Below are positions 1 through 64,000 of a stretch of DNA of 64,000 nt, piece by piece. The notes beneath the pieces are model-generated. The model searched no databases. It saw only the letters and a program-made list of their open reading frames with translations, and had not been told where the DNA came from. The DNA lies in NCBI GenBank assembly GCA_030272585.1, contig BSYQ01000002.1, positions 6,324,001-6,388,000 of the forward strand, in the 5' to 3' direction. A program made the translations under genes and the position numbers. Source of the stretch: Bryopsis sp. KO-2023 (Eukaryota > Chlorophyta > Ulvophyceae > Bryopsidales > Bryopsidaceae). Positions within the stretch are counted from its first letter, which is position 1; each line of letters opens with the position of its first letter.

Positions 1-849
1 GATGTCGAATGTGGGATTGCTAGAACGAGCACTCGATAATAGCGAATGGCGGATTGTGGTTCCTACGACGAAACGGAAGCAAATTTTTGAACACAATCAT
101 GATCTACCCCATGCGGGACATGCGGGTCAAGCCAAAACACTCGAGATGATTTCTCGGCATTATTGGTGGAAGGGAATGCAAGCAACGGTGGCGGACTACG
201 TGCGAACGTGTCCCATGTGCCAAACAATTAAACCGGATAATAAAAGGGAAAAAGGTTTGCTCCACCCACTACCAATTCCGGACAGAAAATTTCAACAAAT
301 CACAACGGATTTCGCGAATCCCGAGCATTGTGCCAACAAGAAAGACTATAACTTAGGGTATAGAGGGTGGATACGAGTGTTCCGTTACCTAAACAACAAT
401 CTAAAGACCATACTATGGATCTGATCGATCTTCCAAAACTAAGGTAATATTAGGTCACAGCAGTAATCCGACATCATAACTGCGTCCTAGAACCGATTTT
501 AGCAATGATCGGTTTTTTTTTTTTTTTTTTTCATTTTTGGCTGATCGGTGATCGTGATCGTGATCGGCCGATCAAATGTTGATCGTGCTCTTGATCGTCC
601 GATCACATGTTGATCGTGATCGTGATCGGTTCGCCGATCACCGATCTGATCGGTTGTTCCGATCCCGATCCCGATCACGATCAAGCGCCGCGACCTGTCG
701 GCACTTCATCGGCTGACCTTGATCGGTGTGATCGTGATCGGCCGATCGTGATCGGACCTGCATCCGATCATGATCGGTATTGATCATTTGATCGATGAAT
801 TGATCGGTCTCGCGAAAATGCCGACAAGTCACCACCCGCAGGTGTTTCT

Positions 850-930
850 GAGGTGAAAGGATTCGAACCGGGTACCTAACGGATTAGAAGCATACTCACT
901 AACGCTTGGACCACTCGGAGCCACGGTCAG
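850..930 (-). other. tRNA-like module, left copy in element A
   Basis: Read on the minus strand this has an A-box-like segment (TGGCTCCGAGTGG, complement of 911-923) and a B box GGTTCGAATCC (complement of 859-869). It resembles a class II (Leu/Ser) tRNA body. Acceptor pairing is poor, so it is probably a tRNA-derived SINE-like piece rather than a gene. It mirrors the copy at 1004-1086. Confidence 0.6.
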
Positions 931-1003
931 TAGGTCATCCGTGTCATTATATACGTGATCTGTCAGTCCGACAAACTGAGGTATATAATGACACGGATGA
1001 CCT

Positions 1004-1086
1004 AGTGACCGTGGCTCCGAGTGGTCCAAGCGTTAATGCGTCTGTCTCTAGTCTGTTAGGTCCCAGGTTCGAATCCCTGCACCCCA
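1004..1086 (+). other. tRNA-like module, right copy in element A
   Basis: A box TGGCTCCGAGTGG lies at 1012-1024 and B box GGTTCGAATCC at 1066-1076, about 45 bp apart, with the CCGAGTGGTC core typical of Leu/Ser tRNAs. I could not form a convincing anticodon or acceptor stem. It is the right half of the palindrome centred near 967. Confidence 0.6.
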
Positions 1087-1851
1087 GAAACACCTGCGGG
1101 TGGTGATTTCTCGGCATTTGTGATGGACCGATCAATTGACCGATCATGATCCGATCTAATCGGCATCTCCGATCCCGATCCCGATCCCGATCAAGCGCCG
1201 CGACCTGTCGGCACTTGATCGGCTGACGTTGATCGGTTTGATCGTGATCGGCCGATCAAAGTTGGCCGATTAAATCGGTCAGCCGATCAGAATGGTGATC
1301 GGCCGATCTCCATCGATGATCGGCCAAACCGATTTGATCGGCGATCGATCTGATCGGGAAAACCCGATCACGATTTAATCGGTCGGACCGATCAATCCGT
1401 GACCGATTAGATCGTGATCGGATCCATAGTATGCTAAAGACGCTGCACGAATCGACTTGTACACAAGAACAGCAGGTAGTATTGTCCCTTGATCTCATAC
1501 GAGAGTCATGTTTCCTTGCACTCAGCCAATGCAAGCAGGGATATATTAACAATAAATCTGATTTCGGTATTCGAATGGATGAATTGTGCAACACAGATTG
1601 TATGCTTTTTGTACGGGAGACTAATATGATGGATGGGTTCAGGATTCCGACCGGCCTCAAGTTTGCTTTCCCAAGATATTATGCAAATTGAAGAAGATCG
1701 TCCAAGATTGAACGATTGCGTATTACGAGGGGGGGTTAGAACCTCTCATGCACGACCTTGTCGCCCAAAAGAAGCCCCCTGGACAGCCCCTTGAAGTCCT
1801 TCAACCCTCCAGCCCCATGGGTCCCATTAACCACGTGGAGGAACCTAGCAA

Positions 1852-1986
1852 GCTAGGCGGACACCCTGTCCTGTCACATCACACATCAGATCACCCATCA
1901 AGGGGATGTGACCTTGATCACCCACTACACCACGCCACCCACATGGCTAGTGGAGGCGGCACACTCAGGCAAGGAGGGCATAACAG
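1852..1986 (+). repeat. Dispersed repeat, inverted copy at the right window edge
   Basis: This stretch matches the reverse complement of about 63879-64000 with only scattered differences. It contains GC-rich segments such as CACCACGCCACCCAC. It lies in a part of the left outer arm (about 1740-2085) that has no counterpart in the right arm, so it looks like an insertion, possibly part of an LTR. Its limits are not defined because the other copy is cut by the window end. Confidence 0.6.
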
Positions 1987-3059
1987 GGGGCTTGCATCCC
2001 TACTAAGGCCAACAAGGGCCTAAAAATAAAGACTCGTACCATTAACCTTATTAAGAACAGGCTAGCCAACGACAAGGCCGCATAGGTGTGTCTCATGTAG
2101 TCAATTTGGTTCTTCAGGGGAGTTTCAATCGCTTTCTTAAACCTAAAACGGGAATTAGATCCCCGTGCTAAAGATAAGGTTTTTTTTAAGATGGAAGGAA
2201 CCTTGACTTGGTCGTGTGAAAAGACGACGATCATCGTTTACCTTTGAAAAAAAATAAATTGATGAGATCTTTCATGCTATCTGAACGTATCATATAAGAT
2301 ACGTATCGTATCGTATAAGATGAGCCCCGCAGGTGTGTTGAAGAAATCGTCAATGTCGCTCAGGGTTTATTTTGTTCAAACCAAACACCAGGCATATGTC
2401 ATCTCTCGCGCAAGCAAAAGTTATTGTTATGATCTATTGATAGCTAGTACAAAAAAATGAATTTGACCCAAACGCTTTGAGATTGAGAGGTCGAGGAAGG
2501 GGTATATACATATAAAACGGCAAGAAGTCAACATCCACGAACGAACGAATAGTTAAACTTGTAATGTATCAGAAAACACACAATGCTTACTAATCCGACG
2601 CTTACATTGATTAGAGGGCAATTATTGCTTTGAGTCGAGGCCCTTCACCATCTTTTCCCGAATTTTCTCACAAATATAACGAGCGAGAGCCTATTGAAGA
2701 AAGTACTCGAGAGAAATTAAAGTCGATAGATAAAAGGAACATCTATAAAGTATTTCGAAACACCATTTTAAACCACGGATGAGGATTTAGTTGCACAAAT
2801 AACAGATCCGTGTTGCCATCAAAGGGCACACGCTAAGGAGGGCCTGGAAATTAATGACGCATGCATGGAAGGTAGCATGTAAAAAGATTGCAGAGTGACT
2901 AAATCCCCGAGTGAGTGTACTCAATCCCCGGGGACCTTTTGTTTTCCAGAAGGTTACTCACTAGGACGTTTGAAAGCCTCTTAGAGGAGTGGCTACAAGC
3001 AATTAATGAAGAGCATATTTCACAACCGAAGAAGAAAATAGTCTTTTTCTAAATATTCA

Positions 3060-3800
3060 ATAGGATTGACGAATCTATAATATGAAAGCCACCCTGATTC
3101 CTCCCTCAAACTCCTATAAAGTTGATGCCTACAAGAGCTTTAAGCAAGGGATGAAGGATCTTGAACATATTACTCATTTAAGTTGGGGAAAAACTACGGA
3201 TGTGACGAGTTGAAGCAAGCCGAATCAGAAGAACTGGCGGTCTTAAAGGATTATATCAAAGAAAGTGCTCAAAACTGGAGACCAACAGTTGTTGCAGCAG
3301 AAGTGCAGGTAGCAACAACAACAACGGCAATAGGTTGAGATGGTGGAGGATGACAATACCTCTATCGTGATCAATTACACGACGTCGGATTTTAGACCAG
3401 ATCGACCACAAACACCCTCCTTTAACGACACTTGAGGAAGTGGTTCTTTCCAGAAAAATATAATAAACAAAAGAAACGTAGACGTGGCAAACGAGGGGAA
3501 TATAGAAACATTTCTAGTTAATCGGAACATGCTCGATGATTTCCCCCTTGATACAAGCTGAATACGAAAGATCGTGGTACCAGCTCACATGTTTCAAGGA
3601 AACAAACTTCGAAACGAAATTGAAATATAACACTCATTAAAGCGGGATGAGAGACAAGTTGATTGAGCATATACATCATATCAAAAAAATTCACGAATGA
3701 AAGGAGAAATGTGCTACGCAAATTTGGGGAACAATCTCCGCGATACAAACAAAGAATATCCAAAGCACTTAACTACCCAAGAATATCATGTGGTTAATAT
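3060..3800 (+). pseudogene. Degenerate gag-like coding remnant
   Basis: Conceptual translation in broken frames gives charged, helical-looking text (for example around DAYKSFKQGMKDLEH near 3130 and KLIEHIHHIKKIHE near 3655-3700), interrupted by stops. The position after a pol tail and the mirrored copy near 35.2-35.7 kb suggest a decayed retroelement gag region. No zinc knuckle is seen, so the assignment is an inference. Confidence 0.3.
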
Positions 3801-5321
3801 CGACGCACACTAATGTTGTTGGTCCGATTCACCCTTTTGAAAGATAATATTGATTTTAAGACTATCATTAGGTAGTGGCTGAATGATCCATATAAAGAGT
3901 TGATTCTGAATCCCCGATTAGTAATGGGCAATAGCCCATTACCCATCCTGCACGGAAGAAGGAACCCATGATAATTGAAAAAATCATGCTAAAATGATTC
4001 CAATATTTTGACTTCGTAAGGACACGAACAGTCAAAAATACTCTACCGATTCCGCCAATTTTTTTTCTTTACGGCTTAGACTGCTAGGAGGGGTGACAGA
4101 GTTTTATGAACTCGAATAGCTTTCTTCATGTGTAGTCCTGGTTTGATTTCCACCTTTTCTAAGTTAGATTTCAATGTGAAAGTAACATTATAGAATGTGT
4201 TAGAACATAGGTCAACCCTTTTTTTTTTTGTTCAATAACGATTATATTACCGAAGCGAATTTAGCATGGCAACATTTATACCAAGATCACCTCCTAAGGT
4301 GAAACAAAGTATGTTCTGATACAAGAATTTCCTATTCCCTAATATCAATTGCTCACATAAATAACAAGCGTTTGTGTATATAGAAAGTCGACCAAGCAAC
4401 AGGGCTAAAAACATACTCCACAATGTGGAGAAAGCGCGTATAGAATAATGTTAGGTAAGTGAAGTATTGTAAATCGAGAAATTTCCGAACGCAATTAAGC
4501 ACCGAACAACCACCGCTGTTTGGTTTTCAAACATACTGTCAAAAATCGCGTCCGGAAATTTGATCCACGAGATCCTCAGTTTCAAAGTTCACTCTTGCAG
4601 CAACACTAGGACCATCATTTACACAACTCACATCTCGCGACGACAAAAAACGACAAGAAAGAAGAGAAAATCCAAGGATATCCAAACGTTCCTTTCATAC
4701 ATTTCATAACCAAACACCCACCGGTGTTTGGAAGAAAATCGTTCGGCGATACGGAAATTACCCGATTTGTAATAACCCGTTTTGTTTGGATATCCAAATA
4801 TATTAAGTATGCCTATATAATGAAATATTGTCGAATAGGATTTCATCCCGCAAGGGTTGGTTGGCACTATGGAAATACGATTGCTCCTCTAATCTTTACG
4901 AGCCTTGATCGGATATTATATCTCCTTTATAGGATGAGCCCACTACTATTAGCTTGTACCAATTTTCCGCAAAAGAAATCCTAACAAGATCAGTTGCACG
5001 ACGTTTTCTCAATATGTTTATCTCGATAAGTCTTAGGCCTTATTTTTCACGATAAACCTCTCAAGACCATTGTTTGGCTCATTTTTTCTCGACATAAGAA
5101 CCAACTCCCTAGAAGTTGTCTTTTTCGTAACCGGGGGGGGATGTCACAACCTGTTGGGGTTGGGGGCCTTACTCTGGTTGTTGAGTTGTGTTGCCCTGAC
5201 TTGCTAATGATATTGGTAACTCATATTACCAATAATTTTTCATAGACAGAGAGAAAAAAAAGACGGAAAAAAGGGAAAAATTTCCTGTGATATGAAAGAG
5301 ACGGGTATAAAATCAGGCTTA

Positions 5322-5600
5322 CTGTAATACGCAAATCTTTCGCGCTGCTTTAGGATCGCTCGTCTTTTTTTTCGCCTACCTTATTTTCGTCTCCACAGAT
5401 GGGCACGAAAATAAAGCAGTGCGAAAATAAAGCAAACGCGTGATTGGGTATAATCTGTAGTTACAAACTTGCGTACCTGAATAGCCTTGGTTTTTCCGCC
5501 TGCTTTATTTTCGTTCCTGCTCTTTTTTCGCCTACCTTATTTTTCGTGCTTTGGTCCGCGCGCGAAAATAAAGCAGCGCGAAAAGATTTGCGTATTACAG
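5322..5600. mobile_element. MITE with CTGTAATACG termini (left copy), TA target
   Basis: A 279-bp element with long terminal inverted repeats (CTGTAATACGCAAATCTTT at the left, complementary text ending TATTACAG at the right) is flanked by TA on both sides, as for Tc1/mariner-type insertions. The interior contains repeated AAATAAAGCAG/CGAAAATAA words. A second copy of identical length is at 33350-33628. Confidence 0.75.
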
Positions 5601-6060
5601 TATATTCGTTTGTCAAAAACTTGATATTATTTTCTTTTTATTCTTTTAAGGAATTAAGAGTGAAGGGAAAAAAAACAATCGCTTTTTATGAAATCGTCAC
5701 CTCTTTTTTTGCACTCCACTTTAGCACTTTAGCTCTGGAAAAAAAATTGCCAAGAAGGAAATCAATATGATAATATTTCAAAACACCCTTGGAATCGAGA
5801 AAAAAAACAACTTGGCTCGTCTACATTTTCAGTTGAATGTTTTCAATGTTTTGTTTTCTTTCTGGGGGGGGGGGGCATTCCACAGGCTGAAAATAGGGAA
5901 GAAAAAAAGTACTCCTTTTCCTATGCGGAAAAAAAAAAAACCCACAGAAATCAATTTTTTGTTCTGCCCCTTTTTTTCTTTCCTGTCTTACTTGTATATA
6001 ATAAAAAATACTCTTTTCTGGATTATTTTTTCTTGAAAATATTTTTTCTTTTAGAGAGAG

Positions 6061-7052
6061 GAGGGAGGGGGGGGGGGGGGTTATTCAATCAGTTCGAGAA
6101 GTTTGTTTCAGTTGGAATTTTTAAAAAATTGCTTCTTTTATCTATTTGTAGTTTAGTTTTAATTTTCACTACCCAGGCCTAGAATTGAAAAAAGAAAAAT
6201 TGTAACCTAATTATATTCAGCAAGGAAAAGAATTGTTTTCCATTTTGCCTGTAAATCTATTTTTAACCTTTTTTTTCCCCTTTCCTTCCCATATGTTTTC
6301 CAATCCTGAAAAACATATTTGAAAACTTGTATGGAAATGTTCAGAACATTTAAACTCTCCAGAAAGTGTAGAAAAAAACACTGCAAAGTTGGGCCACTGT
6401 ATTTTTGTTTTTTTTCACAAGGAAAAACTTTTTTCACAAGAAAAAGTAAGGTTTTTTTTATGCTACTACTGCAGATGCTCTGGAAGATATGCAATATTTT
6501 CGAATACCTTTTTTTTTCTCGACGACCTGCGCAGCGGAATAAAAAGCGACGGCCCATTTTTCACGGAATCATTTTTTCCCGACCTGGAGTTTTTCCCGAC
6601 CTGGAAAACCTAAACAAGAAACCAGGAAGTTTTGAAACGAGAGGGCGACAGAAAAAACGCTTACAGAAGGGTTGAAATCCCTTTTTCTAACCGTTGGTCG
6701 TTTTGATCGCAGACCCTACTCCCCCTCTTTCCCTTGGGTTCATCCTTTTTCGCCTCTGGTTTTCTTTTTTTTCAAGTCGAACTCCCTTCTTTCTCGCGCG
6801 CGCACGCTGTGGGTGTTGAAAAAAACCCTTAAGGTTTTTTTTCCCCCTTTTTTTCGCCCGCAGATTTTTCTCCTTCCCCTCCCCACGCGAGCGAAAAAAA
6901 AAATCCGAAAATGAGGGGAGTCCAAAAAAAAAATCACGATTGCTTTCCACACGATTCGACCACCACCCCAGATGCGGTTACGTAAGAATCACCTTCCAGC
7001 GTTCGTTTTGAATTAAATCATCAACTCATTCCACTTACCCACTCACAGCCCC
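6061..7052. other. Low-complexity T/G-rich spacer, no gene seen
   Basis: Homopolymer runs of T, A and G dominate (for example a G run near 6066-6080). A short hairpin pairs AAAAAAACC with GGTTTTTTT around 6823-6843. Open frames here are lysine/phenylalanine-rich by-products of the homopolymers. I see no coding signature. Confidence 0.6.
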
Positions 7053-7059
7053 AGCAAGC

Positions 7060-7417
7060 GAGTTATCTGACGGGGCTAAAATTGGGGGGAGGAGCTCCCA
7101 CGTTGTGACCTAAAATCCGGGGGAGGACACAGTGACGGCACATCCCATTTGTCCGACCAACCGCAACGCCTCCATGTCGCACCTGAACGCGAATCCCAAA
7201 ACAGCTCCAGCATCGCAGCTCCCCCATCGCTGCCTGGCCCTCACACTGTTGCGACGCGACAGCCCTCTCTGAACCGAGGATTCGAGCGTCGAGCCAAGCC
7301 CCCCCTCACAGTCCTGCAGCAGCCAAGTCGCGGTGGGTGGAACTGTTGTTGGCGTATAGACGCCCTGCAAAGTCAGAGAGCGCGGTCGTTCAGCGTTTCT
7401 GCTGGGGGGTTCGATTC

Positions 7418-7445
<28 letters not shown>
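7060..7445 (+). repeat. Left terminal inverted repeat of the KDZ element
   Basis: It pairs with 14635-15026. The first part is G-rich (GGGGAGGAGCTCCC, GGGGGAGGAC) and the last part is a (TC)n microsatellite (7420-7450). A tRNA-like segment sits inside: an A-box-like TGGCGTATAGACG from about 7350 and a good B box GGTTCGATTCC at 7408-7418. Beyond the repeat the two ends stay alike only around the acceptor-like CTTACAG/TTTACAG before each start codon. Confidence 0.85.
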
Positions 7446-7450
<5 letters not shown>

Positions 7451-7495
7451 GGCTCACGTGGGACTGGCGGCGTTTTTTTGTCTGCTTACAGAGTT

Positions 7496-10267
7496 ATGGG
7501 GAAGCGAAAGGCAAAAAGCAGGCCTTCATCTCTTCTTTATAATGCAGAAACAGGAGAGGTTGAAACGATGTCTGTTGGCCCTTTGGAGGACACGAAACGT
7601 GGAAGAGGTCGTGAGGGACCTTCGAGCGTTTCTGAAGCCCCTTGTTCGGAACTTGATGAGGGAGGGATGGTCATGGGAGGTGGAGAGGAAGGGAACTTTG
7701 CAGACTTACTCAGGAATCAGAAAAATTGTCCTTTAGTTTTCAAAGATAACTCCAAATCACTCTTGATATTCTGTGTACCTGCTTTGGGTCCAGGGGGATT
7801 ATCGACAAGTACTTTTCAGTTCACTGGGATTCGAATGGTACACTCCCGCCTAGTGGTTTGGTGTACCTGTGGGAATGCTGACGAGTATGGTGTCCAACTT
7901 TTTAGTGGGGATCATCTTTATAGTGAAGAGTTGGACAATGCACCAGTTCGTCATTGTGAATGTGGGAAAGCAGTGATTTCCGCGTTGTCTTTGGAGACTA
8001 CGTTCTTTTCTTTCTTGGATTCGGCAAGGTGTACGGCAGCAGAGTACCCTAATGGTGTTATAGGAAATGGCTTAGTTATTGGAGGGAAAGAATACCTAGC
8101 TGTTCGGGAAAAGAAGGGGACATGGGGACTTATTGAGAATTACAAGGAGTCCCCACAAAGACCCAAATGTCTAACTTGTGTTCGTCACAAATATTTTTGC
8201 CCTCATGTGGCAACCTTGCAGCACACCCCTCAGCAAGTGAAGCTTAGCGATGAAGAATTTACAGAAAAATTATGGAGATTTTTGGATCCTTCAACGGAGC
8301 AGCGACGTAGGACATGTATCAGCCATGCGGATATTCCAGAAGAGCCTATTGGGCTACGACCAATACAGGATCGGTTACAGGGGAAAATAGGACTTGAAAC
8401 AAGGTGTGGTCACAACAATACCGAGTGTTCGAACTGTTCTTCAACGTGCGTGAAGAAAATTGATGTCAAGGAGTGCATAATTTTTGGGTCGACCACATTC
8501 ACGGGTGGGATTACATGGACGGTACAGTGCGACGATTGTTTGCACAGTTTGAGTTATGATGGCTCAAAGGATTGCATACTGAATTTGAATAACAAGTTCT
8601 TATATTGCTGGAGCTTGTTCTACCAGTACACTCAAGAGATGATTTCAAATCAGAATAGAACTTTTCATGGCTTTTGGAGCGATCTGTGTTACAAGTACAA
8701 AATTTCGGGATGTGATATTTCCGATCTAGGTTATTCTGCTGGCCACCTTCGTGATTGTTTCCAGTTAGCATGGTTTGAATTCATAGGCTTGCAAAAAATA
8801 GATTATAGTCAAGGTTTTTCGTGTTGTTCAGCCCCTGTCGTTACCGCAGATGGGTTGATGCTTGGGTACATGAGCAGAAAAGCAAATTTGAGTTGCTTGT
8901 GGGGCTCAGACGAAAAAGATCCACCAGTTTTGGGGTCAAAGTTCCATGATCGAGTGCTTGTTAAGAAAAAAGCATTGAGGGCTAATTTGTTAGCATATGC
9001 TGATGGGAAAAATGGGGGTGGATTAACAGTAGGAGAGCACAAAGCAATGTTGGAAAAAAATGATGAAGAAGGAATAGGTTTTCTGAACAGTTTTTGTCAA
9101 CGATCGGTGATGGTGGAAGGTCGTCTGTTTTGTGTCGATGAACTCCGACCTTTGCTGTTCAATTTAGGTACAAGTGCACCTATGTGCCGTTTAGTTCCTC
9201 CAGTAACCATCAATATTATCAGGGGTATAGTGTCGAAGGAAGATTTTTCCATTAGAATGGAAGATGAAAGGGTACTTATCGAACATGCACCAGTCCTTCA
9301 TGAAATTTTATTGAGCATGAAAACATTTTTTGCTGGTGCATATGCAAAAGACATTTTTTTGTTGCTGAGCGCATTATGTGATACATCGGAGAGTTGTTTC
9401 CCTTCAAGTCATGAAGAGGTGGGGAATCAGGGGGTACTTGAGAATGAGACCACATTCTTACGCACGGGTCAGTTCTTCGGCAAATATCACAATATCAAAA
9501 GAAGACTAAGGAACTACTGTGCGGACTCCCGAAGGCAAGGAGAGGAAATTTGCACAAAACACGCATATGTTTCGAGACAATTGACATCTGGTACGTTTGA
9601 TTTTCGTGGAAAAAGCATTTCATTACATATGTGTATATATTGTGATTAAATCTAAGGAGATGTAAATCTGTCTTCGCTCTTGATTTTTAAATTTACACGA
9701 TTTGCCCAGGGACATATATTCTTTGGTGTCTTGAGCACGAGGAAGCGATTGGCTTCATTGTAATGGCGAATGCGGAAAGTCCAAGAACAGCTTTCGAAGC
9801 GTTGTATTGTAGATGGGATCCGAATATCTTACGTGGTAAGAAGATTTTTTTCATTATTTTGAAGTGGGTACGAAGTATTTGTTATTGAATAATTTTCTGT
9901 TGCAATTATATTGTGTGATATAAATTAATCTAATTCGTATGTTGTTTTAGGTTTCTGTTACGATAATGCTTGTAACACGGAACAATACACCTTGAATAGA
10001 GAACCTCTCTTCTCTAAAAACATCCGATGGATGATTGATTCTCTCCATGTCAGAGGTCACAAAAATTGCTGCACCGCGTACGAAAGTGGAAAATTTTTAG
10101 ACATGAAAAATTCAAGCCTTGCCGAACAACAAAATTCTAAGTTGGGAAACATTAAAACTCAATCGATTTTTATGACACAGTTTCATTTCTTATTGTATGT
10201 TCGCCATTTTTTATATTTCTTGAATAAACAAAAAAGGGAAAAAAAGTTGGCAAGGCAGAATGGGTAG
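7496..10267 (+). CDS. KDZ-superfamily transposase, three exons, 845 aa
   Basis: Exons are 7496-9590, 9710-9835 and 9951-10267, giving an uninterrupted 845-codon frame. Donors GTACGT and GTAAGA and acceptors TTGCCCAG and TGTTTTAG fit in phase. The start is the ATG right after the acceptor-like TTACAG at 7486-7491. Cys/His clusters come first: WCTCGN and HCECG pairs, a SWIM-like C-x2-C-x2-H-x3-CPH at about 225-240, and C-x2-C pairs at about 305-350 resembling the CxC clusters linked to KDZ transposases. The catalytic core follows: WCLEHEEAIGF, AESPRTAFEALY (about 716-728), YDNACN (about 744-749, likely catalytic Asp), an H/C pair after VRGHKNC, and SSLAEQQNSKL (about 797, likely catalytic Glu). 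The first catalytic Asp was not assigned. It would excise and insert the element. An AATAAA signal is at 10352-10357. The family call is from recognised motifs; the exon structure is predicted. Confidence 0.82.
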
Positions 10268-10351
10268 TTTTTTTGTGACAATCGGGAAGGAAATTGTAAA
10301 CATGTTTGTTGTTGTTATTCTTGTATTGTGTTGAATTGGGCATCATGTTGT

Positions 10352-10357
10352 AATAAA
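10352..10357 (+). terminator. Candidate polyadenylation signal of the transposase gene
   Basis: A canonical AATAAA lies 85 bp after the transposase stop codon, in a T-rich 3' context. No competing signal is closer. It is assigned by position only. Confidence 0.5.
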
Positions 10358-12926
10358 TCATAATGTCTTCAAGGTCTACATCGTGACCTATTTTTTTTAA
10401 TGAGTTTTTTTCTTCTTTCATTTAAAAAAAAAACAAAAGAAAGGATTGTTCAGAAGATTTCAAAAACAAAAGAAAGGTGTACAAATTTCATGAAGTTTCT
10501 AATATGGATGATAGTTTGCAAGCATAAGTCCCTTCCACAAGTGTGCCATCAACATTGGATCTAATCCTTTTATATACATCGCTGGAACGGTGCAGTGGGA
10601 TTCAGTCACAGTCCCAAGGGTTACTCGCTGGCTGAGGCTGGAGCGGTGGTCTTAAGAATTGTGTCTATCCATCCCACACAAACTGGAATTCCAATTGTTC
10701 GAACAGCTGCCAATGATCCTGTAGGCCGTCAGGCAAGCGATATAACCCAGGGTGAGAATAACCCACGGATAATCCTGCAAACGAAGAGAATATATTCGTT
10801 GAGCCGCTGGCGAGTACTCTGCTTGTACGTCTCATTGTGTAACTCTTTTCTGAACAAGAAATCATGAGGGAGGAGACTACAAAAAAAAAAGGTGAAACAG
10901 AAACAGTGGTGGTCGCTTCAGTCAACGACAACAAAGTAAGGCGTCCTTGCAATTGCCGAGGGAGATGGGGCTGGGTGTTTCCTTGTTTCGTTGGTTTCTT
11001 GATGAGTGATTTGTTTCTTGGTCTTTCCCTTGGTTGGGTAATTTGTGGAGGGCAGGAGTTGGCTGGGTTTGGCTGGGTCGATCCTTTCTTTCGTGCTTGG
11101 TATTATTGAACAAATCGGCTTTTGGACGTATCAAGAGACAAAGCTCAGCAAGAAAGAAGCCGTCTTAAGTATCGAGGAGCTCTCTTCGAGACTCCCTCTC
11201 GATCAAGACGGCGGTACATGTATCCTTAGTGAGATGTTTTCATCTCTGGTGCTATTCTTGTCCCGATGTGGCATTCCTTCTGTCTTGTTGGGTCAAGAAG
11301 GGGTGGTTCTCCTGATTGTATTCTTTCAAAAATCCGCACATTGGGTCTTGAATCATTGGTCCACACCTCAGCAACTGCAAAGTCTGTAATGGAATCTTTG
11401 TGTATGGCAGCGAATATTTGACTGGCAGAAGAGCAAGGATTTCTGGCTGCTGATTGTTATGTATCTGCAGGCTCTGTACTTTTGGAGGGAGTGATCAATG
11501 CAAATTTCATCCATCGTTCCATATAGATATACAAATGAGGAAGCTCCCATTCCTTTTGCTCCTCTACTGTTCCTTTTCATCCACCCAGAATTTCGGTAAA
11601 AAACACCTTCACTGTCCATCCTTATCTGATTCCCCACCCAGAATTTCGGTAAAAAACACCTTCACTGTCCATCCTTATCTGATTCCCCACCCAGAATTTC
11701 GGGAAAAAACACCTCCACTGTCCATCCTTATCCAAAAATATACATTCTTCAGAAAGAAAAACCACCCTTGGAGAATCTTATCTATGCAAAAACCAAGACA
11801 AACAAATCCAAAAAACGGTCCCAAAATGTATCAAAACATTTGAGAGCTTTTATTAAGCAACACACATCAAACATAAAGCAGAGCTAATCATGATCTCGAT
11901 ATGCATGTGTGTTTGTCCAGCATATTTCAGTAGCATGATTAATCAAAAGAAAGCGAATTCCCTGAACATGGAGCTTATATGTTTCCTTTGAAAATCATTC
12001 TCCGATTCTGGTTCAATGAAGATACATTGGAATTTGCAGTCGGGATGCCATTCCTCTGCAGAAGTTGTAGAAGAATTGAAAAATTGGATTTCTTCAGGTT
12101 CCCCTCAGCGAAGCGTTCAGTCTGGGTGGCTTTTGTGGTGAAGCACTGAAACCATTCACAGGGGGAATCTCTGAAACTGAAGAAAAGCTATCATGCTTTC
12201 CACTTTGATCACATAACCAAACATATGTTTGATACAATTCATTGCATCAATTCTTATCGCACACTGTGAAAACTTGCTTGCTTGAAATTCCATAAAAGAA
12301 AATTATCACATCACTTATTTAGTTTCTGAATGTTCTGGTTTCACGGCTATAGATGCGTTCAAAAAGCATTGATAATTACCTTGTTCCGGAGGCGGCTGAA
12401 AGTCGTGCTCTTTAGGAGTTTTCTTATCGCAAGTATCAAGTAACACCGTGTTTATTGGTGTTGTTTTTTCCTTAGAACAGAGAGGTTTTCTGTGCGAATA
12501 AAGTGCACTTGTGGAGTGCAGAAAGAGGATGAATAAATAGGAAAATAGATGCATAGAAACATGTCTACATGCTCTGAATTAGAAAGGTTGGCTTGGAGCG
12601 ATATTATTACGTGAACTCTTGGACTGAACTGATGTTTTGCCAAGCGACACAACAATCACAGGGTCAGTGTGTCGACGCAATGCCATCCACACAGAAAGTA
12701 ACTTGCCAATCCCTCCTTTCTTGTTTCAGGGATTCAAATTGCCCCCATTTCATTGAAAAAACGCTGAAAGAGCACAAGAAAAGCCAAGATTTCCTACTAT
12801 GCCCACAGCCACTTTTTCTAGTTATACGTACCAGCTTCATCCAAGGGCAATTGGAAACCCAATGTCCATCGTCCAGTAGGTAAAAATGGTGAAGTGGAAA
12901 GATCAATAAAATTCACCTTAAGCATT
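10358..12926. other. KDZ element interior, possible minus-strand exons, no gene resolved
   Basis: Between the two recognised genes the minus strand has exon-like pieces with plausible splice sites. One lies near 12400-12480, ending at AACAAG/GTAATT. One lies near 12835-12880, ending at AAGCTG/GTACGT, with a GHWVSNCP segment reminiscent of half a zinc knuckle. One near 10700-10890 has hydrophobic segments. Their phases do not join into one frame that I can trust, so a third gene is possible but unproven. The interval also contains the 53-bp minisatellite at 11581-11729. Confidence 0.35.
11581..11729. repeat. 53-bp tandem repeat, about 2.8 copies
   Basis: Units start at 11581, 11634 and 11687 with CCACCCAGAATTTCGG and carry a conserved CACTGTCCATCCTTATC tail. 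Copies are nearly identical. The period is not a multiple of three, which argues against a coding repeat. Confidence 0.85.
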
Positions 12927-14595
12927 TCAGAATGGAGCCCTCGGAAAACTGTTGAGTGAAGGATGATTCACTCCTGGCTGCGCATTCTCTTGTTGGAATA
13001 CCTCAACAGGGAAGCTGTTGAGTGTGTGATAATTCACTCCTGCCTGCGCATTCTCTTGTTGGGATGCCTCAACAGGGAAACTGTTGAGGGTTGGATGATT
13101 CACTCCTGCCTGCGCATTTTCTTGTTGGGATGCCTCAACAGGGTTCTCAGCAGGTGCTACTTCCAGCTCCCACAACTTCCTCAAGCGATTCCCACGATTC
13201 TTGAAGTCCTTGGAAATTCCCAACGATGATGCCACGCTGCCCCACTTTTTCTTCTCTGTCACCTGTCCAATGCAATAAAAATACCACTGTAAAGAAATTC
13301 TGGCAGTTTTTCGACATCTCCCGACAGGTCAGTCCATCTTTCTTGCAACCATTTTTTTTTCCCAATTCAGACAAAAAAACCCATACATGTACTACTGTTC
13401 AGCATTCAGTTTTAGATTTTATAAGTGAATTCTTCGGGCAACATTTTCTTTCTAGAGGGCTGGACATTTGACTCCTTCACTTCAGCAATTTGATTGTTGC
13501 TGCTACACAAGGCAAAGAAAACCGCCAAGAGAAACACAGCTCATGGAAGCGCGTTTCAGGCTGACCTAATAATTAACAACAAATGGATGGCATGCCTTGA
13601 TATGGCCTTCATGCCATATTATTCATCTACAAAAATTAAAAGCTAAGTCTTATCTACCAATTTTCTGAGGAATATAAGATCCGTGACAATTTTTGCTTTG
13701 TGTCAAAACTGTCAATGTCAAAATCACTATGCAAAGATAGCAAAACAGAGCTTTAACCTACCTCACCACCACCTCCAAGGTCCCTCACACAATTCGCCAA
13801 TTGTCCAAGGTGGACTACATCTCCATTCAATATTGTGGACGTCAAGGCTATGCCCTGTGCTTCCCAATAACCCTCAATTTCATCTTTAGCCTGTTGGTCT
13901 CGATGCTCAACGACTTTGTGGTGCGTATTAAGTCTTGATCTCTTGAGTTTTGGAAGATCGTCAGGGGAATACTGATCTAACAAAGATCTCACAATTAAAA
14001 TATCCTCCACTTTCAGAGTTTTGGAAATTGCAAGAGCATCATTCAACTCTTTTTTCGGAAAGTTTCTAACAATCCTCTCAAGCAACAGATCAACCCACAG
14101 CCCTTTCTCTGTCTTATCGCTGGCCCTCATATGCGAAGGAGAAGTATAAGGTACATTCTCAGGTCCCCAGTTGACTGGCCAGTCCCTTGTGGTTTTGTAG
14201 TCTGGGAGATTGTATCTCCTTTTCAAGGTTGCCATCCACGAAGAACAAATCGTTTTTTTGGTTAAAAACGACAAAGGACTCTCCTTGAAGCTTTTCCACT
14301 TCGTTTGGAAGGTCCGTTCCTTTGCGAACGCTGCATCAATAACTTCCTTTATCGAACTCAAAGTCGCCCCAGAGAAAAACTCGCGTAAAAACGAGTGAAC
14401 GAAAAGTTGAGGGTTTGGATTGTCGTGAGGGAACATCACCAGGGCCCCTATCGCCCCGCACTCCTTGAAGCATAGTTGCATCCTTGTCCGAATAATAACC
14501 ATATGGCGCTCCATTGCGGAAACCCTCGACTCCGGTTTCTCCAACAACTTGGCATCGTGCACAATCTGAGCGATTGGACGACGTTGGGAAGCCAT
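12927..14595 (-). CDS. ARID-domain protein of the KDZ element, two exons, 389 aa
   Basis: Exons run from 14595 to 13762 (278 codons) and from 13262 to 12927 (111 codons plus stop). The donor GAG/GTAGGT and an acceptor ending TTGGACAG join in phase 0. The ARID/BRIGHT DNA-binding fold is visible only across the junction: LGQLANCVRDLGGGGE at the end of exon 1, then VTEKKKWGSVASSLG and NRLRKLWELEV in exon 2, matching the ARID pattern of L..L...V...GG, then V...KKW..VA..LG, then a final helix. The N-terminal 230 residues are basic and helical, with a WPVNWGPENVPYTSP segment, and are not assigned. The C-terminus holds three 22-aa repeats. The start ATG has the same context as the transposase start. 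It is probably an accessory DNA-binding protein; that role is inferred. Confidence 0.75.
12949..13146 (-). repeat. 66-bp coding tandem repeat, three copies
   Basis: Units begin at 12949, 13015 and 13081 with CTGTTGAG and have an exact 66-bp spacing. On the minus strand each encodes 22 residues around ASQQENAQAGVN, forming the C-terminal tail of the ARID protein. A period that is a multiple of three with the frame kept open supports coding. Confidence 0.85.
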
Positions 14596-14634
14596 AACTC
14601 TGTAAACAAGAAGAAAACACGCCGCGAGCCTGAC

Positions 14635-15026
14635 GTAAACAGAGAGAGAGAAAGAGAGAGAGAGAGAGGAATCGAACCCCCCAGCAGAAACGCTGAACGA
14701 CCGCGCTCTCTGACTTTGCAGGGCGTCTATACGCCAACAACAGTTCCACCCACCGCGACTTGGCTGCTGCAGGACTGTGAGGGGGGGCTTGGCTCGACGC
14801 TCGAATCCTCGGTTCAGAGAGGGCTGTCGCGTCGCAACAGTGTGAGGGCCAGGCAGCGATGGGGGAGCTGCGATGCTGGAGCTGTTTTGGGATTCGCGTT
14901 CAGGTGCGACATGGAGGCGTTGCGGTTGGTCGGACAAATGGGATGTGCCGTCACTGTGTCCTCCCCCGGATTTTAGGTCACAACGTGGGAGCTCCTCCCC
15001 CCGATTTTAGCCCCATCAGATAACTC
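14635..15026 (-). repeat. Right terminal inverted repeat of the KDZ element
   Basis: This is the mirror of 7060-7445 with very few differences. The tRNA-like B box lies at 14668-14678 on the minus strand and the (GA)n tract at about 14640-14668. It leads to the ARID gene start at 14595. Confidence 0.85.
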
Positions 15027-15431
15027 AGCAAGCCAGCAAACAGGTAGACTCCCTAACGCCCCAGTGCGACATCGCGCCCACTCCCGACGTGGCGACTTTC
15101 CACGCCACTCCATTCGAGGAAACAAGCGATCGTCGAACCCGCTTCGCCAACACCTGTAAGTCGCGCACTCCTCCTGGCCGCAACCACACCTAATCCCTCC
15201 TCTTGAACAAACTCCAGCAAACGGGAGTGGCTGCGAGCATGGGCGCAGAAAAAAAAAACAGGAACTCGAAAAAAAACCGAGTACAAACTCTACCTCTCTC
15301 TCTTTCTCCAGAGAAAAAAAAAGCAAAACCAATTCACAGAAGGACAAAAAAAAAAGGGGGGAGAGCGTATTATGCTTATACCTGCGCCGACATCGCTACA
15401 ATCAAGTCCAGCCTTTGCCCAGCTCGCGCGG

Positions 15432-16190
15432 AGCTTCCCTCGACTCCGCCTGCACACTCTGAGTCGACACTCAGTTCGCCTCCACAAAACATATTCACAC
15501 TCTTGTTGGTGGCCAAACGAGCGTGCGACGGACAAACAACGTATTTTGTTTCGACTTGATAACTACACGTTTCGACAAAACGGCGCTCCCAGCCGCATCA
15601 GAAACCAGTCATGGGCGTTTCGGGTTCTAGCAACAGCAAGCTGTACGCGCACGTGTCTGCGACTGACACGTCCATTGCTGTTTGTGAAAAAAGATGATAG
15701 AAGTCTACCAGTGGTTTTTGTTTTCACGTTTTACCAAAAGAACAGATATCAAAGCTTGTGGCTGGTGGCTGTGTCCGTCAAAAATGTATACGACTGCCCC
15801 TTGCACAACCCAGGCTTTCCTGGGGCGTGTAACGCGCTCATTTCAAAGAGAAACACGACGAAAATTACAGGTGAAACAACGTTGTACCTGCCGTGAGCTC
15901 CAAAACTAAGGTGCGAGGAGTCCGAGTCCTTTGGGGGGGGGGGGACGACTCGTTCTAAAACAATAGTTTTCTTGTGGAGCGGCTACGCTGTACGTTGGTC
16001 GTCGTGGTAGGGTTTTCTGGCGTTGAGTTTTTGGGTACATGACTTTTTAGTGGCCAGAATGAGCGTGGCGGCTCTATACCACTCTGAAGTTGGAACAGAC
16101 TCGCTATCTTTAACAAGATGCACGCGCGTGTTGTCCTTGCGACTTAAACCCGAGTTTCCGGCGGGGGTTCAAATCCCTCCCGTCACATTT
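15432..16190 (+). repeat. 0.75-kb dispersed repeat, copy 1, with B-box-like end
   Basis: It matches 25262-25927 in the same orientation through several blocks (TTGTTGGTGGCCAAACGAGCG, the ACACGTTTCGACAAAACG-type block, TTTTCTTGTGGAGC, and the final CTATCTTTAACAAGATGC to CCCTCCCGTCACATT). The 3' end carries GGTTCAAATCC (16166-16176), a good Pol III B box, within GGGGGTTCAAATCCCTCC that could form a T arm. The rest does not fold as a tRNA. It may be a tRNA-related SINE-like repeat. Confidence 0.7.
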
Positions 16191-17304
16191 TCCTTGCACA
16201 TCGATTTCCCCTCCCCCCCTCGATTTTGCTCGTTGATATTCGTTTGCTTAATAAATTTAACAGTCCTGTTGTTGAGTGTTTTTTTACGGTTAAGGTTACT
16301 CGAGATATTTCTGCAAGGATGCGTCGCTGGTTGGACTTCTTGTGACGCGTGTTCGATTCTGTTTTTCCGAGATGCCTATTGTTTTTTTATTTCGCAGAGG
16401 TGCCCAAGAAACGAGCTTTGGAGCGGCGCTCCCTTAAACCCCAATCACAGGCTACTACTGATATATTTGGTTTTTCTTTGGGGTGGTTTAGAGGTTTTAA
16501 TATTTTCCCTGGGTATCTCAGTGTCACAACGCTGCTGCAGTGAATTGAAGAATTCGAGAAGACAGGGGGCGACGAGCATGCATGACGTCGACAGTTTTTT
16601 TCGAGTGTTCTGTTAGGTGGTGTGTTTGTTTTCAATATTTTTTATTCTGGATGCATACCCATCTCATTCTTTTTGTGATCCTGTGACTGCCCAGGAGAAG
16701 AGCTGCAAGCAACATTCTGAGTGTTGTGTGGATGAGTGCGTTGTTTTTCCGTAAAAGAACCAGCTTACAGCTCAAACTTCATGAATGCCATCCGATTGGT
16801 GTTTTTTTCTTGTTTATTTTGGTGTCCAATTTTTCCGCAAAGTGAATGTGGGGGTGTCAAAGCTCCCTTTTGGTTTCGGAGCAAAAGTATGAGGGTGGTG
16901 AAAGATCAAAGCTGTTCCATTTGTGGGAGAGTGACATTCGAGCAATCCATCGTCTCCTAAACTGAATCATGTACATTCTCAAAAAAGGAGTAGATTACAA
17001 AAAGAGACCAGATACAACTCGTGTTCCCATTACGCCTTATATTCGACTTGCAAGTGTTGCTGTCCCACGTTTGTCCAATCAATCAACCAACAGAAACCAT
17101 AACCTAACCAACCCCTGTCTTGGCGACAAGTAACATCATGTCCAACGAGTTGTGCCGCCACAGGGGGTGAATCGATTGGGTTTATTATCGATAAGCGCCC
17201 CATGAAATAAGGTGAGCTGTTGGAATAATTGGCTGCTCAGATTTTAGGGAAATTCACATCGGTAAGAAACCAATCCACTCGATCGAGCATGCCGTCATAT
17301 TATG
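16191..17304. other. Spacer with a fragment resembling gene X
   Basis: About 16680-16800 resembles part of 26650-26790 in the same orientation (shared AGGAGAA, ACATTCTGAG and AAACTT blocks), so it is a partial extra copy of the first exon of gene X. The remainder shows no coding signature. Confidence 0.4.
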
Positions 17305-17447
17305 TGTTACAAGTGATCACCGAGATGTCTAGTAAGCACTAGCTAGAGCTACAGACTAGCTATGGGCACTAGTGATAGCCTAGTCAGAGCTTAAGGTCCA
17401 TAGGATCCCAATAGGAGATCCTATAGCTCAAGAACCCTGGTGCCTCG
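17305..17447 (+). repeat. 5' LTR of the chromovirus
   Basis: A 143-bp direct repeat of 18556-18698. It starts with TG. It contains GGATCCCAATAGGAGATCC, a short imperfect palindrome. The 3' limit is set by the end of identity. Confidence 0.85.
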
Positions 17448-17467
17448 TTGTTTTCAAAGCTCATGGC

Positions 17468-18409
17468 ATGCCAAAGAAATTGGTCACAGATAGAGATCCA
17501 AGATTTGTCTCACACTTCTTTAGGGAGTTGTGTGATAAATGGGAAATCAGTCAAGCCCTTTCTTCGGCTTATCATCCAGAAACAGATGGGCAAACCGAAG
17601 CGATGAACAAAGTGATGCAAGATACTCTTCGCCACTTTGTGGGGCCTTCCCAAAGAAATTGGGCTGATTTATTACCGGTTGTTGAGTTTGCAATAAATAA
17701 CTCAAGATCAGAAGCAACTGGAGAAACACCCTTCTTCCTGAACTATGGAAAAGATCCATGGACAGCATTGACTGCTCAGATCCCTAGAAAAGGACCAAAG
17801 CAGGTCGCTGTACCAGAAGTTCAGAAAATGACGAGTGAAATCCGAGAAGGGATTGTTGAGGCAAAGAAACGCCTTCAGGCGGCTCAGCAACGCTATAAAG
17901 CTCAAGCTGATCGTCACCGGGCTCCTGTAGAGATCAAGGTTGGAGACCTTGTTCTCCTTGATGCAAGGAACTTAAGGTTAAAGCATCCAGGATCGCGGAA
18001 ATTAACGCCGAAATGGGTAGGACCTTTCCCTATCGAGCGTCAAATAAATGAGGTTGCTTTCAAAATAAAGCTTCCTGATACTTTGCCCATACATCCGGTG
18101 TTCCATGCTTCACTCTTGAAGCCATATTGGGCTAAAGGAACTGTGCAACCCCCGCCACCTATCGAGATTGAAGGTGACTTGGAATGGGAGGTTGAGCGCA
18201 TTCTTGATCGCAGAGAGCGACGTAGGGGCAAGAAATGCTACACAGAATTCCTAGTGAAATGGGTTGGATACGGTCATGAGCACAACTCATGGGAACCGGA
18301 ACAGAATGTCGTGCACGCGCGAGAATTGGTTGACGAGTTTCACCAATCTCAAGCACAATCGATTGTACCACCTCGCACGATCCGAAGGAGATCACAAGCG
18401 AAGGTTTGA
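17468..18409 (+). pseudogene. Chromoviral integrase C-terminal half with chromodomain
   Basis: The open frame of 313 residues covers the second catalytic Asp of the rve core (LVTDRDPRF, about 5-13) and the region of the catalytic Glu (GQTEAMNKVMQDTL, about 41-54). It continues through the linker (KVGDLVLLDARNLRL; then HPGSRKLTPKWVGPF and HPVFHASLLKPY) to a C-terminal chromodomain (EVERILDRR, then YTEFLVKWVGYGHEHNSWEPE, about 236-280) with the expected aromatic residues. The chromodomain normally steers insertion to marked chromatin. The frame is open, but the first catalytic Asp and the zinc-binding domain are absent because of the internal deletion, so it cannot act alone. Confidence 0.9.
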
Positions 18410-18555
18410 GACATCATATCACAGTTGGCCACTGGATGATGATGATCTCCTCTCTTAAAATAGTGTAACTACTAGACACTATCATTTGTATGATGCCTAT
18501 CATGCATTTGATTCCTAGTGAACCCGAGGCGGCTTCACATCTAAGGAGGGGGCAC

Positions 18556-18698
18556 TGTTACAAGTGATCACCGAGATGTCTAGTAAGCACTAGCTAGAGC
18601 TACAGACTAGCTATGGGCACTAGTGATAGCCTAGTCAGAGCTTAAGGTCCATAGGATCCCAATAGGAGATCCTATAGCTCAAGAACCCTGGTGCCTCG
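18556..18698 (+). repeat. 3' LTR of the chromovirus
   Basis: Identical to 17305-17447 as far as I can read and preceded by a polypurine tract. Confidence 0.85.
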
Positions 18699-19079
18699 CC
18701 CTAATGACATTAGTCAAGGGTCCCATCAATGAGTGGGGGTTTGATGGGTTAAGGAGGCTTCGAGGGAGGGTTCTGGGAGGTTTTTGTAACATTATGTATG
18801 CTGTTTTGCCCCCAACCGAAAGCTATCGTACCCTCCAAAAACGAACGGCTGCCGTTTCGTTTCTCTGCTTGTTGTGTTTCTGGTGATTTTGCTGTGCTCC
18901 GCTCAAGCCTGTTAAAAATGTTGGTTCCAGCAAACACATTACAGCGTGATGGATAACGATGGTCTGATACGTTTCTTTCTTTCTGGCACTGTTATGGAAG
19001 CTTGAGTTTTCTCAGTTTCTTTCTTTTGTGATATTCTATTTACTTCGTTTTGAGCCGAAACGGAATTAACTCCACGACA

Positions 19080-19720
19080 GAATGCATGGATCCCTGTGGG
19101 AGTCAATTTCCACATTTTTACATGAAGTAGAAACACATCTGGGCACCCTCACGAATCGTTTTTTTGTAACTTTTTTGAGAGAACTCAGGTTTAACTATTA
19201 CATCAATTGCAACACATTTTTCCAAAAACAGCATAACATACTTGAATCCAGCCACGAGTTTGGGAGAGTTTTCTCTCCATCATTTACATATCAGTTCGGG
19301 GGGGGATTCCTTACCTCTGTGTGCTCCAACACATATACATGTCTCTTCCCAGCCACAATGTTGCTTAATTTCCTGCATTGATTCGATTGGCTTGGTTTCT
19401 CCACCAATGAGAGTTTTCCCTGAACCCTCATCAGTCAATGATCTCAACATCTCACCTTCTTTCATGACACTCTGATTCTCAAACTCAAACCACCTCCCTC
19501 CCTCCACTTTGTGGAACACAAGGATGGCGACTCCTGAAATCACAAGGATCGTCCTTCACTAAGTTTCATTTGTGGGCTGGGTGTTGCACAGTAAAACATC
19601 CCATTCATCCAGAGCCTTCAGACTGTTGCTTGTGGGTTTTCCCCTAGATATTCACAGGAACACAGGGGAAAGGGGGGCCTGGATGTGTTGTTCAACAGTC
19701 CAGCTCTGGAATGAGTTTCC
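19080..19720 (-). pseudogene. Gene X, left copy (unrecognised, mirrored at 26.6 kb)
   Basis: The minus-strand sequence matches 26600-27220 on the plus strand. After an acceptor-like GTGATTTCAG (near 19545) the frame reads VAILVFHKVEGG, then SVMKEGEMLRSLTDEGSGKT and CGWEETCICVGAHRGKE before a stop. Upstream pieces contain stops that are absent from the other copy. No family was recognised; conservation of the splice acceptor and of the frame in both copies suggests it was once a gene. Confidence 0.5.
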
Positions 19721-20153
19721 CTGAAGGAGGCTAAAGAGAAGAAATTCTCATTCGAGGAAGAGTTTTGTTTTTTGCGTTGCCCCCGCTCTGGTGTTGTGAA
19801 GTGGTGGGTTAGGGAAGAGCAGGGCAGTTGAGGAGCCACAAGGGGGAGGGATAGGTTCACAGAGATTTCATTGAAAGAACCATTGAAACAAATTTTTGTG
19901 ATAACATTTGAAAGCAATCCAAACAATGTTTGAGTGAAAAAGAGGAGAGTTGAAAAAGACATGTTGGTTTCCTCCATTTTCAGACGACTTTTAAATCTTA
20001 ATTTCTGATCGATTTCTCTTCTCCAAAATTTTATCCCTTGAAAGTTATAATCAGTTGTGGTGGCGACTGGACTAATCAATTCATTCATCGAGATAATTGG
20101 GATGAGCATGTCAATGTGATAGGGGCTGTCATACCGCTTGTTTCTGCTTCTTT

Positions 20154-20255
20154 TTAGTTTTGTTTTGTTTTGTTTTTCAAGGTCTCATGTGTTCACCCCT
20201 CCAGTTTTTCACTTGAGAACGTCATACAACACACAAAACAAAACAAAACAAACCT
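20154..20255. repeat. Inverted (GTTTT)n/(AAAAC)n hairpin downstream of F-box gene 1
   Basis: TTTTGTTTTGTTTTG at about 20157-20175 pairs with CAAAACAAAACAAAAC at about 20234-20252, leaving a 55-60 nt loop. It lies 3' of the minus-strand F-box gene. Confidence 0.6.
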
Positions 20256-20467
20256 AAATGTAGCTACTTCTCCGCAAAAACATCCCCGTCTAACCACAGA
20301 CACTTTTGATAAAATGAAAGAAAAAATCATAATAATTGAGAGATAAATCACATTATGCAAAAAGTAAGTGGGTTCTGCCCTGCACTATGCCCCTCGTTGT
20401 GATGTCAAGGGGCAAACCTCTCCCTTGTCTCGAATTCTTATTCCATAATTTGCTTCAGACACTCTCC

Positions 20468-21544
20468 TCACTCCAAGTCCTCACTCCAAGTCCTCGATTC
20501 GAGGACGCTGGAAAAATCCCATAGTGCGATTTGCCCCTTGTTAGAAATCGTTCCCAAACTCTGCTCATTGATCCAAACACCTGTGGTGTACTCGTCCTCT
20601 TTCTCGATCATCTTGAAAGTGCGGATGCATTTTTTCTCAGAGACATTCCAAACTTTGATCCACTTATCGCCGATTTTAGTGACCAATCGAGATCCATCGA
20701 AACCAACCCTGCATATCCGCCTTTTTTTTCTCCAAGCGCACAAGCGCTCTCCTGTGTTCAATCCCCATATGCGAATCCAACCATCGTTACATCCCGAGAC
20801 GATCACATTGGAAGACACATCTAGACAATCTGACCTCGTTGTGATGATATTCACACATGTGCTTCTCAAAACATCCCACACTCTGATGGTGCGATCCTCT
20901 GACCCACTTACTAACATCTTCCCCTCGTTCGCGGAGACAAGGGAGTGAATTTGCTCGTTGTGGCCTTCCAAAACCCCGAACTGTGTCAACTCAGCCTTCT
21001 TGTAAGTTTCCAACTCACCACGCCAACCCCCAATAGCGAAGTAGTCTCCAAGATCAACTATTTTTTTTACACCACCACCGAAACGGGGCATGCTAAGAAC
21101 AGGCATGCAAAAAAGTTCTTCCCCGGTGGTAGGCTCCCATCCGCAAATATGGTCATCTTGATTTCCCGATACAAGCATATCATTGAAAAAACAAACCGCA
21201 TTGATTCCCCCTGCTTCTTGTCCCAACCTCCACAAAACCTCACCCGTCTCCAATGTCAACATCAAAATACCTTCTAGACCCCCCAAGGCAATTTTTTCTC
21301 CACGTTTTGCCCAATCATACGTGAAGAAATTCTCCTTATCATAATGAGTTGGTGGTATTTCTGAGAATCTCCATGCCCGTTCCAACTTCATCATCTTCTC
21401 TAATGTTGGTTCATTCAACACGACGTCCATCCATTCCTTGGCCACACAGGTGCATGCAGCAATCGATTTGGGGTGCAAGCTCTCGAAAATTTGACCGAGG
21501 ATGTCTCGTGGTAACACCCACTCGACGCTTACGTAATCACTCAT
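20468..21544 (-). CDS. F-box/WD40 repeat protein 1, 358 aa
   Basis: An N-terminal F-box (LPRDILGQIFESL then CTCVAKEWMDVVL, residues about 11-45) is followed by a WD40 propeller. Repeat ends include ICGWEPTTGEELF, IRVWDVLRSTC, IRIWGLNTGERLC, IKVWNVSEKKC and IALWDFS. Proteins of this build are substrate receptors of SCF ubiquitin ligases: the F-box binds Skp1 and the propeller binds the target. The frame has no introns. The start MSDYVSVEW parallels that of its paralogue at 23789, with which it lies head to head 2.2 kb apart as part of the inner inverted duplication. The target is unknown. A small duplication (ACTCCAAGTCCTC twice) lies at the C-terminal end. Confidence 0.9.
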   Translation of the reverse strand: MSDYVSVEWVLPRDILGQIFESLHPKSIAACTCVAKEWMDVVLNEPTLEKMMKLERAWRFSEIPPTHYDKENFFTYDWAKRGEKIALGGLEGILMLTLETGEVLWRLGQEAGGINAVCFFNDMLVSGNQDDHICGWEPTTGEELFCMPVLSMPRFGGGVKKIVDLGDYFAIGGWRGELETYKKAELTQFGVLEGHNEQIHSLVSANEGKMLVSGSEDRTIRVWDVLRSTCVNIITTRSDCLDVSSNVIVSGCNDGWIRIWGLNTGERLCAWRKKRRICRVGFDGSRLVTKIGDKWIKVWNVSEKKCIRTFKMIEKEDEYTTGVWINEQSLGTISNKGQIALWDFSSVLESRTWSEDLE

Positions 21545-23788
21545 CTTTTTCCGAACCCTGACGACCGCAACACTCCCTCAACGGCGCGAAAAGTTTGTCG
21601 GAACGAAAACAAAGGCCAGTGGCGAATGGTCGCAATATGATAAAAAAAGAACCGATGAACGAACAAAAATGACGGAAAAAACAAGAACAGAGAGAACAAC
21701 ACACTCGAGCACCCCTCCCCAAACAGGTCTGTTCTGTGCTTCGCTCAGCTGCTACCTTCTTGTGATGCGTTTCCGGACTTTTGAGAAAAAGAGCGCTCGT
21801 ATTGGTGCACTTGGGTGGGTTGGCGGTCGATTTAAAGGGCAGCGCACGACGTCGATTGAGAATGTGTTCGCGCCTCAGAAGGCGCTGGAGCTTTGTTGTC
21901 CTGCGAATCGTACGATCTTGTATGAGTGGCCTGAGCCCTGGGAGCATCGACGCTGCTGCTGGTTCCGAGCAGAGTACCATGCGCGCGTCACCCAGTCTGG
22001 TCCCACAGCATCGACAAATCTGTCTGACACGGATGGAGTCGCTCTGCCAGACTGGGAGATGTCAAAAACCTCTCGTGCCACCTCTCGTGTACTCGCCTGC
22101 ACCCGCCGCCAAGAAGAATAGCCCCTTGGTACGCTGCCATGAAGCCCCTTGAAGAACTGCACCACATACGTTATTAAACTCGTTTGTCACGCGCAAAGCC
22201 AATCGGTTTCGCTCGTCCAAGTTCAAGCGCGCCTCAGCTTCTCCACCACTGCTGTGAACTAGTTTTTTTTTGTGATAACTAACCGATGGGTTTTCTTCTA
22301 CCCTTGATTCGATTCCTTTTCTGCTCCGACTCGAACAGAGCGACGTTTGTCGCATGTAGTGTTAGCATCCAGCTAGGGTTTGGTCTGCGAAGTGTTGTGG
22401 AGAAAAATATGAATGTCGCATGGTCAGTCATACAGGACCAATGGTTCCGATTTCTCATTTGGATAGGGTTGGGCAAATGATTTTGTCGTCGCTTTGTGTG
22501 TAGAGTGGAGCACGTGCGTTATTATCTGCTAAAACGATGAGTCTTACATGCCAACCGAGATTCTGCGAGTGTTTTTTCCCCATCTTTCAGCCAAGTCTTT
22601 GGCGAGAGCTTCTTGCGTTGCGTTGCGTTGCGTTGCGTTGCGTTGCGGAGAGTTGGAACTGTGTGGCTGAGGAGCAGAATCTGAGGGGAAAAAATTGAAG
22701 TGGAAAAATCCTGCACAGGCTTTGAAGCTCCACACTCAACCGCTCGTTCACTGCGATATCTTTTTTTTTGCGACTGTGCCTTTCAAACAAGAGCGGCGTC
22801 TGGTTTGTTTCGAAAAGTTTCGACCCAACCCGTTCCCCAGAGACTGCGCGACCGCTTTGAGGGAGATCGACGTCGGCTCAGCATTGTACCAAAACATCCA
22901 CGCCGCAACTCAGCCGGAACTCACCTGCACCCTGTTTTCTCGTTTCACTCATGGAATTTTCATACATTGTCACACATTGTCACGCTTTTCGGAACCCGAC
23001 CAGAACGTAAGTGGGAAAAATGGTACAGTGCATGGAAACCAGCACCATACCTTGCAGCTCCCGCGCCCTCCTTCATAAACGCCCTGCTCCAAGTCAAGCC
23101 TCTTGTAGCGACAAACGTTTCTGCACCGAGACTAACAACCAGCCCGCTTTCTGGTCACCACATACTAGTACTCTTTTCGATCGCCTTCCGAGCAGCTCTC
23201 TGTTCCGCATTCACAATCCTCGTTTGCGGCAGCGGTTTTTTCCCTGAGCTTCATAGCGCGAACACTGTCGAGAATATCGCACCGCTGGGGGATATCTCTC
23301 TGTCTAAAGTCGACGGAACAGCTCTATAACGGTGAGAGCACCGACACACGTGCAACATTGAAGATATGAGGTCCGGAACGGTTTCTCGCTCGACGTCAGC
23401 GTTTTTGTTTCCGCTTTTCTCACTTACACAGGCAGGAGCCGAAGACGGTTTCACAAGTGTGAGGGGGCTGAGTGAGATTGCAGGTTTGATTTTGTGTCGG
23501 GATGGTGTTCGGGACGCTCGACTAGACGTTTTTTTCGTATGTTTTGCGCCCACTCTGTGAAACGAGTGGTTTTTTTTTGCCACCTTCCCTGTGAATTTTT
23601 TCGGGCAACTTGGGGGGGGGAACGTCGTTTTGCGTTTGCGGTGCTGGTCGTTCCTACCGCTCTTCTTTGTTTGAAAAAACTTGCGCGCCGATGAAAAGCT
23701 CGTTTGGAAGGGCATCGTTTTTTGGAGAGTTTTTTTGGTATCGGCGGATTGATGGATCGATCGTCTGTTTTCAGTGCAGGGGGGCACT
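21545..23788. other. Shared upstream region of the divergent F-box genes, palindrome centre
   Basis: This 2.2-kb gap contains the axis of the inner inverted duplication (about 22.65 kb). It holds a TTGCG pentanucleotide array at about 22614-22647 and GC-richer sequence than the outer arms. A probable 5' untranslated intron acceptor of gene 2 (CTGTTTTCAG) ends near 23774. Open frames in it (up to about 209 codons) show no domain and are not mirrored across the axis. Confidence 0.5.
22614..22647. repeat. Pentanucleotide microsatellite (TTGCG)n
   Basis: About six consecutive TTGCG units are visible near the axis of the inverted duplication. Confidence 0.85.
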
Positions 23789-24832
23789 ATGAGCGACTAC
23801 ATTCCGGTCGAATGGGACTTGCCCAGGGATATCCTGGTCGACATTTTTCGAAGAATTCCAGCTCTACTCTTGGCTAGATGCTCATGTGTCGCCACATCTT
23901 GGCGAGACATCACAAATGAGAATTCGTCCTTCAAAAGGAAAATCGGCTTGGAGCGTGCGTGGTCGCATGAACCAATACAACCCATTATTCACAAGGATCG
24001 AAATTTTACCGTGTTATATTGTGTTATGATGGAAGGTTTGATTGCCCTGGGTGGTTTCAATAGGTTCAAGGTGTTCGATCTTAATCGAAGAGAATTTGTT
24101 TTTGAATGTGAGGAGACAGTTTTTAGTCTCTCTTTAATGGACGGGATGCTTATGACCGGGGATCACGATGGTGACTTGTGTGGATGGGATACATCCACAT
24201 GGAAAAAGATTTTTTGTCTCTCCATTTTGGATTCTGGTATCTTATCGATTGCAGATCTTGGTGACAACGTGGCCGTGGGGGGGGAGGATGGGGATATTCA
24301 AATTTGGAAAAAAGGGGTACTCGAGTTCAATAGATCCCTTCAAGGGCACGAAGGTAGTGTTTCTTGCATCTTTCCCCAACCAAACAATTTCTTGATTAGT
24401 GGGTCGGGGGATGGGACCATTCGAATATGGAATTTGGTCGATGGTGCTTGCCTTCGAGTGATTCGTGGGCAGAAATGGGGAGAATTCTCCATGAGTGTTT
24501 CAGATGGACTCATTTTTTTTGGAGGAATTGATGGCAACATTCGCTCGTGGGAATTCGAAAGTGGTCAACACGTGCAAACCTTTCGAGGTCATAAAGGGTG
24601 GGTGACCTCCATTATTGCTAAAGGGGGTCGGATGTTCACAGGATCTCATGATGGTACGATAAGAATATGGGATACAACGAAGGGGGATTGTGTGAGGAGT
24701 TTTAGTTGTTCAAAAAATTTGGACCAAGATGGTAGGGAAATGGTGTATGTGTTATCGGTTGATAATGAAAACTTGGTGGCCGTTCGTGGTGATGGGGAGA
24801 TTTGGGAGTGGAAGTTTTCTCAGGGGTTATGA
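23789..24832 (+). CDS. F-box/WD40 repeat protein 2, 347 aa
   Basis: This is a paralogue of the gene at 20468-21544. The F-box is LPRDILVDIFRRI then CSCVATSWRDI (residues about 11-43). WD40 repeat ends include LCGWDTSTWKKIF, IQIWKK, GDGTIRIWNLVDGAC, IRSWEFESGQH and HDGTIRIWDTTKGDC. I chose the second in-frame ATG (MSDYIPVEW) because it aligns with the paralogue start and lies 15 nt after a likely acceptor and leader. It is likely an SCF ligase substrate receptor. The frame is intact despite clear divergence from gene 1, which suggests both copies were kept by selection. Confidence 0.9.
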   Translation: MSDYIPVEWDLPRDILVDIFRRIPALLLARCSCVATSWRDITNENSSFKRKIGLERAWSHEPIQPIIHKDRNFTVLYCVMMEGLIALGGFNRFKVFDLNRREFVFECEETVFSLSLMDGMLMTGDHDGDLCGWDTSTWKKIFCLSILDSGILSIADLGDNVAVGGEDGDIQIWKKGVLEFNRSLQGHEGSVSCIFPQPNNFLISGSGDGTIRIWNLVDGACLRVIRGQKWGEFSMSVSDGLIFFGGIDGNIRSWEFESGQHVQTFRGHKGWVTSIIAKGGRMFTGSHDGTIRIWDTTKGDCVRSFSCSKNLDQDGREMVYVLSVDNENLVAVRGDGEIWEWKFSQGL

Positions 24833-25261
24833 ACACCCTCTTGTTTGACACAATTTTGTGAGATCATGTTTTCATTGCTTGGGATGTGTAACTTCAAAAG
24901 AGGAGTGGTTTTTGAAATTTGGTTGAGCTTCTCATTCACCAACCAAATAGCTGGTGTCCGCTTGTTTCTTTTCTAGTTCAAGTTTCTTTGAATTGAGGGA
25001 ACACATGCAATCCAGTTTCTTTATTCTTGAATTTTCGGCAAAAGTCGTAGCTCTCAACTCGCAATTTAGTTTGGTATATGAGAAAGACAGGCTTTGCATT
25101 CATCGCAAACGCAAAGATGAACCCAAACAAAAACACAGCGATTCAAATCCCGGGAATCCCAAGAACAGGAGTGCTTTTGCAAAGTGGTGGTGCAAACTGG
25201 GAGCAGGCCGCTTGTCGTCGTCACTGGGTCGCCCGCTTCGTCGACGTTTTTTGCGGAAAAG

Positions 25262-25927
25262 CCTCCCTCGACTTCAACTCCAAACTGCAAGAAGGCGCTC
25301 AGCGCCTCTCAGCGGCGACCCAACATTTCCACGCTCTTGTTGATGGCCAAACGAACGTGTGTCAGACAAACAGCGACTCAATGACTGCACGTTTCGACAA
25401 AACGCCCGCCCCAGCCCTCTCAGAAGAGAGATACTTTTTTTTTCTCTGGGCAACAGCACTCCGCCCGTGAGTGTCTGCGACTGCCACGTCCATGGCCGCC
25501 AGTGAAAAATGATGATGGAATTTCTGAACCGGAGTTTTTTGGATTCACTGTTTCGTGTATACTGTTTCGAATGCTTGTGGCTGATAGGTGTGTCCGTCAA
25601 AAACGTATACAACCCCATCTCTTGTAGAAAACTGCTGTGAGCTCCACAGCTGAGGAGCGAAAAACAGTTCGAGTCGACAGGGGAGGTGGGGGGGCACGAC
25701 TCGTTTTCGAAAATAGTTTTCTTGTGGAGCAACCGTGTCGTAAGTTGGTCGGGATTTGGTGTTGAGTTTTTCGGTACATGAGTTTTTTTGGGCCAGAATG
25801 AGTGTGGTGGTTCAATACCACGTTGAAGTTGGAACAGACCCGCTATCTTTAACAAGATGCATGCGAGTGTTGTCCTTGCGACTTAAACCCGAGTTTCCGG
25901 CGGGGGTTCAAATCCCTCCCGTCACAT
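25262..25927 (+). repeat. 0.7-kb dispersed repeat, copy 2
   Basis: A direct repeat of 15432-16190. The 3' end is the best conserved part, with GGTTCAAATCC at 25905-25915. Its presence on the right only, between F-box gene 2 and gene X, accounts for most of the shift in symmetry axis between those two mirrored pairs. Confidence 0.7.
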
Positions 25928-26599
25928 TTCTCCTCGACTTTCCTTTCCTTTCCTTTCTTATTAATGTTTTCCCTTTACTTTGTGGATTAAGATATCTCGG
26001 GGCTAAATCGAGCCAGTTGAGCCATTTACCACGACGGTTACTACTTGGCGGCTGTTGCGATGTTTGTTTTGACCTGGGTGGGTCGTCGGTTGGTCTTTGG
26101 TGGTGCAAGTCTTTTCCCTTTTTTCTTTTCGTGGTTTGCCTGTTGTTTTTTTTGTATTCACATGGGTGCGCAAGAAACGGACTTCGGAGCGGCGGCGCTG
26201 TTTTTCGACTACCCATTCACACTCTGCTCTATTCCCCGCTGGGTGCTAAGGTCTCACAACGCGTGTTCTATTGATAATCAAGTTTTTCTGTGTTATACCA
26301 CTGCCAGTGAATTCTAGTGGCTGCTTCTCGAATTTTTGAACGAAAAGGGGCTTGGTTGAGAAATCAAACAAAAATTGGATTGGGGAGTTCGGAGGCAACT
26401 GGAGCCGACAAGCAAGTAAACGATGACTTTGTGCAAAGCCGCTCGAGTGCATAGGCGTAGCTGGGGGGGGCAAAAAGAAGTGGTAGTCGAGAAAAGAAAA
26501 AGAATCTCTATCACAGAAACGCACTTTCCAACAGGCGTTTTGTAGAATTCTTTTTTTGGCCACCCCAAGTTTGTGACTCTGGCTGCCAGACCGCCCTAG

Positions 26600-27220
26600 G
26601 AGGTGGTGTTCTTATCAAATCCAATGCTTTCCTGGATGAAGATGCATCTCATTGACTGTGTGTTCCTGTGGATGTCTAGGAGAAAGCCCATAAGCTACAT
26701 TCTGAGGGATATGGGTAAATGGGATGTCTTTCTGTGCAAGAGCCGCCTACAACTGAAACTTAGTGAAAGACGATGCTTCCGTGATTTCAGGAGCCACCAG
26801 CATTGTGTTTCATAAAGCTTAGGGAGGGAACTGGTCCAATTGGAGAATCAGAGTTCATGAAAGAAGGTGAGCTGTTGAAATCATTGACTGATGAGAGTTC
26901 AGGGAGAAACTCATTTGTGGAGAAACCAAGCCAATCGAATCAACAGAGGAAAAAAATCAGCATTGTGGCTGGGGAGAGACATGGATATGTTTTGGAGCAC
27001 ACAAAGGGAAGGCATTGCCTCTAACTGTGTTGAGAAAAAACTTCTGCCCAACTGGTAAGCGGTTTCTAGTATGTGGTGCTCTTTTGGGGCAAATATGTTG
27101 CAGTTGATGTACGAAAAAAAGCCTCTGTTCTCTCAAACAAGTGATAAGATACAAAGATTCGTTAAGGTGCTCAGATGTGGTTCTGTGAGAAAACTGTGAG
27201 AATTGGGTGACCCACTGGTC
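26600..27220 (+). pseudogene. Gene X, right copy (unrecognised)
   Basis: The mirror of 19080-19720. Segments with coding character read KWDVFLCKSRLQLKLSE, then after the acceptor GTGATTTCAG (near 26791) an exon with FMKEGELLKSLTDESSG, and further on ANMLQLMYEKKPLFSQT and KVLRCG. The frame shifts between these pieces relative to the left copy, so one or both are decayed or extra introns are present. No known domain was recognised. Confidence 0.5.
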
Positions 27221-27503
27221 CAAATACAACGGTAAACGAGTTACTGTTTACTGCCAAACACAAACAACCCCCCTGGCAGCGAACAACAACACGCCGACTG
27301 CCCCAATCACCACCCACCTCGCCCTCCACTTGCCACCCGTCCCCAGTTCCGCCTCTCCAAACTCCAGATTGCCCCCAGCAATATTCACTTCAACAAACGT
27401 CAGAATATGTCAGCGCTTTCCAAACCAACCAACCAGAAATCTTACAAGACAAGCCAAGCCAAAGCTTGCAGTTTCAAGGCAATACAAAGGCAAACCCTAG
27501 TTA

Positions 27504-27560
27504 GGACAGAAAAAAGGGAAAAAACCTCATAAGGTTTTTTTTCCCTTTCTTTGTCCTTGT
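27504..27560. repeat. Strong hairpin (GGACA..AAAAAACCT / AGGTTTTTT..TGTCC)
   Basis: A nearly perfect inverted repeat of about 25 nt per arm with a 3-4 nt loop. A shorter hairpin with the same AAAAAACC..TTAAGG..TTTTTT core occurs at 6823-6843. Confidence 0.75.
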
Positions 27561-27877
27561 TCCAGCAACATGGATGGTGATGGCTCTCTTTTGCTGTGGG
27601 TTTTATTTTTTGATTGATTGCAGAAGAAGAATCGGTCAGGAAACAAGTTTCGTCATTCTGAGTCTTCTTAAATCTTCTTAATATGTCGAACAAAACAAAC
27701 AAACAGCTTGATGGCTTTCCTATTTTGGTTTTGTCCTGTATTTTTCAATTTCATATAATTTTTATTACAACAGTTTCCTACTACCTCATGACAGGTTTTC
27801 TTTCCCTCTCCCCCCTTTTTTTGCCTGATCCATTTTTTCATCGATTTGAAATATACCGGGGGGGGATCCAAAAAGAG

Positions 27878-28934
27878 CTACTCTTGCTCGGACTTGGGTT
27901 GCGTCTTTTCCACCTCAATCCATTCCAGAGCAGAGCTTCTAAGAAGAACGCCCAGCCCTTCCTTTTCCAAAAAAACGTTGTCGTCGCTCCTCTCCTCGTT
28001 AGTTTTCACTGACACTCGCTTCCAATGACCTGCAGAGGGTGTTCTGGAGAGTGGCTCCGACAATGTGCACTGTGGTCCATCAGCGCCGCCAGGGTCAGCC
28101 ATTGCTTTCAAAATCTCGATATCGTTCCAAGCCCCTTGGGAGACGATGTTCCCCTGTCGGTATAGCTGAAAGTAAGGGATTTTCGTTATGCCCATCTCCC
28201 CACAAAAGCGTCCCACATCTGGACCACGGACGTCCACCACCAGATATGTGACGTTGGGGTTTTGTCGAGCCACTTGAACGAGTCTGGGGAAGAGGCGAAG
28301 GCATGATTGGCACGAGGGGGATTTGAAATGAACCAGGGTTGTTTTGTCGCCCCTGGATGCGTTCGACAGACGCCACTCCAGTTCGGACGCACTGTCAGTC
28401 TGAATAATGTTCCGAGGGTCTTTTGATCTGAAAGGGAAAAAAAGAAACAAGGGGTTGAAAACACACGAAGCTTTTTATCGCTGTGAATCATAAAAAGATG
28501 AGCAAGGGTTTTGTACACTTCACGAATGCCCATCATGCGAAATATATACAACTCATAGAAGGAGCTCACCCGCCCGACAGGCACGCAGTCCGTTCAGCGA
28601 GGTCTTTCGCCCGGCGCTCTTGCCTGTCGGCAGCACGATCACTTGTGTTAGAAAAAGAAAAAAAAAACACCAATAGCTTCGCTTTGTTTTCTGGGCAGTT
28701 TGTGAAAAACAACAACACAGACCTTGCTTCGGCGTCTCGTCTTCTGCGAAGGGCGTCGGGATGCGGGCAGTGGTGCTTGTCTTTGATGGAGGGCAGCCGC
28801 ATGGTGCGTGCTGTGCTGCGTTGCGTCCTCGACAAGAGCGGAACGCATTTCTGGAGCGAAATAAGGTGGTAACCATGCATCGACGACCTGTTTGGCGAAT
28901 TTGCTTGAAGGCTTCTCATTTTTCTGTTTCTCAA
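27878..28934 (-). CDS. Atypical thioredoxin (ACHT-like), three exons, about 271 aa
   Basis: Exons predicted at 28934-28723, 28623-28570 and 28427-27878 join in phase (donors GTCTGT and GTGAGC; acceptors GCCGACAG and CCTTTCAG). Exon 3 holds a thioredoxin fold: TTLVHFKSPSCQSCLRLFP with a CQSC redox site, a central YLVVDV strand, and GITKIPYFQLYRQG containing the conserved cis-Pro loop. The spacing and the KSPSC..C style resemble plant and algal atypical Cys-His-rich thioredoxins, which are plastid proteins that oxidise peroxiredoxins and metabolic enzymes. The Arg/Ser-rich N-terminus could be a targeting peptide, but the start is uncertain (another Met lies at about 28877). The small middle exon is supported only by frame and splice signals. 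Confidence 0.72.
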
Positions 28935-29108
28935 GAAAGATTCGTGTGTGAAAAAGCCTGAAGCAGGAGCGTCGTTCTTCTTTAAATAGTAGAAAGAACT
29001 GTATTGCTCCGTCCCGCCTGACGCTCGTGGATAGAAGCAGTTCCAGCTCTCTCGAAGGTCACAAAGGTAATATCACTTGTCTCTTGTCCCAACGAGGCAA
29101 TATCTTGA

Positions 29109-29635
29109 TTAGTGGGTGATATATTCGATGTATTCGACGCCAGCGCTTTTAAGCCCCAGAAACAGCCTGACCAAAGCTGCTGAAGAAGCGAGAACTTTAT
29201 TTTTGGGGGGCTGATAATGCATTTGGGTAGACAAAGTCAGCATCAGTCTTGAGGTCGCGGGTGCTCTGGTGGCGGGTGTTGTGCTTGACCTCGTTGTGTT
29301 TGCGTCAGCCTCGCAGTTTTCAGCTACAGACTTACTCCACGTCTGCCCCAGGCGTTCGGGGTTAAAGACAGGAACCGAGGGAGGCTCTTGCGCTGCACGC
29401 ACGCAGGGAGTCTTGATCGACGAAACACTGTTTGAACGGTAAACCACCCTTGCTTTTTCGCTTTTTACGCTGGTGACGGGGTTTTCCCCAGTTGAAGAAG
29501 GATTCTTGTTATTATCGTTGTGGGATTCATCACGCCACCCTCTCTTTCGTTGCAAAGCTGTGGCTGTGTTTGTGTTTGAAGGCTGCTCTTCTTTTGGATC
29601 TTTTCCAGCATCGCCGAGAGTGAACGCTCTCTTTT
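29109..29635 (-). CDS. Ser/Thr/Pro-rich exon of unknown gene
   Basis: The minus strand is open from an acceptor-like TTAACCCACAG (near 29637) through KKRAFTLGDAGKDPKEEQPS to a stop at 29109, about 175 residues. It is rich in Ser, Thr, Lys and Asn, and no domain was recognised. The acceptor and first codons are echoed near 27575-27605 (QKRAITIHVAGT), so an exon piece is duplicated. No upstream exon was found. It may be a real terminal exon of a disordered protein, or chance. Confidence 0.35.
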
Positions 29636-29679
29636 TCTGTGGGTTAAAATTTTTGATTTATTAATCCACTGCAGGAAGT

Positions 29680-31890
29680 GATGTCTAGACAGACAGGTAA
29701 CAGGCGGCTTGAGTTCTGGCGTTGTTCTCGGTTTTGGTCGGCTTCAACGTTTTGCGCTCATCTTCGCAGCCGCCCGCGATCGTTCGAGTTTGCTTGAGAC
29801 GAAGGTTTAGGCGTGGTGACGGTTGGGGGTGCGAGAGTTACCATGGCGTGTGGGTTGTGCAATCCTTTTCCCGGAAAGGAAAAGAGTGTGGTGTGGTAAA
29901 TCGTACTCAGGCAGGGTGAGTGAGAAGAGTGCTGTTGGCTGATTGCTTAAAATAATTTAAAAGTCTACTCAAATCAAGCGCACTTTAGAATAGCAAATCA
30001 ATTTTTGATCTTTTTTGAGTTCTTCGCATTTTCGAAGGGTTGGGGGGTCGCGCACTGTGACAAGCATTCAGGCCCACAGGCGCTCCATATTCGGCCAAGG
30101 GTAAATCCAGCGGATTACAGTAAAGAAAGAAAGTTAATTCACCCTAACTCCAACGGTCCGTGCACTATACTTCAACGACGCACCAACAGCCAGACAGTGA
30201 AAAGATGTATTGCAATGACTTACAGAGGGAAAGGGTTAAGCTCTGGATTGCAGATGACCGCGCAGTCCGGCCCAAAAGAGCTTAAAACTCTAACAACAAA
30301 AGCCAAACCCTGAATCGCGGAGGATCTGTGTGGGGGGTTTAGCCTCGCAAGCTTAATTTGTGACGTTTTCTTTTTAAGAACGATGGAATATGTGAACAGC
30401 AGTATCGCTCTAATTTTCGACATTCGAAGTGGCGGCGAGTGAGCTGCGCAGGGCGAAGGAACCCCCCACCCTGCGTTCTGTAATATCACAGTGGCCTCCT
30501 GGCTTATAACGATCTCGACCCCCCAAACGAGGTTCGGAGCTGAAAGTGAATAGCACCTCAAAAGATATCGCTGTTCGTCGCTGTAAGTGTCGGGTTTTCG
30601 CAGTTCACGGTGCATAATCGACGCAGGAAAAAAACGACTTTGTTTTTTGCGCTTTCTTTGCAGCGCATCTCTGCTTGAGATGGTGGCCACCATGGGTGGA
30701 GTTTTCGTTTCTCCAAACAGCGAAACCTGACAACCAAATAGGGTGTCGATTGCGTTATGGCTGTTGTATCCAGTGGCGACTACGTCTGTGAACAGCATTG
30801 ACCCAACACTGCAACTCTTTTCTCCAGTTCAAATTAGAAATGGAAAATGACACAGCCCCCAACCCAAAACCTTGACAAAAACCAAAAATCCCAAGGAAAC
30901 CCAGTCGATATCGAACTTCGATTTCCCCCAAACCCTTTCTTTCCGCATCCATTTTTTTCTTTTTTTAGTGTGTGTTGGGGGGGGGGGGGCGGCCTGGAGG
31001 CGCAGCAGCACCTTTCGCATCGATATAGCGAAATAGGGGGGGTCGATCGCGCGATATTGCGAAATTGCGATTATAACAGCGCTGGGTTTTGAAGCTGCAG
31101 CGTTCGTAGTGGACAAAGGCCAGAAAAACAGGGTCGAACCAGAAAAGAACACGAAAAACCCTCGTCAGGAAAAAAAAAAAAAAAAAACACTTTGTGTGTC
31201 GAGCTTGTTCGTTTTTTTTTGTTTTTTGTTATGAATATTACATCGCAATATTCGTCCTTGAATATTTTGTTTTCGTTCCCATCCACGTGCGCAATTACGT
31301 GATCGCGTTTTGCTGTCAAAACCTCTCACACTATTTTGCGGCTCCTTTTTTGACCCCTAGGTTTTCTCCGTCTTTTTTTTTTTTCATTTTCGCACAGGGC
31401 GCTGACCGACCAAGAGGAATGAAAGTCCGCGCTCCGCGACCACCTTTCCCTCGGTTTTCCGCATCAGGTAACGGACGTCATTTCATTCGGAAACAATTTA
31501 TTAACCCCAGCGGAAAAAGATGGAAAGAAAAGAGGTGTGTCCGACCAGCGGTCGACAGAAAAAAAATGGAAAGAATTTCGACGGGAAAGGAAAGGACCTC
31601 CGGGCCTGGTTCGGTTTCCTTTTTCCCCACTGTTTTTCTATTCCAGTTTTAGAGGATTTTCTGTTCACTGTTTTTCTTCTTATTGTTTTTTGTTTTTTTT
31701 TCTTTGTTTTGCTAATCAGGTCGAAGAAAAAGAAGATTTCTGTAGGAAAATGGTGTGCTGGTTTTTTTGCTGTAGGATGAACAGTAAGACAAACAATTAT
31801 TGATCGTTTTATTATTCATATTGTCAATATTATCACTTTTTTGGGGGGGTGGGGGAAAGGAAAATTCTTGATTTTGGTAGGAGAAAAAAA
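29680..31890. other. Gene-poor spacer, long ORFs not convincing
   Basis: A 192-codon frame on the minus strand (30220-30798) has no domain, no paralogue and no splice support. Long G and T runs occur near 30977-30990 and 31165-31190. I see no supported gene. Confidence 0.4.
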
Positions 31891-31909
31891 TCAATTTCAA
31901 GAAAAATTA

Positions 31910-32260
31910 TCCAGGGATGTAACATTTGATATTTAGAAGTCAAACAGGAAAATATAAAAAGGGCAGAACTAAAAAACAGATTTCTGTTGGGTTTTGTTCA
32001 CACAGGAAAAGTGGAAAAGGAGGATATTTTTTTTCTTTCCTATTTTCAGCATGGGCAGTGCCCAGAAATGAAAAAAACCCAGAACTAAAGGTGAAAAATA
32101 CTCGTTTTTTTCTCCACAGCGAAACATATTTTACGAACTGATGGAAAAATATTCGACCCCCCCCCCCCCCCCCCAACACAAACCAGGAACAATTAAAAAG
32201 AAAACAGGAGAAATGAATTCAACTGAAAATATATACGCTTTGTAGAAGACTTTTTCTTTC
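31910..32260 (-). repeat. Extra partial copy of the arm's inner end
   Basis: It resembles 32560-32900 in the same orientation (shared GGCAGAACTAAAAA, AGGAAAAGGAGGAT, TATTTTCAGC..TG, and CC-rich ends). The inner end of the right outer arm is therefore tandemly duplicated, unlike the left arm. Confidence 0.55.
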
Positions 32261-32479
32261 TTTATTTGCTTCAATTTTCTGTGGAGTTCTTTCTTTTCCC
32301 CCTTTTTTTCAGGAAATTTTTTTCCTGTCCTTTAGCTTTGATCACTTCCTTGTTTTTCATTTTTTAGTGTTGTTTTTCTTTAAAAGAAGCAATTTTTTCC
32401 AAACAAAAAATCCAGTTACCTTTATTCCAGGTTTTTCTTTTTTTTTTCAACTGAAACAAACTTCTCGAACCGATGGAAT

Positions 32480-35400
32480 AAAAGCCCCACCCCCTCTCTC
32501 TCTAAAAGAAAAAACATTTTCAAGAAAAAAAATCTAGGGAAGAAAATTTTTTATTATATACAAGACAGGAAAGAAATAAAGGGGCAGAACTAAAAATAAA
32601 TTTCTGTATTCTTTTTTTTCCACATAGGAAAAGGAGGATTTTTTTTTTCTCCTGTTTTCAGCCTGTGGAGTGCCTTCCCCCCTCCAGAAAAAAAAACAAA
32701 AAAAAAAACAAAAACAAAAACAAAAAAAAAAACTGGAATAGAGGTGAGAAATATTCTTTTTTTTTTTCGCCGACCAAAACATATTTTTTTTACAAACTGG
32801 TGGGAAAATACACGACCTCTTCCCCATTCCAGAAAAAAAATAAAATAAAAAAAAGAGAGAAAGAAAAGAAAACATTGAAACCAAATTTAACTGAAATGTT
32901 AATTCTCAGGTGTATTTTATTATTTATTTATTTTCTTTTTCCCCTCCTTCACATGTCAGTGGGTTTTTTTCAACCTTCAATGAAATATCGTTATCTTTCT
33001 TAATTTTCTTCCAGTTTTGTTTTTTCCCCATCAATTTATATGTTATATAATATATAAAATATATTTTTCCCCTTAACATTTTATCAGTAATTTTTCTGGA
33101 TATAGAAGACCTTGGAAAAAAATATATATCATTTCCCCCCTCCTCTCTTCCTCACTCTTCTTACCTGTTTTTTTTTTCCAGTGAAACATATTGTCATACT
33201 AACTTAATTTTTTGCAATTTCTTTTTCCAGAGCTTCTGAAGTGGACCTGCAAAAAAAAGAGGTATCGATTTGAAAAACACAAATCTGATTGTTTTTTTTA
33301 TGTCCCTTTCACTCTTGAATTCCAGAAAAAATACAATTAAAAATATATACTGTAATACGCAAATCTTTTCGCGTTACCATATTTTCGCGCGCGGACCAAA
33401 GCAGGAAAATAAGGTAGGCGAAAAAAGAGCAGGAACGAAATTAGAGTAGGCGGAAAAAGCAAGGCTGTTCAGGTACGCAAGTTTGTAGCTATAGATTATA
33501 CCCAATCAGGCGTTTGCTTAATTTTCGCGCCTGCGTTATTTTCGTACCCATCTTTGGAAACGAAAATAAGGTAGGCGAAAAAAGAGACTAGCGTTCCTAA
33601 AGCAATGTGAAAGATTTGCATATTACAGTATATCAGGTTTATGACAAACGAATATAAACCTGATTTTATACCCTTCTCTTTCATATCACAGGAGTTTTTT
33701 TCCCCTATTTCCGTCTTTTCTTCCCTTCTATCCGTCTATGCAAAACTATTGGTAGTGTGAATTGCCAATAACATTCGCAAGTCGGGGCAACACCTCAACA
33801 ACCTGAGTGTTCCAACCCAAGTTGGGAGATCAAGGACTTCCTATAAACCTCTTTGAGCCACCTTATTGCTTCTATCGTTACGTCTGGTCCTCGCACCACT
33901 TCTTCCTCTTTTAAGCTGAAATCGGCCTCAAACTCTGCGATATTCAAATTGTTGCCGTATTTATGCTATCACCACTAAAATCTTTTCCACAACTGGTTTC
34001 CATACTATTACATCCATTCAACAGAACTCCCCCCCCCCCGAAAATAATAGCTTCTAGGGAGCTTGTTCTTGTTTCACTTGAAAGAATGAGCCAAAAACGT
34101 CCTTAGGAGGTTTATCGTGAAAAACAAAAGCTAAGACATATCGAGAAAAAGATATCGAGAAAATGTCGTGTAACGTATCTAGTCAGGATTTCTTATGTCA
34201 TAAATTGGTAAAAGCCTTTGTGCTAGGCTCATCCTGTATGGGAGAAATAATATCCGATTGAAGGATGGTAAAGATTGGAGTAGCAATCTTATTTCCACAG
34301 TGCCAACCAACCCTTGCTGAACAAAATGATATTCGACTGTGTTTTGTTATATAGGCATATTTTATATATTCAGATATCCAAGAAAAATGGGTTACTATGA
34401 ATGGAGTAATTTCCGTATCGCCAGAGTACCAAACGTTTTTTTTATCGAATATTTCAGAACTAAACACCGGTGGGTGTTTGGGTATTAAATGTATTAAATG
34501 AATCTCGGATATCCTTGGACATCGCCAGGGTCTCCTTAAAGGAAACCTATCCTTCTATTGGCAACTTGTGAATTATGCAACTGCTTATGTTGCGTGTTGT
34601 TGCGAGTGTGAACTTTGAAAGTGGGATTTCTCGGATCAAATTTCCGGGTGTAAAATTTTGACCAAACGTTTGAAAACCGAACAGCGGTGGCTGTTTAGTT
34701 TTCAAACGTTCGGAAATTACCCGATTTACAATACTTCACTCACCTGGCATCGTTCTATACTACTACTTTCGTTGTTTTTATACAATGTGGAATACTTTGT
34801 TTGCCCTATCGCTTGATTGGCCTTCTAAATAGATAAACGCTTGATATTTATGTGAGTAATTAATATCGTGAATAGGAAATTCGCTTTGTGTCAGAACATA
34901 CTTTGCTTCACCTTAGAGGGATCTTGAGTATAAATGCTATTCTGGCAGATTCGCTTTGGTTACATATTCGTTATTGTACAAAACTACAGGGTTGACCCTC
35001 TAACACATTCTATAATGTCGCTTTTACATTAAAATCTAACTGAAAAAAGGTGGAAATCAAACCAGCATTTCATATGAAGAAAGCTATTCGAGTTCATAAA
35101 ACTCTGTTACCCCTCCTAGCAATTTAAGCCTTTAAGAAAAAAAGTTGGCGGAATCGGTAGAGTATTTTCGACTGCTTTCGACGGTCCTTACCAAGTCAGA
35201 ATATGGGAATCATCTTAGCATGATTTTTTCAACTATTATGGGTTGCTTCTTCCATGCAAAGACGGTAAGAGCCCATTTCTAATGGGGGGTTGAGAATGAA
35301 CTTTTTTTTGGGTCATATAGCCACTACGTTGATGATAGTCTTAACATCGATACCAGTCAACTTTCATAAGGGTGAACCAGACCAACAACATTGGTGTGAG

Positions 35401-37890
35401 TCCATGTTAATCACATAATATTCTTTGGCAGTTCATGCTTTCGTTATTCGTTGTCTGTACCCTAGAGATTGTTAACCAAATTTGCGGAACACATTTCTCC
35501 TTCCTTTGTTGAATATGATGTGTATGCTCCACTAACATATCTCTTATCTTGCTTTGATGAGTGTTATGTTCCAAGGTCATTTTGAGGTTTGTTTTCTTGG
35601 GAATAGGAGCTGGTAAACCTTTCGTATTGAACTTGTATCAAGGGGGAATTCATCGAGCATATTCTCGGATAACCAGAAGGAAAGTCTTTGCATCCTCCTT
35701 ATTTGCCACGTCTTCGTTTTTGTTGATTATGTTTATTTGGGTCGAACCACTTCCTCCACCCCCTCAGGTATCGTTGAAGAAGGTGGTTTGAAGCAGGGTG
35801 TTTATAGTCGATCTAATCAAAAACTCGACGTCGTGTAACTGACCACGAAAAAAGTGTTGTCATGCTCCGTGGTCTATCCTCCTCCTTAACATACCATTTA
35901 AGATGCTTCTATTTAATGAGCAAAAGACTTATATTTTATTGTTCGCTTACAAGTACGGGAGTTCCAAACACAAACACAAAAGATCTTAGTTAAGGTTTTT
36001 AAGATTTAAAGACTTTTATCAAAGTCTGGCTCCTCTTCGCACGAAAAAACCGGTGCCTGTAATATATTATAAAATTAGAAAATAAAATTAAGCATCAGGA
36101 TACATAAGCTATTCATCTTTTGATCAGGTTGAACCGTGACATGCAAGTAGACAAGCTCAAATTCAAGACTTCATGCCCTTTTTCAAGGGCCACATTTTTG
36201 AACATGGATTTCCAAGGTTGCATTCAATATTGTTGCACCAATTTATCACTAGCCACTTCCCCAACAGATTTTTGCTCGATAAACAAGGGTTAGCGTAAAG
36301 AAAATAACTCGAAAAACCTTATGTTTCTCGAGTATTTTAAGTGAAGGTCCTTCCTTTCTGGGATATACTCTCGCCAATTTGCAATTCTGCTTGTCAATTC
36401 GCTGTTCTTGCTTACGCCATTGCCATATTTGTTATCTTGATTTAATAATCAATAAAGTATATTGAATATTCTGGTTCATTTGAGGTCGCTAAATGTATGG
36501 TTGTATCCTTTCCTCTTTTGTTGGATTTAATGGGATGGATGTTGTTCGCATTTCAGTAACTTGCATCAAAAAAGGCGTGCGATGTTTTTTTTAAAAGTTG
36601 ATGTTCGAGCTTATGATTGCCGAGCACTTAGATGGCTTTTTTTTGGGGGGGGGGGGGGGGGGTCTGACACTATCGCAACTCAAAAACTCAGTTCTCTTTC
36701 CTGACGATACCGAAAGGTCAAGTCACAAACTAAAGTACGAGAAAGGCCATGATATTTTGATGGTTGGTCAGACTGATAAACATAATACACTTAAAACCGG
36801 AATTGGTATACCTGAGGATTTCTTGGATAATTTGGCTACCTATGGCGCTTCCCAGGCTTTCATCTGAGCCTCGACCTTAATGAGCCGCTGCATCATGGGC
36901 TCAAAATAAATTCTAAGCTCGGAGAGTTGGGTGGCGGTGGACCCGCGTGAAGCGGCGGACCCGCGTGGGGAGCGGTGGACCCGCGTGGCGGTATTTTAGC
37001 ACAACAAGAGGCAGGCGTCTTGTATGGTATTTAGGTGGTGTTGTCTGTGAGAATCAGATACATATTTACATACATATTACAAGTTGCACTGATCGTTCGC
37101 TCGCGGATGTTCAAATCCTGTCATTTTGTATACATCTACCCCTTCCTTTTCTTCGAAGCCTCTGGGTCAAATTCATTTTTTTGTACTAGCTATAAATCGA
37201 TCATAACAATAACTTTGCTTATTTATGCTTGCGCGAAAGGTAACATATGCCTGGTGTTTGGTTTGCACAAAATAAATCTTGAGCGACCTTGTCGATTTCT
37301 TGAACACACTTACGGAGCTAATCTCATGAGTATGATTCGTTAAGATAGCATGAAGAATCTGATCAAAAAATTGTTTAACAAAGGTGAATTGATAACCGTC
37401 GTCTTTTCACGCAACCAATTTAAGTTTCCTTCCATCTTAAAAAGAACCTTATCTTCAGCACGTGGACCAAATTCCCTTTGTTATTTTTAGGTTTAAGAAA
37501 GCGATTAAAGCTCCCCTCGAGAACCAAACTTACTTAATGGAACAACATTCCATCTGCTGTTATGTTGGGTGCGCATCTTTTCCTTCTCTTTCTCGGAGTG
37601 GCATTTCCGAAACAAGGGAGAGACGTGGGGGGCCTGTGCGAGCATTCGTCACAACCAAGGGCGGGGTCGTCGCTAGCAATATGCTCGCTCACTCCCAAAG
37701 CTATTACCAGGCGCCACACCACCGCATGGCAATACATCATACATGCCCCCTCGTAATACGCAATCGTTCAATCTTGGACGATCTCCTTGAGTTTGCATAA
37801 TGTTGGCTTGGGAAAGGAAACGTGAGGCCGATCGGAATCCTAAGCTCATCCACAATATTAGCTCCCCCGCAAAAAAACATACAATCTGTG
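32480..37890 (-). repeat. Right outer arm of the giant imperfect palindrome
   Basis: Reverse-complement counterpart of 1560-6060 in collinear order. It is about 0.9 kb longer, mostly through indels, including roughly 180 bp around 33840-34020 that read on the minus strand as a plausible gag end (ADFSLKEEEVVRG). It lacks the 1852-1986 repeat. Homopolymer tracts occur at 32160-32174 (C) and 36643-36661 (G). A short GC-rich tandem with GCGGTGGACCCGCGTG units lies at about 36930-36990. No intact gene was seen. Confidence 0.8.
33350..33628. mobile_element. MITE with CTGTAATACG termini (right copy), TA target
   Basis: 279 bp, bounded by CTGTAATACGCAAATC and the imperfect complement TTTGCATATTACAG, flanked by TA. 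It lies about 25 bp from the position homologous to the left-arm insertion, beside a hairpin (ATCAGGTTTAT/ATAAACCTGAT at about 33635-33667). Confidence 0.72.
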
Positions 37891-38000
37891 TTTGTTATCC
37901 CCGAATCCTGCCCTCATAGAGTTTGATTTTCTTGGCGTAATCTCACGGCATCTTCATCCTCTGCTCGTCCGGGCAGCCTTTAATGCATCTTTATGGTCTA

Positions 38001-38186
38001 CTACCCGATATAGTGGAAAAATTCTTTGTCTATCCAAATGGTTTTCGGACAGTTCGAAAGCACCCGACGGGGTGTTTCGTTCACCCATTCCAACGCTTTT
38101 CTGATACATTGGTCCCACGTCTGTTTTGTCTCCACCATTTGCCACCGAAGCCTGTCGATAAGAGTCTTGTTCGTGCGCTCTACCAA
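38001..38186 (-). pseudogene. Ty3/gypsy integrase core fragment
   Basis: The minus-strand frame starts LVERTNKTLIDRLRW and continues through a typical ALEWVNETPRR segment, the region of the third catalytic residue and the following helix of an rve integrase. It ends in stops at 38001. Further left, a broken frame resembling the pol tail at 1442-1690 connects it to the right outer arm. It is a decayed copy, probably related to that at 2-1690. Confidence 0.7.
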
Positions 38187-39950
38187 ACTATTGCTCTAGT
38201 AATCATTCAAAACGTCCAAATTTTGAAAAAAAGTCAAAATGTGAAACTCAAATCCTCGGATAATAGTGTCTGTTGCTCAACGTTCTTGGAAAGAGAGAAC
38301 CTTCGATAATCAAGATATTAAAAGTGGGGGGTGTGTTCCGTGTGAGCCATTTTTGAAAACGTTAGGAATCACTTGGTTCCTTAATCATGAATGAATGTTG
38401 AGATGAATGCTGAGAGTCTAACCGCTGCCCGAGCGATTCAATAATAACGTAACCCACGAACGATGCGATCACTTCCTATCAATTTTTTGTCGTTAAAATA
38501 GAGGCCTCCCTCAACTAGGGCTCCTCTTCGGATTGCAGCCAAACACATCCGCCCTAGTATGTAAACTCTTGGCTCTCGTCGCATTCAAAGCCCCATATAT
38601 ATTCGTCGTAAGAACTCTCTTCGTCATCCACTTGTAAGGATGTTGGGCGGAATCGGAACAACCACGCACAAAAAATAACCAAAAGATCCCCAATATTTGG
38701 TATAAAAGGTGGAGGCAAGCCGTCTAACTTTCCTCATGTTCCTATAGTAATGGCCCAACTAGAATAACTATCCTACACGCGATAACAATTATTTCGGTTA
38801 ATACTTTTTAAATAAAATCAATCAAGTTCTTTGAGAACGTTGAAACTTTCTTAGTATTTCTTTGCACATCCGTGGCCTAAGCTAACAACCTGGTAATCAA
38901 ACGACCTCCAGTGGAAAAAAAACTCACCGTGAGTCTCGCCCCTGAAACCCATGAGCATCGAGAGCTTGTAATCAAGTGAAAAGATGGAATCGAAAAGTAA
39001 GCGTCGAAGTACCCGCCGTATGATATAATTGTGAGGATGTACATGTGAACTCCACGGGCGAAAAATCTTTTTGTTGAAGTATATGTCTAAACAAATCTAA
39101 GATTATATTGAAGTAGTTTGCGACTCCACTCAAGACCAAGGTCATGGCCGCCTCCGTGCCCACCAAGACTTTCTTACAGTGCCAACCCTTGACTTCCACC
39201 TCGCCAATTTGCAATCAAATTAGCTTTATTGATAGGTTTAACTCTGATACTGTTATGCTGGCAAGCTCATATTGGACCACGCTGTTTATTGCATCGCGAC
39301 AAAGGTTATAATGCATTCGAGTCATTATCCACGTCAAATCTTATGGCATTACTAGAATCCTTCACAAGATGTTCGTACGTGTTTCTGCAGATCTCCCTCT
39401 GGATATCAACTTTTAAGTTATCTTTCAAGGTTTGTTTATCTTTTTCGAGTTCAGGCGTCATCTTCATAAAGAGTCCTCTAGGGCGCACTAGGAAATGAAA
39501 TCTTTTCTACTTTGCGTATCTGTCTTGTCCCAAGGTTTATCAAAGTTAATCGGTGGTAACTTATCGCCTTTCGCTGCAACAATTCTTTTTTCAACTCACT
39601 TGAGCCTTTTTCACAGCGACATCTTGAAACTACAGAAAAAACAATACCATTATTTGTCGTATTCGTCGTTTGCTTTAACCTTTTATTGAACTAGTAGTGG
39701 TTAGCCTTGTTGTTACAACACAAAATTCCTGAATGATGAGACCTTGGCTTGTTGTTACAACACTTTTCATCATGTATTTTCCTAATATTTTCGTTCGAAT
39801 AATTGTTGTGTAACTAAGAGGACAAAGAAGGTAAAGACTTGTGTTAAACCCAACTTGTTTAAAGACAGGTTGCCTTAAACTTTTGCTCTTCACGGAGGAT
39901 AAAGTCTTCCTTGATTGCAACGATATTCTAATTGGCTCTTGTGCTCGTGC
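38187..39950. other. Decayed retroelement-like DNA, no intact gene
   Basis: Minus-strand text near 39306-39488 is helical and charged (LEKDKQTLKDNLKVDIQREIC), like a gag coiled coil, and is flanked by stops. The rest shows nothing recognisable. Confidence 0.35.
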
Positions 39951-39954
39951 CGAA

Positions 39955-40320
39955 CGATGTGTCAAAACGTTTGCGTGAAGCCGATATATTAAGGAAGTAG
40001 AAAAAAAAGGTTTATGCACTACGGAGTTTGTTGGGCTCGAGCAATCCCTTTTTTTTTAAATAGGAGGAAGACAATTTCGTTTCGGATCCCGATCTTGTTA
40101 TTATACCATCACTATCAAATGTTCCAGAAGCTATAAGAAGTTGTGTCGGGAAATAATGTCCGGGGGTGGTTATTTTCATTCCTTTTTATACTTCGTTATA
40201 TAATTCAGGTGTCACCCAAGGGAGACCCGAATGGGACATCGAAATCTACTGGGGAGGGCCACCTTTGGGCTGGATGCCTCTTGCAATAAGATTTTGTTTT
40301 CATTTTTTTATTATTTGTTT
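39955..40320 (-). repeat. Diverged repeat, copy 1 (partner at 46.56-46.94 kb)
   Basis: Shared blocks in the same orientation include AAGCCGATATATTAA..GAAGTA, GGTTTAT.C.C, AATAGGAG, GATC..GATCTTGTTAT and GGATGCC..TTGCAATAAGA. Minus-strand translations share TSLIYRL. It is probably part of an old retroelement. Confidence 0.55.
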
Positions 40321-40329
40321 TGCACTTTA

Positions 40330-41440
40330 CGGATCAAATATACTTGCATGTTCAATTCCCTTCAAAGAATCCCCGGTTAAAACGATGCATGAACCCGGGC
40401 CAACAAATTTTCGTTTTGTGTTTGATCCACCAAAAAATATAATCTAAACTTCAAACACCTGCATCTCACAGCACAAACCTCCAAATTCCTTCAGACAACT
40501 TTTGTTGCACTCACCAGACTCTGTAAATATTTTATGATAAAAAGTATGTTCAAAACAACAAAGAAACCGACTTGCAACGTCAATTTGAAGTTCGCAACTC
40601 GCTCGCCACATATTCGGCCCAAACAGGGTAGAGCATTGTTTTCGACCGTGGTTTCTGACGACCTTCTTTTCCGCCATGTCTTTTTTCCGCTCAAGCGTGA
40701 AGAATCAACTCCACGATGTAGATTGGAGGTAACGTTAATACTATATAAAATATTGAGAAGCCTTTGATATGGGAGCGAAAACAATTTTTCAATATTCTCG
40801 ATTGTTTTAAGTAAATCGAAAATAATCATCATCGACCCCCTAGCCACTAGTGTCGTTTTGGTGAAATCAAAATGCGTTTTTCCATTCTCGTCTTGTTCGT
40901 TGAACTTGTAACCCCATCATGTTGAAGTACCTCCTCTTCTTCTATGCCCACGTTTGTTTTTTCGCACAATAAAATGAAAAATGAAAATTGGGCACATTTT
41001 TATCGCTTCAGTGCATGGTTGAAGCCCACACGCCTCCCACATCATGTACTCGTGATCTCAAAGCCCGCATCAAACCGGTTTTCTCAAAAGGGCTTGGTTT
41101 CGGTTCGTCATAACTTTCTCTAGCTCGGTTCCTACGAAGAAGTCATACCTTCTCCGAATTTAGAAATAGGCGTCTTGATCGAACACACAGTGCTCCGGAG
41201 TTTCTTCCACGTTCTCTCCACATATTTTCCGTGCACGCAAACCTTTTTATGACACAACCAAACAAATAAGAGCCATTGCTTGAATAGCATACACTGCACT
41301 TTTCAAATTCGGGTTGGGTTTCCGCATAACGTACGGAGTGTTCGGCCGGTTCTCACGGTGCTTCGTGAACGTTATATAACGATATACATTATAGATATTG
41401 AGTGTGTAACTCAGAAGTCTTGAGCTATATGAAACTGTAT
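40330..41440. other. No gene seen
   Basis: AT-rich sequence with short frames only. A minus-strand frame at 40491-40847 has no recognisable motif. Confidence 0.4.
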
Positions 41441-41585
41441 CACAGTACTTACACCATCACTTTCGCAGCTCCCGGCTCCTCCGCGTTCGCCAAGAGTTGG
41501 GCCAAGGTCCGTGGCACCACATCCCGTTGGTAAAATTATTATTTACTATTTTTATTATTCATTTATTTTAAAATGGTTTTTTTAA

Positions 41586-41819
41586 TTGGACAGATGCATG
41601 GGCTACTATCGCATGACGATAGAATATTCCAGAAAAAATGGTTGTCCCAACTGCCAAAAACGTTGCACATGCAGAAAATGTTGGCTTAAGACAGCAAGGA
41701 GCCCGAAATGCGCTATCACGTTGTGGAACATTATCGAAAAAGGATGCCCCGCTTGTAAAAAGTTGACGAGTTTTTCATTATGCAAAACATGTGATATCGG
41801 AGCGTGCCATTCCGTTTAA
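41586..41819 (+). CDS. Small Cys-rich reading frame, uncertain
   Basis: About 75 residues with Cys pairs CPNC, CTCRKC, CPAC and CKTC, a zinc-ribbon-like pattern. It follows an intron-like interval (GTAAAATT near 41531, acceptor TTGGACAG at 41593), but joining the upstream piece in this frame creates a stop, so the gene model fails. It could be a fragment of a zinc-cluster protein or chance. A basic frame at 41901-42164 follows it. Confidence 0.25.
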   Translation: MDRCMGYYRMTIEYSRKNGCPNCQKRCTCRKCWLKTARSPKCAITLWNIIEKGCPACKKLTSFSLCKTCDIGACHSV

Positions 41820-41899
41820 TTCGTGTTTGTAACCCCCCATAATTGCTTCGGAAGCAATCTAACGTCGGTCACACTTCGATCTTGAACTCAAACAATAAA

Positions 41900-44240
41900 T
41901 GTGTTATCGACAAAGATAGATGCAGAGCTCGCCACGGCCGCGGGTGCGCATGACTCGGTAGACTCGGTGGGGGTCGTCATAATGAATGTTAAGAGAATTG
42001 TGGTTCAATATAAAAACCGATCTAGGCGGCTGGCAAGGTCTTCAAAGTCTTACACGAGGTGTCGCAATACTCGAAAAGTCGAAAAAAAAAAGCGAAAACG
42101 CACGGAGAGAAACTTGAAACACGGGTTGTTCACTTCGTCAACTATGAATTTTACTTTACTTTAAAATTTAATTGATACACGTAACATCTGTAGATTGCCT
42201 ATGACACGTTGTGGAAAAAAGAACTAGCATTTTTCCGATGTCTATATTGGGTTTTTTTCCTTGCTTGTATCATTTTTGTATGATTTTTCATCGAATATTT
42301 TTACTATATATGACTTCAACGAAATTTTTTATATCAACTCCTCTCCTTCAATTCGTGGAGGATAGGGTCATTCTTGCAAACACATAAAAACACATCATCG
42401 AAAAGAAGAAAAGAAAATATCATAAGTATTTATAACTATATTTTATATTTTTGTAATTGTGTTCGCGAGCCGGCCAATTGTCGTTATTGTTTCTTTGTTA
42501 CAATGAAGAAAGTTTGCGTCGAAGAACCTATTCGATATAAATATCATCTTCAAATCGCATGTCATTCATGAAAAATTCTCTTGCAACTCGTAGTCGGTTC
42601 CGCCACCGATCCCGACCCAAAAGCACACGTTAAAGAATTCAGCAGCAGAGGAAAAAGAGTGAAAAAAACAATTATTTCTATTGTAATAGTCCACAATCAA
42701 CGGTGTGATATCCAACCCCTTGACAGTTGGAGGAGCTTGACGTCGCCACATATTTTCCTTTTTTTCCCCGAGCCCTACCTGTTTAGGGAAACCGACAGTG
42801 TCAAATTTATAAAAGAAACCCACAGAAGTCGTATACAAATAGCCGAGCTTTCATAGATTTGATACTACAAAAATCACCTAATTGAGGTATGATTGGTAAT
42901 TGTCTTTGATCGTCGAGTGTTGCCAATGAGAAAGTCTTGAGAAAAGATTGAACGGAAGCAACAAATTCAGGTTCAACTAACGTGTGCGCCGGGAACTTAA
43001 TTGATCAAAGGTCAGGTTGGGGCTGAGTACAGACAAGCCATCCTACGTGATCGTCTTCTCAAGCCGGGAGCGTCATCCGCCATCCCAACCTGTTCGGTTG
43101 TCTTTCTAGTTTCTTTCTTAGCGTCATCCGCCATCCTAACCTGATCGGTCGTCTTTCTGCCTTTATTCTTAGGTGCTGTAAATCGTCTAATCTTCGGAAA
43201 ACAAACTGAGGCGTATTCTTCCCATCGTGTGTAGACAACACTGCCTTATTATCCCTATACACGCGAAATGCGTGATTGAAAAAAAATGCCTAAACGCTTT
43301 CAGCGTTCGACAATACCCGTCCAGCTCGGCGTGGGGAAAGGAAGCCCACGGTTTGCTATTCCCAGTCGAAAACATCGAGATCAATTGATTTCCTTGTAAC
43401 AAAACTCCTCCATGACCCTACTTACTAAAATCCAAAAATACAATCAGTGGTTTCGAATCGCTATAGTCGAAATAGTATGGAGACCACCACGACTGCTCTA
43501 AATTTCTTATTGTATCATCCAAAAACTCTTCCGTTTATCGATATAGATGAGTTTCTTTCCTCTTTCTTTTTTTTTTTAATTAGCCCCTAATCAGTATCTT
43601 AGGTATCCGTGGAGCCGTGGATGATCTATATTGCGGCATATCTTGCAAATCACCTGCTTGAGGTGCGGTCGGTGTTTCGGTGTGTAGCACTGTATTTCCG
43701 GAGTGCAGCGTAATCATACTAGATGATGAATCGTAGTATCGTTAATTCTGTTTGGCACATTTGTCCTTCTTCCGGTCCAAGGCAAGGTCGACCTCAACAA
43801 CGCAATTAGCAACAATTATGTAACCACCTTGGTGATGCCAAAAAGCGGTTCTCTCTCATGATACCTTTTATCAAAGCTATTGCATTTTGAAGCATTCTAT
43901 GAAACAGAAAGGAAAGAAATATTGAGAGAAGTACTAAACCCAACATATACCTCTTACTACATTCATGTGTCTCCAATAGACCCCAAACAAACCCCCGTGC
44001 TATTTCATCCCAAGTATATAACTCCCACCTATTTCCTGAATCGGAGGCCCTGTTGGACCCCCCAGGCATCGCGACCAGGGGGGAGCGGGGTGGGTGTATC
44101 AGAATAATGTTTTAACACCTGTGGACCGGTCATGTCCTTGGTCTCGCCAAACCAACGCCTTTGTTGTACGCATGGGCCCACTTTCTGATAAGTGGTTTGG
44201 ACTTTCCAAGAACTGAGTCTCGTTTTGGCACAGGCATGAC
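41900..44240. other. AT-rich decayed DNA with a short tandem duplication
   Basis: A roughly 54-bp unit containing GCGTCATCCGCCATCC and TCGTCTTTCT is repeated at about 43067-43170. No gene was supported. Confidence 0.4.
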
Positions 44241-44241
44241 A

Positions 44242-44515
44242 TTAACGGAAAGGGGTGCCCCTGTCCGGAATCAGTTCCACCGCAGCCCCCTCCTCTAGAA
44301 TCTCGCGGTTTGCGATTAACTGCGCAACTGTAGGAACGACGCTTTTGGTGTACCATGGAATTCCGCGTTCAGCTAAACGCAACCCCGGGTGATGTGTTGT
44401 ACACACCACGTGAGTCTCACAGAGTTGCTGTTCGCTTGGCCGGACCTCGGCGCGGTTCACGGCGCAGCCCGGACACTTAAACGGATCGCGTTGACGTTGG
44501 AGAGCTTTTAATATC
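44242..44515 (-). pseudogene. Unassigned coding remnant (Cys pair, possible mobile-element origin)
   Basis: The minus strand is open for about 90 residues through a QRDPFKCPGCAVNRAE segment to ELIPDRGTPF, with even composition and no low complexity. Adjacent frames continue on both sides with stops. No family was recognised. Confidence 0.3.
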
Positions 44516-45518
44516 TAATTCACCTGGATTCTCTAGCGTCCCAAAGGGGCACTTTCTTGGATCTTTTAAGTCTAGTCCGCCGGCTCCAAAATTTTTGATT
44601 AGAATCTCTTGGGCTCCGCTTATCTTATTTACGCTCGCCTCTCCTAAAACAGATCGAAGTCCTTCCAACGATACCAACATCGCAATTTTTGAAGAAGTGC
44701 CAAGAACATTTCTTTGATCCTGGAGTCATCATTACTCAAGAAGTTGTAGCTTCTGCCGTAGTTTTCTCGTCATTGTTACCAATGGTAACTTACCATGTTT
44801 CTTCCTTTAATTTCATGTGTTTTTGTGCACCGCTTTCTTTTCTGTTCGTGAGATCTATTATACACACTATCTCAAAAGCAATAAGAACAAATTGTTCATA
44901 CTCATCTTGGGCATCCATGATGAGGTCTAGATTACTTTCTTGTGATTGTTCCAAGTAAATCAACCAGCTCTATCTCTCTAATTTTAGAGAACACTTTGAT
45001 TCGTCTATCTGGGTGCATAAATGGGAGTATCTGGGTGTGGTACTATCTGGTCTATGTTAGTTTGCGAGCGTTGTCTCAACAAAAATATATGAGGAATCAC
45101 CAAGATGATTCATTTTCAGTTTACTTCGGTTTTATGGTGACCCCGTTCATGCTTGTTTCGCGGCTGAAGCAGTTACTCTTTTGCTATTATGGGGGGTTCG
45201 GTAATGGACAACGAATTGGGCGTTGGTTTTTTAAAAAATTGTATGGGAATAGTTATTTTGTCCTATTGTGGCTTTGTTGAAAAAACCGGAATCAATTCGG
45301 ACCACGCACGAGGCCGTGACGGCCGAAAACACCAATTTTCATGAACGTCAATTAAACCACCATTTTTTTATAGACCTTAAGTGAAATATTTTTCTTTTAG
45401 GACTCGCGAAACAATTTAATCGACCGAGGCACTGAACGAAAGAACAACGATTGACTACAAGAGCGTCTCTCGCACGTATATATTTACAAAAAAAGTCTTG
45501 GAACTATAATTCTTTCGC

Positions 45519-45749
45519 TCACATGAGCATGTGTGTGTCAATGTATGAGCACGAGTGCTCTGTCCAACCATCGACCGTTGATGCCAAAAAAACTCCGCCG
45601 CCTTGCGAATAAAAGACAAGAGAAACAACTTCGGCACTTTGCAAGTGCTCCCTAAGGTCGCGGTTTTCCTCCCTAAGATCGCGGTTTTCCTCCGCAAGCT
45701 CAACAATCCGTGGATCGTGGGAATTATCCACTTTTTTTTTTCTCCTCAA
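45519..45749 (-). pseudogene. Coiled-coil remnant, gag-like
   Basis: A strongly heptad-like segment, LAEENRDLREENRDLREHL, is made by a 21-bp tandem duplication. Broken minus-strand frames up to about 46.3 kb also look helical. A retroelement gag is plausible but not shown. Confidence 0.35.
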
Positions 45750-46555
45750 CTACATAGGGTGTGCCATACAACAAGCTCAGGTAAAAAATGGGGTACACGA
45801 AACGTGGTGGCGTTTACTTTGACATTAACCCTTAAGCCTTGTTCTCCAAGTATATTAGTTTCTTCTGCAACAGAGTCTTGGATGTTCTCAATTTTTTGAT
45901 TTCCATCTCCCGCTCTGTCAGCGACTGTTAGAAAAATGCTAAGGTGTGATCCACCCGTGAATTTGTTTCCGTAACAAAGTTATGAAGACTCTTGACGCAT
46001 TTGCTCTACACTAAGGACAACTCCATTGACTACTTCATTTTCGCTGAAAGGTCGCTTGAGGCCATAATCTCAACATAGTGAGCTACCGTTTTAGCATGCT
46101 TTGTATCCATGCGGGTCTTCAACTCAAAAATAGAGGACTTGAGCTTTGAACACTCATTGCGATGTTAAACCCTTTGTTGTGCAAAGTGCAATTCATATTT
46201 GTTTTGTGTTGCGGTCAACGCTGCTATTTGTTCCTCTTGCGTTAGCAACACATTTCGAGTTGCTTCTACTTACTCGGCATGTTGTTGTTGCGTCTCCAAC
46301 GACTGATCACCTTATGTGCCATCTAACCCGTTAGACAAAGAGGCTTCTTCGCTTCTGCGTCCTTCGTTTGTCTATGTGATGCGACTTGTAGCTGGGACGT
46401 GTTCTATCATGTTGTTCACTCTCCCGAAGGTCCAATACTGAAACTTTCCCCTCTTTAGTGATGGAGTAGTTTGTCTGATGAAGATGAACGATCATGTGTG
46501 TCTAGTTCGCGCCATTCAAAACAAGGCCGGGAACGACCTTGAATGGGAGGTCGAT

Positions 46556-46940
46556 TTAGTTCGTAGGCTTGCGTTGAACAACTTATCAAAATGTTTCCTC
46601 GAAGCCGATATATTAACGAAGTAACGGAAATAGGTTTATACGCTAAAGAGTTGATTGGGTTCAAGGCCTCCCTTTTTTCTCAATAGGAGTAAAAAAGTTT
46701 TACTTCTGATCCTGACCTTGTTATAACCCCTTCACGACGGTTGTGAATGTCATTAATTCCGGCAGGGCCAAGAAAGTTATACATTGTACAAGAGGCTCTC
46801 TCATTCGCATATATTCTTCTCCTAGTATATGTGTTTTCATCATGATTTTCAACGCACCACGTTTCAACATTTGATCGATCCCAAGCAAATGATGATGCTA
46901 CTTCTGGGTTAGATGCCCCTTGCAATAAGAGAATGATAAC
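46556..46940 (-). repeat. Diverged repeat, copy 2
   Basis: Direct partner of 39955-40320, clearly diverged. Confidence 0.55.
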
Positions 46941-48681
46941 AAAATTAGGACACTAATAAAAGAGAGTAAATAAAGAGGTAAAATGGTCGACAAATTTTCG
47001 AATCTTAACTCAAGTATCCAATAATGTGTTCTTGAATGCAATCGGATAAGCTATCTCAAATCAAGTATAATAATCGGTGATAATATTAATGTGAAAGATG
47101 TTGTATCGTCAGCGAATCACACCCTAAAGGTCAAGAGGTGTACCTCTCTCAGAAATCTATATTGAGACTCTCATTTTGGGGGATTTATTGTGTCATGTAA
47201 TCCTGACTGTATATATAACTGAGTGGATTTATGCCATTGATACAACCGATCAAGCTAAATGCTCCTCATCGCTCATTCTACGCAAGAAGAGGGAGTCTCC
47301 GAGATATTTTCGATATTTTGGTATGCTTCAAAGAGTCGGCCAAGAAAGGAGCTCTCCCCCACCTGTCGCTCTTCCTAGACGCAATTGCTCTTGCTATGGC
47401 AACTAACCCGTTTTTTTGGGAGGAACTCCACTCCAAGAAAAGCCATAACAGGAAGCTAGGTAGACCAGTTTTTTTTCAAAGTTATAACTATATTGCCTAT
47501 AAAGATACCTTTCAATGTATCTTGATCCTTTCCCTTGGCTTTTGTTGAATCCAACGGTGCGCTCAAATTTTTAATTTTTTTTTTATTGCCTCCAGAAGAT
47601 GCTGATTTGCAAAACGGCATATTCGTTTCACTCTAAGTCGCCCGATCCGATATCCGATATGTTAAAATTTTCAAAACGAACATGATTGCTTAGAAGCAAG
47701 GTTTGCTAGCACCAGCCTCTACTTTCTCTTCTTTCGCCGACGTTCAACATTCATACTTTTTTTAATATGAGCCCGCAGAAAATATCTTCTTTAATCATGT
47801 ATAGTTGTGAAATAGTTTCTCTGTAAGGTCCATGTGATCTTCGAATTCGTTTGTAGCCACTTGACTATCTATTTAGATCGAGCTACAACATGACGAACAT
47901 GGTCTTGCAACAAATTCGACGAGATGGAAAGATCATTGAGATTATTCTTGTACCCAAGTGTGTTGGATCCGTTCTTAAATGTTTTCGGAATGTCATTTCG
48001 ATTGTCTTCTTCTCCTTCATCATCTGAATTTTCTCCTTGAGCATCAGAATTTTCTGAAGATGTATCTTCTCCCGAAAATAGCAATTTGTTCTGGTTTTCT
48101 AGAGAAATCTTCTTGATGTAAGAATTTCTCTCTGTCATTCTTCAATGAAATAATAAATAGAAATCTGACCTAGTGTTTTCATGGAACACTTTTCTGATTC
48201 ATCACTTGATTCCTTTTCATAGAAATTTCAAGAGAAGAAGTAAAAGAAAACTCTTTGTTCCTGGTCCGTTGATCAACCTGTTAGACCATATCTTGTCAAG
48301 AAAAAATAAGAATTCAACCCAAATGGTCTGATATTGAAAAGCCCCTGAGTTTTTCCTCTATGGTGCATACTTGGTACATAGTTTTGATGGATTATCCTAG
48401 AACGATATTGTTTTGAGACTCCTTTCTTGTCTCCTCTGGACCATTTCGAGTTCTGAAATTCTTGGTTTTTCTATGATGAAAAAACACATCCATATGTTGG
48501 AGATAAAACATCAAAAATCAGCAAACACATGAAAAACACATTAGCGTTTTACTCGCTCTATTTCTTGACAAGAATAAAAATTGAAAGAGAGTGTCAACTC
48601 GAGAGAAGTTAAGAGGATTAACATGACTGTTACAGCTCCGTGGGTAATGAGCTGTGTAACGAACTGAGGGTGGGGCGATAG
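46941..48681. other. AT-rich DNA, one acidic minus-strand frame
   Basis: The frame 47869-48138 (minus) begins MTERNSYIKKIS and contains an acidic run (SSENSDAQGENSDDEGEED). It ends after 89 codons with broken continuation. It may be the start of a decayed gag or host gene. Nothing else was supported. Confidence 0.35.
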
Positions 48682-48689
48682 TCACACAC

Positions 48690-49022
48690 CAGTCATGGGC
48701 TGCACAGGCCAGAACAGCACAGACTGTCTGTGCTGTGCACAGATCGGACCTGTGCTGCACAGGTGAGCAGACCTGCACAGCACAGCACAGATCTGCACAG
48801 AATCTGCACAGATTCTGCACGGAACTGCACAGAAACTGCACAGAATCTGCACAGATTCTGCACAGAACTGCACAGAAACTGCACAGATGTTGCACAGACC
48901 CTGTCTGTGCTGTGCTGTACAGGTCTGTGCACCTGTGCAGCACAGGTCTGACCCTGTGCACAGCACAGACAGTCTGTTCTGTCCTGTCCTGTCCTGTGCA
49001 CAGGGGTCTCAGCCCATGTCTG
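48690..49022. mobile_element. hAT-like non-autonomous element C1 (CTGCACAG-array type)
   Basis: 333 bp with 13-bp terminal inverted repeats (CAGTCATGGGCTG; right end CAGCCCATGTCTG, one mismatch) and an exact 8-bp target duplication, TCACACAC, at 48682-48689 and 49023-49030. The interior is almost wholly overlapping CTGCACAG/CTGTGCACAG words. Long open frames on both strands arise because the repeat lacks stop codons; they are not genes. Confidence 0.9.
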
Positions 49023-50149
49023 TCACACACGACTACCAAGTCAGACTTGCAGTTGTCTGTACCACACATGCGCTACAAAGACCCTTGTAAATGGGGGAAT
49101 GCATCTAACTCTATTGAAAACAATTCATGGGGACTCGAGATGTCAATAGTCATTGATGGTTAATAATTCAGTACTATTAAATATAACACTTATTTAACAC
49201 TTGTTTTGGCAATCGTCAATCGTTGGGACATTCTACGCAATGAAATCACTACTTTCTATTTTGATGTGTTGGAGGGAAAGACAAAATCATCATCTCCGCC
49301 GGGGAAGGTTCAAATCTAATCTCTTCTCGGGACAAGTAGCATTGCTGCGTTGCCTTTGCCCACTTCAACGGCTAATTGCTCATTAGATATAAATAACGAA
49401 ATCCTGAGCTAGTCTTGCGTTTCATTTGGGAGAACCGTCTAACTAAATCCTAAAGGTTAAGGATCCCACTACAATCCTTGCTACGATAGACCTATAACGA
49501 TAACCAGACCTGGGCAGCAACCCGGTTGTAACGCACCGTACGCACAGGGTCGGTACAGTAACGTGTTCTGTCGGTGCACGTACCGACCGGACGTTACAAC
49601 AACGCTTTTGCGTTACAACAACGACCAAATCGTTACAACAACGACCTGGGTCGTTATTGTAACGACCACACGTTATTGTAACGGAAAAGCGTTATTGTAA
49701 CGTGTTACGTTATCAGTAACGTCGTTTCCGACTCGTATAACGTATGCACCGAGGAAAGACGTTACAACAACGATCGGTTACGTTACGTGTAACGATCATA
49801 CGTTACAACAACGACCCAAGTCGGTACAACAACGTAATGGCGTTGCAGTAACGTCATGTGGATGACGTACAAAGTAACCCCCGCAGGGTCCCGAGAACCC
49901 AAGGGAACCCAGTGGGATTCGAACCAGAGATAGGACTTTACGGTTACGGTCACCGTAACCGGACCGTAACCACCGTAACCGGACCGTAACCGGAGTACAA
50001 TTTTCGTCAGAAAATCGTACTTTTACGGCCGTAACCGTAGCACCGTACCACTCCGTACCGCTCCGTACCGGACCGTAACGACCGTAACGGCCGTAACAAC
50101 CGTAAACCGTAGAAAGTGACCCCCGCAGGGTCCCGCGATTCCAAAGGAA

Positions 50150-50218
50150 CCCAGGGGGATTCGAACCCGCGACCCTACTGACTGCAGCCTAACGCTTTAC
50201 CACTGAACCACGCTACTT
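50150..50218 (-). other. tRNA-like module in element B (first)
   Basis: On the minus strand a perfect A box TGGTTCAGTGG (complement of 50200-50210) and a B box GGTTCGAATCC (complement of 50157-50167) sit about 33 bp apart, as in a class I tRNA. The anticodon stem is mispaired (centre GACTGCAGTC), so it is a tRNA-derived relic rather than a functional tRNA. Confidence 0.65.
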
Positions 50219-50385
50219 CACGGTGATTTAGGGCCTACCGTAGTTATACCGTACCTGTTCCGTACCGTAAAAACAACATATTACTCCGGTTACGGTACGG
50301 AGTTACGGCCGTAGTACGGTGACCGTAACCCGACCGTAACCGGACCGGACCGGAGTCGGACCAAAAATTTGGCCCAAGTCCTATC

Positions 50386-50452
50386 TCTGATTCGAACACC
50401 GTACCGCACGGTGTCGAGTCTTGCGCGCTAAGCACTAAGCCAAGCGGACCAC
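50386..50452 (-). other. tRNA-like module in element B (second, inverted pair)
   Basis: A box TGGCTTAGTG (complement of 50433-50442) and B-box-like GTGTTCGAATC (complement of about 50389-50399). Mirror of the module at 50545-50610. Confidence 0.6.
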
Positions 50453-50544
50453 GGTGATTTCGTGGTTGTTTCAATAATATACCGTAATTTCACAGAATTA
50501 CAAAAAGATTAAGGTATATCATTGCAACAACCACGAAATCACCG

Positions 50545-50610
50545 TGGTCCGCTTGGCTTAGTGCTTAGCGCGCAAGACTCGACACCATGCGGTACGGTGT
50601 TCGAATCCCA
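50545..50610 (+). other. tRNA-like module in element B (third, inverted pair)
   Basis: A box TGGCTTAGTG at 50554-50563 and B-box-like GTGTTCGAATCC at 50597-50608, followed by GGGTTCCCTTGGGTTC, which also follows the other copies. Confidence 0.6.
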
Positions 50611-51273
50611 TTGGGTTCCCTTGGGTTCTCGGGACCCTGCGGGGGTTACTTTGTACGTCATCCACATGACGTTACTGCAACGCCATTACGTTGTTTGTTG
50701 TACCCCGTACCGTAAAAAAATTCCGTACCGTACCGTACCGACCCCTTACGGTACGGTACGGTACGTAACGTGTCGTACCGTACCGTAAGGGGTCGTTATG
50801 GTACTGCCCAGGTCTGACGATAACAATAGCCATTTTTTATGGTTTGTCTTGCCTTGCCTCATGATCGAGACAAGGGCTTTCATTTCATCCGAACCATCAT
50901 CTTCAACTCCATGGTGCAGTAAATCGCAAAGCTGGATGTTCCTTTGGTTAATCTCTTGTCCAAAGCCTGTTTTCATGAGCAAAAAATATATTGATCATCT
51001 TAATGAGAGGAACAAAAGTTGGGTGAGTCAATGTTACGGTCGTCGCCACTATCATTGTCAGGTTGTGAAGTAAAATTTGGTAATTACACCATAGACGTTT
51101 GAGCTCCGAAACATTATTCATAAACTTAAATTTATGAATTAAATAGAATTTACATTGACGAATCGTTGCATCATTGTCGATTTAAGCACACGGCTACCAC
51201 ACAAAGTCCAAACCCCACACCTTTTGGGCGGCTTGTTAGCGGGGGTTGGCTTGTGCTTGGAATTGGTCACGAT

Positions 51274-51684
51274 CAGTCATGGGCTGCACAGGACAGACCC
51301 CTGTCCTGTGCACCGCACAGGACAGGGTTCTGTGCAGGTTCTGTGCACCCTGTGCTGTCCTGTCCTGTGCAGCGGAATTGCACAGGCCAGAACAGCACAG
51401 ACTGTCTGTGCTGTGACAGGGTCAGACCTGTGCTGCACAGGTGAGCAGACCTGCACAGCACAGCACAGATCTGCACAGAATCTGCACAGAACTGCACAGA
51501 ATCTGCACAGATTTGGCACAGAATCTGCACAGAACTGCACAGAAACTGCACAGATGTTGCACAGACCCTGTCTGTGCTGTGCTGTACAGGTCTGTGCACC
51601 TGTGCAGCACAGGTCTGACCCTGTGCACAGCACAGACAGTCTGTTCTGTCCTGTCCTGTGCACAGGGGTCTCAGCCCATGTCTG
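51274..51684. mobile_element. hAT-like non-autonomous element C2 (CTGCACAG-array type)
   Basis: 411 bp with the same 13-bp ends as C1 and an exact 8-bp duplication, GTCACGAT, at 51266-51273 and 51685-51692. It is in the same orientation as C1 and nearly identical over the right two thirds. The left third has extra CCTGTCCTGTGC words, showing array expansion or contraction. Confidence 0.9.
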
Positions 51685-51692
51685 GTCACGAT

Positions 51693-52391
51693 GAGCCTTG
51701 GAAACCTGCCGGGGATATCCGCGGCCGGCGTGCACTTGGGAGGCACACGTACACAGGGGGAGGAAGCCCTCGGTGAGGACTCATCCAGTTCCTTTGCTCT
51801 TTGCAGCAAAAACGCGAGGTCAGTAGGTTTTCTCGGTGGAGGGAAGCCCGTAGCAGCCGATGGGCTTGCGGAAAACCGAGCACCATGCTATCTCTTATAC
51901 TAAACTAGAAACACAAGGGTATTCTTCAAGGCTTATGGTTCCGGACGGCGGACATCAAAGTGTTTTCGTATGCTTATTGATTTCGATTAAGAATTTGGAT
52001 TCTCTTGAATATGAGACGATCCTGAACGGCGAACAACAATCCAGAGTCTACGATATCAGCTCTTTTATGCCTAAGCTAGAACATAGATCCAAACTTATCG
52101 TGCATCACTCACTTGCTTGAAAATGCCTGGAACGAAAAAGACTTCATTTTAGCTTTCTTCAATCGTCTTGAAATTACCTGGAACGGGACAGGCTTCATTT
52201 AATCGATCTACAATCGTTACACGACAGAACATGTACTACATCTTCGAAGATTGTGACTTTTTCCTCGCCCAACGAGCAAAGAGTTTTCGACTATTCTCTT
52301 TACTATTGCTTGATGCTTTTCATGCTACAATACGCAAATGAGCGCCTGGAGGGCCATCCCCTGCCTATTGGATAAGTTCAACAGTGTTAAA
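51693..52391. other. Spacer, no gene seen
   Basis: A short tandem (TGCCTGGAACG / TACCTGGAACG with CTTCATTT) lies near 52120-52200. No supported coding. Confidence 0.4.
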
Positions 52392-55300
52392 TCAACACAA
52401 AGGTATTTTAACCCGACACGCCTGACTCCTACCGACCTCAAACGCCAAGGGTTTATCCAAAAGAACTCCCGGTTCATAGGGGGACGAAACTCGAGCAAGG
52501 TCACAATGGATGATGCGCGGTAGAGTCATTTCGGTCCCTCTATAACACGAGCACTTATATACCGGACGGTTTTTAAGGACTCGACTTTCAACAATATCAA
52601 TATCGAGAGTATCAATCCGAAGCGATATCCGAAAGGCTTCCGTTAGAAGCACCCGCTTCCGTATCACATGCTGCCGGAACACAGAGGAGCAAATCATCTA
52701 CAAATGCAAATCCAAGATTCTTCGTTCTAAAACTTTCGAGCTCTGTTAGCGCACCACCAATATGTCTATGAATAGAGTTAACGAAAATAGGGACCTGGTA
52801 TTCTCTAATCCTGTAGGGATTGTCCTTCCTAGTTCTTTTTCACTAAGAATCCTGGGATCAAAGCCTGCCTTGAATCGAAAATATCTATAGTAAACGAGAA
52901 GTGACCGGTCGTGTCCCTTTTTATACCCATGAAATCCATGGGCCTTCGTACATCCACTAGCTATGTGGGCCACAGTCTCTGATGCGTACCCACACAACCT
53001 ACAATCGACACGGCCACCTCTACTATAAACATGATTCAAGACATAGCGAGTGTTCATCCTTCATGTAATTTCATAATCAAATTTTCTTTTGCCGACGAAA
53101 TGAACCCAGTTGTTAACCACAAAAAGGTGGATTTCCTATCCATTCCAACAGATCACTAGCCGAGAAAATTTACCTAAATCATAAAGGGACTCCCACTCTC
53201 CCATTCTTTTTTGCCCCAATCCCTTTTTAACATCTTTCATAGCCGTAGACCATACTTTTTTTGTCTGTTATCAGTTCATCGGCTATCTTGATACCCCCTG
53301 TTTCTGGAAATGTAACCACTGACCCAATTTCCCTAGTTACCGTTTGTACTCGGTCGAAAATAACCTTGTACCTTCCACTACGGTCTCTAGTTGAGCCACT
53401 TGTCCTGTCATGCCTATCAACTTGTTTGAGTGAATCGTTTGAACTAAAGACTACGTCCCCACATGCTCGCAATGTTTCAGTACAATAAACTTCAGCTAAT
53501 GAAATGAGCCCCTTACCCCCCTTTTTTCTTTCCACATATAATCGTTCCACAGACGAGGTTATGTCCAAAGCCATTCTCTTTCATGATTCTTCTAATTTCA
53601 TTTTAAATTTCATCTTTTACGTACATTTCAGAATATGCGGACCCTTGCTTGATACCGAGATACTTATGAAAAGCCCCTACCTCTAACAGCCCGAAAACTA
53701 CCCCTCCCATGATTGACCTATCTCCTCCTTGACCACGGACATTCTGAACACATTTCCCTATGTTCAACTCGAGTCCCAGGGATCTACCCGTATCTTTTAC
53801 CACCCCTATTAATTCGTTCATTCCGTCTTCCGACCTCGCATATAATTTTATGTCATCTATAAAACTCAGATGATTTAGCGCAGGTCCCGGAAGACGGTCT
53901 GCTAGTCTACCCCACACCCATTGATCTTTCTTTCTTAACATCAACGTAATTGGGGTGGTGATTAGTACAAACAATAAGGGGGATAAAGTATCACCTTGGT
54001 ATATTCCCGTAAGGACTCGAATAGTCCGTCATCTTTTTACCCTCCGACCCTGACCTAATTCTACCACAATCTCCCACGACCTCATCACCGCCCTTATAGC
54101 ATCACGTAGGACATCAGGGATGTTTAAGCATGTTAATATAGTTCCTAAGGACTCATGGTCCACTGTATCAAAGGCGTTAGAGAAGTCAACCCAGGCTTCA
54201 AATAATTTTTTACTTCATCTTTTAGCATCAGCGGTTAAAGCCTGGTCAACTAACAAAGCCCCAAACGCCCCCATCCCCAATGTCCCCCCCGCTTGTTCTT
54301 GGATCCCCCTCAAAATGGGCGCAGTAGCTATCACCAGTCGCTCGTTCAAAATACCTGTATAAAGTTTAAACATAGTATTGAGCAGCGTTATTGATCGATA
54401 GCTCTGCTTCAACCTCCCATCCCTCCTTGGTTTCATTGACATGATTGTCTTTCCCCTAGAAAACGATTTGGGGACCATAAGGCGTCGATTGACAATTCTC
54501 TTATACTCTTTTGCCAAAGATGTATGTAATTCTGGAAAATGTCAAAAGACCCAATATGGAACCCCATCAAACCCCGGTGCCTTACTGCTTCTTTTGCCTT
54601 TCAAGCTTTGGGCAACATCTCGTCTAATAATAATCATAGTTCTATTTTCGATATTTGAGATGTTGCTTGTACAAGCATGGCAGTAAGCATTGAGTTCTTG
54701 TTCCCATTCTACACTCCTGGATATTGGGGGCCCTTCAAATTTTTGCGCTCAGTGAGACTCCATCTCGTTTATTCCAATTCCACTTTTTCGAGTAGTTTGT
54801 CCGCGCCCTTCTAGGTAAGCATAAAATTTCTTTTGGTTATCGGCGAACAACCCATTTTGTATGTCCCTTGATATCTCCATCTTCACCTTCTTTTTACATA
54901 AGGCTGCCGCCCGTAATCGCTGCTTTGCCAAGATTTTAACTATTTTATAGTTAACCTTCCGAGCTTCACCTTAAGTTTCATGCGGTTTGCTGCCTGTTAC
55001 CTCGTAATCCGGCTTGTTTCCCTCATACGATAAATTTCTGTATTCACCCAGCCTAGCCACTTTCTCTCCTTTAACACTTTTTCATTGTGCTCCGCTAGAC
55101 TCTCCCTCAAAGATACTTCTTTTACTCTTCGCACTGTTCTGGCTAAGCTATAGACTAGAGCATAGGCGAAACAGTTAATCTCCCACAAGCTCAATTCCAG
55201 ATTTTCAAGGCAAAACCGCAGGGTCACTTTAGCATCACTTATAGCTTCGGAGGTTACCTTATTTAGAGAGAATTTTCTAAACCTTGGGCGATTACGGAAC

Positions 55301-55653
55301 TCGCCTTCTATTCCTTTAATTTCATGAAAGATGGACCATATCATGTTAAATATATTGGGATTGTGGCACGCCAATGCTATATTGCTTCCTAAAAGGCCTT
55401 TCAGGACAGCCTCTGTAAACGAGTTGGTTCCCTCTTGGGCATAAATCCGTATTTGTCCTTCTTGTAAAGCCTCCCTTTCCAGGGGTGTGGGGGTACTTTC
55501 TGAACCAGGTTCACTACTAACTGAACCACTATCATCTCTAAGTACTCTTTGTGAGCTCCTTGATCGTCTTGGAATATCTCCGGTTCTTTGACGGTCTTCG
55601 AAGCCCGGGATCTTGACGTACGCCTTGGCCAGGGCATTACCCGAGACATTCAA
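52392..55653 (-). pseudogene. Broken non-LTR retrotransposon (reverse transcriptase)
   Basis: Minus-strand fragments in several frames follow the expected order. The upstream region (55653-54997) has a long helical segment. Next comes the reverse transcriptase: SYRSITLLNTMFKLYTGIL, then DFSNAFDTVDHESL, then GIYQGDTLSPLLFVL, then the catalytic FIDDIKLYA (about 53865) and HKYLGI. After that come RLYVERKKGGKGL and a C-terminal CRLCGYASETVAHIASGC, a C-x2-C..H..C finger followed by an HD. The finger downstream of the RT resembles R2/NeSL-type elements with a restriction-like endonuclease, but the clade is not settled. Frameshifts and stops make it inactive. Confidence 0.8.
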
Positions 55654-58600
55654 AATGGTCGGATTGTTTTCGCCCAGTTTTCGCCCATAACTCCAGCACC
55701 TTCGTCCATCGGATTCTACCGTGGTTTTTTATTACTTGGTCAACAGATGTTCGTAATTTTCAAATATTTTCAGCGTTTCTCCAATTTACAACGCGCCCTC
55801 CATGGAGGGTTCGGTCAGTATTAGCACTACGGCTTTTTGACGCCACTGCCTGAGACTCTCATGCTGAGAGGCACCGGCTACATTTAGTCCACTGAGTCAG
55901 TGGCACTGACCTGAGTGCTATGACTTCCGCGTATGCGGTCTCTGAATTCTCTTTCTTCTGAAGTGGTAGCAATCGTCTTCTACATGGCTTAGGGTAGCTA
56001 ACCCTAAGCTCATGACATGGGAGTACAAATCATGAGTGCCTTGACGAGGTAAAACCTCTCTCCCATCATAGCCAAGGCACCCAGACCCGTCGTGGGAGTT
56101 AAACCCACCACCCGAGATGTGGCCATCAACCAACCCCAGGTCTTCAGCTTCTCCATCTGAGGCTCCTCAATTGGCTTAGCAGGTTCCGGTCTTTCGCCTC
56201 TTGCCTATCTTAGAGTAGTCAGAGGAGATCGAATCCCTTCGTATGCATGATGTTTGGAGATTTTCTTGAGTCACTTCCTTTCAGAAATGATCGATGGAAT
56301 GGTGTTGTTTAGACGGTGCTTAAAACCTACATACTTGCACCTCGACTTGTTGTTCTTCACGCCTTTCGCATTCACTATATGAAAATGTGAGGCCCGTTCT
56401 GCACTTGGCTTTGAGTGGGAGTGGTGTTCTTGAGACACAAGGGGCACACTGTGGGACACTTTCTAGAGAAAATTCTTTGAACTTAACTCCTAGAACCCAT
56501 ACTACCCTGTACTACACCTCATTGTACTACACGTGTCCGTATCAACACGTGTTCGTATTAGAAAATGTCTTGTAACATAAGCGAGTGGTGTTTTTCACAC
56601 AAACCGCAATATATCATTCAATTGGTTATCCAAGGTGTAGGATTCCACAAAAGCGTTGAGCTTCAACGAGACTAACTAGCACTTGACAGTTCAGTTTCAA
56701 TCGCAAGTGTGGATGCCTACTTTCCCGGAATCGTCTGACGAAGTCTAATATCATCTTCCACTCTCTTCATACTCGTGTTGTGTAATATTTTTTCATTTGT
56801 AGGTACGCTCTGGATTTGTATGCTAGTCCCGGATGCATCGTAACATCTCCTTTTCGAAGCACTCATCAAAGCTTATTTAACTCATCTTCGGTTACCCAAC
56901 GCGTTAATTAAAAACAACCACGATAAAAAATTAACACTTTCATTTAAAAGTAAACAAACGATAATATCCTTAAGTGTCCACAAGATCTCGTGCAAACTTA
57001 CATCAATGAGTCACCTATGTCATACGCTACATGAGTGTAATCTAATATAGGGAGTTGTCTAGATAGTGTATGTCGAGTTTTGTATAACGTTTTCCGCAAT
57101 ATAAGATCTGAACTTCCATTCCAGCAACATAATACGTTTGCCTCAGCGAGACCACACTTATCTTATAGAATGGGGCATCTAGCCACCGGACACATATCGT
57201 ACGGGCGGCAAAACACACCTTCTATTGTGCCTTATAAGCAGTCGCACATATCGACGTTAGGCAAGAGTCTCGCATTTCGGTAGATCTTCTTGGAGCATGC
57301 AGAAATGATAATTTAACATTACATCATCCTACTCATAAGCTTTCAACGTTTGGAAGAATCGATACTGCGGATTGCGTTCAGAATTTCGTTTCAAAGAGGA
57401 CTTCATTGTGTCTGGACACCGCTACGTATTTATATTTGCAATTCATGAGGAAATCTATTGAAGGAGATTTATGTGTATACTACTCGAAGCACGTCCCTGT
57501 TGGTTATGAGCATGTTATAAATTTGCTCCCATACCGCTTTCAAGGAGTGATTGATCGAGGCTACTCCGGCTGTGTCAATGTTGATATTCTAGCATTGTGT
57601 CTTTGTTTGATCAAGGTTTCATATTTCTAAAAAATTCAATAACTCAACTCGTTTATTCTAGCCCATTTCGATGGAATTCTTTATAATAATAAACATAACG
57701 ATGATTGCCACAAATAAAGCTTCTTTTATTTAGGCAAGAGAATTGGGTTTTTTTTTGTGCCAACGTATTATCGGTTGAGACAAAACGGTTGAATTCATGT
57801 GTTACTATCTATGCAGTTTGAGCAACACTCTTGATGTCATAAAAGAGAACATCCCCTCGCATGTCTAAATATCAGAGAGGAGCCAACTGCAACTTTCGCT
57901 CTTAACACCCGCTCTATCACAACACATTTTTTAGGTAGTTATTCGCTTTTTGAAGGGTTCCTTCTCCAATTCGTTCTGTCCGGACGTCTCGTGGTCTTGA
58001 ATTGGAGGTGTGCGTTCAACGAGCTGGACATGAAAGAGATGCTTGTCGGCTTCGAGAGTGGTGTTGACATTGGTCTCGACCGTAGCGAGGGTCTTCTTGA
58101 TGTTCGCCATGTAAAGCTACAAAAAAAGCTTAAAAAAGGCTACGTAAGTTCAATAATGATCCGCCAAACAATGCACGTCGCTTTACCCTAATAGGTGCTA
58201 AAAAAACAAAGGGGCAATATAGATATTTCCTTCTCTCCTATGTTCTGCGCTCACAACCACCACTTCGCAGTTTTGCTTCAAAGGCGGGGGGGGGCGGACA
58301 GGGTCGGACTAAACTCAACAAATTACATTTAAGTTTCTAGATTATTCAATTTCTATTTAGGTTCGTTTCTTTGAATTAACTCACCTATCCTAGATTGGCC
58401 CTTCTAAGACCTTGATGCAAGGCGAGCTTTGATCATTTTTATGCAAGGTGCTTCAGTTTCCCCCGTCCAATCGCTAACCTTCACCACATCAATAATATCA
58501 TATCTTCTAGATATGACCTCCTTCAAAATCACTTTCCTGTACGATTGTCAAGGATGAATGAGTTACTGTCTACCATTCAGAAAGCGATGAGAAATCGTTG

Positions 58601-58930
58601 GTTGGCGGAACTTATCCAGGAAATCGTTGATGCAACATCAAAGGAGGGAGTCAACCCACAAATTATAGGAAATAATTTCTTTTTATTCGGGAATGTAAAG
58701 TATTTTGGAAGCACATGTAGACAAGATCAATTACATGTATGCTCGGCTTTTCATCTTTGCAAGCTTAAGTATTTGACACACCCTCTTTGACACCCATGTT
58801 GTAAGAATTTTTGTCGTTACCTTCACGTTTTCTTTTTCTCTACAACAGAATAGATAAGGTTACGTTCAAATAAACCTCCCTGTTGTAATAACAACGAAAG
58901 GAACGAGCATGTACTCTTCAACACCTCATT
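55654..58930. other. No gene seen
   Basis: AT-rich sequence with only short frames. None has a recognisable motif, splice support or a repeat partner in the window. Confidence 0.4.
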
Positions 58931-59300
58931 AAGCCTTAACCGGGGGAAGAAAAAGGTGTGTTGTTTTCATCGAAGAATTTTGGTAGAAACAAAAACAAAG
59001 AGGGGAAACAATGCAACAACAGGCTATGAATCTGCCATTGAAAGGAAAAAAAGACTGGAATATAAACATGGAGAAGATAGGGCAAGTGATCATATGACCA
59101 CGAAACTTGCTGGCGAGAAACGTGACGCATGGACGCCGGAAACATCAAGTTTCTTTCGTGAATTCTACTCTAAGCCCTATTATTCATACCGACGAGAATA
59201 TATAATCAACAAACATTCTAGTGCTTGTGGCCACGAAGAGGAATCCCTTGTTCACCGCAAAACATCAAACACTTCATGACCGACAGGAGAGCTCTGTTGC

Positions 59301-59549
59301 TTAGGACAGCCACTGCAATTTCATATGGGAGGACGATACTTGACACGCAACCTCAAAAGCTCCCAGCTTGTAGAGGTCCACGTCAGGAGCCAATCCCAGA
59401 CATCCATTGTGCGAGCTGGCCACCACGCCGGCCACGAAAGATCCATGCCCCAGGCCATCATCCAACGTCGGTTCGTGGGTCCAATTGGTCCTCTCCTTGA
59501 TGTTCTTGATGTGGGGATGGTCTTTCCGCACTCCGGTGTCAAAAATTTT
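59301..59549 (-). pseudogene. Site-1 protease (S1P/MBTPS1-like) catalytic exon fragment
   Basis: The minus-strand frame reads [21 protein letters not shown] and [13 protein letters not shown], then [10 protein letters not shown]. These are the catalytic Asp (DTG) and catalytic His (GHGS) blocks of the subtilase site-1 protease, a membrane-bound Golgi enzyme that cleaves transcription-factor precursors. Homology seems to continue to QVS and then ends in a stop ([11 protein letters not shown]), so the following W-F-L-D-like block and the Ser-bearing exons are missing. An acceptor may lie near 59565. It is probably an orphan, decayed exon. The identity is clear; the status is inferred. Confidence 0.75.
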
Positions 59550-59636
59550 CATTATCTATTCATCTAACCATTGAAAGTCAACCCTTTGAAAGTCAAGGCC
59601 TTTGTCATTTGTTATTTTTCTTTTACAGTCCGATTT

Positions 59637-59652
59637 ACACACACACACACCT
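59637..59652. repeat. (AC)n microsatellite
   Basis: About eight AC units upstream of the site-1-protease fragment. Confidence 0.7.
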
Positions 59653-59659
59653 GATCATT

Positions 59660-61610
59660 TGTGAACACCCGGAAAGTGTGGAAGTCTCGTGGTAATTAAG
59701 GTCAGCATGGCCTCACATTCAAAAACGCATAATCGACCAAATTCATCTAATAGCTTGGAGCAGTTTTCAATCCAAACGATTACCCCACCAGAACCGCGAG
59801 ATAGTAGGCATCTTCCGTGAAAAGATAAAAAGAAATGTTTAACTATTTTTTTAGATAAATAAAATAAAGCTAAAAAAAACAAAGCTCCTCTTATCTGTGC
59901 ATGCAACGTGGGGTTTCTCAACGCTAGGCATATAAATACTAGCTTCTTGGTTAGCGCAATCTATTTGGGGTGGACCTGTTGCTCCTTTCATTTGCGCATC
60001 TATGAGTGTTATGACGGCCCGTGGAAACAAGCAAGCCCAACACAACACGAGCATTTTGGGAAAGAATTCAGTTGCAAGTTAAGAACGATTAAACACTTGT
60101 TAAGTAGCCACCACTAGTCGATCATACACCTGATGCCGCCAGTCCAACTACAAACACTCCCGATTGTAACAATGAGAATGTATTCAATTGCTTACAGCCT
60201 CACTGCAAATTCTTTGTTGTTCGTAAGTGTGCGGGTCATCACATACTCACGTCTAAGCACTCTACCTATATGCATATCGACTGAGGCCCCTTGCAAATTG
60301 CAGACCTTCAAGAAGTTCCCCACGTCTGCCCACCCCTGAAATCCTTGGCAAATTCGCCCTTGGATCCCTTAGAAGTTCGCTCACCGGGTGAGGAATCTCT
60401 GGTTGGCCCATTCCACTCCCCCACGACTCGAATCAAGAAAGGGGGGCCACACGCTATGGCCAGAGCGTATTGGAAGACTAAAAAAGACGTTAGGGAGCAA
60501 GTCAACTCACGTGTGAAGACGACGTCGTTCTTTGGAGTCGATAGAGCGTCATATCAATTGCGATCGAAATCGTGAACAGCGGACCCGCAGGAAGTTTCCT
60601 TGAGGGTTGTACATCAAGCAAGATGACCCGTTCAAATACACAAGAGTGCATTGCATATGTTTTGGCAGCACTTCCTGGAATACGATTTGTCGACACCCCA
60701 TCATATCTTCTTGTGATTCATTTGTTACTGAGTATGGAGGTCCTTTGTTTTGAGCTGCTACTGAGGAAGCCTCAAGGTAGGTCAGGGATATCGATCGAAG
60801 GCAAGACTTTAGTGGGCCCTTGTTACATGAAGAGTTCAAGGAGGTGGAAAAGTTACAAGAGGAGACATCAAAAGACGTTGATAAGGGGGTGAGCGTCACA
60901 TCGTTTTTTCGATACTATATCAAAATAGTGCACGAAAAGAAGTATCACATCAATGCATTCCGCCTGACAATCACACACAACTTGTGTCCTCCTCTTACCC
61001 CCCCCCCCCCCTCCCCCCGGCCCTACCTGATCGCTGAATTTTTTGACACAAATTGCCTCGCTAACAAGTGATCTTAAGTACAAGAGAGCATAAGAAATTC
61101 ATTTGAAAACCACCCATAGCATCAACAAGAAACGCAAGGGATATAACTAAGAACAATACCTCCACATCTTGTCATCTCTCGTATCAAAATGAAATATTGT
61201 TTGGTCTTAATTCCACGAGCACCACGTGTTACAATAACAACAACATTTAGGAATGATTTTCAAGACAAGTCTTCCAAAACTCCTTCTTCTTGTTCTTCAT
61301 GCCAGATTATGGAACGGCGTTAGCAAACGACGAATATGAATTTGTGGCTTGGTAAAATCTTGCCAAATGAAAGTTTAGAGGGGAATCCATCATGTCCTCC
61401 ATGCACTCATCAGCTTGATATCTCGATGACACTCCCAAATACATTTTGGTGCCATATTCTAATCTAAATCAAACCAGCATCATCCTTGGATGATCAACCT
61501 TCGCCCAAAAGAATCAAATACAATACAATACAATAGTTACCGATGTAGGGTCGCGGATTTTCGATTGCGGCCGGATGGTTTTCGCTTTCGTTTTCGTCGC
61601 AAGAGTGGGT
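59660..61610. other. No gene supported
   Basis: Frames on both strands near 60549-60899 overlap and neither shows a motif. A C run occurs at about 61000-61018. Nothing else was seen. Confidence 0.35.
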
Positions 61611-61620
61611 GTTATAGTCG

Positions 61621-61720
61621 TCCCGTTTCCTGGAACATATACGGTGGGTAGGGTGCTTCTGGGGGACAAGTCCCGTTTCCTGGAACATATACGGTGGGTA
61701 GGGTGCTTCAGGGGGACAAA
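61621..61720. repeat. 50-bp tandem duplication
   Basis: Two copies of a 50-bp unit starting TCCCGTTTCCTGGAACATAT at 61621 and 61671 are almost identical (one clear T/A difference near the end). Confidence 0.9.
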
Positions 61721-63878
61721 TACTTTTTTCCCTTGAGGGTTGCCCGGCCTGAACGAATGACAAATGCAATATGAGGCGACCACAACTCCTGATTATTGTC
61801 TATAAGGTCTTGTAAGTTACAAGTTGTATTCCCGCTTCGAGCTCATCTAGCAAGACTATGACAAAATCCACAAGGAAGGGCCACGTTCTCCAAAAACTTA
61901 ATCAACGCAGATGAGATTGAGTCCACACGAGCCCATCTAATTTGGCTTTTTCTCTCTTTGGTATCTGCACCAATTGTAAGAGTTTCGACTGCTTTTATTT
62001 GTTATTGGAGAGAACCCACCCAATTTGATGCAAGAATAACGATACAAGAATATGAAGGCCTAGGTTGTTTTCGTTACAATAAAACAAGGATTACAAGTTG
62101 CGAAGGGCAAACCACTCTGTTTATTACACTTCTATCTTCTCCCGGTGGTCTACTTTCATAACCCGGTCTCAAAAACGAAGTCTTAGGATAAGATTTCAGA
62201 AGATGGTTTGGACATTCAGTTATAATCTATCATATGAAACCGAAAGAAACATATTGGTCATTTGTTTAGCTCCAATCAGTATACTTGTTCTTAGGGACCC
62301 TTCCGAGTTATTTTTGATAATATTTTGAGGAGCATTTCGAAGGAAAACTTCCTTATTGTATACATTTCATTTGCTCAATACTTGAAAATCGTCCATCGTT
62401 TCGTATGTTACTATAGCTTGCTAGTGTCTAAGAACGTTCTTTCTAATGTTATCAATCGATATCTCCGGGTATTGAAGGAGTTACACCTTTGAACTTATCG
62501 AAGTTAATGTCAATACTATTATTTCTCCTCACGCCCTTCTTTTACGTGTACCCCTTTCCCTAGGAGTTGGGACACTAATATCATATTCGACAAAATACTG
62601 TTATGGTCGTCAGCCACTTGAACATATATAAGTCCATTGATTACGCTTGGATTATCGTAATTGAGAAGCACTTAAGGAACATGCGTACGAGGCACCGACA
62701 ACCGTTTTCCAAGACCTTTCACGACTTTTGGAACATTCTCGATGGGAGGGAGCACCCAATTCATCTTTGTTACACACGCCTCTACTAGCTTTCAAAACCC
62801 ACGAACATTAACTTTGGAGTTCACACTTCTAGTTGTTGTGACTCTTCTCCCGTTCTCAATTTTCATTTTGAGATTTTGTTTTGGTCCTCTTGCTTTTTGT
62901 CTTCCGATGAACCATGCGTTCTGTTCACGTGCTTATCCACTACCAAACTTCGAGGGGGAAATAGACTCATGAGTAAGCTATCCAACAAAACAATATGAGG
63001 GTAGGTAGCTCAAATAATGAGTTTTATCTATAAAGTAAGAGTGGTCGGCTGAGAGCTCCGGTTAATCACCGTTTCTCACAACCATAACGTCCATATATAC
63101 GACGCTTGAGTTTCGGAAGAAACTGGACGTTTTTCAAATGCAAGGTTACTTAATCATCTCGTCCCAATATAAGACCTTCGTTCAATGAAAACCTTTTTGG
63201 CGATGACTCAAAGATGAATCGTTTAAAATCCGCGCCCACTCAACGGATTAGCGATCTATTGACATTGTTACCTAATCAAAGTGCCTTTCCCCAGTCGTGG
63301 TGGGCTAACCGAGGCACAACTCCCCTTGCTAAGGGCACTACCTTGAATCAAGGTCCTTGATGCATTGAGTAGATCACACCAACCTTGATGATCAAATAGG
63401 CAGAATATCGCATCCATGACTCTTAAGAGCCTTCCCAGCGAGACAACGATACTTGTCATTCAAGCAACAAAGGCTTCTGCACCCCAAAAAATATGTTGTT
63501 TTAGATAAATTGAAAAGTATAATAAACATTAAAGAAACTGGCTTTTCGAAAGAGAAAAGAAATGCCATGAATGAAGTTTTTTTTTCTCAAAAAAAACAAT
63601 TGAGAAAAACTTGCGTGTTGGTCTGACATCAAAGCTCCCTCGGCGCAATCTTGAACGCACAGAAGAGCGGCAACAATTCTTCCCCAGCCTCACCCTAACT
63701 GAACGGCTTGGCATGTCACATCGTAAGTAAGAGTTGTACATATGACGAAAGCCAACTTCATGCTTCACTCTTCTTCACTCTTGTTTTGTCTCCGAACTTT
63801 TCGAGTCCCTATGTTTGTGGTTTTTAAAAGGACTAACTTAGTGCATACCAACACCAGACGTCGTTTCTTGGGCTCCGG
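61721..63878. other. No gene seen
   Basis: AT-rich, short frames only, no domain recognised. Confidence 0.4.
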
Positions 63879-64000
63879 TGTTATGCCCCCCTTGCGTGAG
63901 TGTGTCGCCTCCACTAGCCACGTGGGTGGCGTGGTGTAGTGGGTGGTCGATGTCACATCCCCCTGATGGGTGATGTGACTGGACAGGGTGTCCGGCTAGC
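63879..64000 (-). repeat. Dispersed repeat, inverted copy of 1852-1986, cut by window edge
   Basis: Reverse complement of the left-edge repeat with scattered differences. The true end lies outside the window. Confidence 0.6.

Follow-up and report, generated by a model that had tools for sequence, protein, structure and literature searches.

A KDZ-related DNA transposon with an ARID-domain protein gene in the green alga Bryopsis sp. KO-2023

Proteins with an ARID domain bind DNA and many of them belong to chromatin complexes. The locus described here raises the question of what such a protein does inside a DNA transposon, where its gene faces that of a transposase between the two ends of the element. 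The window, i.e., the whole stretch of DNA that was analysed, covers 64 kb (contig C2:6324001-6388000) of the genome of Bryopsis sp. KO-2023, a member of the Bryopsidales, which comprises 91 Mb in 28 contigs. Positions refer to the window unless a contig is named.

Anatomy of the element and its two genes

Positions 7060-15026 are occupied by a complete transposon with an intact transposase and an intact ARID gene. The completeness claimed in an earlier, sequence-only reading of this DNA holds in all its parts, namely the terminal inverted repeats (TIRs), the exact 7-bp duplication, the open transposase and the intact second gene. The features are as follows.

7053..7059, no strand: left target-site duplication AGCAAGC, 7 bp, exact, repeated on the right
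7060..7445, + strand: left TIR, 386 nt, beginning GAGTTATCTGAC, with 4 mismatches to the right TIR
7078..7089, + strand: subterminal repeat 1, AAAATTGGGGGG, at base 19 from the end, a position common to families B, C and F
7112..7123, + strand: subterminal repeat 2, AAAATCCGGGGG, at base 53 from the end
7496..9590, + strand: transposase exon 1, including CxC4 (residues 307-404 of 845)
9710..9835, + strand: transposase exon 2
9951..10267, + strand: transposase exon 3, including the stop codon
12927..13262, - strand: ARID gene coding exon 2, including the stop codon; second part of the ARID domain, then a tail
12943-13143 (DNA): three 22-residue tandem repeats in the tail of ARID gene exon 2
13762..14595, - strand: ARID gene coding exon 1 (834 nt); N-terminal region and first part of the ARID domain
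14641..15026, - strand: right TIR, 386 nt
14963..14974, - strand: right-end subterminal repeat 2, AAAATCCGGGGG
14997..15008, - strand: right-end subterminal repeat 1, AAAATCGGGGGG
15027..15033, no strand: right target-site duplication AGCAAGC, 7 bp

The two TIRs are 99% complementary. The transposase gene and the two-exon ARID gene are convergent, with start codons located 436 bp and 431 bp, respectively, inside their element ends and both about 50 bp beyond the inner TIR borders. Since near-identical TIRs thus lie upstream of both genes, they probably provide a shared promoter, and the two genes would be transcribed convergently from the two TIRs. The window yielded no Rfam family at gathering thresholds (0 matches) and no ARAGORN gene (0), and the TIR had no near match in a plasmid collection.

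The transposase, predicted beforehand as an uninterrupted product of three exons, is indeed open across both junctions (9590/9710 and 9835/9951) and consists of 845 residues devoid of internal stops; its exons were also recovered by a splice-aware aligner, for which the protein itself served as the guide. The ARID gene is joined at 13762/13262, a GT-AG junction in phase 0, to give a protein of 389 residues that matches the Pfam ARID family at 1.4e-8 (35.4 bits, cut-off 24.1), and the public annotation of Bryopsis sp. KO-2023 contains a protein (BSKO_02756/BSKO_02058) identical to it across 389/389 residues. The proposal that the transposon has an ARID partner is thereby borne out, as is the more particular one that the domain emerges only upon joining of the exons: neither exon 1 nor exon 2 alone gave any ARID match in Pfam at E <= 10. 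This last result is also what one would expect if the domain were an artefact of splice choice, an accident of two joined frames. The identical public annotation and three diverged relatives, whose ARID domains are likewise rebuilt across an identically placed intron, led us to reject that explanation, to which we attach practically no weight.

A second complete copy of this element, found on contig C1 by the genome-wide search for other copies that the sequence-only reading had advised, is 99.875% identical over 7970 columns, of which 10 differ. It has its own 7-bp duplication, CCAACTC, its transposase exon 1 is open and its ARID exon 1 is 100% identical to that of the window. The same family (A) is also present as relics or fragments on contigs C2, C5, C7, C9 and C11. 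The window element is an intact, recently mobile DNA transposon.

Kinship of the transposase and related families in the genome

The name KDZ reportedly goes back to the original paper of Iyer et al. 2014. With respect to this group, the Pfam searches called for by the sequence-only reading gave a divided answer: ARID and CxC4 (PF18717; 31.0 bits, cut-off 26.9) lie above their cut-offs, but the KDZ family itself (PF18758) remains sub-threshold in the window transposase (18.4 bits, cut-off 26.6), in a stretch corresponding to residues 697-788 and encoded largely by exons 2-3. The KDZ kinship claimed for the element stands by way of a relative, the family B transposase, which exceeds both cut-offs (KDZ 29.9 bits, cut-off 26.6; CxC4 45.3 bits, cut-off 26.9), and it is because this relative passes the KDZ cut-off that the window element is assigned to KDZ. 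The family C transposase gave neither a CxC4 nor a KDZ match in Pfam at E <= 10 and is tied in through its 32-34% identity to the A and B proteins over about 800 residues. Three residues, D452 (in ADG), D745 (in YDNxC) and E799 (in AEQ), are invariant across the A, B, C and E transposases, and are candidates for the acidic catalytic triad of KDZ. Genome-wide, all of the CxC4 places listed exceed the cut-off (7/7), and the KDZ search, done exon by exon, retrieved two places, both of them copies of B and both below the cut-off. A protein search with the transposase, in which the 8000 candidates with the greatest word sharing were scored, retrieved two CxC4-containing JGI proteins (E 3.4e-23 and 6.0e-8) and no Bryopsis protein.

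The convergent arrangement of a transposase and an ARID gene occurs in each of families A, B and C. Family B (L033, contig C1) is bounded by TIRs of 732 bp (99.9%) and family C (L036, contig C1) by TIRs of 261 bp (95.8%), both with the two-gene layout of A. Transposase identity amounts to 40.0% for A-B, 34.1% for A-C and 32.2% for B-C, and identity of the ARID proteins to 38.9, 24.3 and 21.3%, respectively, so that by either protein family C stands farthest from the other two. A second copy of B, on contig C6, carries a 7.8-kb insertion between its two genes. On contig C4 lies a palindromic B derivative that consists of the ARID half, with arms of 3.6 kb, and in which the ARID gene has decayed. 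Insertions break up the copy of family C on contig C5, the source of the annotated ARID protein BSKO_06366. The fourth ARID gene, named D (L040, contig C8), starts 480 bp within a family-F end.

The ARID match exceeds the cut-off of 24.1 in all four families (A 35.4, B 41.0, D 32.2 and C 30.0 bits), and in all four the intron inside the domain occupies one and the same position in the alignment and the gene models lack internal stops; a model for L041 made no sense and was left aside. For none of the four proteins does Pfam list a family besides ARID. A profile built from them matched 20 distinct PDB sequences at E <= 0.1, 13 of them at E <= 0.001; all 20 are named JARID/KDM5, Jumonji, ARID1-3, SWI1/ADR6, SMARC-F or Dead ringer, and the best match is the demethylase Lid (2lm1; 5.9e-10). 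By sequence profile the domain thus resembles that of the JARID1/KDM5 proteins, whereas the Bryopsis proteins are devoid of JmjC, PHD or any other KDM5 part. The N-terminal region is conserved across A, B, C and D and matches no Pfam family above cut-off; the single match of exon 1 alone stayed sub-threshold (10.5 bits, cut-off 31.3), and a structure prediction of the ARID protein, with a mean pLDDT of 39.7, is too poor for classifying this region. Neither a single-sequence search nor a search with the four-family profile, in which the best 8000 candidates were scored, retrieved a relative outside Bryopsis, the only proteins found being BSKO_02756/02058 and BSKO_06366. At the DNA level, a genome search with Pfam ARID recovered none of the genes A, B and D and placed C below the cut-off; it is blind to A, B and D because the intron splits their ARID domain and, having missed known genes, it makes absence elsewhere weak evidence.

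The pairing of the two genes is accordingly found in all three families that have a structurally complete copy (A, B and C), but it may not be obligatory, since two CxC4 transposase relics come without a detected ARID gene: the decayed relic E on contig C2, and relic H on contig C5, for which the exon-by-exon genome searches covered the best candidates only. The D locus (9.9 kb), where an ARID gene stands without a detected transposase, also counts against a dedicated pairing.

The ARID gene might also be a functionless passenger, picked up from the host by chance. Related elements do capture pieces of host genes, as illustrated by the WDR70-like fragment of the N copies, and the ARID gene is broken or rearranged in one B derivative and three C derivatives. 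Such a passenger would, however, have to explain why the same gene, in the same orientation and with the same intron, recurs in families that share no more than 32-40% identity in their transposases, and why the A, B, C and D gene models are free of stops. In addition, in the one informative pair of copies, those of family C on contigs C1 and C5, ARID coding sites differ at 2/1155 and introns, placed by a model fitted to BSKO_06366, at 12/793 (Fisher p 0.0007), a comparison that supports probable selection on the ARID gene in family C. The argument is weakened by the transposase of the same two copies, which is not more conserved in its coding sites than in its introns (35/822 and 4/297 sites differ, alignment-edge noise included). 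The B pair, with no difference in either ARID coding sites (0/990) or intron (0/455), is too young to show selection. Given the recurrent pair, the open models and the coding conservation in family C, the passenger explanation was rejected as very improbable; the recurrence of the pair in anciently diverged families makes the ARID gene look like a functional component of the element rather than a stray host gene.

Termini, subterminal repeats and the candidate role of the ARID protein

In families A, B, C and F the termini read GAGTYA, followed at base 19 by a run of A and a run of G; a second repeat of this kind occurs about 34 bp further in, at base ~51-54, and is represented in family C by a weaker variant, ATAATGGGGGG. 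Exceptions to GAGTYA are the right terminus of family C (CAGTAA) and the terminus of D (GAATTA). Between the TIRs of different families, BLAST aligned A with F over bases 1-42 only (E 0.004) and B with F over bases 1-64 (E 0.002); B and F have further matches at inner pieces, the main one spanning 66 bp (91%, E 2e-22) next to some weaker ones. The A-B, A-C, B-C and C-F comparisons gave nothing at E <= 0.1, and the self-match controls were found.

Sites of the motif, defined as regular-expression matches with overlapping ones merged, lie at the ends in 4/5 cases in A, 4/5 in B and 2/2 in C. The raw matches number 7 in A, 7 in B and 2 in C, as compared to means of 0.36, 0.49 and 0.99 and maxima of 4, 4 and 5, respectively, in 100 shuffled versions of each element. 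The A and B counts thus exceed every shuffle, whereas the count in C falls within the shuffle range, so that the argument rests on the position of the motif and not on its count. A genome-wide search for the end pattern returned 79 rows with some overlap, and the reversed control pattern returned 49; this raw number proves nothing, and only recurring families with paired ends were used from it.

With a rough probability of 0.52, we favour the reading of this locus as an autonomous KDZ/CxC4 cut-and-paste transposon whose ARID protein would be a dedicated accessory factor recognising the subterminal repeats. The ARID protein would recognise the paired A-tract/G-tract repeats at both ends and, once bound, would help the transposase to find and pair the ends and to build the transposition complex; it could also act in trans on non-autonomous copies that retain only the ends. 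Besides the solitary D gene, the relics E and H, the deviating repeats and termini of C and D and the transposase comparison in family C, two points count against this reading: to our knowledge, no ARID site of the form A-run plus G-run is known, and the zinc clusters of the transposase, not the ARID domain, may bind the subterminal repeats.

The ARID protein might instead steer insertion by anchoring the integration complex on particular chromatin or DNA, a possibility in keeping with the residence of many ARID proteins in chromatin complexes. The insertion sites themselves offer little sign of such a choice. Both termini were inspected in 16 copies (2 of A, 4 of N, 1 of C, 6 of F and 3 of B, the latter being the contig C1 and C6 copies and the contig C4 derivative), and 13 of these are flanked by exact 7-bp duplications, e.g., GCATTTC on both sides of B and CAGAAAC on both sides of L058; among the remaining three, one F copy matches at 6/7 positions, another F copy has no duplication and the C6 copy is devoid of its outer right end. 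No common sequence was seen by eye in these duplications, and GC content varies between 41 and 59% in the 200-bp flanks of seven copies (B flanks of just 51 and 67 bp). An 8-bp match was false in 5/5 F pairs tested, 3 of which are exact over 7 bp. With conserved subterminal A/G-tract repeats as candidate sites, end recognition is the more concrete of the two ideas; steering we regard as improbable.

The main rival to end recognition assumes that the ARID protein would be an anti-silencing or self-regulatory factor acting on the element's own TIR promoters, which it would bind and keep active or tune. As either start codon lies some 430 bp inside its end, past near-identical TIRs, one bound protein could control both promoters, and the nearest solved ARID domains are of the JARID/KDM5 chromatin type. 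A precedent comes from the VANDAL elements, whose transposase superfamily is unrelated to KDZ. In these Arabidopsis elements of the Mutator superfamily, the VANC proteins are transposon-encoded, sequence-specific accessory proteins, as predicted for the Bryopsis ARID protein, and they are anti-silencing (PMC10398659, PMC5735166); this activity is reported for VANC, whereas it is only hypothetical for the ARID protein, and the opening parts of the abstracts on VANDAL/VANC make no mention of ARID. In addition, fungal KDZ elements carry a chromatin-related accessory gene, TET/JBP, proposed for a similar role in fungal transposons (PMC12730594). The motif, however, occurs at fixed distances from the termini and is not spread over the non-coding DNA, an arrangement that suits end recognition better, and anti-silencing or promoter control appears to us the less likely of the two.

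Position among known systems and significance

Cut-and-paste elements with two genes are well represented by PIF/Harbinger with its Myb/SANT-like partner, En/Spm with TnpA and TnpD, and MuDR with mudrB. The Bryopsis elements resemble these in having a helper protein, but both the transposases and the helper domains differ. Closer comparisons are provided by the KDZ lineages as described in PMC12730594. Kyakuja shares with the Bryopsis elements a KDZ-type transposase and 7-bp target duplications; the families described are without TIRs, terminate in CA..TG and bear TET/JBP, in contrast to the GAGTYA termini, the TIRs of 261-732 bp (A, B and C) and the ARID protein of the Bryopsis elements (PMC12730594). 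Zisupton and Dileera have KDZ kinship in common with them, and Zisupton also has TIRs, but both of these lineages make 8-bp duplications, unlike the 7-bp ones of Bryopsis (PMC12730594). Kyakuja proper was therefore rejected on account of the GAGTYA termini and 386-bp TIRs, and Zisupton/Dileera proper on account of the 7-bp duplication of the window and the failure of the 8-bp match in the F pairs. None of the three KDZ lineages, as PMC12730594 presents them, accommodates the Bryopsis elements, and ARID is not mentioned in the main text of this paper on fungal KDZ elements. In the open-licence PMC literature, no ARID-bearing transposon figured among the top matches listed, and 0 papers combined 'ARID domain', 'transposase' and 'inverted repeat'.

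It seems about an even chance that these elements represent an undescribed KDZ-related lineage, in which the ARID protein would be an obligate, sequence-specific subunit for transposition or anti-silencing that has co-evolved with the transposase. If so, a chromatin-type DNA-binding domain would have been turned into a component of the transposition machinery. The intact element, its near-identical second copy and the short, defined candidate sites make the helper role directly testable, and the element could become an insertion tool in a giant-celled alga. If the preferred reading is true, a green-algal ARID protein would take its place beside the fungal TET/JBP, and the KDZ superfamily would appear to have repeatedly recruited chromatin-type partners.

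Rearranged relatives, family N and a further CxC4 locus

Families B and C, the diverged relatives of the window element (family A) with the same transposase and ARID gene pair, also occur in the Bryopsis genome as rearranged copies (C-numbers denote contigs, L-numbers extracted loci):

C4:5056471-5064595, palindromic derivative of family B (L046, L041)
C1:1459801, rearranged derivative of family C
C8:1606263, rearranged derivative of family C
C10:3567184-3574191, rearranged derivative of family C

Each 3.6 kb arm of the palindrome contains the ARID half of a family B element, its ARID frames being broken, and the whole is surrounded by a 7-bp duplication, CAAGTCC. The three family C derivatives are alike: in each, the start of the transposase is joined to the last ARID exons, and the first ARID exons are inverted.

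Family N consists of four elements of 5.7 kb (L012-L015; two on C7, one each on C4 and C3), which are 99.1-99.98% identical over long aligned pieces and are bounded by terminal inverted repeats (TIRs) of 1.3 kb with 99.8-100% identity. The outer 202 bp of these TIRs are common to the window element at 94-95% identity. No transposase was found in the four elements, which contain a fragment of a WD40 gene with WDR70 as its best solved match (1.6e-7). The two copies on C7 are separated by 20 bp.

An additional CxC4 match (36 bits) occurs at C5:2795388-2798922, followed about 3 kb downstream by a KDZ-like C-terminal stretch with 39% identity to family C; among the matches listed in the genome searches, no ARID gene lies near this locus.

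Tandem repeats and B-box-like sequences

Two sets of tandem repeats, and a sequence resembling the B box of tRNA genes near either end, occur in the window element:

7408 (+), B-box-like sequence
11581-11739, three 53-bp repeats, mid-element, outside both genes
12943-13143, three 66-bp repeats within the ARID gene
14678 (-), B-box-like sequence

The 66-bp repeats encode three 22-residue repeats in the C-terminal tail of the ARID protein. In families A, C (L036) and F (L058), a pattern search located RGTTCGANYC within the TIRs, at a distance of 277-349 bp from the terminus; it did not find this pattern in family B. ARAGORN called no tRNA genes in the window. Some of the other sites with this pattern in the window, near 869, 1066, 49925 and 50167, are tRNA-derived in appearance by eye.

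A piece common to families B and F

Family F, with related ends, includes a MITE-like member of 791 bp (L058, C3:6020000-6020790) and further paired ends, whose spacing is about 4.5 kb on C1, C4, C10 and C11, and 10 kb on C12. The TIRs of families B and F are alike at their ends and unrelated over most of their remaining sequence, except for an inner 66-bp piece with 91% identity (BLAST):

L033 (family B), TIR bases 160-225
L058 (family F), element bases 432-497

An exchange of a module between the two families would explain this piece.
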